Assembly (NCBI RefSeq): GCF_003614945.1
Contig: NZ_QYCZ01000001.1
Span: 1,568,001-1,632,000, forward strand
From: Bergeyella cardium
Lineage (GTDB): Bacteria; Bacteroidota; Bacteroidia; Flavobacteriales; Weeksellaceae
Direction of reading: 5' to 3'
DNA length: 64,000 nt
In this document: positions 1-64,000 of the stretch, in pieces
Layout of the letters: each line of letters begins with the position of its first letter
Position numbering within the stretch: the first letter of the stretch is position 1
Translations under genes and position numbers: made by a program
Notes under the pieces: model-generated
What the model saw: only the letters and a program-made list of their open reading frames with translations
Told to the model about the DNA's origin: nothing
Databases searched by the model: none

Positions 1-2
1 AG

Positions 3-326
3 TTAGGCAAAGAACTCCAAAAGATTTATAAGGATACCGTGCCGCCCAATATGTTCTTAGATAAAAAATATCAGGATATAGGCTTTAAGATAGAAAAAGC
101 GAATGCCGTCGTAGCTTTAATCTGCGAATTCAGTGTAATCGTACCTGAATGGGAGGAAATCGCAGCCGTAGCAATGGCAGTCCAAAATATGTATCTGATG
201 TGTACCGCTTATAACTTGGGCTGCTATTGGAGCTCCCCTGCGTATGTAAATCAGGTAAAGGAAAGTTTCCAAATTGGTGAGAGCCAAAAGTGTTTAGGAC
301 TATTCTACATAGGGAGTGTGGATTAG
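3..326 (+). CDS. Nitroreductase-family protein, C-terminal part (5' end outside window)
   Basis: About 107 residues are readable in frame from base 3 to the TAG at 324-326; the start lies upstream of the window. The segment EIAAVAMAVQNMYLMCTAYNLGC followed by a glycine/tryptophan-rich stretch (YWSSP) and a C-terminal LGLFYIGSVD strand is typical of the FMN-binding half of nitroreductases, where this region packs on the flavin and forms the dimer interface. The reaction would be NAD(P)H-dependent reduction of nitro or quinone substrates in the cytoplasm; the substrate cannot be told from the sequence. A GTG at base 39 is in frame, but the coding sequence clearly continues upstream of it, so it is not taken as the start. 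A second nitroreductase lies at 41451-42047. Confidence 0.75.
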   Translation, partial: LGKELQKIYKDTVPPNMFLDKKYQDIGFKIEKANAVVALICEFSVIVPEWEEIAAVAMAVQNMYLMCTAYNLGCYWSSPAYVNQVKESFQIGESQKCLGLFYIGSVD

Positions 327-338
327 TATAAAATAAAA

Positions 339-357
339 ACCCCGCAGGACGCGGGGT
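339..357. terminator. GC-rich hairpin after the nitroreductase gene
   Basis: ACCCCGC (339-345) and GCGGGGT (351-357) form a perfect 7-bp stem with a 5-base loop. On the minus strand the stem is followed by TTTTATTT, the canonical terminator form; on the plus strand it is followed by TAAAAAC. It sits 12 bases after the plus-strand stop codon, so it probably ends that transcript, although the T tract faces the other way. Confidence 0.55.
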
Positions 358-371
358 AAAAACTAATAACC

Positions 372-410
372 ATGAAAACTCAAATTAAACATGAGAATCG
401 CTTTCCTTAG
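372..410 (+). other. Possible 12-codon leader-like ORF upstream of ndk
   Basis: ATG at 372 opens a short frame, MKTQIKHENRFP, that stops at TAG 408-410. It lies directly after the hairpin at 339-357 and before the ndk promoter. No ribosome-binding site is obvious, and coding cannot be shown from sequence alone. It is listed because the hairpin plus short ATG frame looks like a defined element rather than random spacer. Confidence 0.15.
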
Positions 411-478
411 TAACAAACCCCGTGCCAAAAACAGTCTGTCAGAAAACAAAAAGCCCTAGCATATAAAACTTTTTTGAT

Positions 479-486
479 TATTTTTG
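479..486 (+). promoter_or_regulatory. Bacteroidota -7 element for ndk
   Basis: TATTTTTG fits TAnnTTTG and lies 18 bases upstream of the ndk ATG, giving a short leader. No matching TTG box about 19 bases upstream is seen. Confidence 0.5.
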
Positions 487-504
487 CCCCGAAAAATATG
501 ATTT

Positions 505-921
505 ATGTCAGATATTACATTTACAATGATTAAACCCGATGCGGTTCAAGATGGGCATATCGGTGCTATTTTATCAAAAATCACTGAGGCAGGCTTTAAG
601 ATAAAAGCATTAAAACTCACTCAACTTACAGTAGATGACGCTAAAAAGTTCTATGCCATACACTCTGAAAGACCATTCTTCGGAGAGCTTGTTGAGTTTA
701 TGAGTAGCGGACCCATAGTAGCAGCAGTCTTGGAAAAAGAAAATGCAGTGGAAGATTTCAGAAAGCTGATAGGTGCTACCAACCCTGCCGAAGCTGCTGA
801 GGGAACAATCAGAAAACGGTTTGCAAGAAGCGTAGGAGAGAATGCAGTACACGGTTCGGATTCCGATGAGAATGCTTTAATAGAAGCACAATTCCACTTC
901 TCTGGCAGAGAGATTTTCTAA
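505..921 (+). CDS. ndk: Nucleoside diphosphate kinase
   Basis: Cytoplasmic kinase that moves the gamma phosphate of ATP to NDPs through a phosphohistidine, keeping NTP and dNTP pools balanced. The 138-residue length is usual for bacterial Ndk. The N-terminal [10 protein letters not shown] strand and the [11 protein letters not shown] segment match the family, and the catalytic histidine is H116 in ENAVHGSDS. The start is the ATG at 505, 18 bases after a TATTTTTG -7 box. The gene stands alone and is followed by a strong hairpin shared with the convergent tpx gene. Nothing in the sequence is unusual for the family; identification is firm. Confidence 0.97.
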
Positions 922-941
922 GAGATGATTAAGAAAAAGCA

Positions 942-968
942 AAGGGACTTCAAATGAAGTCCCTTTTT
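942..968. terminator. Bidirectional terminator between ndk and tpx
   Basis: AAGGGACTTC (942-951) and GAAGTCCCTT (956-965) form a perfect 10-bp stem with loop AAAT. A T run follows on the plus strand and an A-rich stretch precedes it, so it can end both convergent genes. Confidence 0.85.
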
Positions 969-987
969 TATTTGAATATTTATATTC

Positions 988-1485
988 TTATTTAAGTGCA
1001 GCAATTGCAGCATCATAATTCGGCTCATCGGTAAGCTCTGCTACAAGTTCGGTATAGATGATTTTATGAGTTTCATCTGTAACCACCACAGCACGGCTAA
1101 GAAGACCTTTTAATGGAGTATCGGTAAGGACTACCCCCAGCCTGTCGCCATAATCAGATCTAAAGTCTGACAAATTGTCTATATTATCCAATCCTTCAGC
1201 AGCGCAGAATCTGCTCATTGCAAAAGGGAGATCTCTTGCTACATTAATCACCACTGTATTTTCAAGGTTGGTAGCCTCTACATTAAACTTTCTTGCAGAT
1301 GCCTGGCACACACCAGTATCTATACTTGGGAAGATATTAAGGACTAATCTTTTCCCTTTAAAATCTGCCAAAGACTTCTCAGAGAGGTCTTGTGCTACGA
1401 GTTTAAAATCTGCCAGTGCTGTTCCCACTGCTGGAAGCTCCCCTGAGGTATGAGCTTCATTTCCTTTAAATGTAATTGTTGCCAT
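988..1485 (-). CDS. tpx: Thiol peroxidase (atypical 2-Cys peroxiredoxin)
   Basis: Reduces hydrogen peroxide and alkyl hydroperoxides using thioredoxin as electron donor. At 165 residues it has the normal Tpx length. The peroxidatic cysteine is C60 in PSIDTGVCQAS, with the family threonine just before it. The resolving cysteine is C94 in SRFCAAEG, the spacing expected for an intramolecular disulfide. No signal peptide is seen; E. coli Tpx is periplasmic-associated, but this copy looks cytoplasmic. It is transcribed alone, toward ndk, from a TACCTTTG -7 box about 30 bases upstream of the ATG. A thioredoxin and a second, typical 2-Cys peroxiredoxin are encoded at 52.8-53.8 kb. Confidence 0.95.
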   Translation of the reverse strand: MATITFKGNEAHTSGELPAVGTALADFKLVAQDLSEKSLADFKGKRLVLNIFPSIDTGVCQASARKFNVEATNLENTVVINVARDLPFAMSRFCAAEGLDNIDNLSDFRSDYGDRLGVVLTDTPLKGLLSRAVVVTDETHKIIYTELVAELTDEPNYDAAIAALK

Positions 1486-1514
1486 ATTTTTTAATAATAT
1501 TGGTTAAAACAGTT

Positions 1515-1522
1515 CAAAGGTA
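1515..1522 (-). promoter_or_regulatory. -7 element for tpx
   Basis: Minus-strand TACCTTTG fits TAnnTTTG, 30 bases upstream of the tpx ATG. No clear -33 TTG is visible. Confidence 0.5.
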
Positions 1523-1620
1523 ATTAAAAAAAGCTGATAATATTCATAGAAAAAAACTATACCTGCTATAAACCTCCGTAACCACTTTTCAATTTCCCCC
1601 TCTACAGCTTACTGCCTGTA

Positions 1621-1664
1621 AAAAAAAACGAATCGTTCCGCTATCAAAGATAGCGGGACGATTC
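1621..1664 (-). terminator. Long terminator of secDF
   Basis: Arms 1630-1645 and 1649-1664 form a 16-bp stem (one G-T wobble) with loop AAA. On the minus strand it is followed by eight T residues (A run at 1621-1628). It lies 22 bases after the secDF stop codon. Confidence 0.9.
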
Positions 1665-1685
1665 TATGTCAATTCCAATTTAACT

Positions 1686-4568
1686 TTATTTATTGGTAGA
1701 GGTTCTCCCTGTTACGGTTTCTTCCTTGCCTTTACCCCTAAGGGTGTCATAAGCAATAGCCGAAGCTACGAAGATGGAAGAATATGCCCCAAAGGCAATA
1801 CCGAGAAGGAGAGCGAAGATAAAGCCTCGAAGATTCTCACCACCGAAAATAAAGATGGAGAGCAATACGAGGAGGGTGGTTATCGTGGTATTGAAAGTTC
1901 TCCCCAGCGTGCTGGAAATAGAATCATCAAAGAGACCTGCCAGCGTAAGGGCTTTTTTCTCACGAAGGTACTCACGGATACGGTCAAAGATAATCACGGT
2001 ATCATTGAGCGAGTAACCAATTACGGTGAGTATTGCGGCTATAAAGTCTTGGTTGATTTCCATATTAAACGGCATTATGGTGTAGAAGAGCGAGTATGCT
2101 CCAAGCACGATAATAGCATCGTGAAGGAGAGATGCCACTGCACCGAGAGAGAATTGCCATTTATTAAACCTGATGAGGATGTAAAGGAAGATCGCTGCTA
2201 ATGATACAACCACTGCCAGCGTACCACCGAGCTTAATATCTTCGGCTACGGAAGGACCTACCTTAGCAGAAGACACGATACCAAACTGAGACTCATCCGA
2301 AGATTTAAAGGACTCCAAAGTAGCCTCTTTCGGAAGGAAAGGCTTCAAGCCTTCGAAGAGCTTTTGCTCGATCTCTTGGTCGGTTTCTAGAGATTCATCA
2401 TCTATCTTATAATCGGTTGTTATTTTAAGCTGTGTATCATTACCGAAAGTCTTTATGTCTACGGTATTATTCTTACCATCTTCGGTTTTGAAAAGCGGAG
2501 CAAGGGCAGTTTTAGCCTCATCGAGATTGGCTTTCTTTTCAAGTTTCACTACATAGTTTCTACCTCCTTCAAAATCTACCCCGAACTTAAATCCATTAAT
2601 AGCGATAGATGCAAGGCAGATAACGGTAAGGATAGTAGAGAAGATATACGCATATTTCCTCTTACCGATAAAGTCTATCCAAGTGTTTCTAAACAGGTTT
2701 TTAGTAGGAGCCGTCCATACCGAAAGAGGTTTTCCTTTCTCCAGCCTGTTGAATATCATCACCCTTGCAAGACCGATATTGGTAAAGAATGTCATCACAA
2801 TACCGATAATCAAGGTAACAGCAAAGCCTTTAATAGGCCCCGTACCGAAAATATAGAGTACGATAGCCGTAAGAATAGTAGTAAGGTGACCATCAAAAAT
2901 AGCCCAGAAAGCGTGTTTAAAGCCATCTTTATAAGCTTGAAGGATGTTTTTCCCTGTAAAAAGCTCTTCTTTTGTTCTTTCATAAATGATGACATTGGTA
3001 TCCACTGCCACTGCCATTGAGAGTACGATACCCGCAATACCTGGCAGGGTAAGGGTAAAGTCCCCAGAATCCATTATACCAAAGATGTAGAAGAGGTTAA
3101 ATATCATTGCAATTACAGCATATACCCCTGCCCCACCATAGTAGAAAATAATATAGACAATCATCACTACAAATGCGATAAGGAAGGATACAAGACCTGC
3201 ATTAATAGATTCTTGCCCAAGTGAAGGACCTACTACATCTGCCTGTACTACTTTAGCACCTGCCGGGAGCTTACCTGCACCGAGTACATTCACCAAATCC
3301 TGAGCTTCGTCTTGAGTAAAGCTACCCGAGATTTGAGTTCTACCATTAGGGATCACACTCTGAACCGTAGGTGCAGTATATACGCTGTTATCCAAAGTTA
3401 CCGCAACTGGTTTTTTGAGGTTTTTCTCCGTCATTGTTTTCCAGTCTTTTGCTCCTTTAGAATCCATCTGCATATCTACTACTATCCTACCAATCTGGTC
3501 ATACGAGATATTTGCAGACTCTACGGCACCGTCTACTGGTGCTTTTTGGTTGATATTCCCTTTTATAGCATAAAGTGTAAGATGGTCTGGCGATTCAGAC
3601 TCTGGCTTATACCCCCACATAAACTGTGTATATCTAAGGTTAGCAGGTCTGAGTTTAATAGCCACTTCGCTGTTAAGGAGTTTATTTACAGCCGCGGTAT
3701 CCGATAGTTTTACATTCGCAATTCCATTGGAATACAATCGCTGAGAAAAGAGTACTTTTTCTAAGTTGATATTTTTATCTACACCTATGGAATCTCCTTT
3801 TGTAGAAACGGCAGCTTGTAACTGCTGTATGTATGGAGCAACTTCCTCCCCGAGCTGTACTTCCCAGAATTGGAGTTTAGCAGATGATTGGAGCATTTTC
3901 TTTACTCTATCTATATCTTTTACCCCAGGCATTTCTACAGAAATCCTACCTGTACCTGGCACTCTCTGTACATTCGGCTGTACAGAAGCATTCATCTTCT
4001 CGATACGGGTACGGATAACTTCAAAGGCAGTACCTACCGACTGATCTATTCTTGTTTTTACGATTTTCTTTACCTGCTCATCAGTGGTATTGTACTTTAC
4101 AGCAGGCAGGTTTATATTCCCAAATACTTCTGGGTCTGCGAGTTTAAGGTTCGCTTGTTTTTCCTGATTTACTTTATCAAACTGCTCAAAAAAGAGATCT
4201 ATATATGCCTTAGCAGAGCTTTTAGAGACTTTGTCTGTTCTGTTAAGCGCCTCTATTACCACTGGGTTTGCGGTGTAATTGGTAAGGTCATTTACTAAAT
4301 CTCTCTGATTGATTTCCAAAAGAACATTGATACCACCTTTAAGGTCAAGACCGAGTTTCATCTCTTTTTCCTTCGCTTTGGAGTAGTAAAGTTTCGTGTA
4401 GTAAAGGTCTAAGGTATCCTCTTTAATTCTTTTAATTTCCTTCTCATTGCCCTTTGCAGCGGCTATTTTTTCCTCAGTTCTCGCAACATACCAAGTTGGT
4501 AACAGTTCATTGAGGCAAATAAGCCCTAATACAATGGCAATGGTAACGATAAGTCCTTTTCCTTGCAT
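1686..4568 (-). CDS. secDF: Protein translocase subunit SecDF (fused)
   Basis: Inner-membrane RND-superfamily factor that uses the proton motive force to pull preproteins after SecYEG/SecA translocation. The 960 residues contain SecD then SecF in one chain. SecD (about 1-630) has one N-terminal membrane segment, a large periplasmic region and a five-helix block with the GLDLKGG and AVDTNVIIYERTKEE motifs. SecF (about 640-960) repeats this with GVDFEGGRNY and GYSLNDTVIIFDRIRE. Fusion is usual in Bacteroidota. The start is the ATG before a hydrophobic helix, with a TATATTTG -7 box 30 bases upstream. It is monocistronic with a strong terminator. SecA, its partner, is encoded at 34543-37614. Confidence 0.97.
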   Translation of the reverse strand: MQGKGLIVTIAIVLGLICLNELLPTWYVARTEEKIAAAKGNEKEIKRIKEDTLDLYYTKLYYSKAKEKEMKLGLDLKGGINVLLEINQRDLVNDLTNYTANPVVIEALNRTDKVSKSSAKAYIDLFFEQFDKVNQEKQANLKLADPEVFGNINLPAVKYNTTDEQVKKIVKTRIDQSVGTAFEVIRTRIEKMNASVQPNVQRVPGTGRISVEMPGVKDIDRVKKMLQSSAKLQFWEVQLGEEVAPYIQQLQAAVSTKGDSIGVDKNINLEKVLFSQRLYSNGIANVKLSDTAAVNKLLNSEVAIKLRPANLRYTQFMWGYKPESESPDHLTLYAIKGNINQKAPVDGAVESANISYDQIGRIVVDMQMDSKGAKDWKTMTEKNLKKPVAVTLDNSVYTAPTVQSVIPNGRTQISGSFTQDEAQDLVNVLGAGKLPAGAKVVQADVVGPSLGQESINAGLVSFLIAFVVMIVYIIFYYGGAGVYAVIAMIFNLFYIFGIMDSGDFTLTLPGIAGIVLSMAVAVDTNVIIYERTKEELFTGKNILQAYKDGFKHAFWAIFDGHLTTILTAIVLYIFGTGPIKGFAVTLIIGIVMTFFTNIGLARVMIFNRLEKGKPLSVWTAPTKNLFRNTWIDFIGKRKYAYIFSTILTVICLASIAINGFKFGVDFEGGRNYVVKLEKKANLDEAKTALAPLFKTEDGKNNTVDIKTFGNDTQLKITTDYKIDDESLETDQEIEQKLFEGLKPFLPKEATLESFKSSDESQFGIVSSAKVGPSVAEDIKLGGTLAVVVSLAAIFLYILIRFNKWQFSLGAVASLLHDAIIVLGAYSLFYTIMPFNMEINQDFIAAILTVIGYSLNDTVIIFDRIREYLREKKALTLAGLFDDSISSTLGRTFNTTITTLLVLLSIFIFGGENLRGFIFALLLGIAFGAYSSIFVASAIAYDTLRGKGKEETVTGRTSTNK

Positions 4569-4597
4569 TTTAATACAACATTAATTTTAACAGTCGG

Positions 4598-4624
4598 CAA
4601 ATATAATCATTTTCTTTAAAGCAA
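4598..4624 (-). promoter_or_regulatory. Promoter of secDF
   Basis: Minus-strand -7 box TATATTTG at 4598-4605, with a TTG at 4622-4624 (spacer about 16, slightly short). The leader to the ATG is about 25 bases. Confidence 0.55.
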
Positions 4625-4660
4625 ATGGGGTTCAAGTAGATTAATTAAGCTAAAAATCAT

Positions 4661-4690
4661 AAAAAAAATCCCCACTTACTGAGTGGAGAT
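4661..4690 (-). terminator. Terminator of the amidinotransferase gene
   Basis: Arms near 4668-4676 and 4682-4690 pair with one mismatch. The minus-strand sequence continues as a run of eight T residues. It follows the stop codon at 4709 by about 18 bases. Confidence 0.8.
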
Positions 4691-4708
4691 TATTATAATT
4701 ATCATTTT

Positions 4709-5623
4709 TTATTCCCTTACCAGTGGCATTGTGGAGCATCTCAAGAGACCGCCCATTTTAGAGATTTCCCTGTAGGGTATTTCCTCTACGCTAAGGTTCC
4801 AAACCTCTCTAAGATGATTATTCATACGCGTAAAAGCAGAGTCTGAAACCACAACTTCTGGTGAAATAGAGAAGATATTCGGGTTCATAGCAAACATCTC
4901 TTCATCCGTAACCTGGAAGCAATTTTCCTCACCAAAAATATCCAATATCAAGTGAAAATCATCCTTATCTACAAAGCCATTAGGATATACAATACACTTG
5001 TCTTCACCTACAGGATTAAAGGTACAATCCAAATGCAAAATCCCCTTATACGGCTCTTTATCATTCTTTTTTAGGTCAAAATCTATTATTCTTTTCTTTG
5101 GGAAAAACTCTTTAAGAATATCAATCGCATATTCATTGGTTCGTGCAGTTTTAAAATTTCTGTAATCTTCACTATAGCAAGTTCCTACAAAAATAAAATC
5201 ATTCCACACAATCACATCTCCACCTTCTATATGCGCTCTTTCTGGGAGGTTAATAAGGCTTCTCCAATCTATCTTTTCAAAGATTTTAGAGTATGCGTGC
5301 TGCTCATTTGCCCTATCAGAAATCAGATTAGAAATAATCATCTTATCCTCTATCACGAAAGCTACATCCCGTGCAAAAACCTGGTTATAATCCTCTATCA
5401 CATCGGGTCTAAGAACTTCTACACCATATTTTTTAAGGATATTTTCAAAAATACTCATTTCATCCACAATATCTTTCTCTGTAGGATAGATATTATGCAG
5501 AATGGTGTGGTAAGATTTCGCATCATAGCTCTCTTCCAGCGTGGGAATGGCTCCCATAGAAGCGGGCTGACCCAGCACTACCGACCTTAAACGCCCCGTT
5601 TCGTTCTTGATATTAAGTTTCAT
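4709..5623 (-). CDS. Amidinotransferase / dimethylargininase-like hydrolase
   Basis: Member of the pentein (guanidino-modifying) superfamily, which acts on arginine, methylarginine or related guanidines through a covalent thiouronium intermediate. In the 304-residue form the visible catalytic set is R85-D86 (ARDVAF), E133 in HIEGGDV, H197 in ILHLDCTF, and the nucleophile C296 in GGLLRCSTMP. This supports an active hydrolase or transferase, but the substrate (arginine, dimethylarginine, agmatine-like) cannot be assigned. An in-frame ATG 48 bases upstream is rejected because a TTTG-N20-TACTTTTG promoter at 5641-5672 lies inside that extension; transcription from it would only include the ATG at 5623. 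The gene is monocistronic, downstream of gltA and separated from it by a terminator. Confidence 0.82.
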   Translation of the reverse strand: MKLNIKNETGRLRSVVLGQPASMGAIPTLEESYDAKSYHTILHNIYPTEKDIVDEMSIFENILKKYGVEVLRPDVIEDYNQVFARDVAFVIEDKMIISNLISDRANEQHAYSKIFEKIDWRSLINLPERAHIEGGDVIVWNDFIFVGTCYSEDYRNFKTARTNEYAIDILKEFFPKKRIIDFDLKKNDKEPYKGILHLDCTFNPVGEDKCIVYPNGFVDKDDFHLILDIFGEENCFQVTDEEMFAMNPNIFSISPEVVVSDSAFTRMNNHLREVWNLSVEEIPYREISKMGGLLRCSTMPLVRE

Positions 5624-5640
5624 AAAAAATCTACTTGTGC

Positions 5641-5672
5641 CAAAAGTAGAGAAATTCAAAAAAATACACAAA
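5641..5672 (-). promoter_or_regulatory. Promoter of the amidinotransferase gene
   Basis: Minus strand: -33 TTTG at 5669-5672, 20-base spacer, -7 TACTTTTG at 5641-5648. It gives a leader of roughly 10-15 bases and fixes the start codon at 5623. Confidence 0.7.
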
Positions 5673-5740
5673 TACAGCTACTCAATATCCATATTAAAAG
5701 TATCTTATGGACAATGCCCTCGGCTGGCAATAGCATAAAA

Positions 5741-5777
5741 AATAAGAGCCAGTATTTTTTAATACTGGCTCCTTATT
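5741..5777 (-). terminator. Terminator of gltA
   Basis: Inner stem AGCCAGTATT (5747-5756) / AATACTGGCT (5761-5770) with loop TTTT, extended by AATAAG/CTTATT across a one-base bulge. The minus-strand sequence continues TTTTATG. About 30 bases after the gltA stop. Confidence 0.85.
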
Positions 5778-5808
5778 TATGAAAAAAACTATTAAAAATT
5801 CTTACTGA

Positions 5809-7095
5809 TTAGCGCGCTTCAATAGGGATGTACTCTCTTTTTGGAGCACCTTGGTATACTTGTCTTGGTCTTCCAATTGGGTCGCCTTTCAGCCTCATTT
5901 CTTTCCATTGAGAGATCCATCCTGGTAATCTTCCGAGGGCAAACATTACCGTAAACATTTCCGTAGGTATGCCCAGTGCTCGGTAGATAATTCCAGAGTA
6001 GAAATCCACATTCGGATAGAGTTTTCTCTCTACAAAGTACTCATCTTCCAGCGCTACTCTTTCGAGTTGCATAGCAATGTCTAGTGCTTTATCGTGGAGG
6101 CCTAATTTATCCAATATATCGTGAGCAGATTTCTTAATGATTTTTGCTCTCGGGTCAAAGTTCTTATACACCCTATGACCAAAGCCCATCAGCCTAAATT
6201 TATCGTCTTTATCTTTTGCTTTTGCTACGAATTTCGCTACATCTCCGCCGTCTTTTTCTATCATTTCGAGCATCTCAATTACCGCTTGATTAGCTCCTCC
6301 GTGCAGAGGCCCCCAAAGCGCAGACACCCCTGCAGAGATAGAAGCAAACAATCCTGTATGCGCAGAACCTACCATTCTCACAGTAGAAGTAGAGCAGTTT
6401 TGCTCGTGATCTGCGTGGAGGATGAGCAGCTTATCCAAAGCATTTACAATAACTGGGTCGCTCTCAAACTCTTCATTTGGCAGTCGGAACATCATTCGGT
6501 AGAAGTTCTCTACATAGTCTAATGAATTATCTCCGTGATTGAGCGGAAGCCCTTTGGTCTTTCTATAAGTCCAAGCAGCGAGGTGGGCAAATTTCGCAAT
6601 AAGCATCTCTGCAGCATGGTCAAGATCCTCCTTAGACTGAACATTTACCGCCCTTGGGTTGAATGCCGTAAGCGAAGATGTAAGCGTAGAAAGTACCCCC
6701 ATAGGGTGCGCAGAACGAGGGAAAGCATCCAGCACTTTCTTCATTTCCTCTGCCACATAGTTATATACTTTAATACTTTTATTGAATTTATCAAACTCCG
6801 CCTGCGTAGGAAGCTCTCCGTGAAGCAAAAGATACATTACCTCTGTAAAGTTTGACTTTTCGGCAACTTGCTCAATAGGATACCCCCTATAATAGAGCTC
6901 TCCATTATCCCCATCCAAATAAGTAACTTGGCTAATTGTAGCTCCCGTATTCTTATATCCTAAATCAAGAGTAATGAGCCCCGTATCACTTCTAAGTTTA
7001 GAGATATCTATACCTCTATCACCAATTACACTGTCTATGATAGGATACTCAAACGATTTTCCATCATAGCTTAATACAACTTTATTTTCTGACAT
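5809..7095 (-). CDS. gltA: Citrate synthase
   Basis: Condenses oxaloacetate and acetyl-CoA at the entry of the TCA cycle. The 428 residues match the hexameric type II (Gram-negative) enzyme. Visible active-site groups are H230 in LHADHEQNCSTST, H265 in WGPLHGGANQ, H307 in GFGHRVYKNFDPR, and the aspartate in the later PNVDFYSG segment that corresponds to the catalytic Asp. The N-terminal beta-rich extension (about residues 1-50) is the one found in NADH-sensitive type II enzymes; whether NADH regulates this copy cannot be read. It is monocistronic, with a -7 box at 7140-7147 and its own terminator. Confidence 0.97.
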   Translation of the reverse strand: MSENKVVLSYDGKSFEYPIIDSVIGDRGIDISKLRSDTGLITLDLGYKNTGATISQVTYLDGDNGELYYRGYPIEQVAEKSNFTEVMYLLLHGELPTQAEFDKFNKSIKVYNYVAEEMKKVLDAFPRSAHPMGVLSTLTSSLTAFNPRAVNVQSKEDLDHAAEMLIAKFAHLAAWTYRKTKGLPLNHGDNSLDYVENFYRMMFRLPNEEFESDPVIVNALDKLLILHADHEQNCSTSTVRMVGSAHTGLFASISAGVSALWGPLHGGANQAVIEMLEMIEKDGGDVAKFVAKAKDKDDKFRLMGFGHRVYKNFDPRAKIIKKSAHDILDKLGLHDKALDIAMQLERVALEDEYFVERKLYPNVDFYSGIIYRALGIPTEMFTVMFALGRLPGWISQWKEMRLKGDPIGRPRQVYQGAPKREYIPIEAR

Positions 7096-7139
7096 ATCTT
7101 AAAATTTTTCGTTAAATGTAAGAGTATTTTCACAAACAG

Positions 7140-7147
7140 CAAAATTA
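7140..7147 (-). promoter_or_regulatory. -7 element for gltA
   Basis: Minus-strand TAATTTTG fits TAnnTTTG, 45 bases upstream of the gltA ATG. Confidence 0.45.
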
Positions 7148-7160
7148 TTTTTTTAAATAA

Positions 7161-7200
7161 AATATAAAAAAGCATAAAATTCAATAGAATCTTATGCTTT
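7161..7200 (-). terminator. Terminator of the SOD transcript
   Basis: AAAGCATAA (7169-7177) pairs with TTATGCTTT (7192-7200). The minus strand continues with a T-rich tail. It lies between the SOD stop and the gltA promoter. Confidence 0.75.
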
Positions 7201-7226
7201 TACAAACAAAATATCTAATATGAAAA

Positions 7227-7901
7227 TCACTTTCTTCTTAGAGCAACTTCATACCTTTTGCTCACCTCTTTCCAATTGATGATATCCCAGATGGCAGCAA
7301 GATAATCATTCCTCTTGTTTTGATATTTCAGATAGTAAGCATGCTCCCATACATCAATCCCAAGAATAGGCGTACCCTTCACTTCCGCCACATCCATAAG
7401 AGGATTATCCTGATTAGGAGTAGAGCTTACTACAAGTTTTCCATCTTTGGTCACCACAAGCCATGCCCAGCCAGAACCAAATCTCGTAGCACCTGCTTTG
7501 CTTAGCTCTTCTTTCAGCTTATCTATACTTCCAAAAGTCTTATCTATCGCTTTGCTTAGCTGTGCAGAGGGCTTTGTATTCTTCTCGGGAGTAAGAACTG
7601 TCCAGAAAAGCTCGTGGTTGTAATGCCCGCCAGCATTATTTCTAATCCCTACATTCAAAGTGGAAACCTTAGACAAAATCTGAGGTAAAGATTCCTTTTC
7701 TAAAGGTGTACCTGCTATTGCCTTATTAAGATTGGCTACATAACCTGCCGCATGCTTTGTATAATGGATTTCCATCGTCTCGGCATCAATAGAGCCTTCG
7801 AGTGCATTATAAGCATATGGAAGCGGTGTTTGCTTAAACTGTGCAAAAATACTTTGTGCAAATAACAAAGTTCCAATTACTGTTAATTTAGTAATGTTCA
7901 T
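7227..7901 (-). CDS. Fe/Mn superoxide dismutase with a signal peptide
   Basis: Converts superoxide to oxygen and hydrogen peroxide. The metal ligands are all present: H46 (EIHYTKH), H96 (HYNHELFW), D183 and H187 (IDVWEHAYY). The first 20 residues ([20 protein letters not shown]) form a Sec-type signal peptide ending AQSIFA, so the 204-residue mature enzyme should sit in the periplasm or outside the cell, whereas typical SodA/SodB are cytoplasmic. Iron and manganese use cannot be separated by eye. It is 22 bases downstream of a YHS-domain lipoprotein gene and likely co-transcribed with it. A thiol peroxidase and a lipid-anchored azurin are nearby but transcribed separately. Confidence 0.93.
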
Positions 7902-7923
7902 AATTTAAAAATATCTATCTTTT

Positions 7924-8220
7924 TTATTTTACTGCATATTTTTCAGGGTCTTTCTTAAATTCTGCCTTACAATGAGCAGAGCAAAAACCATATACATCAC
8001 CTTTATAATGAAGGGTATCTTTAAGGTGTTCAGCAGTTTTCATTTGGCAAATAGGATCTATTTCATTTACCACTTTTACATTCGTAAGATCTGGCTTTTT
8101 CTGATCACCCATTTCCTCAGTAGCCATATGTTCATGATGATGTTCCTCTGGCTGCTGCTTAGAGCAAGAAACAAATAGCATTGCTCCTGCTATTACTGAT
8201 AAGTACGCTAAATTTTTCAT
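7924..8220 (-). CDS. YHS-domain lipoprotein, probable metal binding
   Basis: A 98-residue envelope lipoprotein: the signal peptide ends at a lipobox with C19 (MLFVSC). A His-rich stretch (EEHHHEH) follows, then a YHS-type domain from about residue 55. That domain has [20 protein letters not shown] and FKKDPEKY; the cysteines are the metal-binding set of YHS/TRASH modules. The His-rich tail and this domain suggest binding of copper or another soft metal in the periplasm; the metal is inference. It is the first gene of a two-gene operon with the secreted SOD and may serve metal delivery or protection for it. A full -33/-7 promoter lies directly upstream. Confidence 0.8.
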
Positions 8221-8251
8221 ATTGGTATTATTTATAAGTTCAAATATGATT

Positions 8252-8281
8252 CAAAAGTAAGACTTTTAAATTAATAAACAA
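8252..8281 (-). promoter_or_regulatory. Promoter of the YHS lipoprotein-SOD operon
   Basis: Minus strand: -33 TTG at 8279-8281, 19-base spacer, -7 TACTTTTG at 8252-8259. The leader to the ATG at 8220 is about 25 bases. Confidence 0.7.
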
Positions 8282-8291
8282 GAAAATACAT

Positions 8292-8321
8292 AAAAAAAGT
8301 AGCCCAAATAATTTGAGCTAC
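8292..8321 (-). terminator. Terminator of the azurin gene
   Basis: GTAGC (8299-8303) and GCTAC (8317-8321) with an inner CAA/TTG pairing. The minus strand continues with seven T residues. It partly overlaps the -33 region of the operon downstream. Confidence 0.75.
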
Positions 8322-8345
8322 TCTATTTTAATATTCAGAAAAAAA

Positions 8346-8879
8346 TTATTCTGCAACAATCTTTCCTTTCATCATACTATAATGACCAGGGAAAGAGCAA
8401 AGGAACTCATAAGTTCCTGGTTCCAAGGTAAACTTAACAGTATCCTCTTCACCTCCACCAATGGTTTTAGTGTGTGCAATGATATCTGCATCTCCATCAG
8501 GGATATAATCAGTATCCTTAGCTTTCATTGCTTTTTCAGCAAATGCAGGGATATCTACACCTGGTTTTAGAAGAACGAAGTTGTGCCCCATTACTTCCTT
8601 AGGTTGCTTACCTGTGTGTTTTAGAGTTAGAGTAACTTCTTCACCAGCTTTTACTTTAAACTCAGTTTGAAGAAACTTCATATCATCTGTACTTTCAAGA
8701 AGTAAAGTGTTTGAAGTTTCTGGAGTAGCTGCTGCATCAGCAGAAGCATCTTCAGTTGCTGGAGCCGCCTCTTCAGTTGCTGGAGCTGTCTCCTCAGTTG
8801 AATCTTTTTTTTCTCCACCACAAGCGACTAATGCAGCAGAAAGGAAAAGTACTCCTAATAGTTGGATTGACTTTTTCAT
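8346..8879 (-). CDS. azu: Azurin (type-1 copper protein), lipid-anchored
   Basis: Blue copper electron carrier. The 177-residue precursor has a signal peptide with lipobox cysteine C20 (ALVAC). An Ala/Glu/Thr-rich low-complexity linker (about 21-57) follows, then an azurin domain of about 120 residues. The copper ligands are H99 (MGHNFVL), C161, H166 and M169 or M170 in FLCSFPGHYSMMKG. The linker would hold the copper domain away from the membrane. Likely partners are a cytochrome c peroxidase, cbb3 oxidase or nitrite reductase elsewhere in the genome; none is in the window. It has its own TTTG-N20-TAGATTTG promoter and a terminator, so it is monocistronic despite sitting beside the SOD operon. 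Confidence 0.93.
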   Translation of the reverse strand: MKKSIQLLGVLFLSAALVACGGEKKDSTEETAPATEEAAPATEDASADAAATPETSNTLLLESTDDMKFLQTEFKVKAGEEVTLTLKHTGKQPKEVMGHNFVLLKPGVDIPAFAEKAMKAKDTDYIPDGDADIIAHTKTIGGGEEDTVKFTLEPGTYEFLCSFPGHYSMMKGKIVAE

Positions 8880-8926
8880 AGATGTTTAATTTAATTGATA
8901 ATTTAGAAATAATAAATTTTACACTG

Positions 8927-8957
8927 CAAATCTAAATACAATATATTTAACCTCCAA
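8927..8957 (-). promoter_or_regulatory. Promoter of the azurin gene
   Basis: Minus strand: -33 TTG at 8955-8957, 20-base spacer, -7 TAGATTTG at 8927-8934. The leader to the ATG is about 40 bases. Confidence 0.7.
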
Positions 8958-8978
8958 AAAATAAATTCATTTTTTCGC

Positions 8979-10088
8979 TTACAATAATGCTTTAATGATA
9001 ACCATTGCTGCTTTATCACTCGCTCCTTTTCCTCCTAATTTATTCTGTAATTCTTTATAATCCAAGAGTATTCTCTCTCTATTCTCATATAAAACTTTGT
9101 GAAGTTCTCCTACTAAATTATCTGTGGTCAGCTCATCCTGAATTAATTCTTTTACCACTTCTTTATTCATAATTAAATTAACCAAAGAGATGTACTTTAT
9201 GTTTCTAATGAGCCATTTTCCTATGTGGTAAGACACTTTACTGCCACGGTAGCACACTACTTCTGGAACATTCAGCAGAGCTGTCTCCAAAGTCGCCGTA
9301 CCAGAGGTAACCAATGCTGCCGAAGAGCATCTAAGCAGGTCATAAGTACGGTTAGAGACAAAGTGTACATCATCATCTACATATTTTTGATAGAATTCTC
9401 TCGGTAGGCTTGGTGCTCCTGCTATAACAAATTGATAATCCTCAAATCTCTCCCTTACAGAAAGCATTATGGAGAGCATTTTCTCCACCTCCTGTTTTCT
9501 TGAGCCGGGGAGCAGTGCTATAATTTCTTTATCATTAAGATTAAACTCCTTTTTAAACTCGTCTTTACTGATGGGTTTCAAATCCGAAATAGCATCTAAG
9601 AGAGGGTGCCCTACGAACTGAGCCTTATTATACTGATGTTTTTTGTAAAAATCCTCTTCAAAAGGGAGGATTACCAGCATTTCATCTACATATTTCTTAA
9701 TAATATTCACTCTTCCTTCTTTCCAAGCCCAAAGTTGGGGCGATATATAATAAACCACCCGTATTCCGAGGCTTTTAGCGAACTTTGCAATCCTCAGGTT
9801 GAAGCCAGGATAGTCTATCAGCACCAATGTATCAGGGAGGTAGTTTTTTAGGTCTTCTTTGCAGAATTTTATGTTTTTAAGTATTGTTCTGATGTTTTTT
9901 GCCACCTCTAAAAAGCCCATAAAAGCCAGATCTCTATAATGTTTTACGAGTGTTCCGCCCACGCTTTCCATTAAATCTCCTCCCCAAAACCTAAATTCAG
10001 CGTTGGGGTCTTGTTTTAGTATGGCTTTCATCAGGTTACTACCGTGCAAATCCCCAGATGCCTCGCCTGCAATGATATAATACTTCAT
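8979..10088 (-). CDS. lpxB: Lipid-A-disaccharide synthase
   Basis: Inner-membrane-associated GT19 glycosyltransferase that joins UDP-2,3-diacylglucosamine and lipid X to form the lipid A disaccharide. The 369 residues are normal length. The N-terminal IIAGEASGDLHGSNL motif (about 5-19), PQLWAWKEGR near residue 125 and the C-terminal nucleotide-binding stretch VTSGTATLETALLNVPEVVCYRG are diagnostic. The start codon directly follows the rlmD stop, so the two genes are one transcript and probably translationally coupled. The link to rRNA methylation has no obvious functional meaning. Confidence 0.96.
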   Translation of the reverse strand: MKYYIIAGEASGDLHGSNLMKAILKQDPNAEFRFWGGDLMESVGGTLVKHYRDLAFMGFLEVAKNIRTILKNIKFCKEDLKNYLPDTLVLIDYPGFNLRIAKFAKSLGIRVVYYISPQLWAWKEGRVNIIKKYVDEMLVILPFEEDFYKKHQYNKAQFVGHPLLDAISDLKPISKDEFKKEFNLNDKEIIALLPGSRKQEVEKMLSIMLSVRERFEDYQFVIAGAPSLPREFYQKYVDDDVHFVSNRTYDLLRCSSAALVTSGTATLETALLNVPEVVCYRGSKVSYHIGKWLIRNIKYISLVNLIMNKEVVKELIQDELTTDNLVGELHKVLYENRERILLDYKELQNKLGGKGASDKAAMVIIKALL

Positions 10089-11489
10089 TTATTTCTTTAT
10101 TAAGAGGGCTATATTCTCTATATGATGGGTTTGTGGGAACATATCTACGGGGAGTATCTTCACCAGTTTATAGTCGTCTTTCATCAGGGCGATGTCTCTC
10201 GCTTGTGTAGCCGAGTTGCAGCTCACATAGACGATTTTTTCAGGTGAAAGTTTAAGGATTTGCTCTACAACTTTTGGGTGCATCCCATCTCTCGGAGGGT
10301 CGGTGATGAGTACATCGGCTTTGGGGTGGCGAGCGAGAAATTCCTCTGTAAAAACCTCCTTCATATCCCCACAGTAGAAGGTACAGTTCGCAAGTCCGTT
10401 GAGTTTTGCGTGCTCCGTAGCGGCATCTATCGCTTCTTGTACGGATTCTATCCCGATAACCTGCTTTGCGTTCTGAGCTACATATTGAGCGATCGTTCCT
10501 GTGCCAGTATAGAGGTCATAAACCACTTCATTGCCCTTTAAATCGGCAAATTCGAGCGTCTTTCTGTAAAGTTCGAGCGCTTGTTTATAGTTGGTTTGGA
10601 AGAAGGACTTCGCACCAACCTTAAACTTAAGCCCATCCATCTCTTCCATCAGAAATCCATCGCCATAATAGGTTTTAATCTCCAAATCATACACAGAATC
10701 ATTGCCTTTTGGGTTGATGGCATACACCAATGTCTTAATCTGGGGGAATTTTGAGAGGATAAAGTCAAAGAGTTTCTTCCTATTTTCCTCCTCCTCGCGG
10801 AAGAGTTGGAAGACTACCATCCATTCGCCCTTAGAATTTTGCCTCATCATCAGCGTTCGGAGGAATCCATCTTGGTTTTTCAGATCGTAGAACGCCATTC
10901 CGTGTTTTTCTGCGAAGGAGCGCACCGCTATTCTCAGTTCATTAGAAGGGTCTTCCTGCAAGTAGCAGTTTTTCAGGTCTAAAACCTTGCTCCACATCCC
11001 AGGTATATGAAATCCGAGCGCATTTTTATCGTTAATATCTTGCTGCGAGCTCACCTCTTGTGGGGTAAGCCAGCGGGCGTTTGAGAACGAGAACTCCATT
11101 TTGTTTCGGTAGTAGTATTGCTCCTCTGAGCCGAGGATAGGCACCAGCTCAAAATCATCCACACCACCGATTCTCCTAATATTATTCAGCACCTCGTCCT
11201 GTTTGAAGTAGAGTTGCTTCTCATAGCTCAGGTTTTGCCACTTACAGCCCCCGCAAACACCGAAATGCTCACATTTTGGCTCTACTCTGTCCGCCGAATA
11301 CTCCAAAATCTCCGCTACTTCGCCTTCTATGTACTTGGATTTGGACTTCCTCACCCTCACATTTACGCTATCACCAGGTACAGCGCCCGTTACGAGTACC
11401 GTTTTCCCTTCCTCCGTCCGTCCTATTGCCACTCCTTTCGCACCTGCGGCAAAGAGTTTTATATTTTCTAAAATCTTGTTTTTCTTCAT
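10089..11489 (-). CDS. rlmD: 23S rRNA (uracil-C5)-methyltransferase RlmD/RumA family
   Basis: SAM-dependent m5U methyltransferase of the RlmD/TrmA group. The 466 residues hold a TRAM domain (about 5-70). A [4Fe-4S] motif follows, CEHFGVCGGCKWQ, whose three cysteines pair with a later one (LKNCYLQ). The C-terminal Rossmann methylase has VYDLYTGTGTIAQY, ITDPPRDGMHP, and the catalytic cysteine in VYVSCNSATQARD. Bacteroidota often carry one such enzyme, so the exact target uridine (U747 or U1939) is inferred. It is first gene of an operon with lpxB, with a -7 box TACATTTG 34 bases upstream of the ATG. Confidence 0.92.
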   Translation of the reverse strand: MKKNKILENIKLFAAGAKGVAIGRTEEGKTVLVTGAVPGDSVNVRVRKSKSKYIEGEVAEILEYSADRVEPKCEHFGVCGGCKWQNLSYEKQLYFKQDEVLNNIRRIGGVDDFELVPILGSEEQYYYRNKMEFSFSNARWLTPQEVSSQQDINDKNALGFHIPGMWSKVLDLKNCYLQEDPSNELRIAVRSFAEKHGMAFYDLKNQDGFLRTLMMRQNSKGEWMVVFQLFREEEENRKKLFDFILSKFPQIKTLVYAINPKGNDSVYDLEIKTYYGDGFLMEEMDGLKFKVGAKSFFQTNYKQALELYRKTLEFADLKGNEVVYDLYTGTGTIAQYVAQNAKQVIGIESVQEAIDAATEHAKLNGLANCTFYCGDMKEVFTEEFLARHPKADVLITDPPRDGMHPKVVEQILKLSPEKIVYVSCNSATQARDIALMKDDYKLVKILPVDMFPQTHHIENIALLIKK

Positions 11490-11522
11490 CTTGCTAATGG
11501 CTTAGATTCTAATAAGAACCTG

Positions 11523-11530
11523 CAAATGTA
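11523..11530 (-). promoter_or_regulatory. -7 element for rlmD-lpxB
   Basis: Minus-strand TACATTTG fits TAnnTTTG, 34 bases upstream of the rlmD ATG. No -33 TTG is seen at the right distance. Confidence 0.5.
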
Positions 11531-11594
11531 CCACTTTTTTATTGTTCAGTAAGGATTAAAGATTAATAGACAAACAGTCGCTCCATTGTATAAA

Positions 11595-11628
11595 TAAAAT
11601 CCCTCCGATTTGGAGGGAAGAATTTTAT
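11595..11628 (-). terminator. Terminator of the oxidoreductase-lipoprotein operon
   Basis: CCCTCC (11601-11606) and GGAGGG (11612-11617) form the GC core. The minus strand continues ATTTTATTTA. It follows the lipoprotein stop codon by about 40 bases. Confidence 0.75.
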
Positions 11629-11664
11629 TTTAAAAATCTATTATTTAGAGTTATAGATTCAAAT

Positions 11665-12147
11665 TTAAGGTTTTAGACTGAATTTCCCCTCGAGGGAGCG
11701 GACTTCTCTTTCGTTTCCTTCATTATAAGCCTCCTCTCCCTCATTATAAATACTTAGTAAGACGCTGGCGCTTCCTTTTTCAGTGTCGATGAGCTGGCTT
11801 ACAGCAGTACCGTCGTCCTCCACCCAATGAACCAAAAATTGGGTGTCGCTGATTTGTTTTATCCCAGCAGTGGAGGTTTCCTCTAAGGTATTTCCATCTA
11901 TATCGGTAGTCTTCCAGCGGACTTTCGTGGGGCTAATGTATTCTACCTCAGCAACAAAATCGGGGTAGGTGATCGTAGCCTTCTTACCGATGATGTTGAT
12001 GGGTGTTTTAGCTGCGCTAAGGTTCTCGCTTTGGGAATTATCCTCTGCTTTCTCGTGATTTATGCCCGTTTTCTGGTCAGCATTGTTGGGCTTCTCGCAA
12101 GAGAGGATAAAGAATGCGGAGAGGCTGATGATGATTGCTTTTTTCAT
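11665..12147 (-). CDS. Small lipoprotein with a MoaF-like beta-barrel domain
   Basis: A 160-residue lipoprotein (signal peptide, lipobox cysteine C17 in FILSC) with a polar linker (about 18-50) and a small beta-rich domain. The order of strands, with VEYISPTKVRWKTTDIDGN, then QFLVHWVEDDGTAVSQLID, then a final ASVLLSIY strand, resembles the calycin-like MoaF domain found in many Bacteroidota and Proteobacteria. That domain probably binds a small ligand; assignment is by pattern only. It lies 15 bases downstream of the flavodoxin-fold oxidoreductase and shares its promoter. A ligand-binding partner for the same stress response is a reasonable guess, not shown. Confidence 0.6.
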   Translation of the reverse strand: MKKAIIISLSAFFILSCEKPNNADQKTGINHEKAEDNSQSENLSAAKTPINIIGKKATITYPDFVAEVEYISPTKVRWKTTDIDGNTLEETSTAGIKQISDTQFLVHWVEDDGTAVSQLIDTEKGSASVLLSIYNEGEEAYNEGNEREVRSLEGKFSLKP

Positions 12148-12162
12148 ACGGATAAGGTGGTT

Positions 12163-12723
12163 TTAGAGGTTAGAAATCTGGTCAAATACTTGCCGTGCGT
12201 GGTCTTTAGCCTTAGATTGAAGCGCTGTAAGGGCGGATTCTGGCGATAGACCAGGGAGATACATCATCCCGAAAGAAATTACAGGGTCGAGGAGGCTGAG
12301 CTGGCAGAGCGCTGCGGTTTCTTTGTGGGGTGGCAGGAGGTTTTCAAAGGGTTTTTCTCCTTCGTTCTCAGGGGTATAGTCCTCTACGCCAGCGCCAGCA
12401 GTAAAGGAGAGGATGAGCTTCTTGCCTTTGAGCTTATCGCCTGTGCTTCCGTAGGCAAAGCCGTAGGTGAAGACATCATCTATCCATTTTTTGAGGATTG
12501 CAGGCACTGAATACCAGTAAACTGGCGCTTGCCACACGATTACATCGGCGTTTAGGAGTTTCTTCTGCTCTGCTTCTACGGCGATTTTGAAATCTGGGTA
12601 GAGCGCCCCGAGATCACTCACTTCCGCATTGGGAAGGAGGTGTTTCAGTTCGTCTATTATCGCTTTATTGGCGTTAGATTGGGCTAAATTAGGGTGCCCA
12701 CTTACGATGAGTACGCTTTTCAT
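12163..12723 (-). CDS. NAD(P)H-dependent oxidoreductase, flavodoxin-like fold
   Basis: A 186-residue FMN/FAD quinone-reductase-type enzyme of the MdaB/KefF/NQO1 group (Flavodoxin_2). The N-terminal VLIVSGHPNLAQSNANKAI is the flavin-phosphate loop, and VIVWQAPVYWYSVPAILKKWIDD with the following GFAYG is the second flavin contact. Such enzymes reduce quinones by two electrons and protect against electrophiles. It heads a two-gene operon with the small lipoprotein. A TACCTTTG -7 box is 35 bases upstream, and a perfect 26-bp palindrome covers the expected -33 region, which suggests repression by a dimeric regulator (HxlR, MarR or TetR type); no such regulator is adjacent. Confidence 0.88.
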   Translation of the reverse strand: MKSVLIVSGHPNLAQSNANKAIIDELKHLLPNAEVSDLGALYPDFKIAVEAEQKKLLNADVIVWQAPVYWYSVPAILKKWIDDVFTYGFAYGSTGDKLKGKKLILSFTAGAGVEDYTPENEGEKPFENLLPPHKETAALCQLSLLDPVISFGMMYLPGLSPESALTALQSKAKDHARQVFDQISNL

Positions 12724-12757
12724 TGGTTCTTTAATTTTCTATTTATTAATAAGAGGA

Positions 12758-12765
12758 CAAAGGTA
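12758..12765 (-). promoter_or_regulatory. -7 element for the oxidoreductase operon
   Basis: Minus-strand TACCTTTG fits TAnnTTTG, 35 bases upstream of the ATG at 12723. The -33 region coincides with the palindrome at 12783-12808. Confidence 0.55.
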
Positions 12766-12782
12766 AATCATTAATCTGAATA

Positions 12783-12808
12783 AAAATCTTAATTTAAATT
12801 AAGATTTT
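12783..12808. promoter_or_regulatory. Perfect 26-bp palindrome, candidate operator
   Basis: The half-site AAAATCTTAATTT is followed at once by its exact reverse complement, giving 13-bp arms with no spacer. It lies 17 bases upstream of the -7 box of the NAD(P)H oxidoreductase operon, over its -33 region. A dimeric repressor or a redox-sensing HxlR/MarR-type protein is a plausible ligand. Confidence 0.55.
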
Positions 12809-12950
12809 AGAGAAGAGACATTTAAATGGTAAAATAGAAATATAGCTATCAATGTTCAAATGATAAAATCTCAATATTTAAATACAGTTTCTTCCTTTGA
12901 AGAAAGAATAAACAAGAGATAGACAATCTTTATCAACAGAAAATTAGATA

Positions 12951-12968
12951 TTGTTTAATATTAAACAA
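12951..12968. promoter_or_regulatory. Perfect 18-bp palindrome in the fadL upstream region
   Basis: TTGTTTAATATTAAACAA reads the same on both strands; the half TTGTTTAATA recurs at 13053-13062, just before the -7 box of the FadL-like gene. The rest of the gene-free stretch 12810-13090 is AT-rich and shows nothing else recognisable. Confidence 0.35.
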
Positions 12969-13090
12969 AAATATTTAATTCTATATTATATATATTATTT
13001 ACAAGCAATTATCATTATTAAATGAATTAAACGATATAATATTTTATAGATTTTGTTTAATAAATCTTATGTTTTGAATAATGATTATTA

Positions 13091-13098
13091 TATCTTTG
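13091..13098 (+). promoter_or_regulatory. -7 element for the FadL-like gene
   Basis: TATCTTTG fits TAnnTTTG, 23 bases upstream of ATG 13122. A TTG at 13074-13076 is nearer than usual (about 14 bases). It lies inside the longer in-frame extension from 13053 and so supports the shorter start. Confidence 0.55.
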
Positions 13099-13121
13099 GG
13101 CGATTATTTTTAAAATTAGTT

Positions 13122-14357
13122 ATGAAAAAACTCGTTATTAGCGCATCATTACTGGCTGGTACGGTGGTCTTTGCAGGAGGATTTAAGGTTTCTCTGCAAG
13201 GCGTAAGGCAGCTAGCGATGGCACACACTTCAGCACACGCAGAAGACGCCAGTATTGCATTCTTTAACCCTGCGGGGATGTCATTTATCCCCTCAAAACT
13301 GAGTGTAGTAGCGGGAGGCTTCGGGGTAACCTCTACTATTGAGTACCAAAACCCGCACACACTGGAGAATCACAAGACAAATAACCCTCTGGGCACGCCG
13401 CTCTACGCTGCGGTCGCTTATAAAGTGGTGGATGAGGTCTCTGTGGGCTTCAGCTTCGCTACGCCGTTCGGAAGTACGGTAGATTGGGGGGAAGAATGGA
13501 GTGGTAAGGATATCGTACAGAAAATGCAGCTGAAAAGTTTCTTTTTTCAGCCGATGGTATCCGTAAAACTGGCGCCTTGGGTATCGCTGGGCGGTAGCTA
13601 CATCTACGCAAAAGGTTCGGTAGATTGGGATAAGGCGGTTACCCTACTCGGAGGAAGTCTAAACATAAAAGATGAGAAAGCCAGTGGAAGTGGCTTCGGT
13701 CTGGGTTTCTATTTTCAGCCTGATGACAATCTGAATGTCAGTATTGCATACAGAAGTCCTGTGGATATGAAGGCGGAGAACGGAAAAGTGAGCTTTAATG
13801 TGGCGCCAAGCCTCTACTCGGTTCTCGGGCTCGATGCAAATGGGCAAGATTCCTTTAAAGCGACGCTCCCATTAGTGGATGAATACACACTTGCCGCTTC
13901 GTATAGAATAACGCCTAAGTGGAAAGTGGCTGCGGACTTCAATTATACGGGCTGGGACGGCTATGATAAGCTTACCCTCGATTTTGAAAACGCTAAAATC
14001 GGGAACCACCCGAGCGACCCTACCGTTTTGGTATCTGACAAGAACTTTAAGAGCACGAGAACCGTTAGACTCGGGACGGAATACAAATTTAATGAGCTCA
14101 TCACGGGTAGATTGGGCTGGTATTGGGACGAATCTCCGTACGCGGACAAAGATTTTATCCCCGAAACGCCTTCATTTAATATGAATGTTCTCACCGCTGG
14201 GGTAGGTTTTAACTTTAAATCCTTCGGAATCGATTTGGCAGCGGCAAGAGCCTTCCAACAAAGCAGAAAATTTAATAACGAACAATACAACTTCTCTGGA
14301 CAAGCGAAATCGAAGGCTTACTACTTCGGCTTGGGCATCAGATATAACCTCAAATAA
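13122..14357 (+). CDS. OmpP1/FadL family outer-membrane transporter
   Basis: A 411-residue outer-membrane beta-barrel of the FadL family, which carries long-chain fatty acids or other hydrophobic compounds across the outer membrane. The signal peptide is MKKLVISASLLAGTVVFAGG. The mature N-terminus (FKVSLQGVRQLAMAHTSAH, then FFNPAGM) is the FadL hatch signature, with NPAGM diagnostic. The protein ends in a strand suitable for BAM recognition (YYFGLGIRYNLK). The start at 13122 is chosen over an in-frame ATG at 13053 because it begins the signal peptide and because a -7 box lies between them. It is followed after 10 bases by an SGNH hydrolase lipoprotein, an arrangement common in Flavobacteriia. 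Confidence 0.92.
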   Translation: MKKLVISASLLAGTVVFAGGFKVSLQGVRQLAMAHTSAHAEDASIAFFNPAGMSFIPSKLSVVAGGFGVTSTIEYQNPHTLENHKTNNPLGTPLYAAVAYKVVDEVSVGFSFATPFGSTVDWGEEWSGKDIVQKMQLKSFFFQPMVSVKLAPWVSLGGSYIYAKGSVDWDKAVTLLGGSLNIKDEKASGSGFGLGFYFQPDDNLNVSIAYRSPVDMKAENGKVSFNVAPSLYSVLGLDANGQDSFKATLPLVDEYTLAASYRITPKWKVAADFNYTGWDGYDKLTLDFENAKIGNHPSDPTVLVSDKNFKSTRTVRLGTEYKFNELITGRLGWYWDESPYADKDFIPETPSFNMNVLTAGVGFNFKSFGIDLAAARAFQQSRKFNNEQYNFSGQAKSKAYYFGLGIRYNLK

Positions 14358-14367
14358 GAAAAATGAT

Positions 14368-15918
14368 ATGAAAAAGATAATTATCAGTACGGCAATAGCA
14401 GCTGTATTCCTGTCTGTACAAAGCTGTAACAGTACAGACTTTGACCAAGATGTAGCAGATATAAAAGTAACTAACGGCGATGCAGATTTTAGCAGATATA
14501 TCGCGCTCGGAAACTCGCTAACCTCTGGTTATAGAGACGGTGCGCTCTATATAGACGCACAGAACGAGTCTTACCCGAACATCATCGCCCAACAGATGAA
14601 ACTTGCAGGAGGAGGAGAGTTTAAACTCCCTTTAATGGCGGATAATAACGGGGGAATTGTAGTTGGAGCGGATGTTATCCAGCCTACGAAACTCTATATT
14701 CAGTCGTTTATCAAGGGCTCGCCTGTCATTAGCAAAGTAGATGCGGTTCCTACGACCTCACTTACAGCTCCACTCTCTGGTGGCTTTGGAAATATGGGGG
14801 TACCAGGAGCAAAATCCTTCCACTTAGTAGCAGAGGGCTACGGAAATTTGGCTAATGTAGCTTCTGGCAAGGCAAATCCTTATTTTGTTCGCTTTGCCTC
14901 TTCTGCATCTACCAGCGTTTTAAAAGATGCTGTGGCACAAAAGCCTACATTTTTCTCGCTTTGGATTGGAAATAACGATGTCCTCAGCTATGCGACGAGT
15001 GGAGGCGTAGGAACCAACCAAACCGGCAATTATAATGCGGCCACCTACGGCAGTAATGACATCACAGACCCAAAAGTACTCGCAGGAAGCATAAAAGCAA
15101 TAGTAGAGGGAATGAGAGCAGCGGGCGCAAGCAAGGGAGTGGTGGCCAATATCCCTTCGGTAACGGACATACCTTTCTTTACAACGATACCGTATAACCC
15201 AGTACCATTAACTAAAGAAAATGCAGCGGTAATTAACGGAGGACTTGGAAGATTGACCCCTATATTAAAGGTATTAAAAGCTGATGGCAGGCTTCAAACC
15301 TTGAAAGAAGGGCAAAATCCTGTATTGATTAAGGATGAATCTCTCAAAGACCTTTCAAAGCCGATAAGTTTTATGCTCAAACAGAGTGGAATCCCAGCTG
15401 AACTCGCTAATTTCCTTGGGGATACTTTCGGACAGGCAAGGCACGCGACCAGTGAGGACTTAATTCTCCTCACTACAAAGGCAGAAATAGGCACACCAGT
15501 AACGCTCCCAAGCACAATACCCGCAACTTATGCAAATATGCTGAACAAACACGGAATAACCTATCCTTTGGATGACAAATATGTGCTTACAAAGGCTGAA
15601 ATTGAGGAAATAAAGACCGCAACTACAGCTTATAATGCCGCAATAAAGTCCCTCGCTGATGAATATAACCTCGCTTTCGTAGATGCTAATGCTAAAATGG
15701 TGGAGCTTGGAAAAAATTCGGGCATTAAATGGGATGGAGTAAATTACTCTGCGAAATTCATTACTGGTGGAGCGTTTTCATTAGATGGTGTTCACCTCAC
15801 AGGCAGGGGCTATGCCATTATCGGCAATGAATTTATAAAAGCGATTAATGCAAAGTACAACTCTACCCTCCCACAAGTAAATCCTAATAAGTATTCAGGG
15901 GTTACCTTCCCAAAGTAG
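14368..15918 (+). CDS. SGNH/GDSL hydrolase lipoprotein
   Basis: A 516-residue lipoprotein (lipobox C20 in SVQSC) with the SGNH esterase blocks: nucleophile S50 in ALGNSLTSGY (block I), IGNNDVLSYA (block III, Asn in the GxND motif), and the catalytic pair in LDGVHLTGRGY near the C-terminus (block V, DxxH). It is longer than typical single-domain SGNH esterases because of a large insert between blocks III and V. It is probably on the outer membrane and hydrolyses lipid or acyl esters. The tight coupling to the upstream FadL-like porin (10 bases) suggests that it releases fatty acids which the porin imports. Confidence 0.9.
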   Translation: MKKIIISTAIAAVFLSVQSCNSTDFDQDVADIKVTNGDADFSRYIALGNSLTSGYRDGALYIDAQNESYPNIIAQQMKLAGGGEFKLPLMADNNGGIVVGADVIQPTKLYIQSFIKGSPVISKVDAVPTTSLTAPLSGGFGNMGVPGAKSFHLVAEGYGNLANVASGKANPYFVRFASSASTSVLKDAVAQKPTFFSLWIGNNDVLSYATSGGVGTNQTGNYNAATYGSNDITDPKVLAGSIKAIVEGMRAAGASKGVVANIPSVTDIPFFTTIPYNPVPLTKENAAVINGGLGRLTPILKVLKADGRLQTLKEGQNPVLIKDESLKDLSKPISFMLKQSGIPAELANFLGDTFGQARHATSEDLILLTTKAEIGTPVTLPSTIPATYANMLNKHGITYPLDDKYVLTKAEIEEIKTATTAYNAAIKSLADEYNLAFVDANAKMVELGKNSGIKWDGVNYSAKFITGGAFSLDGVHLTGRGYAIIGNEFIKAINAKYNSTLPQVNPNKYSGVTFPK

Positions 15919-15950
15919 AATAGCTTTTTTATCATTTGTGTTAAATTTGA

Positions 15951-15984
15951 GCCTTGCAGCTGGTAACAGTTGCGGGGCTTTTTA
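15951..15984 (+). terminator. Terminator of the FadL-SGNH operon
   Basis: Arms 15951-15962 and 15967-15978 (GCCTTGCAGCTG / CAGTTGCGGGGC, with wobbles) and loop GTAA, followed by TTTTT. Confidence 0.8.
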
Positions 15985-16061
15985 TTCCTCTCGTAATGAC
16001 TGGAAATAGTATTATCCCTTTCTTTTTATTTAATTTATCTTTTATCTAACCTGTAAAAATA

Positions 16062-16085
16062 TGTCCGAGCCTTTCAGCTCGGACA
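16062..16085 (-). terminator. Terminator of the EnvC-like operon
   Basis: TGTCCGAGC (16062-16070) and GCTCGGACA (16077-16085) form a perfect 9-bp stem. The minus strand continues ATTTTTAC. Confidence 0.8.
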
Positions 16086-16114
16086 GTATAAGGTATATAT
16101 ATCATCAGCTTTTA

Positions 16115-17677
16115 CTATCGGGCTACCCATCCCAATGGGTCAAGAGGATTTTTACCATCCCATATCTGGAAATCTAAGGTATGAGAGCCATCGTAATCCT
16201 CAGCTATGGTTCCAATAACTGTCCCGGCGGAAACCTTTTGCCCTGCAGAAACCCGAGTAGAACTCAGATTTGAATAAATGGTAAAGTAGTTTCCGTGCCT
16301 TACCATTACATTTTTCGTACCTCCTTCTACGAAGACTTTGCTCACCTCTCCTGGGAAAACACATTTGGCAGAAGTGCCTGGAGGTACGGAGATTTTAATC
16401 CCGATATTCTCCTCTATAATATTCTTAAAAACAGGATGAGGACGCTTCCCGAAGTAATGGGTAATCGTCCCCCTATCCACTGGGAAACCAATACGCCCAC
16501 GGTTCTCGGCAAAGTTGCTCCCCGCTACGGCACCCACACCAAAGCTGGTCATTGTCTTGGCTTCGGCAGCTTTTTTGGCTTCTTCGTTTTTCTTAGCAAG
16601 TTCAGCTTCATTTTTCCTTGCGAGCAAGGCTTTCTCTTCTGCTGCTTTTCTCCTATCTTCTGCTTCTTTTGCTTCCTTTTCAGCGGCTATACGGCGCTCC
16701 TCTGCTCGTGCGCTGGCATCTGCTTTTGCAGCTTCCTCGGCTTTCTTCTTTGCATCTTCCAGTTTTTTTCTTTCAAGCTCCGCAAGCCTTTTGGCTTCAG
16801 CTTCGGCTTTTGCTTTCTCTCGTGCTGCCTCTTCCAGCTTTCTTCTGTTCTCTGCCTCTATTCTTGCTTTCTCTTTTTCGGCTGCAATCTTCGCAAGGCG
16901 AATTTTCTCTTCTCTCTCCTTGCGCTCCGCTTCTTCCTTAGCCTTTGCGATTCGTATTTCTTCAGCAATAATCGCTCTTATCTTTGCCTCAAGCGCTTTT
17001 GATTCCCTCTGCTTCTGATGAATCTCAGCAGTGAGCTTTACTTCATTCTTCTTAAACTCTGCAAGGAGATCCTCCCGCTGCTTTCGCTCTACCTCTATCG
17101 TTAGGAGTTCTTTCTTTTGATTGGTGAGGAGCTGCTCTTTATCTTTTACGATTTTCTGACGGGCTTCTATCGTTTGTCTTAGCTGCTCTGCTACACCCAT
17201 AATCTCCGCAGCTTTGTTCTCCTGATAATTTGAATAGCTCTTTAAATATTGTACGCGGCGCAATGCCTGTCCGAGGTTTTTCGCAGAGAGAATAAAGGTT
17301 ACCTTATTCTGAACGCCCTTGTTCTTATATGCCTTTACCAATACATCTGCATAGTTTTTTCGGATGACCTCAAGCTCTTTTTTCTGGCGATTGATTTCTA
17401 ATTGTTTCAGGTAGATATCCTCTTCCAAAATTTTCTTTTCTTTCTGGGTATTGTTCACAACCTTCTCCCGAAGTACAATTTTTTTATTGACTTCATTGAG
17501 GTAAGTGAGCGAAAGTTTCGCTTCTTTCTTAGTTTCAGCTAAGTTTTTATTGATTTCAGCAATTTGCTTTTTGAGCTCTGCATTTTGTCTTTGAAGTTCT
17601 TCCTTTCTTTTCTGAGTTTGACTAAAAGCTGAAAGGGAGAATAATGCAATGATGAGGAGACTTATTCTTTTTATCAT
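16115..17677 (-). CDS. EnvC-like murein hydrolase activator (degenerate M23)
   Basis: A 520-residue periplasmic protein. It has a signal peptide (to about residue 19), a long coiled coil (about 20-240), an Ala/Glu/Lys-rich charged segment (about 240-375) and a C-terminal LytM/M23 domain (about 395-520). The zinc-site residues of active M23 peptidases are not intact: the HxGxD-type motif reads ENIGIKI and the HxH motif reads LDFQIW. So it is more likely an EnvC-like activator of cell-wall amidases at division than a peptidase. Its start overlaps the DUF4292 stop by four bases (ATGA), showing translational coupling. The sugar-nucleotide transferase upstream may belong to the same transcript. 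Confidence 0.88.
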   Translation of the reverse strand: MIKRISLLIIALFSLSAFSQTQKRKEELQRQNAELKKQIAEINKNLAETKKEAKLSLTYLNEVNKKIVLREKVVNNTQKEKKILEEDIYLKQLEINRQKKELEVIRKNYADVLVKAYKNKGVQNKVTFILSAKNLGQALRRVQYLKSYSNYQENKAAEIMGVAEQLRQTIEARQKIVKDKEQLLTNQKKELLTIEVERKQREDLLAEFKKNEVKLTAEIHQKQRESKALEAKIRAIIAEEIRIAKAKEEAERKEREEKIRLAKIAAEKEKARIEAENRRKLEEAAREKAKAEAEAKRLAELERKKLEDAKKKAEEAAKADASARAEERRIAAEKEAKEAEDRRKAAEEKALLARKNEAELAKKNEEAKKAAEAKTMTSFGVGAVAGSNFAENRGRIGFPVDRGTITHYFGKRPHPVFKNIIEENIGIKISVPPGTSAKCVFPGEVSKVFVEGGTKNVMVRHGNYFTIYSNLSSTRVSAGQKVSAGTVIGTIAEDYDGSHTLDFQIWDGKNPLDPLGWVAR

Positions 17678-18450
17678 TTAATCTCGATTTTAGTGTAGTT
17701 AGAAGGCACAGAATAGGGTGTTTCCATCTTGTTGAAGTCAAATTTCGTATTTTCTATACGAATCTGACCATTTTTTTCTCCTTTTATAATTATTTTAACA
17801 GTCTTTGGGAGGCGTAATGAGCCGTAATCTGCCCAATTTTCATAATAAACTTCGAGCTGATTGCCCTTGCCAGAAACTTCTCTCAGATCAATTTTCTTTA
17901 AATCCAGTGCTGGGCTATATTCTAAGCTCATCTGATAATCAGAATCCTTAATTTTTTGAAGCTTTTTCGTCTTCAAACTAAAGCCAGAAGGAGTTTCATC
18001 CAGAATAAAATCGGCTTCATTGATGGGAACAAAGGTACGCCCAATCAGTAAACTCTGAAAAGCCTTATAATTGATAAAATCTACATTGAGCAAGTTATTC
18101 AGATAGCTAAAATCCGATTCTATATAGGTTTTATTCCACTTCTCATAGCCCTTTATCCCGTCCTCTGTAGCCACTCCTCGAGCTACATTAATGAATATTG
18201 CCGCAGCATTGAGCCAAACCTTTTTATCTTTTTCAATATAAATGGTTGCATCTATCATTGGGATAAACCTGCCCATATCTACACTAATCTGGCTGTTTAT
18301 TTTAAGCTGCTCAAAGGTTTGTTCTTTCTTCATTTCCTTAAAAAAGGAAGTTGTGCTCACCTTCGGCTGGGCTTCCTTAGTCGTAGCCTGTCTTGTCTTA
18401 CACGAAATAAGGAATATTGAAAGTAGGGATAAAAAGATATGTTTTTTCAT
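17674..18450 (-). CDS. DUF4292 lipoprotein (LolB-like fold likely)
   Basis: A 258-residue lipoprotein with lipobox cysteine C17 (FLISC). It matches the Bacteroidota DUF4292 pattern: long beta strands, an early QISVDMGRFIPMIDATIYIEK stretch, and a C-terminal YSVPSNYTKIEIK. DUF4292 proteins resemble the LolB/LppX half-barrel that binds lipids, so a role in lipid or lipoprotein handling at the outer membrane is a reasoned guess. It overlaps the EnvC-like gene by 4 bases. A 9-bp hairpin (18471-18500) lies between it and the upstream nucleotidyltransferase gene, and no separate promoter is visible. Confidence 0.8.
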   Translation of the reverse strand: MKKHIFLSLLSIFLISCKTRQATTKEAQPKVSTTSFFKEMKKEQTFEQLKINSQISVDMGRFIPMIDATIYIEKDKKVWLNAAAIFINVARGVATEDGIKGYEKWNKTYIESDFSYLNNLLNVDFINYKAFQSLLIGRTFVPINEADFILDETPSGFSLKTKKLQKIKDSDYQMSLEYSPALDLKKIDLREVSGKGNQLEVYYENWADYGSLRLPKTVKIIIKGEKNGQIRIENTKFDFNKMETPYSVPSNYTKIEIK

Positions 18451-18470
18451 TTGCTAAACTTAAAACAAGT

Positions 18471-18500
18471 TGAGAGTTCAAACCAATTTAAACTCTCAAA
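18471..18500 (-). other. Intergenic hairpin between nucleotidyltransferase and DUF4292 genes
   Basis: TTGAGAGTT (18471-18479) and AACTCTCAA (18492-18500) pair perfectly with a 12-base loop. There is no T tract, so it may reduce rather than stop transcription into DUF4292-envC. Confidence 0.45.
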
Positions 18501-18528
18501 CATTTTGTTGAACGGTATTTTCTGAATT

Positions 18529-19545
18529 TTATTGAGAAAGGAAATCAAGAACCGAGAAATCTCCCAAAGAAATCTCCCTTGCTACGCCGTAATACTGGGC
18601 ATTATTCCCAATCATAGAATTGCTGAGGTTTCCGTGATTGATTATCGTCTTCTCCTGAATAAGCGAGGTTTCGATATTGGAATTAATCACCTTTGTACCC
18701 TTTCCAAGAGAGACATAAGGACCAATCTTAGAGTTAATAATCTCTACATTCTCGCCAATAAAGCACGGTGGAATGATAAGGCTGTTCTCAATCTTCGCAG
18801 AAGCGGGGTGCTTTGCCATATTGTTCTTTTCATATTCAAGGATTTTCCCATTGGTTTCCACTGTTGCGTTTTTATTACCGCAATCCATCCAGTCATCTAC
18901 CTTTCCGAGGGAAAATTTAGCTCCTTTCTGTCTAAGGTTTTCAAGGGCTGCGGTAAGCTGGTACTCTCCTCCTGCTTTTATATCGTTATCTATAAGGTAG
19001 TTTATCTCTTTCATCAGGTTCTCTGCGGATTTAAAATAATAAATCCCAATGATTGCCAAATCTGAAACAAACACTTGAGGCTTTTCTATAAAGTCGGTGA
19101 TAAAGCCATAATCATCTAATTTAACTACGCCAAAAGCAGATGGGTCTTCTACTTTTTTTACCCAGATAACGCCGTCTGAATTTTTATCTAATACAAAATC
19201 TGCACGGAAAAGCGTATCTGCAAAAGCTACGATAACATCTCCCTGCATAGATTTCTCTGCACATTTAATCGCGTGAGCCGTTCCAAGTGGCTCATCCTGA
19301 GTATAGACAGAGCCTTTTGCACCGAGACTTTCCGCAATATGGATAAGAGAATCCACCACTTCCTGACCAAAATCTCCGATAATAAATGCGATTTCTTCTA
19401 TGGGTTCGCCCGCTACTTTGGCAATATCTTCTACCAACCTTTGTACGATAGGCTTGCCTGCAATAGGGATTAGGGGCTTAGGAACGGTTAAAGTATGGGG
19501 TCTTAGTCGGGAGCCTCGCCCTGCCATTGGCACTATAATCTTCAT
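18529..19545 (-). CDS. Sugar-1-phosphate nucleotidyltransferase
   Basis: A 338-residue NDP-sugar pyrophosphorylase. The N-terminal Rossmann-like domain has the nucleotide loop PMAGRGSRLRPHT and PKPLIPIAGKP (about 6-33), and VIVAFADTLF carries the metal-binding Asp. The C-terminal third (about 245-325) contains hexapeptide-like turns typical of a left-handed beta helix. Substrates (glucose-, mannose- or N-acetylglucosamine-1-phosphate) cannot be fixed by eye. The product would feed envelope glycan synthesis, consistent with the DUF4292 and EnvC-like genes just downstream on the same strand. A TACTTTTG -7 box is 38 bases upstream of the ATG. Confidence 0.88.
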   Translation of the reverse strand: MKIIVPMAGRGSRLRPHTLTVPKPLIPIAGKPIVQRLVEDIAKVAGEPIEEIAFIIGDFGQEVVDSLIHIAESLGAKGSVYTQDEPLGTAHAIKCAEKSMQGDVIVAFADTLFRADFVLDKNSDGVIWVKKVEDPSAFGVVKLDDYGFITDFIEKPQVFVSDLAIIGIYYFKSAENLMKEINYLIDNDIKAGGEYQLTAALENLRQKGAKFSLGKVDDWMDCGNKNATVETNGKILEYEKNNMAKHPASAKIENSLIIPPCFIGENVEIINSKIGPYVSLGKGTKVINSNIETSLIQEKTIINHGNLSNSMIGNNAQYYGVAREISLGDFSVLDFLSQ

Positions 19546-19582
19546 ATCTTTTATAAATTTAAACTTATATTTTTATGCTCGG

Positions 19583-19590
19583 CAAAAGTA
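19583..19590 (-). promoter_or_regulatory. -7 element for the nucleotidyltransferase operon
   Basis: Minus-strand TACTTTTG fits TAnnTTTG, 38 bases before the ATG at 19545. Confidence 0.5.
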
Positions 19591-19635
19591 TAAAAAAATA
19601 TACTTGAGCCTGTCCTTTATTATATGATATATATC

Positions 19636-21309
19636 CTATGAATTAAGATATTCAAAGTATTGCTTCAGAATATCGGCATTGTTTTGTTCGCCCGTCATTA
19701 CCTCTAATATTTTTGGTTGGGCATCTGGCTTGAAGAAATTATCGAGAATGCGCTCAAGTGTTACTTCATCTTCTGCTTTTGCATAGCTGAAACCAAAGTG
19801 TTTTGCCAGATGTTCAGCGGTTTTATTATGCTTCGTTGTGATAAATTCTTCCAATACATTTTCATTTGCCTGCGTAGGACCAGGGATAATCTTAAAGATA
19901 TTCCCCTCAGAATTATTAAATAAAATAATCCTCGTAAAGGGTGGGATATACTGGTTCCACAGTGCATTAATGTCATAGAAAAAGCCCAAATCTCCTGTAA
20001 CGAGCAGTGTAGGTTCTGGGTTCTTCATAGCATATCCCATAGCCGTAGAGGTGCAGCCTTCTATACCGCTCACGCCTCTGTTGCAACTGATGCGGTAGTT
20101 TTGGAAATCAAACAGCTGGGCATAGCGAATCGCCGAGGAGTTTGAGAAATGAATATGATAATTCTCTGGGACTTTTAGCGGTAAGATGCTGAATAAATAA
20201 TAGTCCGAAAAGCCTATTTTCTCCGTATATTCTAAATGTTTGGCATCTTTCTTTTCTTTAAGAGATTCCCAGAGATTGTAGTAAGCGCTCGGTTCAAGGC
20301 TGATTCTCTGCAAGAGATTTGAAAAGAATACCTCTGGCTTTGCTTTCACTTTCTCGGTGAGGCAGAAGTAAGTATCAGGGTGCCAATGCTCATCTATATG
20401 CCAATGTTTCTCTGGTTGTGCCTTTCTCAGAAACTGTTTTACCTTTTTTGAGACGATATTCTGACCTACGGTAATGAGCAAATCGGGTGCGAAGTGCTTA
20501 TAATCTTCCTCATTAAAACCGAAGATATATCGGTCTGTATGACTAAAAAACTTGGGATGATGAAGGTTAGAATTCGCTTCGGTGAGGACCACCGCCGAAT
20601 GATTTTTCACCAGCTGTGCGAGCTGAGCTTCCAGCTCCTCAGTATAGGGGCGTGTACCTACGAGTATCAGGATTCGCTTTGCGAGGTTCCACTCGGCTAC
20701 GAGGCTCGCAGGGAGGTCATATTTCCTCTTGGGGATTGTATTTTCTACTGAGGGGAAATAAGGAATTTCTTCTGAGAACAAATACAAAGGTTCCTTTAAT
20801 GGAATATTAATATGCACTGGACCTTGCTTCTCGAAGCAGAGTTCCACTGCGGTTTTTATCGCGTTGAAGTTATATTCATCGGCATTATCTTCATCATCAT
20901 CCAAAAGCTGAAAATCTCCAAAAGAATGCTGCTGATAGAGATTTTGCTGCCGTATGGTTTGCCCATCGAATATATCCACAAAATCATTTGGTCTATCAGC
21001 GGTTATTAAAATGAGCGGGATGTTTTGGTAGAAAGCCTCTGTAACGGCGGGGTAATAATTAGCCGCCGCCGAGCCACTGGTACAGGTAACCGCTACGGGC
21101 ATTCGGGTGCTTTTTGCCATTCCGAGGGCTACGAAAGCGGCAGACCTCTCATCTACAATGCTGAAACAATTAAAGAAATCGGTCTCGGCGAAGTGTATTG
21201 CTATCGGAGCATTGCGCGAGCCTGGTGAGATTACAGCGTCTGAAATTCCATATTCTTTAAGGATATGTGCCAGAATCTGCACACTTCTTTTGGTGGAATA
21301 TCTTTTCAT
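19636..21309 (-). CDS. menD: SEPHCHC synthase (menaquinone biosynthesis)
   Basis: Thiamine-diphosphate enzyme that joins 2-oxoglutarate (after decarboxylation) to isochorismate in menaquinone synthesis. The 557 residues match MenD. The N-terminal SPGSRNAPIAIHF (about 24-36) binds substrate, the catalytic glutamate is in VDERSAAFVALGMAKS (about 52-67), and TSGSAAANYYPAV follows. The C-terminal GDLGFFYDINALWN is the GDG-type cofactor/Mg motif. It is the last gene of a four-gene minus-strand run (Crp-like, exonuclease, DUF59, menD) with gaps of 3 to 15 bases. No other men gene is in the window. Confidence 0.96.
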   Translation of the reverse strand: MKRYSTKRSVQILAHILKEYGISDAVISPGSRNAPIAIHFAETDFFNCFSIVDERSAAFVALGMAKSTRMPVAVTCTSGSAAANYYPAVTEAFYQNIPLILITADRPNDFVDIFDGQTIRQQNLYQQHSFGDFQLLDDDEDNADEYNFNAIKTAVELCFEKQGPVHINIPLKEPLYLFSEEIPYFPSVENTIPKRKYDLPASLVAEWNLAKRILILVGTRPYTEELEAQLAQLVKNHSAVVLTEANSNLHHPKFFSHTDRYIFGFNEEDYKHFAPDLLITVGQNIVSKKVKQFLRKAQPEKHWHIDEHWHPDTYFCLTEKVKAKPEVFFSNLLQRISLEPSAYYNLWESLKEKKDAKHLEYTEKIGFSDYYLFSILPLKVPENYHIHFSNSSAIRYAQLFDFQNYRISCNRGVSGIEGCTSTAMGYAMKNPEPTLLVTGDLGFFYDINALWNQYIPPFTRIILFNNSEGNIFKIIPGPTQANENVLEEFITTKHNKTAEHLAKHFGFSYAKAEDEVTLERILDNFFKPDAQPKILEVMTGEQNNADILKQYFEYLNS

Positions 21310-21312
21310 TCG

Positions 21313-21639
21313 TTAGAGCATTCCCAGTTCAAATTTCGCTTCCTCGCTCATCATTTCTTTATTCCAAGCGGGCTCGAAGGTAAGGTCGAGCGCTACATCA
21401 TTCACACCCTCTACTTCGCCTACTTTTTCTTTTACCTCTGCGGGCAGGGATTCTGCCACAGGACAGTTGGGCGTGGTAAGGGTCATTACGACTTTTACAT
21501 CGCCTTCTTCGGAGATTTGTACATCATAAATTAATCCCAATTCATAGATGTCTACTGGGATTTCTGGGTCATAAACGGTTTTAAGTGTCCTGATAATATT
21601 CTCGCCGAGCTCGGCGATTTGTTCGTCTGTATATTTCAT
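21313..21639 (-). CDS. DUF59/MIP18 family Fe-S assembly protein (SufT-like)
   Basis: A 108-residue single-domain DUF59 (MIP18) protein. The diagnostic stretch is TVYDPEIPVDIYELGLIYDV (about 21-40), followed by the cysteine in MTLTTPNCPVAESLP (C59), and a C-terminal DLTFEPAW. Such proteins help load iron-sulfur clusters onto apoproteins; in Bacteroidota they usually sit in suf operons. Here it is three bases upstream of menD and fifteen after an exonuclease gene. No sufBCDSE genes are seen in the window, so this is either a second copy or a displaced one. Confidence 0.9.
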   Translation of the reverse strand: MKYTDEQIAELGENIIRTLKTVYDPEIPVDIYELGLIYDVQISEEGDVKVVMTLTTPNCPVAESLPAEVKEKVGEVEGVNDVALDLTFEPAWNKEMMSEEAKFELGML

Positions 21640-21654
21640 TTTCTAAAAATTATT

Positions 21655-22353
21655 TTAGTCTCCGCTGCGTTTCAGTAGGTCTTCCTGCCGAAGCCGTCGG
21701 AAAATATTCGCCAAAGTTAATACATCTTTTTCACAATAGGCTACTATCCTTGGCAAATCTCGCTCTTTGTAATAGATTTCTGCTACCATAGAGCCGTCTA
21801 TATCGTCCTTTGGAGTGGGCACATTGAAGATATGCGCCATCAGCTCCAGAGAGATGAAGCTCTTATAATCGCCAAATTTCCATAGCTCCATTGTATCAAG
21901 GTGTGGGATTTCCCAAGGTTTCTTCCCGAACATTTGGAAGGGTACGGGCGGTTCCATCCCATTGATGAGGAAGCGGCGGGCTACCCACGGGAAGTCAAAC
22001 TCCTTACCGTTGTGTGCGCAGAGGATTACATTCATCAGCCTTGGGCTATTGAAGATTTGACCAAACTCATCCAGCAGATTTTTTTCATCATTGCTGGAGA
22101 AACTTCTGATTTTGAGCCTCTCGTTTCTATCCACCATCCCTACGGAAATACAGACAATCTTGCCAAATTCTGCCATTACGCCCGCTCTTTCAGGGTAATA
22201 GTCCCCCGCCGAGATTTCTTCTCGCCTTTGGGAGAGGGTCTTTTTTGCCCAGAGTTTTTGGGTAGTTTCGGGGAGGTCTTCCCAGTTTTCGCACTGCGGT
22301 ACGGTTTCTATATCAAGGAAGAGGATGCGCTCGATGGGGATATTTTTAATCAT
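21655..22353 (-). CDS. 3'-5' exonuclease, DEDDy family (PolB-exo-like)
   Basis: A 232-residue stand-alone ribonuclease-H-like exonuclease. The metal-binding acidic residues are in FLDIETVP (ExoI, D14 and E16), CAHNGKEFDFPW (ExoII) and YCEKDVLTLANIF (ExoIII, Tyr and Asp four apart, so DEDDy). It resembles the proofreading domain of family B polymerases but lacks a polymerase domain. It probably trims DNA or RNA 3' ends; the real substrate is unknown. It is four bases downstream of the Crp-like regulator and fifteen bases before the DUF59 gene. Confidence 0.87.
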   Translation of the reverse strand: MIKNIPIERILFLDIETVPQCENWEDLPETTQKLWAKKTLSQRREEISAGDYYPERAGVMAEFGKIVCISVGMVDRNERLKIRSFSSNDEKNLLDEFGQIFNSPRLMNVILCAHNGKEFDFPWVARRFLINGMEPPVPFQMFGKKPWEIPHLDTMELWKFGDYKSFISLELMAHIFNVPTPKDDIDGSMVAEIYYKERDLPRIVAYCEKDVLTLANIFRRLRQEDLLKRSGD

Positions 22354-22357
22354 TTGC

Positions 22358-22918
22358 CTATTTCTGATTTCTGATTCTGCTCAGGGTTTCCTGCGTAATG
22401 CCGAGGAAAGACGCGATATCGCCCAACGGAGCTCGGAGGAGTATGCTGGGGTTTTCTGCCAAGAGGGCATTGTATTTATCTCTGGCAGTCATATACTGGA
22501 AGTACGCCAGCCTTTTATTTTTCTCTAAAATAATGTCTTGTAGGATGTATCTCGTGAAGTTCGCCACCGTAAGAGACACCTTGCAGCGCTCATCAAGCTG
22601 GGTATAGTTGCAGTACCTCACGCGGGTGTTTTCCAGTGCCTCAATATCGTAGATGGATGCCTCGCGCTCAGCGAAGTTAATAATCGGACTAAGCACGCTG
22701 CCCTCCACATAGAATCCTGCGGTAATATCCTTCCCCTGCTCGTAATAAAAGGTGCGGAGCAGCCCTTCCTCTACAAAATAGACATTCTGCTGATGGCTCC
22801 CTGCAGCGGAGAGCACCTCGCCTTTTTTAATCGATTTTTCTTGGGTATAGTCGTCCAGAAATGCCTTTATATCAGTGTCGTTAGACATTATGGAAGTTAA
22901 TTTCTCTTGGAGCGTCAT
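22358..22918 (-). CDS. Crp/Fnr-family transcriptional regulator
   Basis: A 186-residue regulator. The N-terminal two thirds is a cyclic-nucleotide-binding-type beta roll (IKKGEVLSAAGSHQQNVYFVEEGLLRTFY). The C-terminus has a short winged-helix (APLGDIASFLGITQETLSRIRNQK) ending right after the recognition helix, as in many Bacteroidota Crp-like proteins of unknown ligand. No Fnr-type cysteine cluster is seen. A second in-frame ATG 30 bases in (MSNDTD) could also be the start. It is first of the Crp-exonuclease-DUF59-menD run, with a -7 box TATTTTTG 16 bases upstream. It may regulate itself or the operon; not shown. Confidence 0.88.
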   Translation of the reverse strand: MTLQEKLTSIMSNDTDIKAFLDDYTQEKSIKKGEVLSAAGSHQQNVYFVEEGLLRTFYYEQGKDITAGFYVEGSVLSPIINFAEREASIYDIEALENTRVRYCNYTQLDERCKVSLTVANFTRYILQDIILEKNKRLAYFQYMTARDKYNALLAENPSILLRAPLGDIASFLGITQETLSRIRNQK

Positions 22919-22933
22919 TGGTGATTATTTCCA

Positions 22934-22941
22934 CAAAAATA
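22934..22941 (-). promoter_or_regulatory. -7 element for the Crp-exonuclease-DUF59-menD operon
   Basis: Minus-strand TATTTTTG fits TAnnTTTG, 16 bases upstream of the ATG at 22918. Confidence 0.45.
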
Positions 22942-23039
22942 GATATTTTTCTTTTGTATGGACGATTTCTACACTACCTTTTTCTACTTATCTGAGCATT
23001 AAATAATATTAAAAGGGTTTCTGTCCCCTATTAGAAACA

Positions 23040-23070
23040 GAAGCCTCCCGGCAAGGTGCGGGGAGACTTC
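23040..23070 (-). terminator. Hairpin after the ABC-2/HlyD/TolC operon
   Basis: Arms near 23040-23050 and 23059-23070 pair with one mismatch and one bulge (GAAGCCTCCCG / CGGGGAGACTTC). It lies about 35 bases after the permease stop; the T tract is weak. Confidence 0.55.
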
Positions 23071-23103
23071 ATTAACACAAACAATATGATGAAAAATATC
23101 ATT

Positions 23104-24282
23104 CTATGATGTTTCAAGGTGGGTTTTATCCGCCTTAAAGAGGCTTTTAACCTTAACTTTCAGTGCAATCCACCCCAACAAAAAGTAGATGAACGACTGC
23201 GCAAGGAGCTGTAGATAGAAGCCATTGGTAAGGCTGCTCTCGCCCTTCTGTATCAGCAATATTTTCAGCGCCTCTAAGTAGGGCGTGAGCGGGATAATAT
23301 TCGTTAAATACCTCAGCGCAGTGGGCATAGAATAGACAGGCCAAGTAAATCCGCTGACGATAAAAGCAGGCGAAGCGATCACCATCAGTACCTGAGTAGC
23401 CTTTAGCGGGTCAGGTACGAGGATACTGACGAAGACCCCAAGGTTGCACGCTGCTAAAACGAAAACTGCGGTTACCCCAAAGAAATGCAACGGATCTTCG
23501 GGAGTAGGCAGCTTAAAGAATAAGCTGAACACATAGAATACCAAGAGATTAAAGATGGAGAAAATCCATACTGGCAGGCTTTTGATCGCCATAATAAGTG
23601 CGGTATATCGCTGCTTTCCATTAAAGTCCGTGATGAAGCTCGTACGCTTGAAATCCTCTGAAAATGAGACCGCCATAGCCAAAAGAATCACTTGTTGCAA
23701 GACGACCGCCATTAGCGGTGGCCACATAAATACGAGGTAGTTGCTCGTGGTGTTATAGAGGGTGATGTAGTTCGTCTTGAAGGGCTCCATCTGAGATTTT
23801 GCCTGCTCGGAAGACATCCCCCTGCGCTGCAGTGCTTTTATCTCTGCCCCTGCGGAAAATGTACCGAGTGTAATTTGGATTGCCTTAGAGGCAAAATTAC
23901 CCGTGAGCACATTGGAAGTGTTGATATATACATTGATTTCTGGGTATTTCTTTTGGAGCATCATCGCCTCAAAACGCTCGGGGATGATGACTACTGCGGC
24001 GGCATTCTGGCGAATGACCTCAGCGGAGACCTCCTTCGGTATTTGGCTGTAATGGATGAGCCTTAGGGAGGAATTGTCCTCCAACATATCTACGACCTGC
24101 TGTGCAGTAGGCGTTTTATCAGCATTCACGAGCAAAACGGGGATTTCGGTTACTTTACCCTCCTTATAGGTAAAGCCGATGAGGAGCGCATAAGCAATCG
24201 GAGCGAGGAAAAAGACCGAAAGCAGGGTTTTATTGGTAAGGAAGAGCCTGAACTCTCTTTTGATTAATGCTAAAATTCCCAT
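23104..24282 (-). CDS. ABC-2 type transporter permease
   Basis: A 392-residue inner-membrane protein of the YhhJ/YhiH type. It has an N-terminal membrane helix (about 18-36), a large periplasmic domain (about 40-180), then five to six helices toward the C-terminus, with the FTWPVYSMPTALRYLTNIIPLTPY segment typical of ABC-2 permeases. It is the last gene after TolC and HlyD-type genes and probably exports a drug, lipid or other hydrophobic compound. No nucleotide-binding subunit is encoded with it, so it must borrow an ATPase from elsewhere or the operon has lost one. Confidence 0.88.
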   Translation of the reverse strand: MGILALIKREFRLFLTNKTLLSVFFLAPIAYALLIGFTYKEGKVTEIPVLLVNADKTPTAQQVVDMLEDNSSLRLIHYSQIPKEVSAEVIRQNAAAVVIIPERFEAMMLQKKYPEINVYINTSNVLTGNFASKAIQITLGTFSAGAEIKALQRRGMSSEQAKSQMEPFKTNYITLYNTTSNYLVFMWPPLMAVVLQQVILLAMAVSFSEDFKRTSFITDFNGKQRYTALIMAIKSLPVWIFSIFNLLVFYVFSLFFKLPTPEDPLHFFGVTAVFVLAACNLGVFVSILVPDPLKATQVLMVIASPAFIVSGFTWPVYSMPTALRYLTNIIPLTPYLEALKILLIQKGESSLTNGFYLQLLAQSFIYFLLGWIALKVKVKSLFKADKTHLETS

Positions 24283-24289
24283 CTTATCT

Positions 24290-25252
24290 CTATTCTAAAA
24301 TCACACTTGAATTGACCAATAAGGTATTTGCCTTTGCCTTATCTGTTGGGATCACTTTCAGCTCATAGACCGCATCTTGAGGCTCAAAATCTGGGAAGGC
24401 AGAGGTAATATCTGCGTATTTTGTGAGCTGCTTAACCGCCACAATCTTACCCGAGATACGGTGGTTTCCGTAGGTTGATTTTATCTGAACGGTTTGTCCG
24501 TTCCTGTATTTCTCCATTTTGCTTTCGGGGATGGTAAAGCGGAAATAGGTGGATTTGGGCACATAGCCATTGAAGAGTGGATAGCCCGCCGTAGCCAGCT
24601 CGCCTTTGTGAAGGGAGATGGTCTCAATTTCCATATCGCTGGTCGCAATGACATACCGCTCGGAGTAGGCAGTTCGCGCCTCCTGAAGCACGCCAAGTGC
24701 CTGCTCGGCTTGTCCTTGTGCCATTTCCACTTTCTCGAATCTTGTGCCTGTTTCCACATCGTGGAGCTCGGCATTTACCGCATCGAGCTGTGCTTTTGCC
24801 CCTTGATATTTAGCAAAAATCTCATCATAGCTCTGTGGAGACATCAGGCTGTCATTAAACATATTCTGTGCTCGCTGGTAGGATTTTCTGGCATAATCAT
24901 ACTGCTCTTGCAAACCCTTTTGCTTGGCTCTGAGCTGGGTAAGTTGGTCTTTTGTAGCTCCATTCTTTGCCATTTTCACTTGGGCAAGGGCAGCTTCTGA
25001 AACTCCCTTTGCCTGAGCCATCTTTGCAGACACTTCAGGGATGTCAATCTTCGCAAGGGTATCGCCAGCTTTTACGGTTTGCCCTTCTTCTACATAGATT
25101 TCAAGTATCCTGCCCGTAACTTTCGGTGCAAAGGAAATGACTTCTTTTTTGGTTTTCCCATCAAAGCCTTTTTCATTGTTCTGCAGGTTCTTTCCACAGG
25201 AAACCAAAGACAAAAGAGCGAAAAGGATGAGCATTTTACTGATATTTTTCAT
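24290..25252 (-). CDS. HlyD-family periplasmic adaptor lipoprotein
   Basis: A 320-residue membrane-fusion protein with lipobox cysteine C19 (SLVSC). A lipoyl half-domain (VTGRILEIYVEEGQTVKAGDTLAKIDIP) comes first, then a coiled-coil hairpin (about 78-185), a second lipoyl/beta-barrel part (ISLHKGELATAGYPLF) and a final beta domain. It would bridge the inner-membrane ABC-2 permease (7 bases downstream) and the TolC-type channel (48 bases upstream). Its ATG is preceded by the same AATTAACAACAAACAA leader as the upstream tolC gene, an unusual repeat of a translation start region. Confidence 0.9.
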   Translation of the reverse strand: MKNISKMLILFALLSLVSCGKNLQNNEKGFDGKTKKEVISFAPKVTGRILEIYVEEGQTVKAGDTLAKIDIPEVSAKMAQAKGVSEAALAQVKMAKNGATKDQLTQLRAKQKGLQEQYDYARKSYQRAQNMFNDSLMSPQSYDEIFAKYQGAKAQLDAVNAELHDVETGTRFEKVEMAQGQAEQALGVLQEARTAYSERYVIATSDMEIETISLHKGELATAGYPLFNGYVPKSTYFRFTIPESKMEKYRNGQTVQIKSTYGNHRISGKIVAVKQLTKYADITSAFPDFEPQDAVYELKVIPTDKAKANTLLVNSSVILE

Positions 25253-25299
25253 TTTGTTTGTTGTTAATTTTATGATGAATGAATGATAATACTGAGGTT

Positions 25300-26700
25300 T
25301 TATAATTTATTTAAGTCTAAACTCTGGGTAGATTTCATAAGCTCTACGGCATTTCTCCTCTGGTTGAAGATAGCGGTTTTGTATTCTAATTCTGCATTTT
25401 GGAAATCGGTTTCTGCATCTATCAAATCGGAGGATTTTTTGGTTCCATAGCGGAATTCTTTCTCTACATTCTCAAGAGCCGTTCGTGCAATGCTTCTGGC
25501 TTTATCTTTCAGATTGATTTGCGCATTTGAAATCTCATAATTGGTTTGATTATTCGCAAGATTGAGTTTGAGTTTTCGCTCGGCATCTGCTTTTTTATTG
25601 ATTAGGATTTCTTTATTAATGTTCGCTTCTTTTATAGCGGTTTTACCTTCGTTTCCATCAAAAATCTCCCATTTAAAACCTATTCCCGCTTGGAAGATGG
25701 GGAAAATATTCAGGTTTGAAGGGTTTAAATCCAGCTTCTTTCCTAAGCCGTAGAGGGTTTCTTTGGAGGTGGAGATATGGTTGCTATAAAGTCCCGCGTA
25801 GGACAATGATGCCAGCGCCTGCACTTTGGGAACCCACCACCTTCTTTCAGCTTGGATTTTATATTCTGAGGCTTTGATGCCGTGCTCCAATGCTTTCAGC
25901 TCGGCTCTATTGCTAATATCCTGACTTTCCAAAGTATAAAGCACAGGCTGAAGCTCTGGAGAGAGCTCCATAAGCCTTTCCTTTTCTATACCTGTAAGAA
26001 TTTGAAGCTGAGTAATGACGAGGGCTTTCTTCCCTTCATATTCTACGATTTTGGAATCTAATACCGCCTGTGCAAGCTCGATTTTCTTATGGTCATAAGG
26101 TGTAATCAGTCCATATCCAAGGGCTTTATCGGCAGTTTTTCGGTTGATATCCAATCGTTTTTTACTTTCCTCCAAGACTTTTCTGGCTTCCTCTAAAAGG
26201 GCAAGCTGGTCGTAAGCCTTTGAAATAGTGGTAACGATATCATCTTTTGTCTTCTCCATCATCTGCTCTTCGGAGAGAGCTTTTTCAGCATTTGCTTGTT
26301 TCAAATACTTGACTTTACCACCAGAATAGAGCACCATAGAGGCTTCTGCCTTTGCCAGCGAGGAAATACCCGAAATATTGAGATTATTAGAATAGTCGGG
26401 AATGGTTTTCCCTGGGAACAATTTCGGGATTGGGGGAAGATGGATTTCAGGAGTGGTATATCCTACCGAAGTATACATATAGCCCGCTTTGCCAGAAATA
26501 TCCAGCTTTGGGAGGAAGATGTCTTTTAGTTTTTCATCATTAAGAGCAGTGAGTTTGTTTTGAAGTTGCTGCTCATTAAGGGTTCCATCAATAGCAAGAG
26601 CCTTATCTACAAGCTCCTGCAAAGTGGGAGGGACAGCCTGAGAAAATCCTAAGAAAGGAAACATCAGGAGAGCCCCTAACCAGCTTTTGTTATTCTTCAT
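25300..26700 (-). CDS. TolC-family outer-membrane factor
   Basis: A 466-residue outer-membrane channel with a signal peptide (MKNNKSWLGALLMFPFLGFSQA, about 1-21) and two long helical repeats ending in KSSDLIDAETDFQNAELEYKTA and a helical C-terminus. It forms the exit duct for the HlyD/ABC-2 system encoded next. The start at 26700 is preferred over an in-frame ATG 69 bases upstream. The signal peptide begins here, and a TACTTTTG -7 box with an upstream TTG (26725-26751) lies inside the longer version. It is first of the three-gene operon. Confidence 0.9.
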   Translation of the reverse strand: MKNNKSWLGALLMFPFLGFSQAVPPTLQELVDKALAIDGTLNEQQLQNKLTALNDEKLKDIFLPKLDISGKAGYMYTSVGYTTPEIHLPPIPKLFPGKTIPDYSNNLNISGISSLAKAEASMVLYSGGKVKYLKQANAEKALSEEQMMEKTKDDIVTTISKAYDQLALLEEARKVLEESKKRLDINRKTADKALGYGLITPYDHKKIELAQAVLDSKIVEYEGKKALVITQLQILTGIEKERLMELSPELQPVLYTLESQDISNRAELKALEHGIKASEYKIQAERRWWVPKVQALASLSYAGLYSNHISTSKETLYGLGKKLDLNPSNLNIFPIFQAGIGFKWEIFDGNEGKTAIKEANINKEILINKKADAERKLKLNLANNQTNYEISNAQINLKDKARSIARTALENVEKEFRYGTKKSSDLIDAETDFQNAELEYKTAIFNQRRNAVELMKSTQSLDLNKL

Positions 26701-26724
26701 CTTGTTTGTTGTTAATTGCGGGTG

Positions 26725-26751
26725 CAAAAGTATAGTAGCTGAGCAGGACAA
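26725..26751 (-). promoter_or_regulatory. Promoter of the TolC-HlyD-ABC-2 operon
   Basis: Minus-strand -7 TACTTTTG at 26725-26732 with a TTG at 26749-26751 (spacer 16). It supports the start at 26700. Confidence 0.6.
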
Positions 26752-26782
26752 TCTTTTGACAAATATCAAAATCTTTGAGCGA

Positions 26783-27850
26783 TTAGAAGGCTTCTACCCT
26801 ACCAATTTTAGGGGTGAGGAGATGGATTTCCGGTTCTGTTTCCTGAATTTTCTTAATGGTTTCAAGAGGTTCCTGCCAAGAATGTTTGGCGAGTTCAAAT
26901 TTGGAATTATGCCCAGTGAAATAGAGCTTTGCACCGAGCTCTTTCATCACTTTTGGAAGTTCATAGGGCTGCGTATGGATGTGCTTCCAGTCTTCATCAT
27001 ACTGACCGTTTTCCAAAATAGCAAAATCTATATTCGGAAACTGTGCTCCGATACGAGAAAAATGCTTTCCGTAGCCACTATCTCCACCTACATAGACGGT
27101 TTTATCCTGAGCTTGCAACATAAATGAACCCCAGAGGGTTTTGGTAGGTAAAAGACCACGACCAGAGAAATGTCTGGTAGGCAAGCAAGTGATTTTCATA
27201 TCGAGAAGGGAGGTTTCTTCATCCCAATCAAGCTCAGTAATCTGCTCTGGACTAAAACCCCAATACTCCAAATGGGAACCTACACCGAGCGGACAAAGTA
27301 TTTTGGAGATACGGCCTTTAAGCTCCTTTATCGCTTTATAATCCAAGTGATCCCAGTGGTCGTGGGTGATAATCAAAAGGTCTATATTGGGAATATCATT
27401 AGTGGAATAGTTGTATTCGGCATCAAAAGGTTTTACCATAAAGAATAGGGGTGAGGCTTCATTAAACACAGGGTCTATGAGGAGGTTTTTATCATCTAAC
27501 CGAATGAAATAGGAGGAGTGCCCGAACCAGACCATAGAATTATTGGGGATATTGCTGAGATTGGTCTTTTCGGCAGGTACTTTGGTGGTAGGTTTTGAGC
27601 TTTTAGCCTTTTTAAAAAGATACTCGTATAGGGATTGAATGAAGGATTTATCCGATGTGAGCTGTGGGGTATGCTCCAAGTTTACGAACTTACCATTTTT
27701 ATAGTTAGGTGAGGCTTCTATACGCTTTAATCGCTCACCAGAGGGGAGTTTCCCGAATTTTGGAGTGTTGAGAAAGAGGACAATCCCAACGATAAGGAGG
27801 GATAAAAGCACGGAGATGATGTATAGCATTTTTTTTAAGATTTTAAGCAT
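26783..27850 (-). CDS. MBL-fold metal-dependent hydrolase (UlaG/NAPE-PLD-like)
   Basis: A 355-residue metallo-beta-lactamase-fold protein with an N-terminal membrane helix (about 9-28), so it faces the periplasm or is membrane anchored. The zinc motif is LLIITHDHWDHLDY (HxHxDH), with GHSSYFIRLDDKNLLIDP before it and GGDSGYGKHF and a final GHN after it. The closest relatives by pattern are the UlaG/NAPE-PLD-type hydrolases, which act on phosphodiesters or lactones; the substrate is unknown. A start 102 bases further upstream is rejected because that extension runs into the tRNA-Phe gene. No clear promoter is seen between the tRNA terminator and the start. Confidence 0.85.
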   Translation of the reverse strand: MLKILKKMLYIISVLLSLLIVGIVLFLNTPKFGKLPSGERLKRIEASPNYKNGKFVNLEHTPQLTSDKSFIQSLYEYLFKKAKSSKPTTKVPAEKTNLSNIPNNSMVWFGHSSYFIRLDDKNLLIDPVFNEASPLFFMVKPFDAEYNYSTNDIPNIDLLIITHDHWDHLDYKAIKELKGRISKILCPLGVGSHLEYWGFSPEQITELDWDEETSLLDMKITCLPTRHFSGRGLLPTKTLWGSFMLQAQDKTVYVGGDSGYGKHFSRIGAQFPNIDFAILENGQYDEDWKHIHTQPYELPKVMKELGAKLYFTGHNSKFELAKHSWQEPLETIKKIQETEPEIHLLTPKIGRVEAF

Positions 27851-27868
27851 TATAAGGTTGTCTATATA

Positions 27869-27907
27869 TAAAAGAAAAACTTCCCAAAACGGATGTTTCG
27901 AGAAGTT
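27869..27907 (-). terminator. Terminator of tRNA-Phe
   Basis: AACTTC (27878-27883) and GAAGTT (27902-27907) enclose a second short stem AAAC/GTTT. The minus strand continues TTTTTCTTTTATA. It is 16 bases past the tRNA 3' end. Confidence 0.75.
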
Positions 27908-27922
27908 GGGGCTATTTTTCAG

Positions 27923-27995
<73 letters not shown>

Positions 27996-28115
27996 ATCGC
28001 TTTTAGCGGTGCAAATATAGAATTTTCTTATTTCCCTCCAAAATTTATTTATTAAAAAGGTGATAAATATATTTTAACCCATTGGTTTTAATATTAAAAA
28101 AAACTTTATACTCGC

Positions 28116-29321
28116 CTATTCGTTGCGCTGGAGGAGTGCCATATAGAAGCCATCGTAGCCTGAGCTGGGGAAGAGGGTTTGGTCAGAGAGGAGGGAGAAA
28201 TTGGGGTTGTTTTGGAGGAAAAGCTCGACTTGCTGGTTGTTTTCTGAGGGGAGAATGGAGCAAGTGGCATAGATCATCTGCCCCCCTACTTTGAGCATCT
28301 TTGAGTACTGGTGGAGGATTTGTTTTTGCTCGTTTTGTATTCTATTAATAAAGTCAAGGTCTATTTTCCATTTGGTATCGGGGTTTCTTTTGAGGACGCC
28401 GAGACCGGAGCAGGGAGCGTCTATAAGGAGTTTATCGGCAGTGTTGTGAAGTCGCTTGATGACTTTATTATCCGAAATAAGGCGGGTCTCTATATTATGG
28501 GCTCCTGCACGCTTTGCTCTTCGTTTGAGCTCGGCGAGTTTCCAATCGAAGATATCAAGGGCGATGATTTGTCCTTTATTCTTCATCAGAGCAGAGATAT
28601 GGAGGGTTTTCCCACCTGCACCAGCACAGGCATCGATGATGCGCTCGCCTTCTTTTGGATTAAGGAGGTGAGCGATGGTTTGAGAACTGGCATCTTGAAC
28701 CTCAAACAGTCCGTTTTTGAAAGCTGAGGTGAGGAAGACATTTTTTTTCTCTTCGAGCTGTACGGCATCGGGGTGATTTTTTAGGGTAAAAGCCTTGACG
28801 CCCTCATCTGCAAGGATGGAGACGAGGTTTTGAGGAGAGGTTTTGAGGGTATTGGTGCGGAGGACGGTGGGAGCTTGCTCGTTGAGGGCTTTTGCCTCGC
28901 GTTCCCAGCTATTGCCGAGCTGATTTTGGAGGGTTTCAGCGAGCCACTCGGGCAAGGAATACTCAATAGCCTTAGTTGGGACGGTGTTTTTCTCCAATTT
29001 TCGGAGGATATCGGAGATTTTAATGCCAGAAAACTCATCAAACTTCTTGTAGTGGGTTTTTGACCAAAGGAGGTAGGCTAAGATGAGTTTGTAGAGGTTT
29101 GAGGGCTTTACCCCCTCGCCCATATAGTACTCGAGGCGCTTTTTCCAGCGGATGATGTTATAAAAAATCTCGGAGACGACGGCTCTGTCTTGGCTGCCCC
29201 ACTTTTTATTGGCTTTGAGGAGGCGCTCGATGACTTTGTCGGCATATTTATTTTTCTCGAAAAAGGTTTCTGAGAGCGCAGTGTGGATTCCTATAAGGAG
29301 ATTGCGGTGTATGAGTTCCAT
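28116..29321 (-). CDS. RsmB/NOP-family rRNA (cytosine-C5) methyltransferase
   Basis: A 401-residue SAM-dependent m5C RNA methyltransferase. The N-terminal NusB-like helical part (about 1-140) is as in RsmB. The Rossmann domain has IDACAGAGGKTLHISALM and ALDIFDWKL. The catalytic pair is in LLIDAPCSGLGVLKRNPD (motif IV, Cys of PC) and MIYATCSILPSENNQQVE (motif VI, nucleophile Cys of TCS). The NusB-like part favours an RsmB-type 16S rRNA enzyme; the site (C967 in E. coli) is inferred. It is monocistronic, with a -7 box 31 bases upstream. Confidence 0.92.
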   Translation of the reverse strand: MELIHRNLLIGIHTALSETFFEKNKYADKVIERLLKANKKWGSQDRAVVSEIFYNIIRWKKRLEYYMGEGVKPSNLYKLILAYLLWSKTHYKKFDEFSGIKISDILRKLEKNTVPTKAIEYSLPEWLAETLQNQLGNSWEREAKALNEQAPTVLRTNTLKTSPQNLVSILADEGVKAFTLKNHPDAVQLEEKKNVFLTSAFKNGLFEVQDASSQTIAHLLNPKEGERIIDACAGAGGKTLHISALMKNKGQIIALDIFDWKLAELKRRAKRAGAHNIETRLISDNKVIKRLHNTADKLLIDAPCSGLGVLKRNPDTKWKIDLDFINRIQNEQKQILHQYSKMLKVGGQMIYATCSILPSENNQQVELFLQNNPNFSLLSDQTLFPSSGYDGFYMALLQRNE

Positions 29322-29351
29322 ATTTAAAGTCTTATACTATTTAATAAGGTG

Positions 29352-29359
29352 CAAAAATA
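29352..29359 (-). promoter_or_regulatory. -7 element for the rRNA methyltransferase gene
   Basis: Minus-strand TATTTTTG fits TAnnTTTG, 31 bases upstream of the ATG at 29321. Confidence 0.45.
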
Positions 29360-29388
29360 CAATTTTTGGGGTCAGAGACCCTTTCTTT

Positions 29389-29409
29389 GGGGCATAGCCC
29401 CTTTTATTA
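29389..29409 (+). terminator. Orphan plus-strand terminator-like hairpin
   Basis: GGGGC (29389-29393) and GCCCC (29397-29401) with loop ATA, followed by TTTTATT. A second small hairpin, GGGTC-AGA-GACCC, lies just before it. No plus-strand gene precedes it, so it may be a relic or act in the leader of the divergent gene. Confidence 0.4.
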
Positions 29410-29524
29410 TTAAAATAATGGGGTTGGGGGGGGTATTTATGTCATTGATATTAAACAAATTGAGGATTTTGCAATTTTTATAGTTGATGATTAATTTTTT
29501 GTAGCGTATCTTTCATTTTTGCTA

Positions 29525-29670
29525 GTTGCAGCGCTAATCTTAGCGTTGATTTGTTGATTTAGATAGTCGTAGAGGCATTTTTACCCGTTGCATTAGCATT
29601 TTTGAGCGTTGCATTCGTATTTTTATACATTACACTGGTATTTTCACCTATTGCATTGATATTTTTTAGT
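29525..29670. repeat. Degenerate 21-bp tandem repeat (five clear units plus two weak)
   Basis: Units start at 29566, 29587, 29608, 29629 and 29650, each exactly 21 bases. A weaker unit starts at 29545 and a 20-base one at 29525. A clear unit is GTTGCATTAGCATTTTTGAG plus C. On the minus strand one frame reads as a seven-residue repeat (LKNANAT, YKNTNAT, GKNASTT) closed by stops on both sides, so it may be a relic of a repetitive gene. Together with 29410-29524 it fills the gene-free stretch before the M64 gene; nothing else is recognisable there. Confidence 0.7.
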
Positions 29671-29731
29671 CCGTTTTATTGAATTTTTCATAATGAAGAT
29701 TAAATTTAGTCATTAGATATTAGGTTTTATA

Positions 29732-29739
29732 TATATTTG
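29732..29739 (+). promoter_or_regulatory. -7 element for the M64 peptidase gene
   Basis: TATATTTG fits TAnnTTTG, 30 bases upstream of the ATG at 29770. Confidence 0.5.
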
Positions 29740-29769
29740 TGGACTTTTAGAGATAAAAATATTTGAGTT

Positions 29770-31050
29770 ATGATAAAGAAAATGGCTTTTATAACGTTTG
29801 GATTAGCATTAACGATGCTGACAGGACAGAAAGTGGATTTTGATACTTATTTTGAGAATGGGAGCCTGAGGATTGACTTTTTGCTGCACGGAAGCTACCA
29901 GAAACAAAGCATATCAATAGCACGGATGAAGAGAGAACCGCTGTTTGGCGGAGGGACATCTAACCAGTTGCTATATCCTGATTATGGGAATTATAGGTTC
30001 CAAGTGAGGGATAAGAAATCTGGTGAACTGATTTTTTCGAAAGGTTTTAGCCCGATATTCCAAGAATGGCAAGCGATGGAGGAAGCGAAGCGCATTAACA
30101 AAACCTTTGAAAATACGATGCTCATCCCCTTCCCGAAAGGGGAAATCATAGTAGATATACAGTACAGAGACATCTACGGCAACTTCCAGAGTACATTCCA
30201 AAGGGAAATAGACCCGAAACATTATTCTGTAACCCAAGAGAAAATAACCCCATACCCAGTAACGAAAATATATGATAACGGTAGCCCGAAACAGAAATTA
30301 GACCTCGCAATAATCGCCGAGGGATATACAGAAGCGGAAATGCCGAAATTCATTAGCGATGCAAAGAGGTTGGTGGATTATATGTTTACCATACCGCCAT
30401 TTAACAAATACAAAGCTCAATTTAATGTGTATGCAGTGCAGAGCCCATCGTTAGAATCTGGAACCGATATCCCCGGTGAAGGCGTATATAAAAACACGAT
30501 TCTGAACTCAAATTTCTACACTTTTGGAGAAGCGAGATATTTGACTTCTATGGACAACTTTAAACTCGCAGATATAGCGGCAAATGTACCTTATGACCAG
30601 CTGTATGTATTAGTAAATACACCGAGATACGGAGGAGGTGGCTTTTATAATGTCATCAACTTGGTATCGGTAGATAATGAGCTTTCGGATAAGGTGTTTG
30701 TGCACGAATTTGGGCACGGATTAGTAGGATTAGCAGATGAGTATTACAATGCTTCAATAGGCGGAAGTGAGTATTATAACCTGAATATTGAGCCTTGGGA
30801 AAAGAATATCACTACACTGATAGACTTTGATAAAAAATGGAAGAAAAAAGTGAAGAAAGGTACTCCCATCCCTACCCCAAGAACAAAAAAATATACAAAG
30901 ACCATTGGTGCATTTGAAGGAGGCGGATATGTAGCAACAGGAGTGTACAGCCCTATGCAAGACTGCAGGATGAAATCTAACGAGCCTGAAGGCTTCTGCC
31001 CAGTATGCTCAGATGCAATAAATGAAATCATAGAGTTTTATACAAAATAA
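29770..31050 (+). CDS. M64-family (IgA-peptidase-like) metallopeptidase
   Basis: A 426-residue secreted zinc peptidase. It has a short N-terminal signal peptide (to about residue 19), a beta-rich N-terminal domain (about 20-160), then the peptidase domain starting near LDLAIIAEGYTEAEM. The zinc motif is FVHEFGHGLVGLADEYY (about residue 312), the HExGH...D pattern of M64, where the downstream Asp is the third ligand. Two late cysteines (MQDCRMKS, FCPVCSD) may form a disulfide. The family contains Clostridium IgA protease, but most Bacteroidota members have unknown substrates, so IgA cleavage should not be assumed. It is a single gene with its own promoter and terminator. Confidence 0.92.
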   Translation: MIKKMAFITFGLALTMLTGQKVDFDTYFENGSLRIDFLLHGSYQKQSISIARMKREPLFGGGTSNQLLYPDYGNYRFQVRDKKSGELIFSKGFSPIFQEWQAMEEAKRINKTFENTMLIPFPKGEIIVDIQYRDIYGNFQSTFQREIDPKHYSVTQEKITPYPVTKIYDNGSPKQKLDLAIIAEGYTEAEMPKFISDAKRLVDYMFTIPPFNKYKAQFNVYAVQSPSLESGTDIPGEGVYKNTILNSNFYTFGEARYLTSMDNFKLADIAANVPYDQLYVLVNTPRYGGGGFYNVINLVSVDNELSDKVFVHEFGHGLVGLADEYYNASIGGSEYYNLNIEPWEKNITTLIDFDKKWKKKVKKGTPIPTPRTKKYTKTIGAFEGGGYVATGVYSPMQDCRMKSNEPEGFCPVCSDAINEIIEFYTK

Positions 31051-31085
31051 AACAGCATCAACAGAAATACGATAAGAAAGCTATC

Positions 31086-31117
31086 AAAGCACGAGGAACA
31101 AATACTCGTGCTTTATT
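31086..31117 (+). terminator. Terminator of the M64 peptidase gene
   Basis: AAAGCACGAG (31086-31095) and CTCGTGCTTT (31105-31114) form a perfect 10-bp stem, followed by a short T-rich tail. Confidence 0.8.
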
Positions 31118-31124
31118 GTTGATA

Positions 31125-31155
31125 TTTGTTAGTACAATAAATAAAGCTATTTTTG
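31125..31155 (+). promoter_or_regulatory. Promoter of the marC-family gene
   Basis: TTTG at 31125-31128, 19-base spacer, TATTTTTG at 31148-31155. It fixes the start at ATG 31185, since an in-frame ATG at 31116 lies upstream of the promoter. Confidence 0.75.
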
Positions 31156-31184
31156 CAACCCTTTTGACTAAAATTAATGATAAA

Positions 31185-31793
31185 ATGAATTTATTTTTAA
31201 TCACATTTGCGGCTTTGTTTTCGGTTTTAAACCCCATTGGGAACCTTCCTGTATTCCTCGGGCTTACACACGGAGATACCACTGCAACGAAGAATAGAAT
31301 AGCCCTCTGGGTAGCTATTAATGTTTTTGTAATTCTTATTATATCCTTCTTTATAGGTGAGTATATTCTCAGCTTTTTTGGGATTACGATTCCTGTTTTA
31401 AAGGTTACGGGTGGTTTTTTAATCTGCCTTGCAGGGTTTAGCCTGCTCTCCAAATCAGTACCCAAAAACGATGAAGAAGAGGAAATAGAAAAGTCCAATT
31501 CCAATATCGCAATGACGCCTCTCGCTCTACCACTCATAGCAGGACCAGGCTCTATGTCTCTCCTCATAGCAAAATCAAACGAGCACCCAGAGCTTACAGA
31601 CAAAGCGATTATTATAGCGGCAGTTTTTGCAGTTTCATTGATTATTTACATCTTTTTCAGAAGTGGTAATCTCATCCCGAAACTATTAGGCGTAGCTGGA
31701 ATGACTACGGTATCTAAAATCATAGGCTTCCTCGTACTGGCAATAGGACTGCAATATATCACAGATTCCCTCCTTATTATCTTTAAAATTTAA
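31185..31793 (+). CDS. MarC-family integral membrane protein
   Basis: A 202-residue membrane protein with six predicted helices. The first helix has the MarC/UPF0056 signature FAALFSVLNPIGNLPVFLGL, and the fourth region has MTPLALPLIAGPGSMSLLI. A charged loop (SVPKNDEEEEIEKSNSN) separates the two halves. MarC proteins were once linked to multidrug resistance, but that has not held up and their function is unknown. The start at 31185 is set by the promoter at 31125-31155. The gene stands alone between the M64 peptidase and rpmH. Confidence 0.9.
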   Translation: MNLFLITFAALFSVLNPIGNLPVFLGLTHGDTTATKNRIALWVAINVFVILIISFFIGEYILSFFGITIPVLKVTGGFLICLAGFSLLSKSVPKNDEEEEIEKSNSNIAMTPLALPLIAGPGSMSLLIAKSNEHPELTDKAIIIAAVFAVSLIIYIFFRSGNLIPKLLGVAGMTTVSKIIGFLVLAIGLQYITDSLLIIFKI

Positions 31794-31820
31794 TCCCTTG
31801 TATAAGTTTAGAAATAAATT

Positions 31821-31850
31821 TTGCGGTTTATAAAAAAACATATATATTTG
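31821..31850 (+). promoter_or_regulatory. Promoter of rpmH
   Basis: TTG at 31821-31823 (TTTTG from 31819), 19-base spacer, TATATTTG at 31843-31850; leader about 42 bases to the ATG. Confidence 0.75.
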
Positions 31851-31897
31851 CAGCCTAAAATTCAAGGAATATTACATACACTTTATAAATTGAAGTA

Positions 31898-32053
31898 ATG
31901 AAAAGAACATTTCAACCATCAGAAAGAAAGAAGAGAAACAAACACGGTTTCAGAGAGAGAATGTCTACTCCAAATGGTAGAAGAGTATTAGCAGCAAGAA
32001 GAGCTAAGGGAAGAAAGAGATTGACAGTAAGTGTGTCAAGAGCTAAAAGATAA
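31898..32053 (+). CDS. rpmH: 50S ribosomal protein L34
   Basis: A 51-residue very basic ribosomal protein of the large subunit, part of the 23S rRNA-binding core. [20 protein letters not shown] at the start, then the family stretch [19 protein letters not shown], leaves no doubt. In many bacteria rpmH is next to rnpA and near the origin; here neither rnpA nor dnaA is adjacent, which is usual in Flavobacteriia. It has a textbook promoter and a terminator and is transcribed alone, followed by ftsE from a separate promoter. Confidence 0.97.
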
Positions 32054-32081
32054 TTCCTCATCAAATTATCTTATATAAAAT

Positions 32082-32113
32082 ATGCTTGGAGATTTATTTT
32101 CAAGCATTTTTTA
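32082..32113 (+). terminator. Terminator of rpmH
   Basis: ATGCTTG (32082-32088) and CAAGCAT (32101-32107) with a 12-base loop, followed by TTTTTTA. Confidence 0.75.
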
Positions 32114-32134
32114 TTGTTAAAAATTGTTATTTAT

Positions 32135-32165
32135 TTTGTCTGAGAAATCTTTTTCTCTACTTTTG
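32135..32165 (+). promoter_or_regulatory. Promoter of ftsE
   Basis: TTTG at 32135-32138, 19-base spacer, TACTTTTG at 32158-32165; leader about 43 bases to the ATG. Confidence 0.7.
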
Positions 32166-32208
32166 AACACCTTATTCAGAATAGATCTTTCATTAAAAAC
32201 ATATTAAG

Positions 32209-32919
32209 ATGCCTCATAGAAACGAGACGGGAGAGTTGGTTATCAGACTTTCAAATGCTAAAATCGCTCAGAAGAATTTCACTGTATTAAATAATGTAGA
32301 CTTAGAAGTAAAAAGAGGGAAGTTCTGCTATCTTATTGGCAAAACAGGTGCTGGAAAGAGCTCATTATTAAAGACCTTATACGGGCACATTCCTTTGGTA
32401 GGAGGGGTAGGTAGCGTAGTGGGCTTTGACCTTTCCACCCTCAAAACTTCAAATATCCCTAATCTCCGAAGGAAATTGGGCATTGTCTTTCAAGATTTTC
32501 AGCTATTGCCCGATAGAAGTGTAGAGAAAAACCTGAGATTCGTCTTAGAAGCAACGGGCTGGAAGGAAAAAACAAAAATCGAAGACCGTATAAACGAGGT
32601 GCTCTCCAGTGTGGGAATGAAAAACAAAAAGCACAAAATGCCTCACGAACTCTCTGGAGGCGAGCAGCAAAGAGTAGCCATAGCACGCGCACTGCTCAAC
32701 CATCCAGAGCTCATCCTTGCCGATGAGCCAACGGGGAATTTAGACCCAGAAACCTCCAACGAGATTATGAGCCTGCTGAAAAGAGTGGCGCTGGAAAACA
32801 ATGCCGCCGTAGTAATGGCAACGCACGACTACCATATGATACAAAACTTCCCTGGTGAGGCGATCCGCTGTGAGGACGGAAAGGTAAGCGTATTAGACAC
32901 AGCCGAACTTTTCGAGTAA
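32209..32919 (+). CDS. ftsE: Cell-division ATP-binding protein FtsE
   Basis: A 236-residue ABC ATPase, partner of the permease FtsX in controlling cell-wall hydrolases at division. Walker A is [10 protein letters not shown] (about 43-52), the Q-loop is in [15 protein letters not shown], the signature is [16 protein letters not shown] and Walker B is [12 protein letters not shown], followed by the H-loop in MATHDYHM. The [11 protein letters not shown] segment is typical of FtsE rather than LolD or MacB. No ftsX is adjacent; separation of ftsE and ftsX is common in this phylum. The EnvC-like protein at 16-17.7 kb is the expected effector of the FtsEX complex. Confidence 0.92.
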
Positions 32920-32952
32920 AAAAAGTAAAGATTATTCTATTTTAAATTTTAT

Positions 32953-32980
32953 AATAAAGGGGGACATTGTCCCCTTTATT
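32953..32980 (+). terminator. Hairpin after ftsE
   Basis: AATAAAGGGG (32953-32962) and CCCCTTTATT (32971-32980) form a perfect 10-bp stem; only a weak T tail follows. The A-rich 5' arm is transcribed into the stem. Confidence 0.7.
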
Positions 32981-33109
32981 CTTGGATAACTAATCCTCTC
33001 CCCCACCCTTTTTTACAAAATAAAACCATTTCATCAGTATCAAAATATTAAAAAAGATAAATAAGCCTCTGAAGCCTTGAGTTTCATTAAATATTTGGTC
33101 TTTTTTCTC

Positions 33110-33117
33110 TATTTTTG
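33110..33117 (+). promoter_or_regulatory. -7 element for the epimerase gene
   Basis: TATTTTTG fits TAnnTTTG, 10 bases before ATG 33128 and 22 before ATG 33140. Confidence 0.45.
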
Positions 33118-33127
33118 CGGGCAATAA

Positions 33128-34177
33128 ATGAAAAGGGAAATGACTTACCTCATCACAGGAGCGAGTGGTTTTATTGGTTCACACTTGGCAGAAAAATTAT
33201 TAAAAAGCGGACATTCTGTCATTAATATTGATAATTTTGATGACTTCTACCCCTATTCCATCAAAGTTAGAAATACATTAGAATCGGTTGGTAAGACTGA
33301 CGATTTTGAATTTTCAGCCAAAGAAAAGGATATAGAAAGGCTTATTTCTGAGACACAATCTGAGAGATATACGCTATATTATCAAGATATTAGAGAGATT
33401 GATGGACTGAGAAAAATCTTTACCGAGAACAGAATTGATTGCGTGATACACTTGGCAGCACTGGCGGGAGTGCGACCATCAATAGACCGACCATTAGACT
33501 ACGCAGATGTGAATATCAAAGGGACGATGAACCTCTGGGAAATTTGTAAAGACTTTGGGATAAAGAAGTTTATTTGTGCATCATCTTCAAGCGTATACGG
33601 CAATAATGAGAAGATTCCGTTTGCTGAAACCGACAGCGTGGATAGACCGATATCTCCCTACGCAGCTACAAAAAAATGCACCGAAATACTGGGGCATACC
33701 TACCACCACCTATACAATATTGATATGATACAGCTGAGGTTCTTCACCGTGTATGGTCCGCGCCAGAGACCCGACCTTGCTATCCATAAATTTACGAGGC
33801 TTATCTCTGAAAACAAGGAAGTTCCATTCTACGGAGACGGCAGTACGGCGAGGGATTATACCTTTGTGGATGACATCATTAGCGGTATACAGCAAGCTAT
33901 TCTCTACCTTGAAAATCATAGCAATGTCTATGAAATCATCAACCTTGGCGAGAGTGAAGTCATCAGCCTCAATGAGATGCTCACAACTATTGAAACCGAG
34001 CTTCATAAAAAAGCCCATAGGAAAAATCTGCCAATGCAACCCGGTGATGTAAATAAAACCAATGCAGATATAACGAAAGCAAAAGAATTAATCAGCTATA
34101 AGCCAACGACAAAATTCTCCAATGGCATAAAAAAATTTGTGGAATGGTTTTTGAGAAACGCCGAAACTCAAAAATGA
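33128..34177 (+). CDS. NAD-dependent epimerase/dehydratase (UDP-glucuronate 4-epimerase-like)
   Basis: A 349-residue short-chain dehydrogenase of the extended type. The NAD-binding motif is TGASGFIGSHLAEKL (about 10-24), followed by INIDNFDDFY. The catalytic set is in CASSSSVYGN (Ser/Thr) and PISPYAATKKCTE (YxxxK). The FFTVYGPRQRPDLAI stretch is typical of UDP-glucuronate or UDP-glucose 4-epimerases (CapI/GalE group). It probably supplies a sugar for surface glycans; the substrate is not certain. The second ATG at 33140 (MTYLITGASG) may be the true start, since the -7 box is only 10 bases before 33128. It is monocistronic. Confidence 0.87.
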   Translation: MKREMTYLITGASGFIGSHLAEKLLKSGHSVINIDNFDDFYPYSIKVRNTLESVGKTDDFEFSAKEKDIERLISETQSERYTLYYQDIREIDGLRKIFTENRIDCVIHLAALAGVRPSIDRPLDYADVNIKGTMNLWEICKDFGIKKFICASSSSVYGNNEKIPFAETDSVDRPISPYAATKKCTEILGHTYHHLYNIDMIQLRFFTVYGPRQRPDLAIHKFTRLISENKEVPFYGDGSTARDYTFVDDIISGIQQAILYLENHSNVYEIINLGESEVISLNEMLTTIETELHKKAHRKNLPMQPGDVNKTNADITKAKELISYKPTTKFSNGIKKFVEWFLRNAETQK

Positions 34178-34248
34178 AAAATAAAAACTTTGATAAGTCA
34201 TCATTTTTTTTAACTTTTGCAAAAAATTTAAATAAAAAATAAAAACAT

Positions 34249-34470
34249 ATGTACTGGACATTAGAATTAGCCTCATACCTGAGCGATGCACCTTGGCCTA
34301 TGACCAAAGCAGAGCTGATAGACTACGCCATAAGAACAGGAGCCCCAATGGAAGTAGTAGAAAACCTGCAAGCAATTGAAGACGAAGGGGAAGTATATGA
34401 ATCCATAGAAGAAGTATGGAGCGATTATCCTACCGATGAAGATTTCCTCTGGAACGAAGACGAATATTAA
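34249..34470 (+). CDS. DUF2795 small acidic protein
   Basis: A 73-residue acidic protein rich in Glu, Asp and Trp, matching the DUF2795 pattern: MYWTLELASYLSDAPWPMTKAEL at the start, then a helix VVENLQAIEDEGEVYES and a WSDYPTDEDFLWNEDEY tail. Members are small, soluble and of unknown function. It lies 71 bases after the epimerase gene and 73 before the secA start, separated from secA by a hairpin. There is no catalytic motif, signal peptide or membrane helix. Confidence 0.82.
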   Translation: MYWTLELASYLSDAPWPMTKAELIDYAIRTGAPMEVVENLQAIEDEGEVYESIEEVWSDYPTDEDFLWNEDEY

Positions 34471-34475
34471 ACAAA

Positions 34476-34508
34476 AGCAGTAAGCAGAGCACGGATAGCT
34501 TACTGCTT
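34476..34508 (+). terminator. Inverted repeat between the DUF2795 gene and secA
   Basis: AAGCAGTAAGC (34476-34486) and GCTTACTGCTT (34498-34508) form an 11-bp perfect stem with a 12-base loop. There is no T tract. The GCTTACTGC core also occurs near 1608 and twice near 37735-37749. Confidence 0.55.
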
Positions 34509-34542
34509 ATTGTCTATATACCACATAAATTTAACCTATATT

Positions 34543-37500
34543 ATGAGTTTTTTAAACAGTATTCTTAAAAGTTTTTTAGGTGATAAAAACGCTAATGACT
34601 TAAAAGAAGTAAGAAAAGTAGTTGCAAAAATTAAGGCTGTAGAACCACAAATTCAGCAGCTTTCCGATGAAGGATTAAGAGAAAAAACAGCAGAATTTAA
34701 AGAAAAAATAAAGGCTTCCTCCGCAAATGTTACCTCACAGATAGAAAAGATTAAAGAGGAAATAGCCAATACTTCCAATATAGATGAGAAAGAAGCGCTC
34801 TTCAACAAAATTGAAACTCTGAAAAAAGAGGCTTACGATTTAGAAGAAAAAGTCCTTACACAGATACTTCCTGAGGCATTTTCCCTCGTAAAAGAAACCG
34901 CAAGAAGATGGGCACAAAATGGGGAAATTCGCGTAAAAGCTACTGATAGAGATAGAGAACTTGCCGCAACAAAGGATTTCGTGTCCATAGAAGGAGATGA
35001 AGCCGTATGGCACAACCACTGGGATGCAGCAGGTACACAAGTAGAATGGGATATGGTACATTACGATGTTCAGTTCATCGGTGGGGTTGTTCTTCACTCG
35101 GGCAAGATTGCAGAGATGGCAACAGGTGAAGGTAAAACCTTGGTAGGAACACTTCCTATCTACCTCAATGCACTGCCAGGAAGAGGGGTACATGTGGTAA
35201 CCGTAAACGACTATCTTGCGAAAAGGGACTCCGCTTGGATGGGACCGCTCTATCAGTTCCACGGACTTACGATTGACTGTATAGACAACCACCAACCGAA
35301 CTCCGATGCTCGTAGAAAGGCATACAACTCAGATATTACCTACGGAACGAATAATGAATTCGGATTTGATTACCTCCGCGATAATATGGTAAACTCCCCA
35401 GAAGAGCTCGTTCAGAGAGACCTCAACTTTGCGATTGTAGATGAGGTGGATTCCGTTCTCATCGATGATGCCAGAACGCCACTTATTATCTCTGGACCCG
35501 TTCCACAAGGCGACAGGCAGGAGTTTGATGTACTAAAACCCTCTGTTGATAGAATCGTAGAGGTTCAGAAGAAAACCGTTTCAAGCATCTTTAATGAAGC
35601 AAAGAAACTCATCGCAGCAGGAAATACAAAAGACGGAGGCTTCAAACTGCTACAGGCGTATAGAGGACTTCCAAAGAACCGACAGCTCATTAAATTCCTT
35701 TCAGAAAGCGGTAACCGCGCATTGCTTCAAAAGGTAGAAGCACAGTATATGCAGGATAATAACCGCGATATGCCTATCGTGGATCAAGACCTCTACTTCG
35801 TTATTGATGAAAAGAACAATCAAGTAGACCTTACCGATAAGGGTATCGAGTATATGTCTCAGGGGAATTCAGATGCCAACTTCTTCGTGCTTCAAGACAT
35901 AGGAACTGAAATCGCAGAACTCGAAGCTAAAAACCTTGATAAAGAGCAGGAGTTTGCAGAGAAAGAAAGACTCTTTGCAGATTTTGCAGAAAAATCCGAG
36001 AGAATTCATACGCTTAACCAACTGCTAAAAGCCTATACCCTATTTGAAAAAGATGATGAATATGTGGTAATTGACGGTGAAGTGAAGATTGTAGATGAGC
36101 AAACAGGGCGTATTATGGAAGGGCGCCGCTATTCCGATGGCTTACACCAAGCGATTGAAGCAAAAGAGAATGTAAAAATCGAAGCGGCTACACAGACTTT
36201 TGCTACCATTACCCTGCAAAACTACTTCCGTATGTATAACAAACTGGCAGGGATGACAGGTACTGCTGAAACAGAAGCTGGCGAATTCTGGCAAATCTAT
36301 AAGCTCGATGTAGTGGTTATCCCTACCAATAGACCTATCCTCCGCCACGATAGACACGACCTCGTCTATAAGACCAACCGTGAGAAATACAATGCCGTAA
36401 TTGAAGAAATCGAGAGACTCACCGCAGAAGGAAGACCCGTACTTGTAGGGACTACATCGGTGGAGATCTCCCAATTGCTTTCCCGTGCATTAAGCCTCAG
36501 GAAGATTCCTCACCAAGTTCTCAACGCTAAACTCCACAAGAAAGAGGCAGAGATTGTAGCCGAAGCAGGTAGAGCAGGCGTAGTAACTATTGCTACCAAT
36601 ATGGCAGGGCGTGGTACCGACATTAAACTCACCAAAGAAGTAAAAGAAGCAGGAGGGCTTGCCATCATCGGAACAGAGAGACACGATTCCCGAAGGGTCG
36701 ACAGGCAGCTTAGAGGGCGTTCTGGTCGTCAAGGAGATCCAGGAAGTTCGCAGTTCTATGTATCGCTTGAAGACAACCTGATGCGCCTCTTTGGCTCAGA
36801 ACGAATTGCCAAAATGATGGACAGGCTTGGGCATAAGGAGGGAGAAGTTATACAGCACTCTATGATTACCCGCTCCATAGAAAGGGCTCAGAAGAAAGTA
36901 GAGGAGAATAACTTCGGTATCCGTAAAAGGCTCCTTGAATACGATGATGTAATGAACAAGCAGAGAGATGTCATCTACAAAAGAAGAAAAAATGCACTCT
37001 TTGGCGACCATCTGAAATACGATATTGCCAATATGATTTTTGATGTAGCCTACTCCATCGTGAATAGAGGAAAGGTAGATGGCGACTTCAAGGACTTTGA
37101 GTACGAAATCATCAAGTACTTCACAATGGGCTCCCCTGTAAGCGAGGAAGATTTCAAGAATAAATCCGTAAAAGAGCTCACCGATATTGTCTTTAATGCA
37201 GCTCAGGAGGATTACAACAATAAACTCAACCTGATGAAGGAAAAAGCCTTCCCAATCATTGAAAATGTATTCAAAAATCAAGGGAATATGTTTAAGATGA
37301 TTCAAGTGCCATTTACCGATGGGCACAAGACAATGACCATCGTTACCAACCTTGAAAAGGCATACGAAAGCCATTGCGAAAGCCTCATCAGCGACTATGA
37401 GAAGAACATTACCCTCGCCATTATAGATGAAAACTGGAAACAGCACCTCCGCGAGATGGACGACCTAAGGCGCTCCTCACAAGGTGCCGTATATGAGCAG

Positions 37501-37614
37501 AAAGACCCGCTCATCATCTACAAGCAGGAGTCTTTCCACCTGTTCAGCGAAATGATAGACAAAATGAATAAAGAAATCGTTTCCTTCCTATACAGAGGAG
37601 AAATCCCATCATAA
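34543..37614 (+). CDS. secA: Preprotein translocase ATPase SecA
   Basis: ATP-driven motor that pushes preproteins through SecYEG. The 1,023-residue chain has Walker [19 protein letters not shown]-type [19 protein letters not shown], and [11 protein letters not shown] and [21 protein letters not shown] in the second motor domain. It is longer than E. coli SecA (901) owing to insertions, notably a coiled-coil-like insert near residues 440-510 ([19 protein letters not shown]). It ends at [12 protein letters not shown] and so lacks the usual C-terminal zinc-binding CxC...CC tail that binds SecB and phospholipids. The start at 34543 is chosen over an in-frame ATG 33 bases upstream, since the conserved [14 protein letters not shown] opens there. 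A long T-tailed terminator follows. Confidence 0.97.
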
Positions 37615-37636
37615 CACCGTAGCCGGTGAAGCACTT

Positions 37637-37665
37637 AGCCCTCAACAATTGAGGGCTTTTTTTTT
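37637..37665 (+). terminator. Terminator of secA
   Basis: AGCCCTCAA (37637-37645) and TTGAGGGCT (37649-37657) form a perfect 9-bp stem with loop CAA, followed by nine T residues. Confidence 0.9.
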
Positions 37666-37822
37666 GTCCTCCCCACCTTGCAGGTGACCCAGCCGTAGCA
37701 CGGCAGGCACTTATTACAAACTAACCACGCACCGCTTACTGCTTACTGCCTAAAGCCTATTGCTTACCGCTAATAGCCAGAAATAAGATTTGATTCTTTC
37801 ATTTGATAAAAAATAATAAGCA
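37666..37822. other. Repeat-rich intergenic segment after secA
   Basis: It holds two small perfect hairpins, CACCT-TGC-AGGTG and GCCG-TAGCA-CGGC. A run of related short words follows (CGCTTACTGCTTACTGCC, GCCTATTGC, GCTAATAGCCAG). GCTAATAGC and GCCAGAAG-type words recur at 38091-38130 and 38222-38270. No coding potential is seen. Confidence 0.5.
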
Positions 37823-37929
37823 GTCTATCACGAGAAGGATAGACACTCTATTACGGGAAGGATAGACACTCTATTACGGGAAGGATAGACACTCTATTAC
37901 GAGAATGTGAGACACCCTCACACGGGAAT
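37823..37929. repeat. 23-bp tandem repeat array
   Basis: Units at 37838-37860 and 37861-37883 are identical (GATAGACACTCTATTACGGG plus AAG); 37884-37906 differs by two bases and 37907-37929 is a diverged unit. A partial unit precedes, in which GTCTATC (37823-37829) pairs with GATAGAC (37838-37844). The period is not a multiple of three and there are no spacers, so it is neither a coding nor a CRISPR repeat. Confidence 0.85.
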
Positions 37930-37970
37930 GTGGCAATACCTCACATTCTCGTGTGAGGTATTGCCACATT
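37899..37970. repeat. Two overlapping, mutually exclusive inverted repeats
   Basis: Stem A: ACGAGAATGTGAG (37899-37911) with CTCACATTCTCGT (37940-37952), 13 bp. Stem B: 37927-37944 (AATGTGGCAATACCTCAC) with 37953-37970, an 18-bp perfect stem with 8-base loop. The stems share bases 37940-37944, so only one can form at a time. They follow directly from the tandem array. Confidence 0.8.
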
Positions 37971-38180
37971 AGATATTCGCTTAACTCATTATTTAAAAAC
38001 ATCTGTATGGAGGCTCTATTCCTCCCTTAGCACAAATTAAGCGTATATAGGGGTGAGGATGTAAGCCTGCCCATAATTGACAGTTAGCTAATAGCCAAAA
38101 GCCAGTAGCTAGAAGCTATTTAATTTCTTGACATCACCAGCAAAATTTCCTGACATTAGAATGGCTGAGATTCTAATAAA

Positions 38181-38214
38181 ACAGCACTGGGCGCCCCTGC
38201 GGGGCGCCCAGTGC
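38181..38214 (-). terminator. Very GC-rich terminator of the RND permease gene
   Basis: GCACTGGGCGCCCC (38184-38197) and GGGGCGCCCAGTGC (38201-38214) form a perfect 14-bp stem with loop TGC. The minus strand continues TGTTTTATTAG. It lies 60 bases after the permease stop. 37971-38180 holds only short degenerate words and no gene. Confidence 0.75.
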
Positions 38215-38273
38215 CTATATATCTATTGGCTATCAGCTAATAGCTAACAGCCAGAAGAGCTATTTGCCAGTTG

Positions 38274-41200
38274 CTATTCGCCTTTCATCAGTGCATCTAT
38301 ATCTTTTTCTTTGTGTCCGAAGAAGCGCTCTTCCAGCCCTACGAGAATCATATACACTACAGGTACAATGATAAGGGTAAGGAAGAGGGAGGAGAGCAGC
38401 CCCCCGATGATAACGATAGCCAAGCCATTGTTCATAGACGAAGCCTCACCGTTTGCCATTGCAATAGGGAGCATACCTATGACCATTGCAATGGTCGTCA
38501 TCAGGATAGGGCGGAGACGGGCGTGGTTTGCCTGTACAAGGGCATCAAAGGTAGTTTCTCCCTCAGCTTTCCTTTGGTTAGCAAAATCTACGAGGAGAAT
38601 TGCGTTTTTAGCCACGAGACCGATGAGCATAATAATCCCCAGAATGGTAAAGATATTCAGGGATTGATTGGTGAGTGCCAAGCCCCAGATTGCCCCGATG
38701 AAGGAAAGCGGAATGGAAAACATCACGACAAACGGGCGAATGAAGTCATTGTAGAGAATCACCATCACCATATACACGAGCATTAATGCAGCGAGCATTG
38801 CTACCCCGAGCGTACCGAAGCCTTCGGACTGGTTTTCTTTGTTGCCCCCCCATTTCCACTCTACGCCAGCAGGTCGCTGGGTGTTATTGAGTAATCCTTC
38901 CCATTCGTCTGCCACTTCACCAGCGGTTCTACCTACTACCTGAGCATTTACGGTTACGGACGGTGAGCGGTCGTACCTCTCTAATGAAGAAAGCCCTGTG
39001 GAATTAGCCACCGTAGCAAACTGTGCAAGGCTGATGCTCTCCCCACGAGAGTTGATAAACGAAATATTACGAACATCATCTATACTCATTCTGAAAGACT
39101 CATCAAGGATAACATTAATGTCAAACTCACTGTTGCCCGTACGGAATTTGGAGTCTGTATTCCCACTAAATGCAGTTCTCAGGGTTTGCCCTACGGTTGC
39201 TACATTCAGACCAAGTGCGGTCATCTTGTCTCGGTCTATATCTATTGCGATCTCGGGGTTTCCTTCTTTTACGCTTAGCTCTACTTCATTAGAACCTTTA
39301 ATCCCTTTGAGGAGCTTCTCTGCTTCTTTGGCATACTTCATTACATCTGCCAGTGTATTCCCTGTAATATTGAGCTGTATAGCTGCCTGCTCAGCCCCCA
39401 TCATACCGACAGGCACAGTAGTTACTTTTACTCCTACGAGTTCTTTCTCAAGCTGTCTTTTGAGCTTCGCAGCAAAGACTTTGGTAGATTTCTCTTCCAT
39501 CTGGTCTCTATCGATGAGTTTTACGGTAATCTCAGACTTGTAGGAAGTAGCCTGCGCCGTTCCCATACCACTGCTGGCTTGCCCTACGGTAGTAATGGTA
39601 GATTGTATCTCTGGAATTTTATTGAGGAATTCTTCAGCTTTGAGCGTAGCGAGATTGGTCTGCTGCACAGAGGCATCCTTATTCAGCTCGAGCTGGATGA
39701 GAAACTTACTCCTCTCTGTGGAGGGGAAGAAGTCATTACCAATATACCCAAACTTACCTAAGAGGATAATGGTAGAGAAGATTGCCACCGCTAAAACAGA
39801 GGTAATTGCCTTATGGTTTAAGCTCCATTTTAATAGGTTGCTAATCCAATGGGTGAATTTATCGAGCTGTCTCTCGAAGGCATAGATAATCTTACCAAAA
39901 ATAGAGCTCTTGCTGATATGCTCCAGCTTACCAAATCGAGAGAAAAGCCAAGGAACTACGGTGAAAGATACCAAGAGCGAGAGCAAGGTAGAAATAACCA
40001 CCACTACGGCAAACTGGCGGATGATATCCGAAACCAGCCCCGAACTCATCGCAATCGGGAGGAATACCACTACTATCACCATCGTAATAGCCGCTACTGT
40101 AAAGCCAATCTCCGAAGCACCATCATACGCTGCTCTGTATTTGTTTTTCCCCATCTCCATATGTCTGTGGATATTCTCTATCACTACAATAGCATCATCT
40201 ACCAAGATACCTACCACGAGGGATAGAGCGAGCAAGCTCATCAGGTTTAAGCTATAGCCTAATATCATAATACCGATAAAGGTTGCAATAAGCGACGATG
40301 GGATGGATACCATTACGATAAGAGCATTCCTGAACGAGTGAAGGAAGAACAGCATCACAAAAGCTACAAGAAATACTGCGATAAACAAGTCGTGAGTTAC
40401 AGAATCTGCCGCCTCGAGGGTAAATACACTGGTATCATCTGCGAGGTCAATCTTTATATTCTGCTGCTCGTATTGCTTTTCTACTTCCTTTATTTTTGTC
40501 TGCACGAGCTCACTTACCTCTACTGCATTGGCATCAGATTGCTTCTGAACTTCGAGAAGAAGGGTGCTTTTACTATTGATACGAGCGATTTTCTCTGCAT
40601 CTTTCTGCGTGTCCTGTACATCTGCCACTTCGGAGAGGAGGATATTCCTTCCATTTTGGGAAGCTATTGTAAGATTTCTAAGCTGCTCCACAGAGGTAAT
40701 ATTCCCTGAAAGACGGATGAGGGTAGTATTATCCCTTGTCTTCAAATTCCCCGTAGGAAAGTCCATATTAGAGGCTTGTATAATCTGCTGAACGGCAGAA
40801 ATGGTAAGCCTGTATGCTTTTACCTTCTCAGGGTCTAAGCTCACACGAATCTCTCTCTCTTGCCCTCCTACGATATTAACCTTCGCTACACCAGGGATTC
40901 GGGAGAATGCAGGCTGTATTTTCTCATCTACCAGCGTATAGAGCTCGGCAGAGCTGAGGTTTGCCGTAATCCCCATCTTCGCAACAGGAAGGTCGGAAAG
41001 GGAAAATTTACTGAGCGATGGCTCCTTAGCATCATCTGGTAATTCAGAGCGGATGGCATTAATCTTCCTCTGGGCATCATTCAGTGCATAATCTACATCC
41101 GCATTATTATTAAAGGTAATAATCACCACAGATGCGCCCTCATAGGATCTGGACTGTATCTTCTTTACATTCTCCAATGATGATACGGCATCTTCTATCT

Positions 41201-41396
41201 TTTTAGTAACCGTATTTTCTATCTCGGAAGGCCCTGCACCTGGGTATATGGTGGAGATGGTTACTACCTTTACCTCAAACTTTGGGATAAGCTCGTAGCT
41301 AAGGCTTTTGTAACTGAAAAGCCCCCCAATGATAAGAGCGGCAAGCAGTACGATAACCAAACTCGGCCTCTTGATAGATATTTCTGCTAATTTCAT
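38274..41396 (-). CDS. RND efflux transporter permease (HAE-1 type)
   Basis: A 1,040-residue inner-membrane proton antiporter that extrudes drugs or other amphiphiles through a TolC channel. It has the RND layout: N-terminal helix, large periplasmic loop (about 30-330), six helices, second loop (about 550-860), five helices. The proton-relay residues are visible in VGILVDDAIVVIENIHRHM (Asp pair, helix 4) and GLVAKNAILLVDFAN (Lys, helix 10). It is the last gene of a seven-gene minus-strand run and is separated from its adaptor and TolC genes by pldA, a SemiSWEET gene and a nitroreductase, which is unusual. A GC-rich terminator follows. Confidence 0.95.
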   Translation of the reverse strand: MKLAEISIKRPSLVIVLLAALIIGGLFSYKSLSYELIPKFEVKVVTISTIYPGAGPSEIENTVTKKIEDAVSSLENVKKIQSRSYEGASVVIITFNNNADVDYALNDAQRKINAIRSELPDDAKEPSLSKFSLSDLPVAKMGITANLSSAELYTLVDEKIQPAFSRIPGVAKVNIVGGQEREIRVSLDPEKVKAYRLTISAVQQIIQASNMDFPTGNLKTRDNTTLIRLSGNITSVEQLRNLTIASQNGRNILLSEVADVQDTQKDAEKIARINSKSTLLLEVQKQSDANAVEVSELVQTKIKEVEKQYEQQNIKIDLADDTSVFTLEAADSVTHDLFIAVFLVAFVMLFFLHSFRNALIVMVSIPSSLIATFIGIMILGYSLNLMSLLALSLVVGILVDDAIVVIENIHRHMEMGKNKYRAAYDGASEIGFTVAAITMVIVVVFLPIAMSSGLVSDIIRQFAVVVVISTLLSLLVSFTVVPWLFSRFGKLEHISKSSIFGKIIYAFERQLDKFTHWISNLLKWSLNHKAITSVLAVAIFSTIILLGKFGYIGNDFFPSTERSKFLIQLELNKDASVQQTNLATLKAEEFLNKIPEIQSTITTVGQASSGMGTAQATSYKSEITVKLIDRDQMEEKSTKVFAAKLKRQLEKELVGVKVTTVPVGMMGAEQAAIQLNITGNTLADVMKYAKEAEKLLKGIKGSNEVELSVKEGNPEIAIDIDRDKMTALGLNVATVGQTLRTAFSGNTDSKFRTGNSEFDINVILDESFRMSIDDVRNISFINSRGESISLAQFATVANSTGLSSLERYDRSPSVTVNAQVVGRTAGEVADEWEGLLNNTQRPAGVEWKWGGNKENQSEGFGTLGVAMLAALMLVYMVMVILYNDFIRPFVVMFSIPLSFIGAIWGLALTNQSLNIFTILGIIMLIGLVAKNAILLVDFANQRKAEGETTFDALVQANHARLRPILMTTIAMVIGMLPIAMANGEASSMNNGLAIVIIGGLLSSLFLTLIIVPVVYMILVGLEERFFGHKEKDIDALMKGE

Positions 41397-41450
41397 TTGA
41401 TGTTGTTGTGTTGTTTTTAATATTTGAAAAGACTTAAGTAAGTTATAGTC

Positions 41451-42047
41451 TTAAATCTCATTGATGATTTCTTCGGCTTTTAATCTCGTTTTAGGGCTGA
41501 TGTGAGGCTGATTTTTATCCTCCACACTTCTATAACCAATGGCTACAGCAAAGAGGGTTTTATATCCATCGATTGGGAGTAGCTCATCATACTTTTGGGT
41601 ATCTATCCCCTCCATTGGAGTAGAATCTATCTCCAAAGCAGCACAAGCGCTAAGGAAATACCCAAGAGAAATATACACCTGCTTCTGTAACCAGTTTTTT
41701 ACGGCTTCTTCACCTTTTGGTTTTACGATTTGCTGATAGTAGGCTATGGCACCTTCGGGAAGTATAGCAGTAATCTGCTCTTCAAAGAGGTTGAGGTTAT
41801 CTACCACTCGGAAAACCACCAGATGACTTGCTTCTTTTATTTTCTGCTCATTAAAAAATGAGGCTTCAGCGAGCTGGCTTTTCACTTTCTCATCCGAAAC
41901 AAAAGTAAATCTCCACGGCTGGCTGTTGATAGACGAAGGGCTAAGCCTCAATATCTCTTTCAGCTCTGAGATTTGCTCTGCTGAGATTTTCTGCTTGCGA
42001 TAGGTTTTTGTTGTATATCTGTTTTTAGCTAAATCTAAAAAGTTCAT
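41451..42047 (-). CDS. NAD(P)H-dependent nitroreductase (NfsB-like)
   Basis: A 198-residue FMN flavoprotein. The N-terminal NRYTTKTYRKQKISAEQI and LRLSPSSINSQPWRFTFV form the FMN phosphate and ring contacts of the NfsB/NfnB group, and the C-terminal IGYRSVEDKNQPHISPKTRL is the second FMN site. It reduces nitroaromatics and quinones by two electrons. The start at 42047 (MNFLDLAKN) is preferred over an in-frame ATG 75 bases upstream, which would overlap the SemiSWEET gene. It lies between that gene and the RND permease in the same transcript direction. Detoxification of pump substrates is a possible link. Confidence 0.9.
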   Translation of the reverse strand: MNFLDLAKNRYTTKTYRKQKISAEQISELKEILRLSPSSINSQPWRFTFVSDEKVKSQLAEASFFNEQKIKEASHLVVFRVVDNLNLFEEQITAILPEGAIAYYQQIVKPKGEEAVKNWLQKQVYISLGYFLSACAALEIDSTPMEGIDTQKYDELLPIDGYKTLFAVAIGYRSVEDKNQPHISPKTRLKAEEIINEI

Positions 42048-42105
42048 TCTGTTATTTGTTTTAAAATTTATAATAGGCTTGTAATTGCAATAGGCATTCA
42101 TCAAG

Positions 42106-42369
42106 CTACAATGCAGTGGCAAAGGTTACCAAGCCAAATAATATCCCTGGCATATTCGCAAGAGCGATGGGCCAGTCTCGTTTGGGCTTTTTCATCAGCC
42201 CGTACATTACCCAGAGCGTACAGTTGATTGCTGCAACGAGTGGCTGCACAGGATTGCCGGGCTTCCCGTTTAAGTTATCTTGAATCTGAGGAACATAAGA
42301 CACATACATTCCTACTGCAGTTACAGTAGCTATCCAACCTAATATGGTTATAAATTTATCGTTATTCAT
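42106..42369 (-). CDS. SemiSWEET-family membrane transporter
   Basis: An 87-residue protein with three membrane helices (about 8-28, 42-60 and 67-85). The PQ motif YVPQI lies at the end of helix 1, and a tryptophan/asparagine-rich second helix (AAINCTLWVMYG) follows, both typical of SemiSWEETs. These dimerise to form a sugar or small-solute uniporter. It is an unexpected member of an efflux gene cluster, between pldA and the nitroreductase, at 36 and 58 bases distance. Function in the cluster is unknown. Confidence 0.87.
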   Translation of the reverse strand: MNNDKFITILGWIATVTAVGMYVSYVPQIQDNLNGKPGNPVQPLVAAINCTLWVMYGLMKKPKRDWPIALANMPGILFGLVTFATAL

Positions 42370-42405
42370 TTCTTTATTTTTTATACTATTTATATTAATA
42401 TCAAT

Positions 42406-43338
42406 TTAAAAATCAAGGAATATAATCCCAACACCAAGAGTGGTTTGCTTATGATTATATTCTATAAGTGAGTCTCCATAGCCGTGAGATGCCTGAAACA
42501 AGAGCTTAAGGTCTCCCTTGATTGGATAGATGTAAGAGAACTCTACAAAACCCCGAAAAGGATCTCCCAAATTACTCCTCATATAGAGAGAAAAAATATG
42601 CCTATGTGAGTTATAAAACAAATGTGCATCGGTCTTGCCCATATATCCTGAAATCTTAGGATTGTCATCTTCCAGAGGGTTTTCGGGTAATCTGTACCAT
42701 ACGCGGTGTAGCAGCCCCCAGTTTCCGTATTCGTAGGCAGACATAAAGATAATTCGGTTCCAGCTCCTTGAAAGCGATTGCTCTTTACCGTTGGATTGAT
42801 GGTTTACGGAAAGTCCTGCCATTCTTACCTTAAAATCTCCAAGCGATAGGTCGATGGGATAAGTAAACATCAGCTCTGGCTCGTAGTTAATCTCCCGAAA
42901 TGGTCGGGAAAGTCCCCCATTATACATTTGCCAGTAAGCAGACTGGGTAAAGCCCAGCCAGAGGTTTCCTTTCCCAAAGAGAACTCCTTCCATAATTTTC
43001 ACCTTCATACTCAGCTGAAACTTTACTTCTACATTTTGGTAGTCTTTAAATTCTGGGATTGGTCGCTCTGGATTAAAGCTCTGAGGCTGTCGGTTAAATA
43101 CATCCGTCCATCGGAAAGGCAGTACATAGGTTCTCCTGTATGCTGTTGGTTTGAAGAGCTTGGTTTTTGAATCTTCATCGAGCTCCCATATTCTGGTAAT
43201 CGCATTACTGATACCTGTAATCATAAAATTGGTACTTAAGCTATCAGTTTTTGCTATTAATGAATCCGATGCTTTAGGGGTTATCTGCGAAAAACCAAAA
43301 ATGGGAATTAATGATATGAAGAATATAAGCACTCTCAC
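42406..43338 (-). CDS. pldA: Outer-membrane phospholipase A
   Basis: A 310-residue outer-membrane lipase (OMPLA). It has a signal peptide (MRVLIFFISLIPIFGFSQ), a 12-strand-type barrel and the catalytic set LSVNHQSNG (His-x-Ser-Asn-Gly), with the third residue Asn in SRSWNRI twelve residues later. It ends in LGVGIIFLDF, a C-terminal strand ending in Phe as needed for outer-membrane insertion. OMPLA hydrolyses phospholipids that flip into the outer leaflet during envelope damage. It lies 26 bases downstream of the RND adaptor gene, so both are likely one transcript. That would tie lipid clean-up to pump expression. Confidence 0.93.
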   Translation of the reverse strand: MRVLIFFISLIPIFGFSQITPKASDSLIAKTDSLSTNFMITGISNAITRIWELDEDSKTKLFKPTAYRRTYVLPFRWTDVFNRQPQSFNPERPIPEFKDYQNVEVKFQLSMKVKIMEGVLFGKGNLWLGFTQSAYWQMYNGGLSRPFREINYEPELMFTYPIDLSLGDFKVRMAGLSVNHQSNGKEQSLSRSWNRIIFMSAYEYGNWGLLHRVWYRLPENPLEDDNPKISGYMGKTDAHLFYNSHRHIFSLYMRSNLGDPFRGFVEFSYIYPIKGDLKLLFQASHGYGDSLIEYNHKQTTLGVGIIFLDF

Positions 43339-43364
43339 TTGGTAACTTTACTTTTGTATGGAGA

Positions 43365-44420
43365 TTATTTAAGGATGCTCACTTTTGAGCCATTGCTAAG
43401 GTTGATTTGCCCGCTGGTAATGACTACATCTCCTTCTTTCAGCCCACCAAGAATCTGTACTTTATCGCCATAATTGGTTCCGCTTTGCACTTCTACCAGC
43501 TGAGCGGTATTATTCTTCACAATAAAAATCTGATTATCGCTCACACTACCTACAAAGGCGGTTCTCGGTACTATAAGTTCTCTGCTTTGGTGCCCGCCAC
43601 CTCCGAAGATTGCGGTACCATACATCCCTGCTTTCAGTTTATTGAAGTTATTAGGAACGGTAACCTCCACAGGGAATTTTAAAGCACCTGACGCTGCTGG
43701 GGCTATGAAAGTAATCCTGCCTTCTACAGTTCCATCTTCTACCGATGGCTTCACTTTCACGCTTTCGCCAAGGCTGAGTTTATTGATATCGGCTTCATCT
43801 ACATCTACTTTTAGTTTGAGTGAAGAAATATCCACTACTTCTACTATTGCAGTACCTGCACCTATCACCATTCCCAGCTCTACATTCTTTTTATTGACAA
43901 TCCCCCTTACTTTGGAGCGAACTACGGTATCTCCCGAGCTTAGCTGTGCAGATTGCACCTGTGCTCTTGCGTTTTTCACTTGCAGTCTTGCCTGGTCGAG
44001 TTGCAATGCAGTAACCCCTCCTGTTTTATAAGCCGCTTCATACCTGTTGAGGGCGGAGATTGCTTGCTCCAGATTTGCCTGTGCATTATTTACATTTACA
44101 TCATACTTATCGCCTTTGAGTTTAGCGATAACTTGACCTACGCCTACACTACTCCCTTCTTTTACATAGAGGGCTACGATTTGCCCACCCGTTTCCGCTG
44201 CGATGGTAGCCTGTGTATTGGCGAGGAAGTTTCCATCTACTGTAAATTCATCATTGATGTTTTCGTAAGCTACTTTGGCGGTTCTTACAACTACATCGGT
44301 ATTTTTTTCGGCTACTACTGCCACTTGAGCGGCATTCTTCTCTTTATTTTTTTGGAGGATATAATAAGCTCCGCCCGCAGCCAATGTAAGAATTAAGACT
44401 GTTGTGATTATTTTTTTCAT
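43365..44420 (-). CDS. RND efflux periplasmic adaptor
   Basis: A 351-residue membrane-fusion protein. The N-terminal signal or anchor helix (about 4-22) is followed by a lipoyl half (FLANTQATIAAETGGQIVALYVKEGSSVGVG), a coiled-coil hairpin (about 105-165), the second lipoyl half (VRGIVNKKNVELGMVIGAG), a beta-barrel and a membrane-proximal domain ending QINLSNGSKVSILK. No lipobox cysteine is seen, so it is held by an N-terminal helix or is free in the periplasm. It bridges the RND permease (38.3-41.4 kb) and the TolC protein 15 bases upstream. Confidence 0.92.
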   Translation of the reverse strand: MKKIITTVLILTLAAGGAYYILQKNKEKNAAQVAVVAEKNTDVVVRTAKVAYENINDEFTVDGNFLANTQATIAAETGGQIVALYVKEGSSVGVGQVIAKLKGDKYDVNVNNAQANLEQAISALNRYEAAYKTGGVTALQLDQARLQVKNARAQVQSAQLSSGDTVVRSKVRGIVNKKNVELGMVIGAGTAIVEVVDISSLKLKVDVDEADINKLSLGESVKVKPSVEDGTVEGRITFIAPAASGALKFPVEVTVPNNFNKLKAGMYGTAIFGGGGHQSRELIVPRTAFVGSVSDNQIFIVKNNTAQLVEVQSGTNYGDKVQILGGLKEGDVVITSGQINLSNGSKVSILK

Positions 44421-44435
44421 TAGTTGATATGATAT

Positions 44436-45776
44436 TTAGTTAGATAATGTTTTGAGTTTTCCTTGAGATTTTAATAATTGAATCTCTGCAAGTTTATAAT
44501 CGAGTTTGGATTTCGTGAGGTTGTTCTTAGCACTTGCTAAATCTTTCTCCGCATCCAAAATATCATTGAGAGATGCCAGACCAAACTTATAATTGTTTCT
44601 GATATTTGAGAGAACCTCTTCTGCAAGTTTTACATTTTCCTCTTGAGTACTGATGGCGATGGCTGAATTTTCCAATTGCGTCTTGGCATTCTTAAAGCTC
44701 ATATCCAAAGCAAGCTGAGTATCTCTGAGGTCTACCTGTGCTTTCTGAATTTCTATCTTGCTCTGCTCTACTTTAGACTTTATCGCAAAACCATTGAAAA
44801 TAGGAACCGTAATATTTAGAGAAATAGAAGCGATATCTGACCAGTATACTCCATTTTTACTACCATTCCACCAAGGGAATTTAGAGCCCTGACCATACCA
44901 AGTATAATTCGCACTAAGGCTTGCCGTAGGGTAATACTGTGCCTCTGTAGCTCTCTTTTTCCAGTCTAAAAGCTCGAGCTGCTTGCCTAATACTTTCAGT
45001 TCTGTGCGTTCCGATAGCTGAGTTTCTTCCACCTCTATAAGCTGTGGGTCAAAAGCAGATGCAGGTAGCTTCACGCTTTCTTCCATTGGCATTCCGATAA
45101 TAAATTTAAGGGCATTCTCACTGAGAGAAACCGTATTCACAAGCTGATTTCGTGTAGATTTCAGATTATTAAGCGCCACTTGAGTTCTATCATAGTCTAT
45201 CTTTTTTGCAAGCCCAGCATCATACAATCCTTTAATGATGGTATTCGTCTGCTCAGTGATAGCGAGGTTATCATCCAAGTTGCTGAGCATCTGCTCGGCT
45301 TGATAGACCTGATAATAGGCATTGGCAACTTTTTCTATAATCTGCTCTTCTGTAAGTTGAGCATTGATAATATAAAACTCACGGGTAGATTTCGCAGCTT
45401 TAAGCCCTACGAATACTGCCTGATTAAACAATGCCTGCTGCAGAGCGAGGCTATTTGAAGAGGTCCATTTCTGCCCCATTGTGAGTTTTAGCGTTTGTGT
45501 AGGGTCTATAAAACTCGGGATCACCATCTCCTGTAAAATAGGGTTATAGGTCGTAGTACTGCTTGCATTGAGCTTTGGGAGTGCACCAGCCTTGGCTTCG
45601 GTAATTTGTGCATCGGCATTTTTAATATTAAGCTGGGCTTTCTCTGCATCGGCTTTATGCTGGAGTGCATAGCTTATCGCTTCCGAGAGGCTGAGCTCCC
45701 TACTGCTCTGTGCTGAAAGCGCTGTAGTCAGTAGCACTGCCGCAAGGCTCATTTGGATTATATTTCCTTTTATCAT
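44436..45776 (-). CDS. TolC-family outer-membrane efflux channel
   Basis: A 446-residue TolC-type protein with a signal peptide (to about residue 22) and two homologous halves of long helices. The second half contains ENVKLAEEVLSNIRNNYKFG and ASLNDILDAEKDLASAKNNL, the usual TolC repeat signature. It forms the outer-membrane duct for the RND system. It lies 13 bases downstream of the TetR gene and 15 bases upstream of the adaptor gene, so TetR-tolC-adaptor are one operon. A second TolC-family gene serves the ABC-2 system at 25.3-26.7 kb. Confidence 0.92.
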   Translation of the reverse strand: MIKGNIIQMSLAAVLLTTALSAQSSRELSLSEAISYALQHKADAEKAQLNIKNADAQITEAKAGALPKLNASSTTTYNPILQEMVIPSFIDPTQTLKLTMGQKWTSSNSLALQQALFNQAVFVGLKAAKSTREFYIINAQLTEEQIIEKVANAYYQVYQAEQMLSNLDDNLAITEQTNTIIKGLYDAGLAKKIDYDRTQVALNNLKSTRNQLVNTVSLSENALKFIIGMPMEESVKLPASAFDPQLIEVEETQLSERTELKVLGKQLELLDWKKRATEAQYYPTASLSANYTWYGQGSKFPWWNGSKNGVYWSDIASISLNITVPIFNGFAIKSKVEQSKIEIQKAQVDLRDTQLALDMSFKNAKTQLENSAIAISTQEENVKLAEEVLSNIRNNYKFGLASLNDILDAEKDLASAKNNLTKSKLDYKLAEIQLLKSQGKLKTLSN

Positions 45777-45789
45777 TAATATATTAGGT

Positions 45790-46416
45790 TTATAGATTAA
45801 TTTCTTTTTTACTTTTCTGGAAGACCTCCCTTCCCTTTTCGGTCATAATGGCATCGAGGTAGAAGTTGATAATACTCTCTGAGTACTCACATCTGCGGAG
45901 GTTATGGTCTTCCTGCTCCTTTTCCAGAATTGGGGATTCATCATAAGAGAATGCGAGCAGGAGGAAGTATTTCGCATACTGTTCGGCATCAAAATCGGTT
46001 CTATACAGCCCTTCTGCCCTTCCTTTTTCTATATTGTTTATCAGAATCTCAGAGATTACTTCGGTTATTTTTATCACTTGCCTGTTATAGAGCTCGGGAT
46101 AGTACTTTTTCAGCTGTTTGATGAAGGCATTTTTATTCGCCTCCGTCATTTCGTTGAGCTTTTCCTCTCGCATCAAGAATTTTTGGATGGGGTTGGTATC
46201 CGTATTTTTTATATGGAGGAGGAGTCCCTTAGACATTTGCTCCAGCTGGAAGTCCAGCACTGCTTCTAAGAGTTCGTCTTTGTTTTTGAACTGCTGATAG
46301 AGTGTTTTTTTAGACATAGAAAACTCCTTCGCTATGTCGTCCATAGTAAAGGTTTTTGCTCCATATTCAATGAAAAGATGAGAGACTTTTTCTATAAAAT
46401 GATCTTTCTTTGCCAT
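45790..46416 (-). CDS. TetR/AcrR-family transcriptional regulator
   Basis: A 208-residue repressor. The N-terminal helix-turn-helix is FIEYGAKTFTMDDIAKEFSMSKKTLYQQFKNKDELLEAVL (about 13-52), and the C-terminal ligand domain is helical with a charged tail. It is the first gene of the TolC-adaptor-PldA-SemiSWEET-nitroreductase-RND cluster and thus likely represses its own operon, with release by a pump substrate. A TACATTTG -7 box is 11 bases upstream of the ATG. The sequence just beyond it (AAACTAA repeated in AAACTAAAAAACTAA) could hold its operator, but no clean palindrome is seen. Confidence 0.92.
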   Translation of the reverse strand: MAKKDHFIEKVSHLFIEYGAKTFTMDDIAKEFSMSKKTLYQQFKNKDELLEAVLDFQLEQMSKGLLLHIKNTDTNPIQKFLMREEKLNEMTEANKNAFIKQLKKYYPELYNRQVIKITEVISEILINNIEKGRAEGLYRTDFDAEQYAKYFLLLAFSYDESPILEKEQEDHNLRRCEYSESIINFYLDAIMTEKGREVFQKSKKEINL

Positions 46417-46426
46417 AATGAGGCTG

Positions 46427-46434
46427 CAAATGTA
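46427..46434 (-). promoter_or_regulatory. -7 element for the TetR-led efflux operon
   Basis: Minus-strand TACATTTG fits TAnnTTTG, 11 bases upstream of the ATG at 46416. The next 130 bases upstream are A/T-rich with no -33 TTG at the usual distance. Confidence 0.5.
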
Positions 46435-46756
46435 AACTAAAAAACTAAAATAAAAAAAAAGTTTCCTCGTTTTTCATGTTTTTTTTACTAAATTCCTGTA
46501 ATTCTGCATAAGATTTTCACTTGTAAAAATGCTGCTACTCTTTAGCCAAAAAGTAAATTTGAAAAATTAAACTGATTTCAATTTTCAGAAAAAAAAATTA
46601 GAATTGTTATATTTCTATAAATTGAAACACAGAATTTTCACTACAGTTTATTTTGGTTTAACAAAAAAATATTTAGAATACTTTTTAAATTTTCAAAGAA
46701 AAGAAATTCCACCTCTCCTCACACCTAATTATATATTAAGATATATTATTGATTAC

Positions 46757-46773
46757 AGGGCAGTAAATGCCCT
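46757..46773. promoter_or_regulatory. Small inverted repeat upstream of the GNAT-like gene
   Basis: AGGGCA (46757-46762) and TGCCCT (46768-46773) pair with loop GTAAA. It ends at a TTG (46773-46775) about 26 bases before the -7 box at 46802, so it could be an operator. The remaining gene-free stretch 46435-46756 is AT-rich with nothing recognisable. Confidence 0.35.
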
Positions 46774-46801
46774 TGATAACCTAAACAATGGCAGAATATG
46801 C

Positions 46802-46809
46802 TATATTTG
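46802..46809 (+). promoter_or_regulatory. -7 element for the GNAT-like gene
   Basis: TATATTTG fits TAnnTTTG, 19 bases before ATG 46829. It lies inside a longer in-frame extension from 46604 and so supports the shorter protein. Confidence 0.6.
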
Positions 46810-46828
46810 CAACTTAGTTTTAAAGGTT

Positions 46829-47965
46829 ATGGAGAAAAAAATTACCATTAAAGAGGTTAAAAATAGCAAAGATTTAATGGCATTTATTAAGTTTCCAATG
46901 GACTTATATAAGGGCAATCCGTACTTCGTACCCCCACTCATTAATGATGAGAAGAACATCTGGAATCCGAAGGAAAACCCCGCCTATGCCTACTCGGAGG
47001 CAAAGCAATTCCTCGCATTGAAAGGCGAGAAAGTAGTGGGGCGAGTTGCCGTTATCATCAACCATAAAGAAGCGGAGGAGCTGGGGATTCACAAGGTGAG
47101 ATTCGGCTGGCTCGATTTCATTGATGATATTGAAGTATCCAAAGCGCTCTTTGAAACCGTAAAGAACTATGCAAGAGAAAAGGGCATCGCAAAGATTGAA
47201 GGTCCAATGGGCTTTACAAACCTCGATAAAGCGGGAATGCTGACCAAAGGGTTTGATCGATTGGCAACGATGATTGGTATTTATAACCACAGCTACTACC
47301 CCGAGCATCTGGAAAAGCTCGGACTGAGCAAAGAGAAAAAATGGGTGGAGTTTGAAATAGCCTTCCCCGATCAGCTGAATGAGAAAATCCTCAAATTTAA
47401 TGACCTTGTCCTTGAGAAGCACAAGCTCCGCGTCCTTAAATTTAAAAACAAAAGAGAGATACTGCCTTTCGTAGAACCGATGTTTAAACTCCTCGATGAG
47501 ACCTATAAAAACCTCTCTACCTATACCCCCATCACCGATGAGCAGATAAAAACCTATAAAGAAAAATACTTCAGTTTTATTGATAAGGACTTTATCATCT
47601 GCATAGAAAACGCCAAAGGCGAGCTGATTTCGTTTGCCATCACGATGCCGTCTTACTCAAAAGCCTTGCAAAAAGCGAATGGCAAGCTCTTCCCTTTCGG
47701 ATGGTGGCATTTCCTGCAAGCAGGAAGGAAAAACGATAGGGCGAATTTCTACCTCATCGGGATACACCCCGACTATCAGCGGCAGGGCATTACCTCCATT
47801 ATCTTTAAAGAAATCTACGATGTCTTCAAGAAAAGAGGTGTAAAATTCCTCGAAACCAACCCCGAACTCGAAGAGAATAAAAGCATACAGCTCTTGTGGA
47901 AAGACTACAATCCCGAAAACCACAAACGCAGGAGAACCTACTCCCTCACCCTTGATGAAATATAG
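46829..47965 (+). CDS. GNAT-fold acyltransferase-like protein
   Basis: A 378-residue cytoplasmic protein with two GNAT-like regions. The C-terminal one has FYLIGIHPDYQRQGITSIIFKEIYDVFKKRG, containing the RQG-type acetyl-CoA pyrophosphate loop, and ends in ETNPELEENKSIQLLWKDY. The N-terminal part (KFPMDLYKGNPYFVPPLIND) is typical of a Bacteroidota family often auto-annotated as N-acetyltransferase or, wrongly, GTP cyclohydrolase. The substrate is unknown. The start at 46829 (MEKKITIKE) is set by the -7 box at 46802-46809; the upstream in-frame codons are low-complexity A/T-rich sequence unlike the rest. It is 73 bases upstream of ileS on the same strand. Confidence 0.82.
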   Translation: MEKKITIKEVKNSKDLMAFIKFPMDLYKGNPYFVPPLINDEKNIWNPKENPAYAYSEAKQFLALKGEKVVGRVAVIINHKEAEELGIHKVRFGWLDFIDDIEVSKALFETVKNYAREKGIAKIEGPMGFTNLDKAGMLTKGFDRLATMIGIYNHSYYPEHLEKLGLSKEKKWVEFEIAFPDQLNEKILKFNDLVLEKHKLRVLKFKNKREILPFVEPMFKLLDETYKNLSTYTPITDEQIKTYKEKYFSFIDKDFIICIENAKGELISFAITMPSYSKALQKANGKLFPFGWWHFLQAGRKNDRANFYLIGIHPDYQRQGITSIIFKEIYDVFKKRGVKFLETNPELEENKSIQLLWKDYNPENHKRRRTYSLTLDEI

Positions 47966-48038
47966 ATAAGACACAGAGCGATTTATTCTTTTTTCAATGA
48001 TTTTTATTATATTCGCGCACTTATAATAGAACATTCTT

Positions 48039-51000
48039 ATGGCAAAGTTTAGCGAATATAAAAGCCTTGACCTGATAGATGTTGCAGAAAATGTTGCAGC
48101 ATACTGGAAAAATAACGATACCTTTAAAAAATCCGTAGAAATACGCGAAGGACACCCAGAATTCGTCTTCTACGAAGGTCCTCCTTCCGCAAATGGACTG
48201 CCGGGCATTCACCATGTAATGGCGCGAACCATAAAAGATATCTTCTGCCGATTCCAAACACAGAATGGCAAGCAAGTTTTCCGTAAAGCAGGCTGGGATA
48301 CTCACGGGCTACCTGTAGAACTCGGCGTAGAGAAAGAGCTCGGCATCACAAAAGAAGATATCGGTAAAAAAATCTCTGTGGAAGAATACAACCAAGCCTG
48401 CCGAAATGCCGTGATGCGCTATACCGACATCTGGAACGACCTTACGGAGAAAATCGGATACTGGGTAGATCTCGAGAACCCATACATTACCTACAAACCG
48501 AAATATATGGAGTCGGTTTGGTGGCTCCTCAAGCAACTCTATCATAAGAATTTACTTTATAAAGGATACACCATACAGCCGTATTCCCCAAAAGCGGGAA
48601 CGGGGCTCTCTTCCCACGAGCTGAACCAGCCAGGTACTTATAGGGATGTAAGCGATACCACTGTGGTGGCGCAATTTAAAGTGAAGGAATTTTCAAAGGT
48701 TTTAGCCGAGAAGCTCTCTTCCATCACTAATGAGCCTGTGCATATCCTCGCTTGGACAACTACCCCTTGGACATTGCCGTCTAATACCGCCCTTACCATA
48801 GGTGAAAACATAGACTATGTACTTGTAAAAACCTTCAATCAATATACTTTTGAGCCTGTAAATGTTATTTTAGCTAAGACGCTACTTCCAAAACAGTTCG
48901 GGAAGAAATTTGCAGAAGCTAATGATGAGGACTTTGCCCATTATACCTCCGAATCTAAGGTCATTCCATACAAAATCTTAGCAGAATTTAAAGGCGCTGA
49001 TTTGGTGGAAACAACTTACGAACAGCTCGTACCTTGGTTCCTCCCTGCGGAGAATCCAGAGAAGGCATTCCGAGTAATTGCAGGCGACTTTGTAACCACC
49101 GAAGACGGAACTGGGGTGGTACATACCGCACCCACATTCGGGGCAGACGATGCTCGCGTAGCGAAAGAAGCAGGTGTACCACCGATGCTCGTAAAAGATG
49201 AAAACGACAATCTCGTGCCTCTTGTAGACCTTCAAGGCAGATTCATCAAGGGAGAAAATGTACCCGAAGTCTTCGCTGGCAAATACATTAAGAATGAATA
49301 TTATGACGATGGCACTGCCCCAGAAAAATCTTGGGATGTAGAGCTTGCTATCCTCCTTAAAACCGAAAACAAAGCCTTCAAAGTAGAGAAATATACCCAC
49401 TCCTACCCTCACTGCTGGCGAACTGATAAGCCCGTATTGTACTATCCGCTGGATTCTTGGTTCGTGAAGATGACTGCCGTGAAAGACAGATTAGTGGAAC
49501 TGAATAAGAGCATCAACTGGAAGCCAAAAGCTACGGGGGAAGGGCGTTTCGCTAACTGGTTAGAGAATGTGAACGACTGGAACCTCTCCCGCTCAAGGTA
49601 TTGGGGTATCCCGCTCCCAATCTGGCGAAGTGAAGACTTGAAAGAGGAAAAAATCATCGGTTCTGTGGAAGAACTCGTTAATGAAATCGAGAAATCCATC
49701 TCAGCTGGGCTAATGACAGAAAATCCTTTCAAAGGATTTGAAATCGGAAATATGTCCGAAGAGAATTATGACCTGATCGACCTCCATAAAAATATCGTAG
49801 ATAGTATCATTTTGGTTTCCGAAACAGGAAAACCGATGAAACGAGAGAGCGACCTTATCGATGTGTGGTTTGATTCTGGTGCTATGCCTTATGCTCAGCT
49901 TCATTATCCTTTTGAAAACCGCGAACTCATCGACCAAAACAAAGCCTACCCTGCGGATTTCATCGCGGAGGGAGTGGATCAAACGCGCGGCTGGTTCTAC
50001 ACACTACACGCCATCGGCACTACAGTTTTTGATTCGGTAGCATATAAAAATGTGCTTTCCAATGGATTGGTTTTAGATAAAAACGGACAGAAAATGTCTA
50101 AGAGATTGGGCAATGCCGTAGATCCTTTTGAGACGCTTGCGAAATACGGTCCAGATGCTACGCGCTGGTATATGATTTCCAATGCCAACCCTTGGGAAAA
50201 CCTGAAATTTGACATCGATGGAATCGACGAGGTGCGCCGTAAATTCTTCGGAACGCTGTATAATACTTACTCCTTCTTTGCCCTCTATGCCAATGTAGAT
50301 GGCTTCAAGTACGAGGAGGCTGATATACCAAATGACAAGCGCCCTGAGATCGACCGCTGGATTTTATCAGAGCTGAATCTCCTCATTAAGGAAGTAAAAT
50401 CCTTCTACGAAGACTACGAACCTACAAAAGTGGCAAGAGCCATCAATACTTTTGTGAATGACAACCTCTCCAACTGGTATGTAAGGCTTTGCCGCCGCCG
50501 TTTCTGGAAAGGAGATTATTCGGAGGACAAGATTTCGGCTTATCAGACCCTCTACACTTGTCTTGATGTGGTGGCAAAACTTTCTGCACCTATCGCTCCA
50601 TTCTTTATGGACAGATTGTTCCAAGACCTCAATGCCGTAACGGGTAGAGACAAAGCCGAGAGCGTACATTTGTCTGATTTCCCAGTGGCAGACGAAACAA
50701 AAATAGACACCGACCTTGTAGAGAAAACGCATCTCGCACAGACCATTACTTCAATGGTATTCTCACTTCGTAAGAAGGAAAACATCAAGGTTCGCCAGCC
50801 ACTCCAAAAAGTGATGCTCCCTGTCCTCGACAAAAAGACGGAAGAGCAAATCTTGGCAGTCGCAGATTTAATCAAACAAGAGGTAAATGTAAAAGAGCTT
50901 CAGCTCATCAACGCTGATGAAGCCGCACACCTTATCGTAAAACAGATAAAACCAAACTTCAAAGCCCTCGGCGCAAGGCTCGGCAAGGATATGAAAGCCG

Positions 51001-51446
51001 TAGCTGGCGAGATACAAGGCTTCTCAAACGAGCAAATCGCACAGCTGGAAAGCTCAGGAAAGGCGGTCGTTCAAGGTTATGAAATCACATTAGAAGATGT
51101 AGAGATTTCCGCGAAAGACATCCCAGGCTGGACTGTCGCAAGCGAAGGAAAGACCACCATTGCCCTTGACATCACCATCACCGATGAGCTAAAAGGCGAA
51201 GGCATAGCCAGAGAGTTTGTAAACCGAGTACAGAACCTTAGAAAAGACAAAGGCTTTGAACTTACGGATAGGATTGTTGTATCCATCGAGGAAAGCAACC
51301 CGTTCGCAAAATACATTCTAGCAAATACAGACTACATCTCCTCAGAAGTCTTAGCTGATAAAATAGCACTCACAAACTCCCTTTCAAACACGAATGAAGT
51401 AGAAATAGACGATGTGAAATTTTGGGTGGGAGTTGAAAGGATATAA
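48039..51446 (+). CDS. ileS: Isoleucyl-tRNA synthetase, type 2 with swapped signature motif
   Basis: Charges tRNA-Ile, with editing of valine. The 1,135 residues match the long IleRS2 (eukaryote-like) form, with Rossmann core, CP1 editing domain (about 200-410), anticodon-binding region and extended C-terminus. The usual HxGH motif is replaced: residues 56-59 read GIHH within SANGLPGIHHVMARTIKD. The KMSKS loop is KMSKR at 685-689. In the family, type-2 enzymes with GxHH in place of HxGH are associated with very high mupirocin resistance, so this housekeeping gene may confer it. No N-terminal or zinc anomalies are seen. It is transcribed alone after the GNAT-like gene. Confidence 0.96.
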   Translation: MAKFSEYKSLDLIDVAENVAAYWKNNDTFKKSVEIREGHPEFVFYEGPPSANGLPGIHHVMARTIKDIFCRFQTQNGKQVFRKAGWDTHGLPVELGVEKELGITKEDIGKKISVEEYNQACRNAVMRYTDIWNDLTEKIGYWVDLENPYITYKPKYMESVWWLLKQLYHKNLLYKGYTIQPYSPKAGTGLSSHELNQPGTYRDVSDTTVVAQFKVKEFSKVLAEKLSSITNEPVHILAWTTTPWTLPSNTALTIGENIDYVLVKTFNQYTFEPVNVILAKTLLPKQFGKKFAEANDEDFAHYTSESKVIPYKILAEFKGADLVETTYEQLVPWFLPAENPEKAFRVIAGDFVTTEDGTGVVHTAPTFGADDARVAKEAGVPPMLVKDENDNLVPLVDLQGRFIKGENVPEVFAGKYIKNEYYDDGTAPEKSWDVELAILLKTENKAFKVEKYTHSYPHCWRTDKPVLYYPLDSWFVKMTAVKDRLVELNKSINWKPKATGEGRFANWLENVNDWNLSRSRYWGIPLPIWRSEDLKEEKIIGSVEELVNEIEKSISAGLMTENPFKGFEIGNMSEENYDLIDLHKNIVDSIILVSETGKPMKRESDLIDVWFDSGAMPYAQLHYPFENRELIDQNKAYPADFIAEGVDQTRGWFYTLHAIGTTVFDSVAYKNVLSNGLVLDKNGQKMSKRLGNAVDPFETLAKYGPDATRWYMISNANPWENLKFDIDGIDEVRRKFFGTLYNTYSFFALYANVDGFKYEEADIPNDKRPEIDRWILSELNLLIKEVKSFYEDYEPTKVARAINTFVNDNLSNWYVRLCRRRFWKGDYSEDKISAYQTLYTCLDVVAKLSAPIAPFFMDRLFQDLNAVTGRDKAESVHLSDFPVADETKIDTDLVEKTHLAQTITSMVFSLRKKENIKVRQPLQKVMLPVLDKKTEEQILAVADLIKQEVNVKELQLINADEAAHLIVKQIKPNFKALGARLGKDMKAVAGEIQGFSNEQIAQLESSGKAVVQGYEITLEDVEISAKDIPGWTVASEGKTTIALDITITDELKGEGIAREFVNRVQNLRKDKGFELTDRIVVSIEESNPFAKYILANTDYISSEVLADKIALTNSLSNTNEVEIDDVKFWVGVERI

Positions 51447-51465
51447 ACCATTCCTAAAATAATAT

Positions 51466-51493
51466 TATCGCCTCACCTTTCGGTAAGGCGATA
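51466..51493 (+). terminator. Terminator of ileS
   Basis: TATCGCCT (51466-51473) and AGGCGATA (51486-51493) plus ACC/GGT inside, with one mismatch; the tail is TATTTAT. Confidence 0.65.
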
Positions 51494-51558
51494 TATTTAT
51501 AGCACAAAAAAAATCGCTCATTAAATACGAATTTATTCCTATAATAGCAGTATAATAC

Positions 51559-51590
51559 TTGCACCACAGGGGAAATTTATAGTATTTTTG
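51559..51590 (+). promoter_or_regulatory. Promoter of the FAD oxidoreductase gene
   Basis: TTG at 51559-51561, 21-base spacer, TATTTTTG at 51583-51590; leader about 27 bases to ATG 51625. Confidence 0.65.
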
Positions 51591-51624
51591 GGCTTATTAA
51601 TTTTAAAATATAACTTAATTTACA

Positions 51625-52650
51625 ATGAAAAAAGTAGAATACATTATTGTAGGAGGTGGTTTTGCAGCATTATTTTTTGCACACAGGCTTATTCAGGAGG
51701 GTATTTCTTTTATACTCTTTGCAGAGGAAGGGAAGACGGCTTCCAACATCTCCGCAGGTATGGTGAATCCCGTAGTCTTAAAGAAATTTACCACATTTGA
51801 TAATGCCCTTAGTCAAATCTCTGAACTGAGAAAGGTTTTAGGTGAGATGAAAACCTACACGGGACAAGATACGCTTATTGACCAGCCTATACACCGCATC
51901 TTCCACGATGAAAAAGAAAAAGAGACCTGGCTGAAGAAATCAGAAGATGAAAATCTATCGGTATTCCTCAACCGCAGTTTTGTAGCAGTGGAGGGTGTAA
52001 ATAATCCTTTTGGTTGTGGTGTAGTGGAACAATCTTTTAGGATAGATGTACCTCTTTTCTTCTCTTCGTTTTTTGATTATTTGGAAAGCAAAGGGCAGCT
52101 CATCAGAAAGAGGTTTGAGCACTCAAAAATCAATACAGAAACTAATCAATATGGAGATATTAGCTTCTCAAAGATTGTTTTTGCTGAGGGTATAGGCGTT
52201 AGGAACAATCCTTTCTTCCGAGAGATTCCTATTATTGTAAATAAAGGTCATCATCTCAGCATTAAAATCAATGGATTTAATCAGGAAAAGACTTTTAAAA
52301 AGAAGCATTTCCTCCTCCCGCTTAGCGATGGCGAATATTATTATGGCGGCACCTACGACAGAGAAAATGAAACCGAGCAGATTGATGCCAATGCCGTAGA
52401 ACAATTGGAAAGCGGACTGAAAGAAATCGTGGGGGATGATTATGAGATTGTAAGGGTGGAATATGCCTTCCGACCGACGACAAGAGACAGAAAACCAATA
52501 CTCGGTCAGCATAAAGAACATAAAAACTTCTATGTATTTAATGGCTTAGGTGCTCGAGGATTGCTCAACGGAGTGCATTACTCGCAGGCACTCTTTAATC
52601 ATATAGAAAAAGGAGAACCGATACCAGAAGAAGCGAAATCAGGCAGATAA
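51625..52650 (+). CDS. FAD-dependent oxidoreductase (DAO family)
   Basis: A 341-residue flavoprotein. The dinucleotide motif is YIIVGGGFAALFFAHRLI (about 5-22), with FAEEGKTASNISAGMVNPVV next; the C-terminal FNGLGARGLLNGVHYSQAL is the second FAD contact of DAO/ThiO-type oxidases. It is likely an amine or amino-acid oxidase, or a flavin reductase of another kind; the substrate cannot be read. It has its own promoter, and a terminator whose 5' arm overlaps the end of the coding sequence. Neighbours are ileS and a peroxiredoxin operon. If it makes hydrogen peroxide, the next operon would remove it. Confidence 0.86.
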   Translation: MKKVEYIIVGGGFAALFFAHRLIQEGISFILFAEEGKTASNISAGMVNPVVLKKFTTFDNALSQISELRKVLGEMKTYTGQDTLIDQPIHRIFHDEKEKETWLKKSEDENLSVFLNRSFVAVEGVNNPFGCGVVEQSFRIDVPLFFSSFFDYLESKGQLIRKRFEHSKINTETNQYGDISFSKIVFAEGIGVRNNPFFREIPIIVNKGHHLSIKINGFNQEKTFKKKHFLLPLSDGEYYYGGTYDRENETEQIDANAVEQLESGLKEIVGDDYEIVRVEYAFRPTTRDRKPILGQHKEHKNFYVFNGLGARGLLNGVHYSQALFNHIEKGEPIPEEAKSGR

Positions 52651-52665
52651 AGCCTGATTTTTTTT
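52636..52665 (+). terminator. Terminator overlapping the end of the FAD oxidoreductase gene
   Basis: AAATCAGGC (52636-52644) and GCCTGATTT (52652-52660) form a perfect 9-bp stem whose 5' arm lies in the last codons; a run of T residues follows. Confidence 0.85.
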
Positions 52666-52760
52666 ATATAAACTTCAATCTTTCCTAATGCCAATCGCTA
52701 TTCTCAGACTTCATACTTAAAGGAAATATTTCATATAGATTTTATGTATTAAGATTGCTT

Positions 52761-52789
52761 TTGACGATAGCCGTATTGAAGTACTTTTG
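52761..52789 (+). promoter_or_regulatory. Promoter of the peroxiredoxin operon
   Basis: TTG at 52761-52763 (in TTTTGAC), 18-base spacer, TACTTTTG at 52782-52789; leader about 33 bases. Confidence 0.7.
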
Positions 52790-52828
52790 CCCCGTAAAAT
52801 TTAAAATCAACGAAAAACTATATCAATT

Positions 52829-53461
52829 ATGTCATTAGTAGGAAGACAGTTCCCAAACATCACAGTAGATGCAATGTCTGAAATGGGAGACAATCTTAGA
52901 ATTAATATCTTGGATGAGGCAGTAAAAAACCAACAAAAAGTACTTTTGTTCTGGTATCCTAAGGATTTCACTTTCGTATGTCCTACGGAATTACACGCTT
53001 TCCAGGAAGCATTAGCAGAGTTTGAAAAGAGAAATACCAAAGTAATCGGTGCTTCTTGCGACACCAATGAAGTACACTTCGCTTGGCTCAATACCCCAAA
53101 AGCTCAGGGCGGAATAGAAGGCGTAACCTATCCTATCCTTGCAGACACGCATAGGCAGCTTGCAAATGCTCTTGGGATTGTAGATCAGGACTTCGATTAT
53201 GATGAAGAAGGCAACGAGCTCCTTTCCGGCTCTAATGTTACTTACCGCGCTACTTACCTCGTAGATGAAACAGGAAAAATCTTCCACGAAGCGGTAAATG
53301 ATATGCCTCTCGGAAGAAATGTAAAAGAGTTTTTAAGACTTATAGATGCCTATACTCACACTCAGAAGCACGGCGAAGTATGCCCTGCAAACTGGGAAGA
53401 GGGTAAAGACGCTATGAGCGCTGATAGAAACGCTACCGCAGAATATTTAGCAACACACTAA
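52829..53461 (+). CDS. Typical 2-Cys peroxiredoxin (AhpC/Prx group)
   Basis: A 210-residue hydroperoxide reductase. The peroxidatic cysteine is in FWYPKDFTFVCPTELHAF (about residue 51) and the resolving cysteine near the C-terminus in HGEVCPANWEEGKD (about 187), as in dimeric/decameric AhpC and eukaryote-type Prx. No ahpF reductase gene is adjacent. Instead a thioredoxin gene follows 23 bases later, so thioredoxin is the likely reductant. The promoter is a full Bacteroidota -33/-7 pair. Peroxide regulation is expected from the family, but no OxyR or PerR box could be recognised. Confidence 0.93.
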   Translation: MSLVGRQFPNITVDAMSEMGDNLRINILDEAVKNQQKVLLFWYPKDFTFVCPTELHAFQEALAEFEKRNTKVIGASCDTNEVHFAWLNTPKAQGGIEGVTYPILADTHRQLANALGIVDQDFDYDEEGNELLSGSNVTYRATYLVDETGKIFHEAVNDMPLGRNVKEFLRLIDAYTHTQKHGEVCPANWEEGKDAMSADRNATAEYLATH

Positions 53462-53484
53462 TCTCATTTAAATCTCATTATTTT

Positions 53485-53799
53485 ATGTTCATTGAATTAA
53501 CAGAAGACAATCTCCAGCAGATCGTAGCTCAAAACGATAAAGTAGTCGTACAATACGGTGCTTCCTGGTGTGGAAACTGTCGAATTATGAAGCCAAAGTT
53601 TAAAAAACTCGCTTCCGAAAATGAAGCTATTCCCTTTTATTATGTAGATGCCGAGCAGTTCGTAGAAAGTCGCAAACTGGCGAATGTAAATAACTTGCCC
53701 ACATTTGCTACATTCGTGGGAGGTAAGCTCGTAGGAGAGCTCCAAACGAATAAAGCCGAAAACCTAACAGAATTAGTCAATGAAATTACCCGTAATTAA
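53485..53799 (+). CDS. Thioredoxin-family protein, active site WCGNC
   Basis: A 104-residue single-domain thioredoxin fold. The active site is GASWCGNCRIMKPKF (CGNC instead of the canonical CGPC), with the cis-proline in NNLPTFATF. CGNC is common in Bacteroidota co-encoded thioredoxins. There is no signal peptide, so it is cytoplasmic. It is placed 23 bases after the peroxiredoxin gene and overlaps the next gene by 20 bases in another frame; a dedicated electron donor for the peroxiredoxin is the natural reading. Confidence 0.9.
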   Translation: MFIELTEDNLQQIVAQNDKVVVQYGASWCGNCRIMKPKFKKLASENEAIPFYYVDAEQFVESRKLANVNNLPTFATFVGGKLVGELQTNKAENLTELVNEITRN

Positions 53800-54037
53800 G
53801 CATCTCACTCAGTTTATTGAGGAGAATGACGAGGACTACATCATAGAAACCTTAGAGGTATTAGAAAACCTAACCGAAGCCCCAGCTCTAAAAGATGAAG
53901 AGCTTGATGTAATAGGCGAGCTTATATCTAATATGTACGGTGCTATGGAGGTTCATAAGATGACTAAGAAAGGAATGGACAAGAAAGAAGCCCTCAACTC
54001 TTTTATGAAGAGAGTAATGGGAAGTATCGATAAATAA
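53780..54037 (+). CDS. Small conserved protein (DUF6952-like)
   Basis: An 85-residue acidic all-helical protein: MKLPVIKHLTQFIEENDEDYI at the start, then a helix TLEVLENLTEAPALKDEELD and a MTKKGMDKKEALNSFMKRVMG tail. The pattern recalls the Bacteroidota DUF6952 family seen after thioredoxin genes; the name is by memory of pattern and needs checking. The start codon lies 20 bases inside the thioredoxin gene, so the two are translationally coupled. There is no catalytic motif; a regulator or chaperone of the peroxiredoxin-thioredoxin pair is one guess. Confidence 0.7.
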   Translation: MKLPVIKHLTQFIEENDEDYIIETLEVLENLTEAPALKDEELDVIGELISNMYGAMEVHKMTKKGMDKKEALNSFMKRVMGSIDK

Positions 54038-54067
54038 TTTAATTTTTTATAGTTTCATACGCTGGTG

Positions 54068-54100
54068 CTGCTACTTGATTTTTCAGGTAGCAGTGCTTTT
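54068..54100 (+). terminator. Terminator of the peroxiredoxin operon
   Basis: CTGCTACTTGA (54068-54078) and TCAGGTAGCAG (54083-54093) pair with one wobble and loop TTTT, followed by TGCTTTTTA. Confidence 0.8.
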
Positions 54101-54152
54101 TATGATTTCAAAGCTATAGGTGGTTTTAGCGGAATCAATTCATTTTTTTTTC

Positions 54153-54162
54153 GCAAATTTGC
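54153..54162. promoter_or_regulatory. Short palindrome upstream of cysH
   Basis: GCAAATTTGC is a perfect 10-bp palindrome 21 bases before the GTG start, where a promoter -7 box would be expected; no TAnnTTTG is present. It could be part of an operator for the sulfate operon. Confidence 0.25.
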
Positions 54163-54183
54163 CCACATTTAGTACAAAAACCT

Positions 54184-54879
54184 GTGCAGATAACAAAAGA
54201 CGATATACAGCATCTGGAAGAACTCCCCCTCGTGGAAGCACTGCGATACATCGCTGCTAAAACCACTGGAAAGGTCGTTTTCTCCACATCTCTCGGGCAG
54301 GAGGATCAGATCATCACAGATGCTATCTTCAAAAACGATATCCCTATAGAAGTTTTCACCCTTGATACAGGGAGACTCTTCAATGAGCATTACGAGCTTC
54401 TCGCGATGAACAATGCCAAATACAAAGGCAAAATAAAAGTCTTCTTCCCAGACCCTGAGGATGTAGAACGCTTCGTGAATGAAAAAGGCATTAATGCTTT
54501 CTATCATTCCGTAGAGAACAGGAAAGAATGCTGCTTTATCCGAAAGGTAAAGCCCCTCAACCGCGCCCTCAAAGGTGCCGAAGTCTGGGTTACAGGGCTC
54601 CGCGCAGAGCAAAGCGAGAACCGCGAAAATCTACCGATAATAGAGTGGGATGAGGAGAGAACCCTCTATAAATTCAATCCACTCATCCGTTGGACTTATC
54701 AAGAGGTCCTCAGCTATATCGCCGAACACAAAATACAAGACCTCCCCCTCCACCGTAAGGGTTACATCAGCGTAGGCTGCCAGCCCTGCACTCGCCCCAT
54801 AATGGAAGGCGAAAACCCCAGAGCAGGCCGCTGGTGGTGGGAAGAGTCTAAGAAAGAATGCGGGCTTCATACCCATTAA
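54184..54879 (+). CDS. cysH: Adenylyl-sulfate (APS/PAPS) reductase
   Basis: Reduces activated sulfate to sulfite. The 231 residues have the PP-loop-like STSLGQEDQIITDAI (about 33-47) and LDTGRLF. The iron-sulfur signature is CC in KECCFIRKVKPLN plus CxxC in SVGCQPCTRPI and the final ECGLHTH with the catalytic cysteine. This four-cysteine set marks the [4Fe-4S] APS-reductase type rather than the cluster-free PAPS enzyme of enteric bacteria, and no cysC kinase is encoded beside it, which fits. The start is GTG 54184; no in-frame ATG lies upstream before a stop. It is first of cysH-cysD-cysN. Confidence 0.9.
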   Translation: MQITKDDIQHLEELPLVEALRYIAAKTTGKVVFSTSLGQEDQIITDAIFKNDIPIEVFTLDTGRLFNEHYELLAMNNAKYKGKIKVFFPDPEDVERFVNEKGINAFYHSVENRKECCFIRKVKPLNRALKGAEVWVTGLRAEQSENRENLPIIEWDEERTLYKFNPLIRWTYQEVLSYIAEHKIQDLPLHRKGYISVGCQPCTRPIMEGENPRAGRWWWEESKKECGLHTH

Positions 54880-54943
54880 TCAAAAGAACAAAACAAGAGA
54901 ACAAACGGCAGAATTTCACCACACCTGCCTATAGAATAAAATT

Positions 54944-55852
54944 ATGGAAAAGCATCAATTCAACCATTTAAAACAGCTGGAAGCAGAGAGCATCTATATA
55001 ATGCGCGAAGTCGCTGCGCAGTTCGAGCGCCCAGCCCTCCTCTTCAGCGGCGGGAAGGACTCTATCACCCTCGTACATCTCGCGATGAAAGCCTTCGCAC
55101 CGATGAAGATTCCCTTCCCACTCGTCCATATCGATACAGGGCACAACTTCCCCGAAGCACTCAACTTCCGCGATGAACTGGCAAAAAACATCGGTGCCGA
55201 GCTCATCATCCGTAATGTGGAAGACACCATAAAAGCCAAAGGGCTCACCGAACCTAAAGGTAAATTTGCCTCGAGAAACTGGCTCCAAATCCACACCCTC
55301 CTTGATACCATCGAAGAATTCGGCTTTGATGCCTGCATCGGTGGTGCGAGGAGAGACGAAGAAAAAGCCCGAGCAAAAGAGCGATTCTTCTCGGTGAGAG
55401 ATGAATTCGGTCAGTGGGACCCGAAACTCCAGCGCCCAGAGCTCTGGAATATCTACAATGGGAGAATCCACAAAGGCGAGAATGTCCGCGTATTTCCGAT
55501 AAGCAATTGGACGGAGCTCGATGTATGGAGCTACATCAAAGCCGAGCGCATCTCATTGCCTTCGATATACTTCGCCCACGAAAGGGAAGTAATCGAGCAC
55601 GAAAACCGTCTCATAGCGGTTTCGGAACATATACAGATAGACGAGGGCGACCGCATCCTCCGCAAGCAAGTGCGCTACCGCACTGTTGGCGATATGACCT
55701 GCACCGCTGCCGTAGAAAGCTCCGCCAAAACCCTTGACGAGGTGGTGGCAGAAATCTCCGCATCGCGAATCTCCGAGCGGGGAGAAACGAGGATAGACGA
55801 CAAGGTAACCGAAGCCGCAATGGAAGACCGCAAGAAAGGTGGCTACTTCTAA
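54944..55852 (+). CDS. cysD: Sulfate adenylyltransferase subunit 2
   Basis: Catalytic subunit that makes APS from ATP and sulfate. The 302 residues match CysD: PP-loop LLFSGGKDSITLVHLA (about 33-48), HIDTGHNFPEALNFRDE, IGGARRDEEKARAKERFFS and a C-terminal RYRTVGDMTCTAAVES, with ISERGETRIDD near the end. It works as a heterodimer with the GTPase CysN encoded 61 bases downstream. It lies 64 bases after cysH in what looks like one operon. Confidence 0.96.
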   Translation: MEKHQFNHLKQLEAESIYIMREVAAQFERPALLFSGGKDSITLVHLAMKAFAPMKIPFPLVHIDTGHNFPEALNFRDELAKNIGAELIIRNVEDTIKAKGLTEPKGKFASRNWLQIHTLLDTIEEFGFDACIGGARRDEEKARAKERFFSVRDEFGQWDPKLQRPELWNIYNGRIHKGENVRVFPISNWTELDVWSYIKAERISLPSIYFAHEREVIEHENRLIAVSEHIQIDEGDRILRKQVRYRTVGDMTCTAAVESSAKTLDEVVAEISASRISERGETRIDDKVTEAAMEDRKKGGYF

Positions 55853-55913
55853 ACTCTCCTACGGAATGAGATTTTAATGACAGACAGGATTAAAAATTTG
55901 AATCAATAAAGAA

Positions 55914-57158
55914 ATGGATATACTTAGATTTATCACCGCAGGAAGCGTGGACGATGGGAAAAGTACCCTGATCGGTAGGCTTTTGTACGATAGCAAGAGC
56001 ATCTTGGCAGACCAGCTCGAGGCACTCGAACAGCAGTCTAAAAACAAAAATGCAGAGGGAATAGACCTCGCGATCTTGACCGACGGGCTGCGCGCCGAGC
56101 GCGAGCAGGGGATTACGATAGACATCGCGTACCGATACTTCGCTACACCGAAACGAAAATTCATCATCGCCGATGCCCCTGGGCACATCCAATACACCCG
56201 AAATATGATTACGGGCGCATCAAACTCGGAGCTCATCATCATCCTCGTTGATGCCAGAAATGGCGTTACCGAGCAAACCCGCAGACATTCCATCATAGCC
56301 TCGCTTCTCAACATCAAAAATGTTGTGGTAGCAGTGAATAAAATGGATCTGGTGAATTACGATGAAGATATCTTTACAAAAATCAAAACCGATTATCAGG
56401 AAATCGCTCATCGTTTGGGACTTCAGCAAGTGAGCTTCTTCCCGATTTCGGCATTCGTGGGCGATAATATCGTGAATACCTCTGAGGCGATGCCTTGGTA
56501 TAAGGGAGAATCCTTGCTGCACTACCTTGAAACGGTGGAAATCAGCCATAGGGAATACGAGCAGTCGAGGTTTCAAGTTCAATATGTGATTAGACCACAA
56601 ACCGAAGAATTGCACGATTACAGAGGTTATGCGGGGCAAATCATTTCAGGGACTTATGCGAAGGGAGACGAGGTGATCATCTATCCGCAGGAGCAGAAGA
56701 CGCGCATCAGCAAGATAGAATCTGCGGGCGAGGAGGTTGAGCAAGCCTTTGCTCATCAGCCTGTGGTGCTTCACATCGAGGATGATATTGATATCTCTCG
56801 CGGAGATTTCTTCATTAAAGCCGATGAAACCCAGCCTCTCATCAATAATGATGTAGAAGCATTGGTTTGTTGGCTCGATAAACGCGAGCTTTCGGAAGGC
56901 AGTAAGTGCCTCCTCCAGCACCGAAGCAGAATCCTGAAAACCATAGTGAAAGAAATAGAATACAAGATAGATGTAAATACCCTAGAGCAAGTACCTGCCG
57001 ACGGAACCCTCAAGCTGAACGAGATTGCTAAAATAAGGCTCCGCACCGCCTCGCCCGTTATCTACGATGATTTTAAAGAAAATGAAACGATGGGCAGTGC
57101 CATCCTCATCGATGAAACCAGCAATGCAACCGTAGGTGCACTGATGATGATGAGGTAG
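55914..57158 (+). CDS. cysN: Sulfate adenylyltransferase subunit 1 (GTPase)
   Basis: EF-Tu-like GTPase that drives APS formation. The 414-residue protein has G1 TAGSVDDGKSTLIGRL (about 8-23), G2/G3 EQGITIDIAYRYF and DAPGHIQYTRNM, and G4 NKMDLVNYDED. There is no C-terminal APS kinase (CysC) domain, unlike CysNC fusions; with an APS-type CysH this kinase would not be needed for assimilation. The stop at 57158 is followed by a terminator, which closes the cysHDN transcript before the TSUP gene. Confidence 0.96.
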   Translation: MDILRFITAGSVDDGKSTLIGRLLYDSKSILADQLEALEQQSKNKNAEGIDLAILTDGLRAEREQGITIDIAYRYFATPKRKFIIADAPGHIQYTRNMITGASNSELIIILVDARNGVTEQTRRHSIIASLLNIKNVVVAVNKMDLVNYDEDIFTKIKTDYQEIAHRLGLQQVSFFPISAFVGDNIVNTSEAMPWYKGESLLHYLETVEISHREYEQSRFQVQYVIRPQTEELHDYRGYAGQIISGTYAKGDEVIIYPQEQKTRISKIESAGEEVEQAFAHQPVVLHIEDDIDISRGDFFIKADETQPLINNDVEALVCWLDKRELSEGSKCLLQHRSRILKTIVKEIEYKIDVNTLEQVPADGTLKLNEIAKIRLRTASPVIYDDFKENETMGSAILIDETSNATVGALMMMR

Positions 57159-57167
57159 AAACCAACA

Positions 57168-57197
57168 AAGAGAGGGCAAAAAGCCTTCTCTTTTTTT
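57168..57197 (+). terminator. Terminator of the cysHDN operon
   Basis: AAGAGAGGGC (57168-57177) and GCCTTCTCTT (57183-57192) pair with one wobble, followed by TTTTT. Confidence 0.8.
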
Positions 57198-57234
57198 AGG
57201 CAAAAGCTCGGTGCGAAGAATGAAAAAGATTTTC

Positions 57235-57242
57235 TACATTTG
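57235..57242 (+). promoter_or_regulatory. -7 element for the TSUP transporter gene
   Basis: TACATTTG fits TAnnTTTG, 33 bases upstream of the ATG at 57276. Confidence 0.5.
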
Positions 57243-57275
57243 CGCACCCAATACAGGGGAAGCTAAAACATCATA

Positions 57276-58622
57276 ATGCCACATTCTCAGAGGAAACACA
57301 TCCGTTTGTCATTAAAATCCGAATACCTTAGGGTGCTCATCATTGGGGAGCCAGAGCTTATTATGGACGAGCTACCCCTCCTCTACGATAAAGACTTGGA
57401 AGACCTGCAAATCTTTGCCCCAGAAGAGACGGAGAGCCTTAGGAACTTCGCAGAAGAAATGCCCAATACCACCCTGCACACCGGCATACCTAACGATAGC
57501 GACTTTGAGAAAGCGCACATTGCGTACATCCTAACGAAAGATGAGACTGAGAAAATCAACCTGATACACTTAGCAAAAAAGCATAAGATTATCATTATAG
57601 ACGAACTTGCCCCTTCATCAAAACATAAGAACACAAAGGAAAAACTCATCCTTAATAAAGTACAAAGCACCATACCCGGCACCAGAAATTACCAGAACCC
57701 TTACGAGGTTTTGGAATATATGACCACCTATACCAAAATGGCGAAAATTCGTGCTACAATGTACCTTTCGCTTATCGGGATAATGGTTTTTGCAGGATTG
57801 TTCTTCCTCACCATCTACGAATTTGAGCTCTATCCAGAGGTGAAGGACTTTCTGGGCAGAGATCACAGCATATTCTATTGGATGCTTCTCGTGGGCTTCC
57901 TTGCGGAAATGGTCGCAGGTTCTATGGGAATGGGCTATGGGACTATTTGTACCGCGATATTGCTCTTCCTCGGGCAGAGCCCAGCGGTTGCCAGTGCCAG
58001 CATACACTCTGCACAGACCTTTACTACATTTGCAGGCGTAGCGAGCCATTACAAGCTGAGAAATATCAATATGAAATTGGTAAAAGCCCTTGCTCCTTAC
58101 GCCATCTTAGGCGCTCTGATGGGCTCATTCTCCCTTTACTTTATCGATAAAGAATACGGAAAAATAATGAAACCTCTGCTGGCTGGCTACACGATGTTTA
58201 TCGGGGTTAATATCTTCATCCGTACCCTTATGAACCAGCGAAAGAGGCAGAATATCAACCGCAAGAGGAGTAATTTGCCATTGCTTGGGCTCGTAGGTGG
58301 CTTTCTTGACTCATTTGCAGGCGGAGGCTGGGGACCATTGGTTACAGGCTCGCTGATAAAAGACGGCAGAACCCCAAGATATGTAGTGGGGAGCTCCATA
58401 TTCCTGAAATTCCTGCTCACGACCACCAGTGCCATTACCTTTATCTTTACACTGGGAACCCAGCATTGGAATATCATTCTCGGGCTATTGCTCGGTGGGG
58501 TTATTACGGCGCCTTTCTCAGCAATGCTTACCACTCGCCTCCCGATAAAAAAGATGACCCTCGCGATTAGTATCCTCGTTATTATAATGAGTGCAATTAC
58601 TTTGTATAAAGCGCTATTTTAA
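57276..58622 (+). CDS. TSUP (TauE/SafE) transporter with N-terminal CysG/Met8-like domain
   Basis: A 448-residue two-part protein. Residues about 1-155 look like the Rossmann domain of the siroheme synthase N-terminus (Met8/CysG): YLRVLIIGEPELIMDELP, then IFAPEETESLRNFAEE and HIAYILTKDETEKINLIHLAKKHKIIIID. The glycine-rich GxGxxA loop is lost (GEPELI), so NAD binding and catalysis are doubtful. Residues about 158-448 form eight to nine membrane helices with the TSUP repeats GFLAEMVAGSMGMGYG and GLVGGFLDSFAGGGWGP. TSUP proteins move sulfate, sulfite or organosulfonates. With cysHDN just upstream, sulfate uptake is the likely role and the front domain may act as a sensor. Confidence 0.87.
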   Translation: MPHSQRKHIRLSLKSEYLRVLIIGEPELIMDELPLLYDKDLEDLQIFAPEETESLRNFAEEMPNTTLHTGIPNDSDFEKAHIAYILTKDETEKINLIHLAKKHKIIIIDELAPSSKHKNTKEKLILNKVQSTIPGTRNYQNPYEVLEYMTTYTKMAKIRATMYLSLIGIMVFAGLFFLTIYEFELYPEVKDFLGRDHSIFYWMLLVGFLAEMVAGSMGMGYGTICTAILLFLGQSPAVASASIHSAQTFTTFAGVASHYKLRNINMKLVKALAPYAILGALMGSFSLYFIDKEYGKIMKPLLAGYTMFIGVNIFIRTLMNQRKRQNINRKRSNLPLLGLVGGFLDSFAGGGWGPLVTGSLIKDGRTPRYVVGSSIFLKFLLTTTSAITFIFTLGTQHWNIILGLLLGGVITAPFSAMLTTRLPIKKMTLAISILVIIMSAITLYKALF

Positions 58623-58657
58623 ATCTCCACCTACAAATCTGAATGCTTTAAAATCCT

Positions 58658-58665
58658 TATCTTTG
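58658..58665 (+). promoter_or_regulatory. -7 element for the DUF1599 operon
   Basis: TATCTTTG fits TAnnTTTG, 17 bases upstream of ATG 58683. Confidence 0.5.
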
Positions 58666-58682
58666 AAGCGTAAAGATTGATT

Positions 58683-59231
58683 ATGCAGAAAACTTCTGAA
58701 CAGTTTAAGAAAATCATAGCCGAGTGCCGTGATTTATTTTCAAAGAAAATGAAAGACTATGGAGCCGCCTGGCGCGTGCTGAGACCGAGCTCTATTACGG
58801 ATCAGATTTACATAAAAGTGAACCGAATACGCACCCTGCAAATGTCTGCCAAAAGAATGATAGATGAGAGCGAAGAAGGAGAGTTTATCGCGATTGTTAA
58901 TTACGCGATTATCGGGCTTATACAGATGGAAAAAGGGCTGACCGATAATCTGAATGAAAGCCCTGAGGAAATCCTAAACCTGTATGACAAATACGCAAGC
59001 GAAGCACAACTGCTGATGGAAAAGAAAAACCACGACTATGGAGAAGCGTGGCGGGAGATGCGGGTGTCGTCCATCACCGATTTAATCTACCAAAAAGTTC
59101 TTAGGACGAAACAAATTGAGGACAATAACGGGGCAACCCTCGTCTCCGAAGGTCTGGATGCCAACTATTTTGATATGCTGAACTACGCGGTATTCTGCCT
59201 TATAAAATCAAGCGAAGAATCTAAAAAATAA
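58683..59231 (+). CDS. DUF1599 protein with two repeats
   Basis: A 182-residue cytoplasmic protein made of two similar halves. The first contains KKMKDYGAAWRVLRPSSITD and the second KKNHDYGEAWREMRVSSITD, each followed by an Ile-Tyr-x-Lys-Val helix. This doubled motif is typical of DUF1599, a Bacteroidota family with no known function, and the HDYG-type words recall small nucleotide- or metal-binding helical folds. The start is ATG 58683, after a TTG in frame six bases upstream. It is first of a three-gene run (gaps of 3 and 4 bases), with a -7 box 17 bases before. Confidence 0.85.
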   Translation: MQKTSEQFKKIIAECRDLFSKKMKDYGAAWRVLRPSSITDQIYIKVNRIRTLQMSAKRMIDESEEGEFIAIVNYAIIGLIQMEKGLTDNLNESPEEILNLYDKYASEAQLLMEKKNHDYGEAWREMRVSSITDLIYQKVLRTKQIEDNNGATLVSEGLDANYFDMLNYAVFCLIKSSEESKK

Positions 59232-59234
59232 GAT

Positions 59235-60293
59235 ATGAAAGACGCATTAAGAATCATCGTTGGGGTGATTTTCATTATCTCGGGATTTGTGAAAACCATT
59301 GATGCACGAGGCTTTTCATTCAAATTGGAGGAGTATTTCTCACCATCGGTCTTTAACCTCTCGTTGCTGGAAACCTATGCACTGCCTTTGGCAATATTCG
59401 TTGCCATCTTTGAGATTCTCTTAGGGCTGGCATTGGTGATAAAACTTTGTTTAAAGAAATCATTAGCACTGCTCATCGCACTCTGCGTATTCTTTGCTTT
59501 TCTCACTTTCTATTCAGCCTATTTTGATAAGGTAACCGACTGTGGGTGCTTTGGTGATGCTATTAAATTCACCCCTTGGCAGAGCTTCTGGAAGGATATT
59601 ATCCTGCTTGTCGGGCTGCTGATTCTATGGATTGGATACAGAAAAGAAAAGGAACAAAAGAATAAACTCGCACTTGCCCGCTTTTTTATTGGGCTTTTGG
59701 GGACTATCGTTATAACCTCTGCTGGGATTTATGGTGAGCCTTTAATTGATTTTAGAGATTATAAAATTGGTACCGACCTGAATGCTGAAAGAAAAAAAAT
59801 AGAGAAAAACCCTGCCGAATACAAAACCTATTATACCCTGAAAAACAACAAAACAGGCGAGGAAAAAGAAGTAAATCAAGACGATTATGTGAATAAACAA
59901 GAATACTGGGAAGAAGGCACACCTTGGGAAATTATTGAAGATAAAACCATTTCCAAGCTCGTGAAAGAGGGATATAAATCTGAGATTTCTAAGTTTAAAC
60001 TCAGCGATAAAGATGAGAATGATGCCACAGAGGAAATCCTAAACAAGGAAAAAGTGATCTTGATTTTTAGCTATAACCCTAAGGAAATAAAAGATTACTC
60101 TGCAAAAATCAGCGAACTGAAAAAGAAAAACTCAGAAATCTATGGCGTATCTCCAGAAGGGGATACTTTTAAAGGGCTTACGAATTTCAGTATGGACGGT
60201 ACAGCTATCAAGACGATTGCCCGCTCCAATCCTTTTGTTCTTGTATTAGAAAAAGGAAAAATAGTAGATAAACAACCTCTGAAAAACTATTAA
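59235..60293 (+). CDS. BT_3928-like membrane protein (DoxX/MauE-type, thioredoxin-like tail)
   Basis: A 352-residue inner-membrane protein. The N-terminal half has four to five helices of the DoxX/MauE type, with the conserved GFVKTIDARGFSFKLEEYF and the cysteine motif DCGCFGDAIKF between helices 3 and 4. The C-terminal half (about 165-352) is soluble, with a KVILIFSYNPKEIKDYSAKI stretch resembling a thioredoxin-like fold but without a CxxC. It is probably redox-linked at the envelope. It is 3 bases after the DUF1599 gene and 4 before the TerB-like gene. Confidence 0.82.
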   Translation: MKDALRIIVGVIFIISGFVKTIDARGFSFKLEEYFSPSVFNLSLLETYALPLAIFVAIFEILLGLALVIKLCLKKSLALLIALCVFFAFLTFYSAYFDKVTDCGCFGDAIKFTPWQSFWKDIILLVGLLILWIGYRKEKEQKNKLALARFFIGLLGTIVITSAGIYGEPLIDFRDYKIGTDLNAERKKIEKNPAEYKTYYTLKNNKTGEEKEVNQDDYVNKQEYWEEGTPWEIIEDKTISKLVKEGYKSEISKFKLSDKDENDATEEILNKEKVILIFSYNPKEIKDYSAKISELKKKNSEIYGVSPEGDTFKGLTNFSMDGTAIKTIARSNPFVLVLEKGKIVDKQPLKNY

Positions 60294-60297
60294 TATA

Positions 60298-60651
60298 ATG
60301 CTACAAAAATCTAATAAATCCATTGCTGGCTATCATCTGTTGATGATTCTATCCGCTGTAGATCACCACTTCTCACCAGAGGAAGGATTAAAAATTCGAG
60401 AATATCTGGAAGAAGAATTTCCATTCAGAATCAACCTTGACAATGAGCTGGACATTATTGCACGGCTACAACCCGAGGAGTGGAAAGACCATTTTGAGTT
60501 TCACGCACATTGCTTCTATGACGACTCTACCGAAGAGGAGAGGCTCAAGTTTGCTGACTTTGCTAAAACCCTCATCAAGGCAGATAATGAAGTAACCGAC
60601 CGCGAGCATAAATTCTATAAACTAATGAAACACATCTGGAAGCTGGAGTAA
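60298..60651 (+). CDS. TerB-like small helical protein
   Basis: A 117-residue all-helical protein. The SAVDHHFSPEEGLKIREYLEEEF segment and the later FAKTLIKADNEVTDREHKFYKLM match the TerB-type fold, where paired acidic stretches bind metal or membrane partners. There is no evidence for tellurite resistance itself. It is the last gene of the DUF1599-BT_3928 run, 4 bases after it, and ends at a 17-bp terminator shared with the convergent rhodanese gene. Confidence 0.75.
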   Translation: MLQKSNKSIAGYHLLMILSAVDHHFSPEEGLKIREYLEEEFPFRINLDNELDIIARLQPEEWKDHFEFHAHCFYDDSTEEERLKFADFAKTLIKADNEVTDREHKFYKLMKHIWKLE

Positions 60652-60756
60652 AAAGTAGATTTCATTAGCTACATTACGATTAACGATAATATGAGGATAG
60701 AAAAAACAGCTTAGAATAGAGTAATTAACCTCGGGATTATTCTGGAAAATATTATA

Positions 60757-60797
60757 AAAGACTATCGGTAGCACCAAAGATGCTACCGATAGTCTTT
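60757..60797. terminator. Bidirectional terminator between the TerB-like and rhodanese-cupin genes
   Basis: AAAGACTATCGGTAGCA (60757-60773) and its exact complement (60781-60797) form a 17-bp perfect stem with a 7-base loop, with T-rich sequence on the plus strand. Confidence 0.85.
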
Positions 60798-60874
60798 CTC
60801 AACCAAAACTAAAAGAGTGTTGAGTACCATTAACCAAAACTCTATACTTTATAGTTTAAAGTATCAAAGTCTCT

Positions 60875-61513
60875 CTACCAGTCCTTACTTTTGGTTACAG
60901 TAAAGAGGTTTTCTTTGTCTAAGCCTACGAGCTCGTGCTCTATATCAGCAGGGATGTGATAGGTATCGTAGGTATTGAGGAGGATTTCCTCCCCTGCGAT
61001 GATGAACTTCACCTTGCCTCTAAGCACTACCAAAAGGGCAGGCTCGGAGGTAGTATGATTGGGCAATACGGCATCTTTCCCGAGGGCTACGGCCACCTGC
61101 TTTGCGGTGCTCCCAGACTTTATTACAAATACCGAAGGCTTATCTTTTAGGAACTTTACCTTTTGTATGATGTTGCTCTTCTGTAGCATCTTTACATTAT
61201 CTACGGTTTTGCCGTTATAGACATTCACGCCTTGCTTTTTCAGGATTTGATACGCCTTTTCTGCTCGCTTGCCAGAGCGGCAGAAAACTACGACTTTCTT
61301 CCCTTTAAGCTGGTAGGCTTGCTTATCAATGGTATCGACAGGGATATTGATAGCGCCTTTTACACTGCCTTCATCAAACTCTTTTTCGGAGCGAACATCT
61401 ACAAGGACGGCGTCTTTGGAATTAATAACCTCTGATAATGACTGCGCCCTTGCAACCGAAGTGAAGAAACTCAGCAGAAGGATGAGGGGAAATAAAAACT
61501 TCGTTGATTTCAT
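60875..61513 (-). CDS. Periplasmic rhodanese-cupin fusion protein
   Basis: A 212-residue secreted protein. The signal peptide ends near residue 23 (SVARAQ), and there is no lipobox. Residues about 26-108 are a rhodanese domain with DVRSEKEFDEGSVKGAINIP and the active-site loop VFCRSGKRAE (C78). Residues about 115-212 are a cupin-like barrel (HTTSEPALLVVLRGKVKF, HIPADIEHEL). Rhodanese domains move sulfane sulfur; the cupin could bind a metal or an effector. The pairing in one small protein is not common. It is 76 bases downstream of the HmuY-like gene on the same strand and may share its transcript. Confidence 0.83.
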   Translation of the reverse strand: MKSTKFLFPLILLLSFFTSVARAQSLSEVINSKDAVLVDVRSEKEFDEGSVKGAINIPVDTIDKQAYQLKGKKVVVFCRSGKRAEKAYQILKKQGVNVYNGKTVDNVKMLQKSNIIQKVKFLKDKPSVFVIKSGSTAKQVAVALGKDAVLPNHTTSEPALLVVLRGKVKFIIAGEEILLNTYDTYHIPADIEHELVGLDKENLFTVTKSKDW

Positions 61514-61589
61514 TTGTTTATGGTTTTAAAATTAGACTTTATATCAAAGAGGGAAGTAAAGCCCATACAAGCGCTCCTCCCCTATACAT

Positions 61590-62747
61590 TTATTTTAATA
61601 ATACATACTGGAAAACAGGGTGGCCTCTTTCTCCGCTCTCGCTACTTACAGCACGGAAAATGAGTTTATATTTATTTCCCTCACTATCTTTTACTACAAA
61701 GATTAAGTCTTCAGCTACGGCAGTCTCTCCAAGCCCTCCTTTCCTCCAGGCAGTAGCCATAAAGTTTTGATTAATCCTATCAAGTCTTTCAAAATTTATT
61801 TTATTTGCTTTTTCCAAAGTATAGGCTTGGAAAATCTTTTCTTTTTCATATCTGTCTACTTGCAGACCTGCTGCTCTTACATCTCCGTGAACATTGAGCT
61901 GAATAAGGTCTGGGAAGAAATAAACAAACTGCTTATCAAACGGTGCATTTGCCACCAATGCCGTATATGTATAGTTTGTAGTAAAGCACATATCCCAGTC
62001 TTTCTTTTTAGGCTGAACATCTACGGTATTATTAGCCTTTATACTGAAAAATTTAAAGTTGTATTCCGAATCTTTTTCTATAAAGAACTCTTTATGCTGG
62101 GTATCTGCCAAGTCGGCATATTGAAGGAGGTATCCATTTGCCCTTTTCAGGATGCGAATTTTCTTCCAGCCTCTATGCTCACCTGTAAGGTCTATGCTGC
62201 CTGGCTGTGGGTTTTTATTGCTTATTTCATACCCCATACTTACAAGATAGACTTTATTTTCTGAATCATTCGCAGAGATTTCTGCTATGGCTGTACCTGA
62301 ACCCTTCTGCCCATTATCTTCTTTCAGCTTCCCTGATGGATTATCTACATAGCCCAAACTTGCTTTTGTAACCTCAGTTGTATTTGGACCTGGGGAAGAA
62401 ATCAGGATACTGTTGTCTATTGACTGTACCTCATCTATATTGGTAGAGTTAAGGGCTTTTGTAGACATTTTTACAGAGCCATTAAGTATTACTCTGAAAT
62501 CTTCGCCACAGTAAAAACCGAAGTCCCAAGAGTCTCTTCTTACTACTTTCGTGGTATTGGTCCTCAAATCTACATAAACCTGATTGGGCTGATTATGCCC
62601 TCCTACTTCGGGTTTCAGAGTCAATAAAGAACCCGGGGGTATACTTGGCACTTCTGCTATACCATCTTGCCCATCTTCTGTGGATGAGCAGGAAGTAAAC
62701 ATTAAAGTAACAGCTGCTAATGTTGTGATGATTAAATTCTTTCTCAT
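61590..62747 (-). CDS. HmuY-family lipoprotein with two HmuY-like parts
   Basis: A 385-residue lipoprotein (lipobox C20 in FTSC) related to HmuY, the haem-binding lipoprotein of Porphyromonas. It is longer than HmuY itself (about 216) and carries two copies of the family hallmark, SWDFGFYCGEDFRVIL near residue 73 and DWDMCFTTNYTYTALV near 253. The methionines or histidines that bind haem in HmuY are not fixed by eye, so haem is the likely but unproved ligand. It lies 12 bases after the TonB-dependent receptor gene, the standard HmuR-HmuY order, and upstream of the rhodanese-cupin gene. Confidence 0.85.
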   Translation of the reverse strand: MRKNLIITTLAAVTLMFTSCSSTEDGQDGIAEVPSIPPGSLLTLKPEVGGHNQPNQVYVDLRTNTTKVVRRDSWDFGFYCGEDFRVILNGSVKMSTKALNSTNIDEVQSIDNSILISSPGPNTTEVTKASLGYVDNPSGKLKEDNGQKGSGTAIAEISANDSENKVYLVSMGYEISNKNPQPGSIDLTGEHRGWKKIRILKRANGYLLQYADLADTQHKEFFIEKDSEYNFKFFSIKANNTVDVQPKKKDWDMCFTTNYTYTALVANAPFDKQFVYFFPDLIQLNVHGDVRAAGLQVDRYEKEKIFQAYTLEKANKINFERLDRINQNFMATAWRKGGLGETAVAEDLIFVVKDSEGNKYKLIFRAVSSESGERGHPVFQYVLLK

Positions 62748-62759
62748 AGCGATGAAATT

Positions 62760-64000
62760 TTATTGTTTTATATTAAGATTATATGTTAGTTTCAAATAAA
62801 AAGACCTTCCATAGCCCAATGCCACAGACTGTACATTCCTGCTACTACCATCAGCGGAAGTGGTTGTTCGCTTTATATCGGTAGTGTTAAGTAAGTTTCT
62901 CGCACCGAATGCTACCTCTACATTCTTCTTAAAGAATTTCTTTTGTAGGGACATATCCAGCCAGCCATAAGGGTCTTGCTCGCTAATGACATAGCCTTTG
63001 GTACTCACCGTCCACTGCTGAGATTTCCCAATAAACTTATAGTAAGCGGAAATCCTTGTATCCCACTGAGGGATATTATATGAGAGGTTTAGATTCGCAT
63101 TGATATTGAGCAGGAATCTGTCATCTGTATGATGTTTCTCACTCTCTACTTTTTGAGAAACCCAAGCGAAGGAAGCTCCTAAACCAAAATCCCAGTTATC
63201 CGACTTAAAATTATTGCTGGTAGAGATATGATAGCTTTTGTACTTACTGATATTAATATACTGGAACTTCGGGGCATTACCATCTAAATCGAGCAACGCA
63301 TTATAGATTTTATCACTGATATTATTAGTACTGAACATTACTTGATTGTGCAGTCTGGATTTTCCGTTATTCAGTTCGGTGGTCTTTTTAATACTCGCTT
63401 CTGTGGAGAAACCATTTTCGGGGATTAAGTTTTCATTCCCAAGGAAAGAATGCCCTTCGAATACATTATAGGTATAGAGCTCATCAAAACTTGGAGTACG
63501 ATAAGATTTCCCTCCTGAAGCCCTAAACTCATAGTCATTTAACAAATACCTCAGCCCAAGTGAATAGGAATATTGGTTATTAAAGAGCGTCTGGAAAGAA
63601 TACCTGAAACCTGGGCGAATGGAAAAGTTCTTGGTAAAACCGATTTCGGATAGAGCAAAGACATCATAATTATCTATTTTCTTGTTGATTTGTTTTATGG
63701 TATGCCCTGCATCATCTACTTCGGAGAAGCCTTTGTTATTCACCAACTCATATCCGAGCTGAATATTATACCTCTTATCCGCAAAGCTCTTGCTGAGAGT
63801 ACCTGTGGAGTAGATCACATCCATAGACTGGTCTTTTTTACGCTCTCTATTAATGGACTGTCGTGTATTAATAATATATCGGAAGCGCTCAATTTCCCTT
63901 TCCTGATACTGATAGGAGGCAGAGATGTTATAAGCAAAATCATTAAACCTGCCATTAGCATTTAAGTGATGAGCATTTCTTGAATAATAGTACTTTTTAT
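62760..64000 (-). CDS. TonB-dependent receptor (HmuR-like), C-terminal part
   Basis: About 412 codons of the C-terminal beta-barrel are inside the window; the frame stays open to the window end, so the start, TonB box and plug lie beyond base 64000. The barrel has alternating aromatic strands, FRASGGKSYRTPSFDELYTYN near the middle (the usual TBDR hallmark region), and ends in FYLKLTYNLNIKQ. Its HmuY-like partner 12 bases downstream points to haem or a related metal complex as substrate. An ATG at 63824 is internal to the barrel and not the start. Confidence 0.9.
   Translation of the reverse strand, partial: KKYYYSRNAHHLNANGRFNDFAYNISASYQYQEREIERFRYIINTRQSINRERKKDQSMDVIYSTGTLSKSFADKRYNIQLGYELVNNKGFSEVDDAGHTIKQINKKIDNYDVFALSEIGFTKNFSIRPGFRYSFQTLFNNQYSYSLGLRYLLNDYEFRASGGKSYRTPSFDELYTYNVFEGHSFLGNENLIPENGFSTEASIKKTTELNNGKSRLHNQVMFSTNNISDKIYNALLDLDGNAPKFQYINISKYKSYHISTSNNFKSDNWDFGLGASFAWVSQKVESEKHHTDDRFLLNINANLNLSYNIPQWDTRISAYYKFIGKSQQWTVSTKGYVISEQDPYGWLDMSLQKKFFKKNVEVAFGARNLLNTTDIKRTTTSADGSSRNVQSVALGYGRSFYLKLTYNLNIKQ

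Follow-up and report, generated by a model that had tools for sequence, protein, structure and literature searches.

A 23-nt hairpin array between convergent genes of Bergeyella cardium, possibly an orphan of the arrays linked to HU-DUF4469 genes

The window, i.e. the whole stretch of 64,000 nucleotides analyzed here, comes from the 1.96-Mb genome of a member of Weeksellaceae (Bergeyella cardium; SecA 86-87% identical to those of Chryseobacterium and Riemerella). A tandem repeat array sits in it, flanked by two terminators, that of secA and that of a convergent gene for an RND transporter, and is outside both flanking transcription units. Both terminator positions support the original prediction on this DNA, which had placed the repeats between convergent genes and past the secA terminator. 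The features are as follows.

37637..37657, + strand: intrinsic terminator of secA (terminator search)
37734..37785, + strand: 7-nt periodic tract of the GCTTACT/GCCTAAA type; similar tracts flank other arrays (sequence, TRF)
37816..37970, + strand: whole array, 13-nt near-palindromic blocks alternating with 10-nt linkers at a 23-nt period (R2 covariance model)
37829..37838, + strand: linker CACGAGAAGG (sequence)
37839..37851, + strand: hairpin block ATAGA-CAC-TCTAT (sequence)
37862..37874, + strand: hairpin block ATAGA-CAC-TCTAT, unit identical to the preceding one (sequence)
37885..37897, + strand: hairpin block ATAGA-CAC-TCTAT (sequence)
37899..37952, + strand: alternative 13-bp stem (37899-37911 / 37940-37952), overall 13.7 kcal/mol less stable (constrained folding)
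37908..37920, + strand: block TGAGACACCCTCA, both outer arms altered from ATAG/CTAT to TGAG/CTCA (sequence, folding)
37927..37970, + strand: last unit with its own inverted copy, a perfect 19-bp stem with a loop of 6, dominant hairpin (sequence, folding)
37944..37953, - strand: inverted linker (CACGAGAATG on the minus strand) (motif search)
38183..38215, - strand: terminator of the convergent RND-transporter gene (terminator search)

Each unit consists of a 13-nt near-palindromic block and a 10-nt linker, and any 4-nt arm can pair with either of its neighbours. The tandem units are hairpins themselves, forming a chain of four blocks at the 23-nt period, and the final unit is inverted. The blocks are, in order, ATAGA-CAC-TCTAT, TGAGACACCCTCA, TGGCAATACCTCA and its inverse TGAGGTATTGCCA, and the linkers are CACGAGAAGG, TACGGGAAGG, TACGAGAATG and CACGGGAATG, with CATTCTCGTG inverted. 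The repeat is genuine and far exceeds chance expectation: TRF found units at 37824-37915 (period 23, 3.6 copies, 94% matches, score 143), which together with their 46-nt double are by far the strongest tandem array it detected in the window, and all six matches to ACGRGAAKG in the window, against 1.4 expected, fall within the array. The R2 covariance model matched it with 74.5 bits (E 2.4e-15) and 53.9 bits. The four 23-bp units, two of them identical, that had been predicted were thus recovered by TRF, with the middle two identical, and the units are contiguous and have no spacers, in agreement with the predicted absence of CRISPR spacing. The + strand array folds as RNA at -60.8 kcal/mol, compared with -32.6 +/- 3.6 kcal/mol in dinucleotide shuffles (z -7.8), and the z value of the DNA fold is also -7.8.

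The surroundings of the array carry a second dispersed repeat, consisting of intergenic 7-nt tracts (GCTTACT / GCCTAAA / GCTAATA) which often adjoin hairpin arrays; such tracts lie on both sides of the window array (37734-37785, 38076-38114 and 38225-38257) and also at L014, L015 and L016. The motif ACACCGTAGCCGGTG(A/G)GGC with a similar trailing sequence recurs in several intergenic regions (window 37615-37640, L014, L016). Rfam detected only a tRNA in the window, and among the related arrays no family above the gathering score. A small RNA, one of the functions originally suggested, is not supported at this locus, which lies outside the flanking transcription units and has a promoter-like site only at chance level. 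When orthologous secA loci of relatives (L035-L040, L073) were searched with R2, no array match was found.

An exact search for the window unit in the genome contigs gave no match. The genome-wide search that had been proposed with the original prediction, when run with the array itself, did find dispersed relatives. Nine further arrays are present in the host genome, making ten in total, and with the window array as a query, arrays of the same 13+10 architecture were obtained at C1:486.6k, 1780.9k, 1828.6k, 1715.6k and C2:72.5k. The outer arms of these own-genome arrays alternate between ATAG/CTAT and TGAG/CTCA. With models R1 and then R2, the same architecture was found in other genera of Weeksellaceae, having ACAG/CTGT arms and linkers TACGGTAAGG or TAGCCTAAGG. 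Three candidates were set aside: a lag-23 chain at L191:3554 is an AT-rich chance match, a weak single-unit match at L018 (C1:700010) lies inside an open frame, and an R1 match at G110:C5:938768 (E 0.008) was not recovered with R2. The window array is not a local minisatellite but an orphan member of this dispersed family of hairpin arrays. In one group of relatives, the g2 genomes, the family takes the form of a discrete element of about 85 bp with four blocks. In two g2 genomes (L116:1471-1560, L118:1471-1580) an array lies about 50 nt upstream of a gene whose start (LNYIGGKTKIL) resembles a D12-class DNA adenine methylase.

While the 23-nt rhythm is constant, arm sequences vary with compensation. 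When 13 three-block rows were aligned, 92.9% of the arm cells were paired and 7 of 12 pairs had changes in both partners; the covariation score reached 0.452, compared with 0.167 in shuffles and at most 0.111 for slid structures. The alternative register, in which arms pair across the linkers, is equally good (92.3%, score 0.498). As read from this alignment, the covariation shows a history of base pairing and would not by itself indicate selection, because the 13 rows are related sequences and correction of quasi-palindromes can also yield compensation. An array of protein-binding iterons, another function suggested originally, is unlikely, since arm pairing and spacing are conserved rather than a recognized sequence and the stems differ completely between loci.

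Many array flanks were found to carry one common protein C-terminus, assigned by Pfam to HU-DNA_bdg (PF14848) and DUF4469 (PF14734). This HU-DUF4469 gene is multi-copy, with six matches including fragments in the host genome and 4, 3, 11, 11 and 3 in five relatives; the relatives were selected for an R1 array match, while the HU genes within them were not so selected. We inspected 330 nt past each HU-DUF4469 stop codon. In the host genome (G000), a 23-nt hairpin array lies directly 3' of all six genes or fragments: three have (GCGAAGGTGACTCGCTCTCTCGG)n, one fragment has its variant, and two have ATAG/CTAT units, the type of the window array. Across the six Weeksellaceae genomes, chains of at least three hairpins at lag 23 stand downstream of 15 of 38 HU-DUF4469 genes, and other lags gave 0 or 1. 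Among 307 control downstream regions, taken from other genes in random stretches of G000 and G076 plus the window, there was a single lag-23 chain, which is the window array itself. TRF, which is blind to palindromes, assigned period 23 to 13 of the 38 genes and to 1 of 307 control genes (Fisher P 6e-13). The 38 loci are non-independent and form 13 related clusters; lag 23 ranked first in only five of these clusters (P about 2e-4) and, among 12 distant loci, in four (P about 0.002). In further clusters (L174, L179, L161, L168), 23-nt palindromic units missed by the strict detector were recognized by eye. The association is incomplete in both directions, as HU-DUF4469 genes at L159, L160, L171 and L177 have no array, and at least four of the ten host-genome arrays do not adjoin an HU gene.

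To avoid an array-based choice of genomes, a wider sample from class Bacteroidia was drawn by protein family alone. PF14734 is patchy, occurring in 12 of 295 genomes of the class. In G759, which belongs to another family, one HU gene stands directly before seven copies of CATCGGAGCCTAATCCGACGCAC and another before CATGGGAAAGCGATTCCCACGCC repeats, and G656 has a 22-nt palindromic array 3' of an HU gene. Outside Weeksellaceae, TRF periods of 22-24 were found for 9 of 22 HU-DUF4469 genes compared with 3 of 421 control genes, and the stems there are unrelated in sequence to the Weeksellaceae stems. An association of HU-DUF4469 genes with hairpin arrays is thus present across several genera and families. 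The conserved feature is the layout, an HU gene followed by tandem hairpins of about 23 nt, which suggests that the HU-like protein and the hairpins work together.

The predicted model of an own-genome HU-DUF4469 protein has a mean pLDDT of 90, but how its two domains are placed relative to each other is uncertain at a pTM of only 0.59. It matches a solved structure, 4fmr, a "putative bacterial DNA binding protein" (35% identity), and its N-terminal part also matches HU and IHF. The protein is probably cytoplasmic, because its start has no obvious signal peptide. A literature search by family name gave no mention of DUF4469 and nothing on the HU-DUF4469 protein. HU of E. coli has a high affinity for cruciforms and other distorted DNA; among the RNAs that it binds is naRNA4, which REP325 encodes and which acts with HU in DNA-DNA contacts (PMC6907758). 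REP325 with naRNA4 resembles the present case in that an array of extragenic palindromes has a functional connection with a protein of the HU fold, but it is not described in PMC6907758 as adjoining HU genes, whereas the arrays here adjoin HU-like genes, have units of about 23 nt with lineage-specific stems, and have as putative binder a protein with an Ig-like DUF4469 domain.

Loci of this kind vary and decay. Upstream of many HU-DUF4469 genes is a FISUMP-domain or tail-fibre-like gene. At L028, L141, L117, L156, L162 and L166, the upstream surface genes differ between paralogous loci and the HU gene is nearly identical, as if the HU gene acted as a recombination anchor. The number of units differs even between near-identical loci, with a chain of four at L156 and of six at L162 and L166. 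In related arrays downstream of HU genes, a 12-nt linker between the same arms is exactly inverted (L176 TCTCGGTAAGGA, L184 TCCTTACCGAGA); this small natural inversion at a short inverted repeat is a sign of hairpin extrusion or hairpin-guided strand switching in vivo. Truncated HU genes retain their array, and in two places little else than the array remains: some 44 C-terminal residues of an HU protein at C2:72.5k, and a short similarity to the post-stop leader at C1:1780.9k. The window array is in keeping with the last stage of such decay, though without a significant HU relic: by tblastn and alignment tests, neither an HU gene nor a significant relic was found in the window. One candidate near 38000-38030 (-), a similarity of the form AGAGCCTC..ACAGAT..TTTT, was rejected, as 16 of 300 shuffles reached the best alignment.

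We interpret the window array, with a probability of about one half, as an orphan of the HU-DUF4469-linked hairpin arrays, which would be putative structural targets of the protein. It has the R2 match and the 23-nt blocks of those arrays, and is not placed directly 3' of an HU gene. Most likely, the HU-DUF4469 protein would bind the hairpins of its own array, either as cruciforms extruded by the short arms in DNA or as hairpins in the 3' UTR of the HU mRNA. Given the preference of the HU fold for distorted or hairpin substrates, the array would be bound through shape and spacing and not through sequence, and we propose that the stems are free to diverge for this reason. Such binding might serve to regulate the protein's own locus, or to bridge and condense DNA from one array site to another. 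Loss of an HU gene, as at C2:72.5k, or copying of the array would then have left the window copy as a stray target, and we infer that it could be a distant site for the protein.

The main rival explanation, which we consider unlikely though serious, is a neutral origin: the arrays would be passive products of duplicated, recombining HU-DUF4469 loci, where hairpin slippage and template switching at 3' ends create and homogenize palindromic repeats, and the window copy would be a neutral stray. The unequal unit numbers and the inverted linkers are what such processes would leave, and the loci are paralogues of recent origin (89-94% identity across 1.3 kb). It does not explain why unrelated stems of distant families keep a unit of about 23 nt and a position at the same gene, or why other genes lack such arrays. 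Alternatively, the arrays might be stability or termination elements at the 3' end of the HU-DUF4469 mRNA that need no dedicated binding protein; a 3'-UTR role of this kind has been proposed for REP elements in mRNAs. At the host-genome loci and in G759, a strong terminator comes after the array, which follows the stop codon and so falls within the 3' UTR; folding is also strong. This explanation is nevertheless quite improbable, since the g2 arrays come after a terminator-like hairpin, the window array is beyond the terminators of both neighbours, and the fixed 23-nt spacing is left unexplained.

A mobile or recombination site (a MITE, an attC-like site or a REP moved by a transposase) has only a slim chance. 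Dispersed copies, hairpin architecture and the discrete element of the g2 genomes would suit it, but inverted repeats of at least 12 bases do not flank the window copy and the unit number is variable. BrickBuilt of Porphyromonas gingivalis, also in Bacteroidota, resembles the present arrays in its 23-nt spacerless tandem repeats, intergenic dispersal, predicted long stem-loops and variable unit number, and has as features of its own a leader and a tail with 12-nt TIRs resembling IS5-family ISPg elements, and mixed neighbours listed (PMC4596501). The window array has 23-nt tandem direct repeats without spacers, but the BrickBuilt TIRs GAGACCTTTGCA / TGCAAAGGTCTC had no match at up to 2 mismatches in 3.2 kb, and by the tests of TIRs and layout it is not a BrickBuilt MITE. 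REP/BIME elements with RAYT likewise consist of short palindromes that occur in either orientation, are scattered mainly between genes and have an associated protein gene, and the array family shares with them palindromic units in the range of about 20-40 bp, both orientations and extragenic dispersal. The present arrays differ in being tandem at a fixed period and in having a linked gene of the HU fold, not a transposase; Y1_Tnp (RAYT, PF01797) is absent from G000, while controls were positive in 5 of 14, and by these tests the window array is not a RAYT-type REP. A REP/BIME-like element was thus the closest of the three functions suggested originally, right in the dispersed palindromes of two orientations and departing from the data in RAYT and in the fixed 23-nt tandem arrangement.

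An RNA or DNA switch balanced between two states, as predicted from a 13-bp and an 18-bp stem sharing five bases, has a nearly negligible chance: the 13-bp stem is present, the longer stem is in fact 19 bp (37927-37945 / 37952-37970), the two are mutually exclusive with overlaps at 37940-37945 and at 37952, and two arm registers pair equally well along the arrays, but a fold with the 13-bp stem imposed reaches only -47.1 kcal/mol, compared with -60.8 kcal/mol, a penalty that makes switching implausible.

A further and more tentative proposal, which we regard as possible but doubtful, is a new two-part element of Bacteroidia, in which a gene for an HU-fold/Ig (DUF4469) protein and its own 3' hairpin array of about 23-nt units, recognized by shape and spacing, are duplicated through genomes behind variable surface genes, and orphan arrays, that of the window among them, would be distant binding sites tying loci together. 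The HU-DUF4469 family, which is of unknown function and has a structural-genomics entry only, gains in the hairpin arrays a candidate partner. This would be a second, independent pairing of HU-fold proteins with arrays of palindromic repeats, here with both encoded side by side, and if true, a rhythm of about 23 nt kept on unrelated sequences would separate the recognition of shape from that of sequence.
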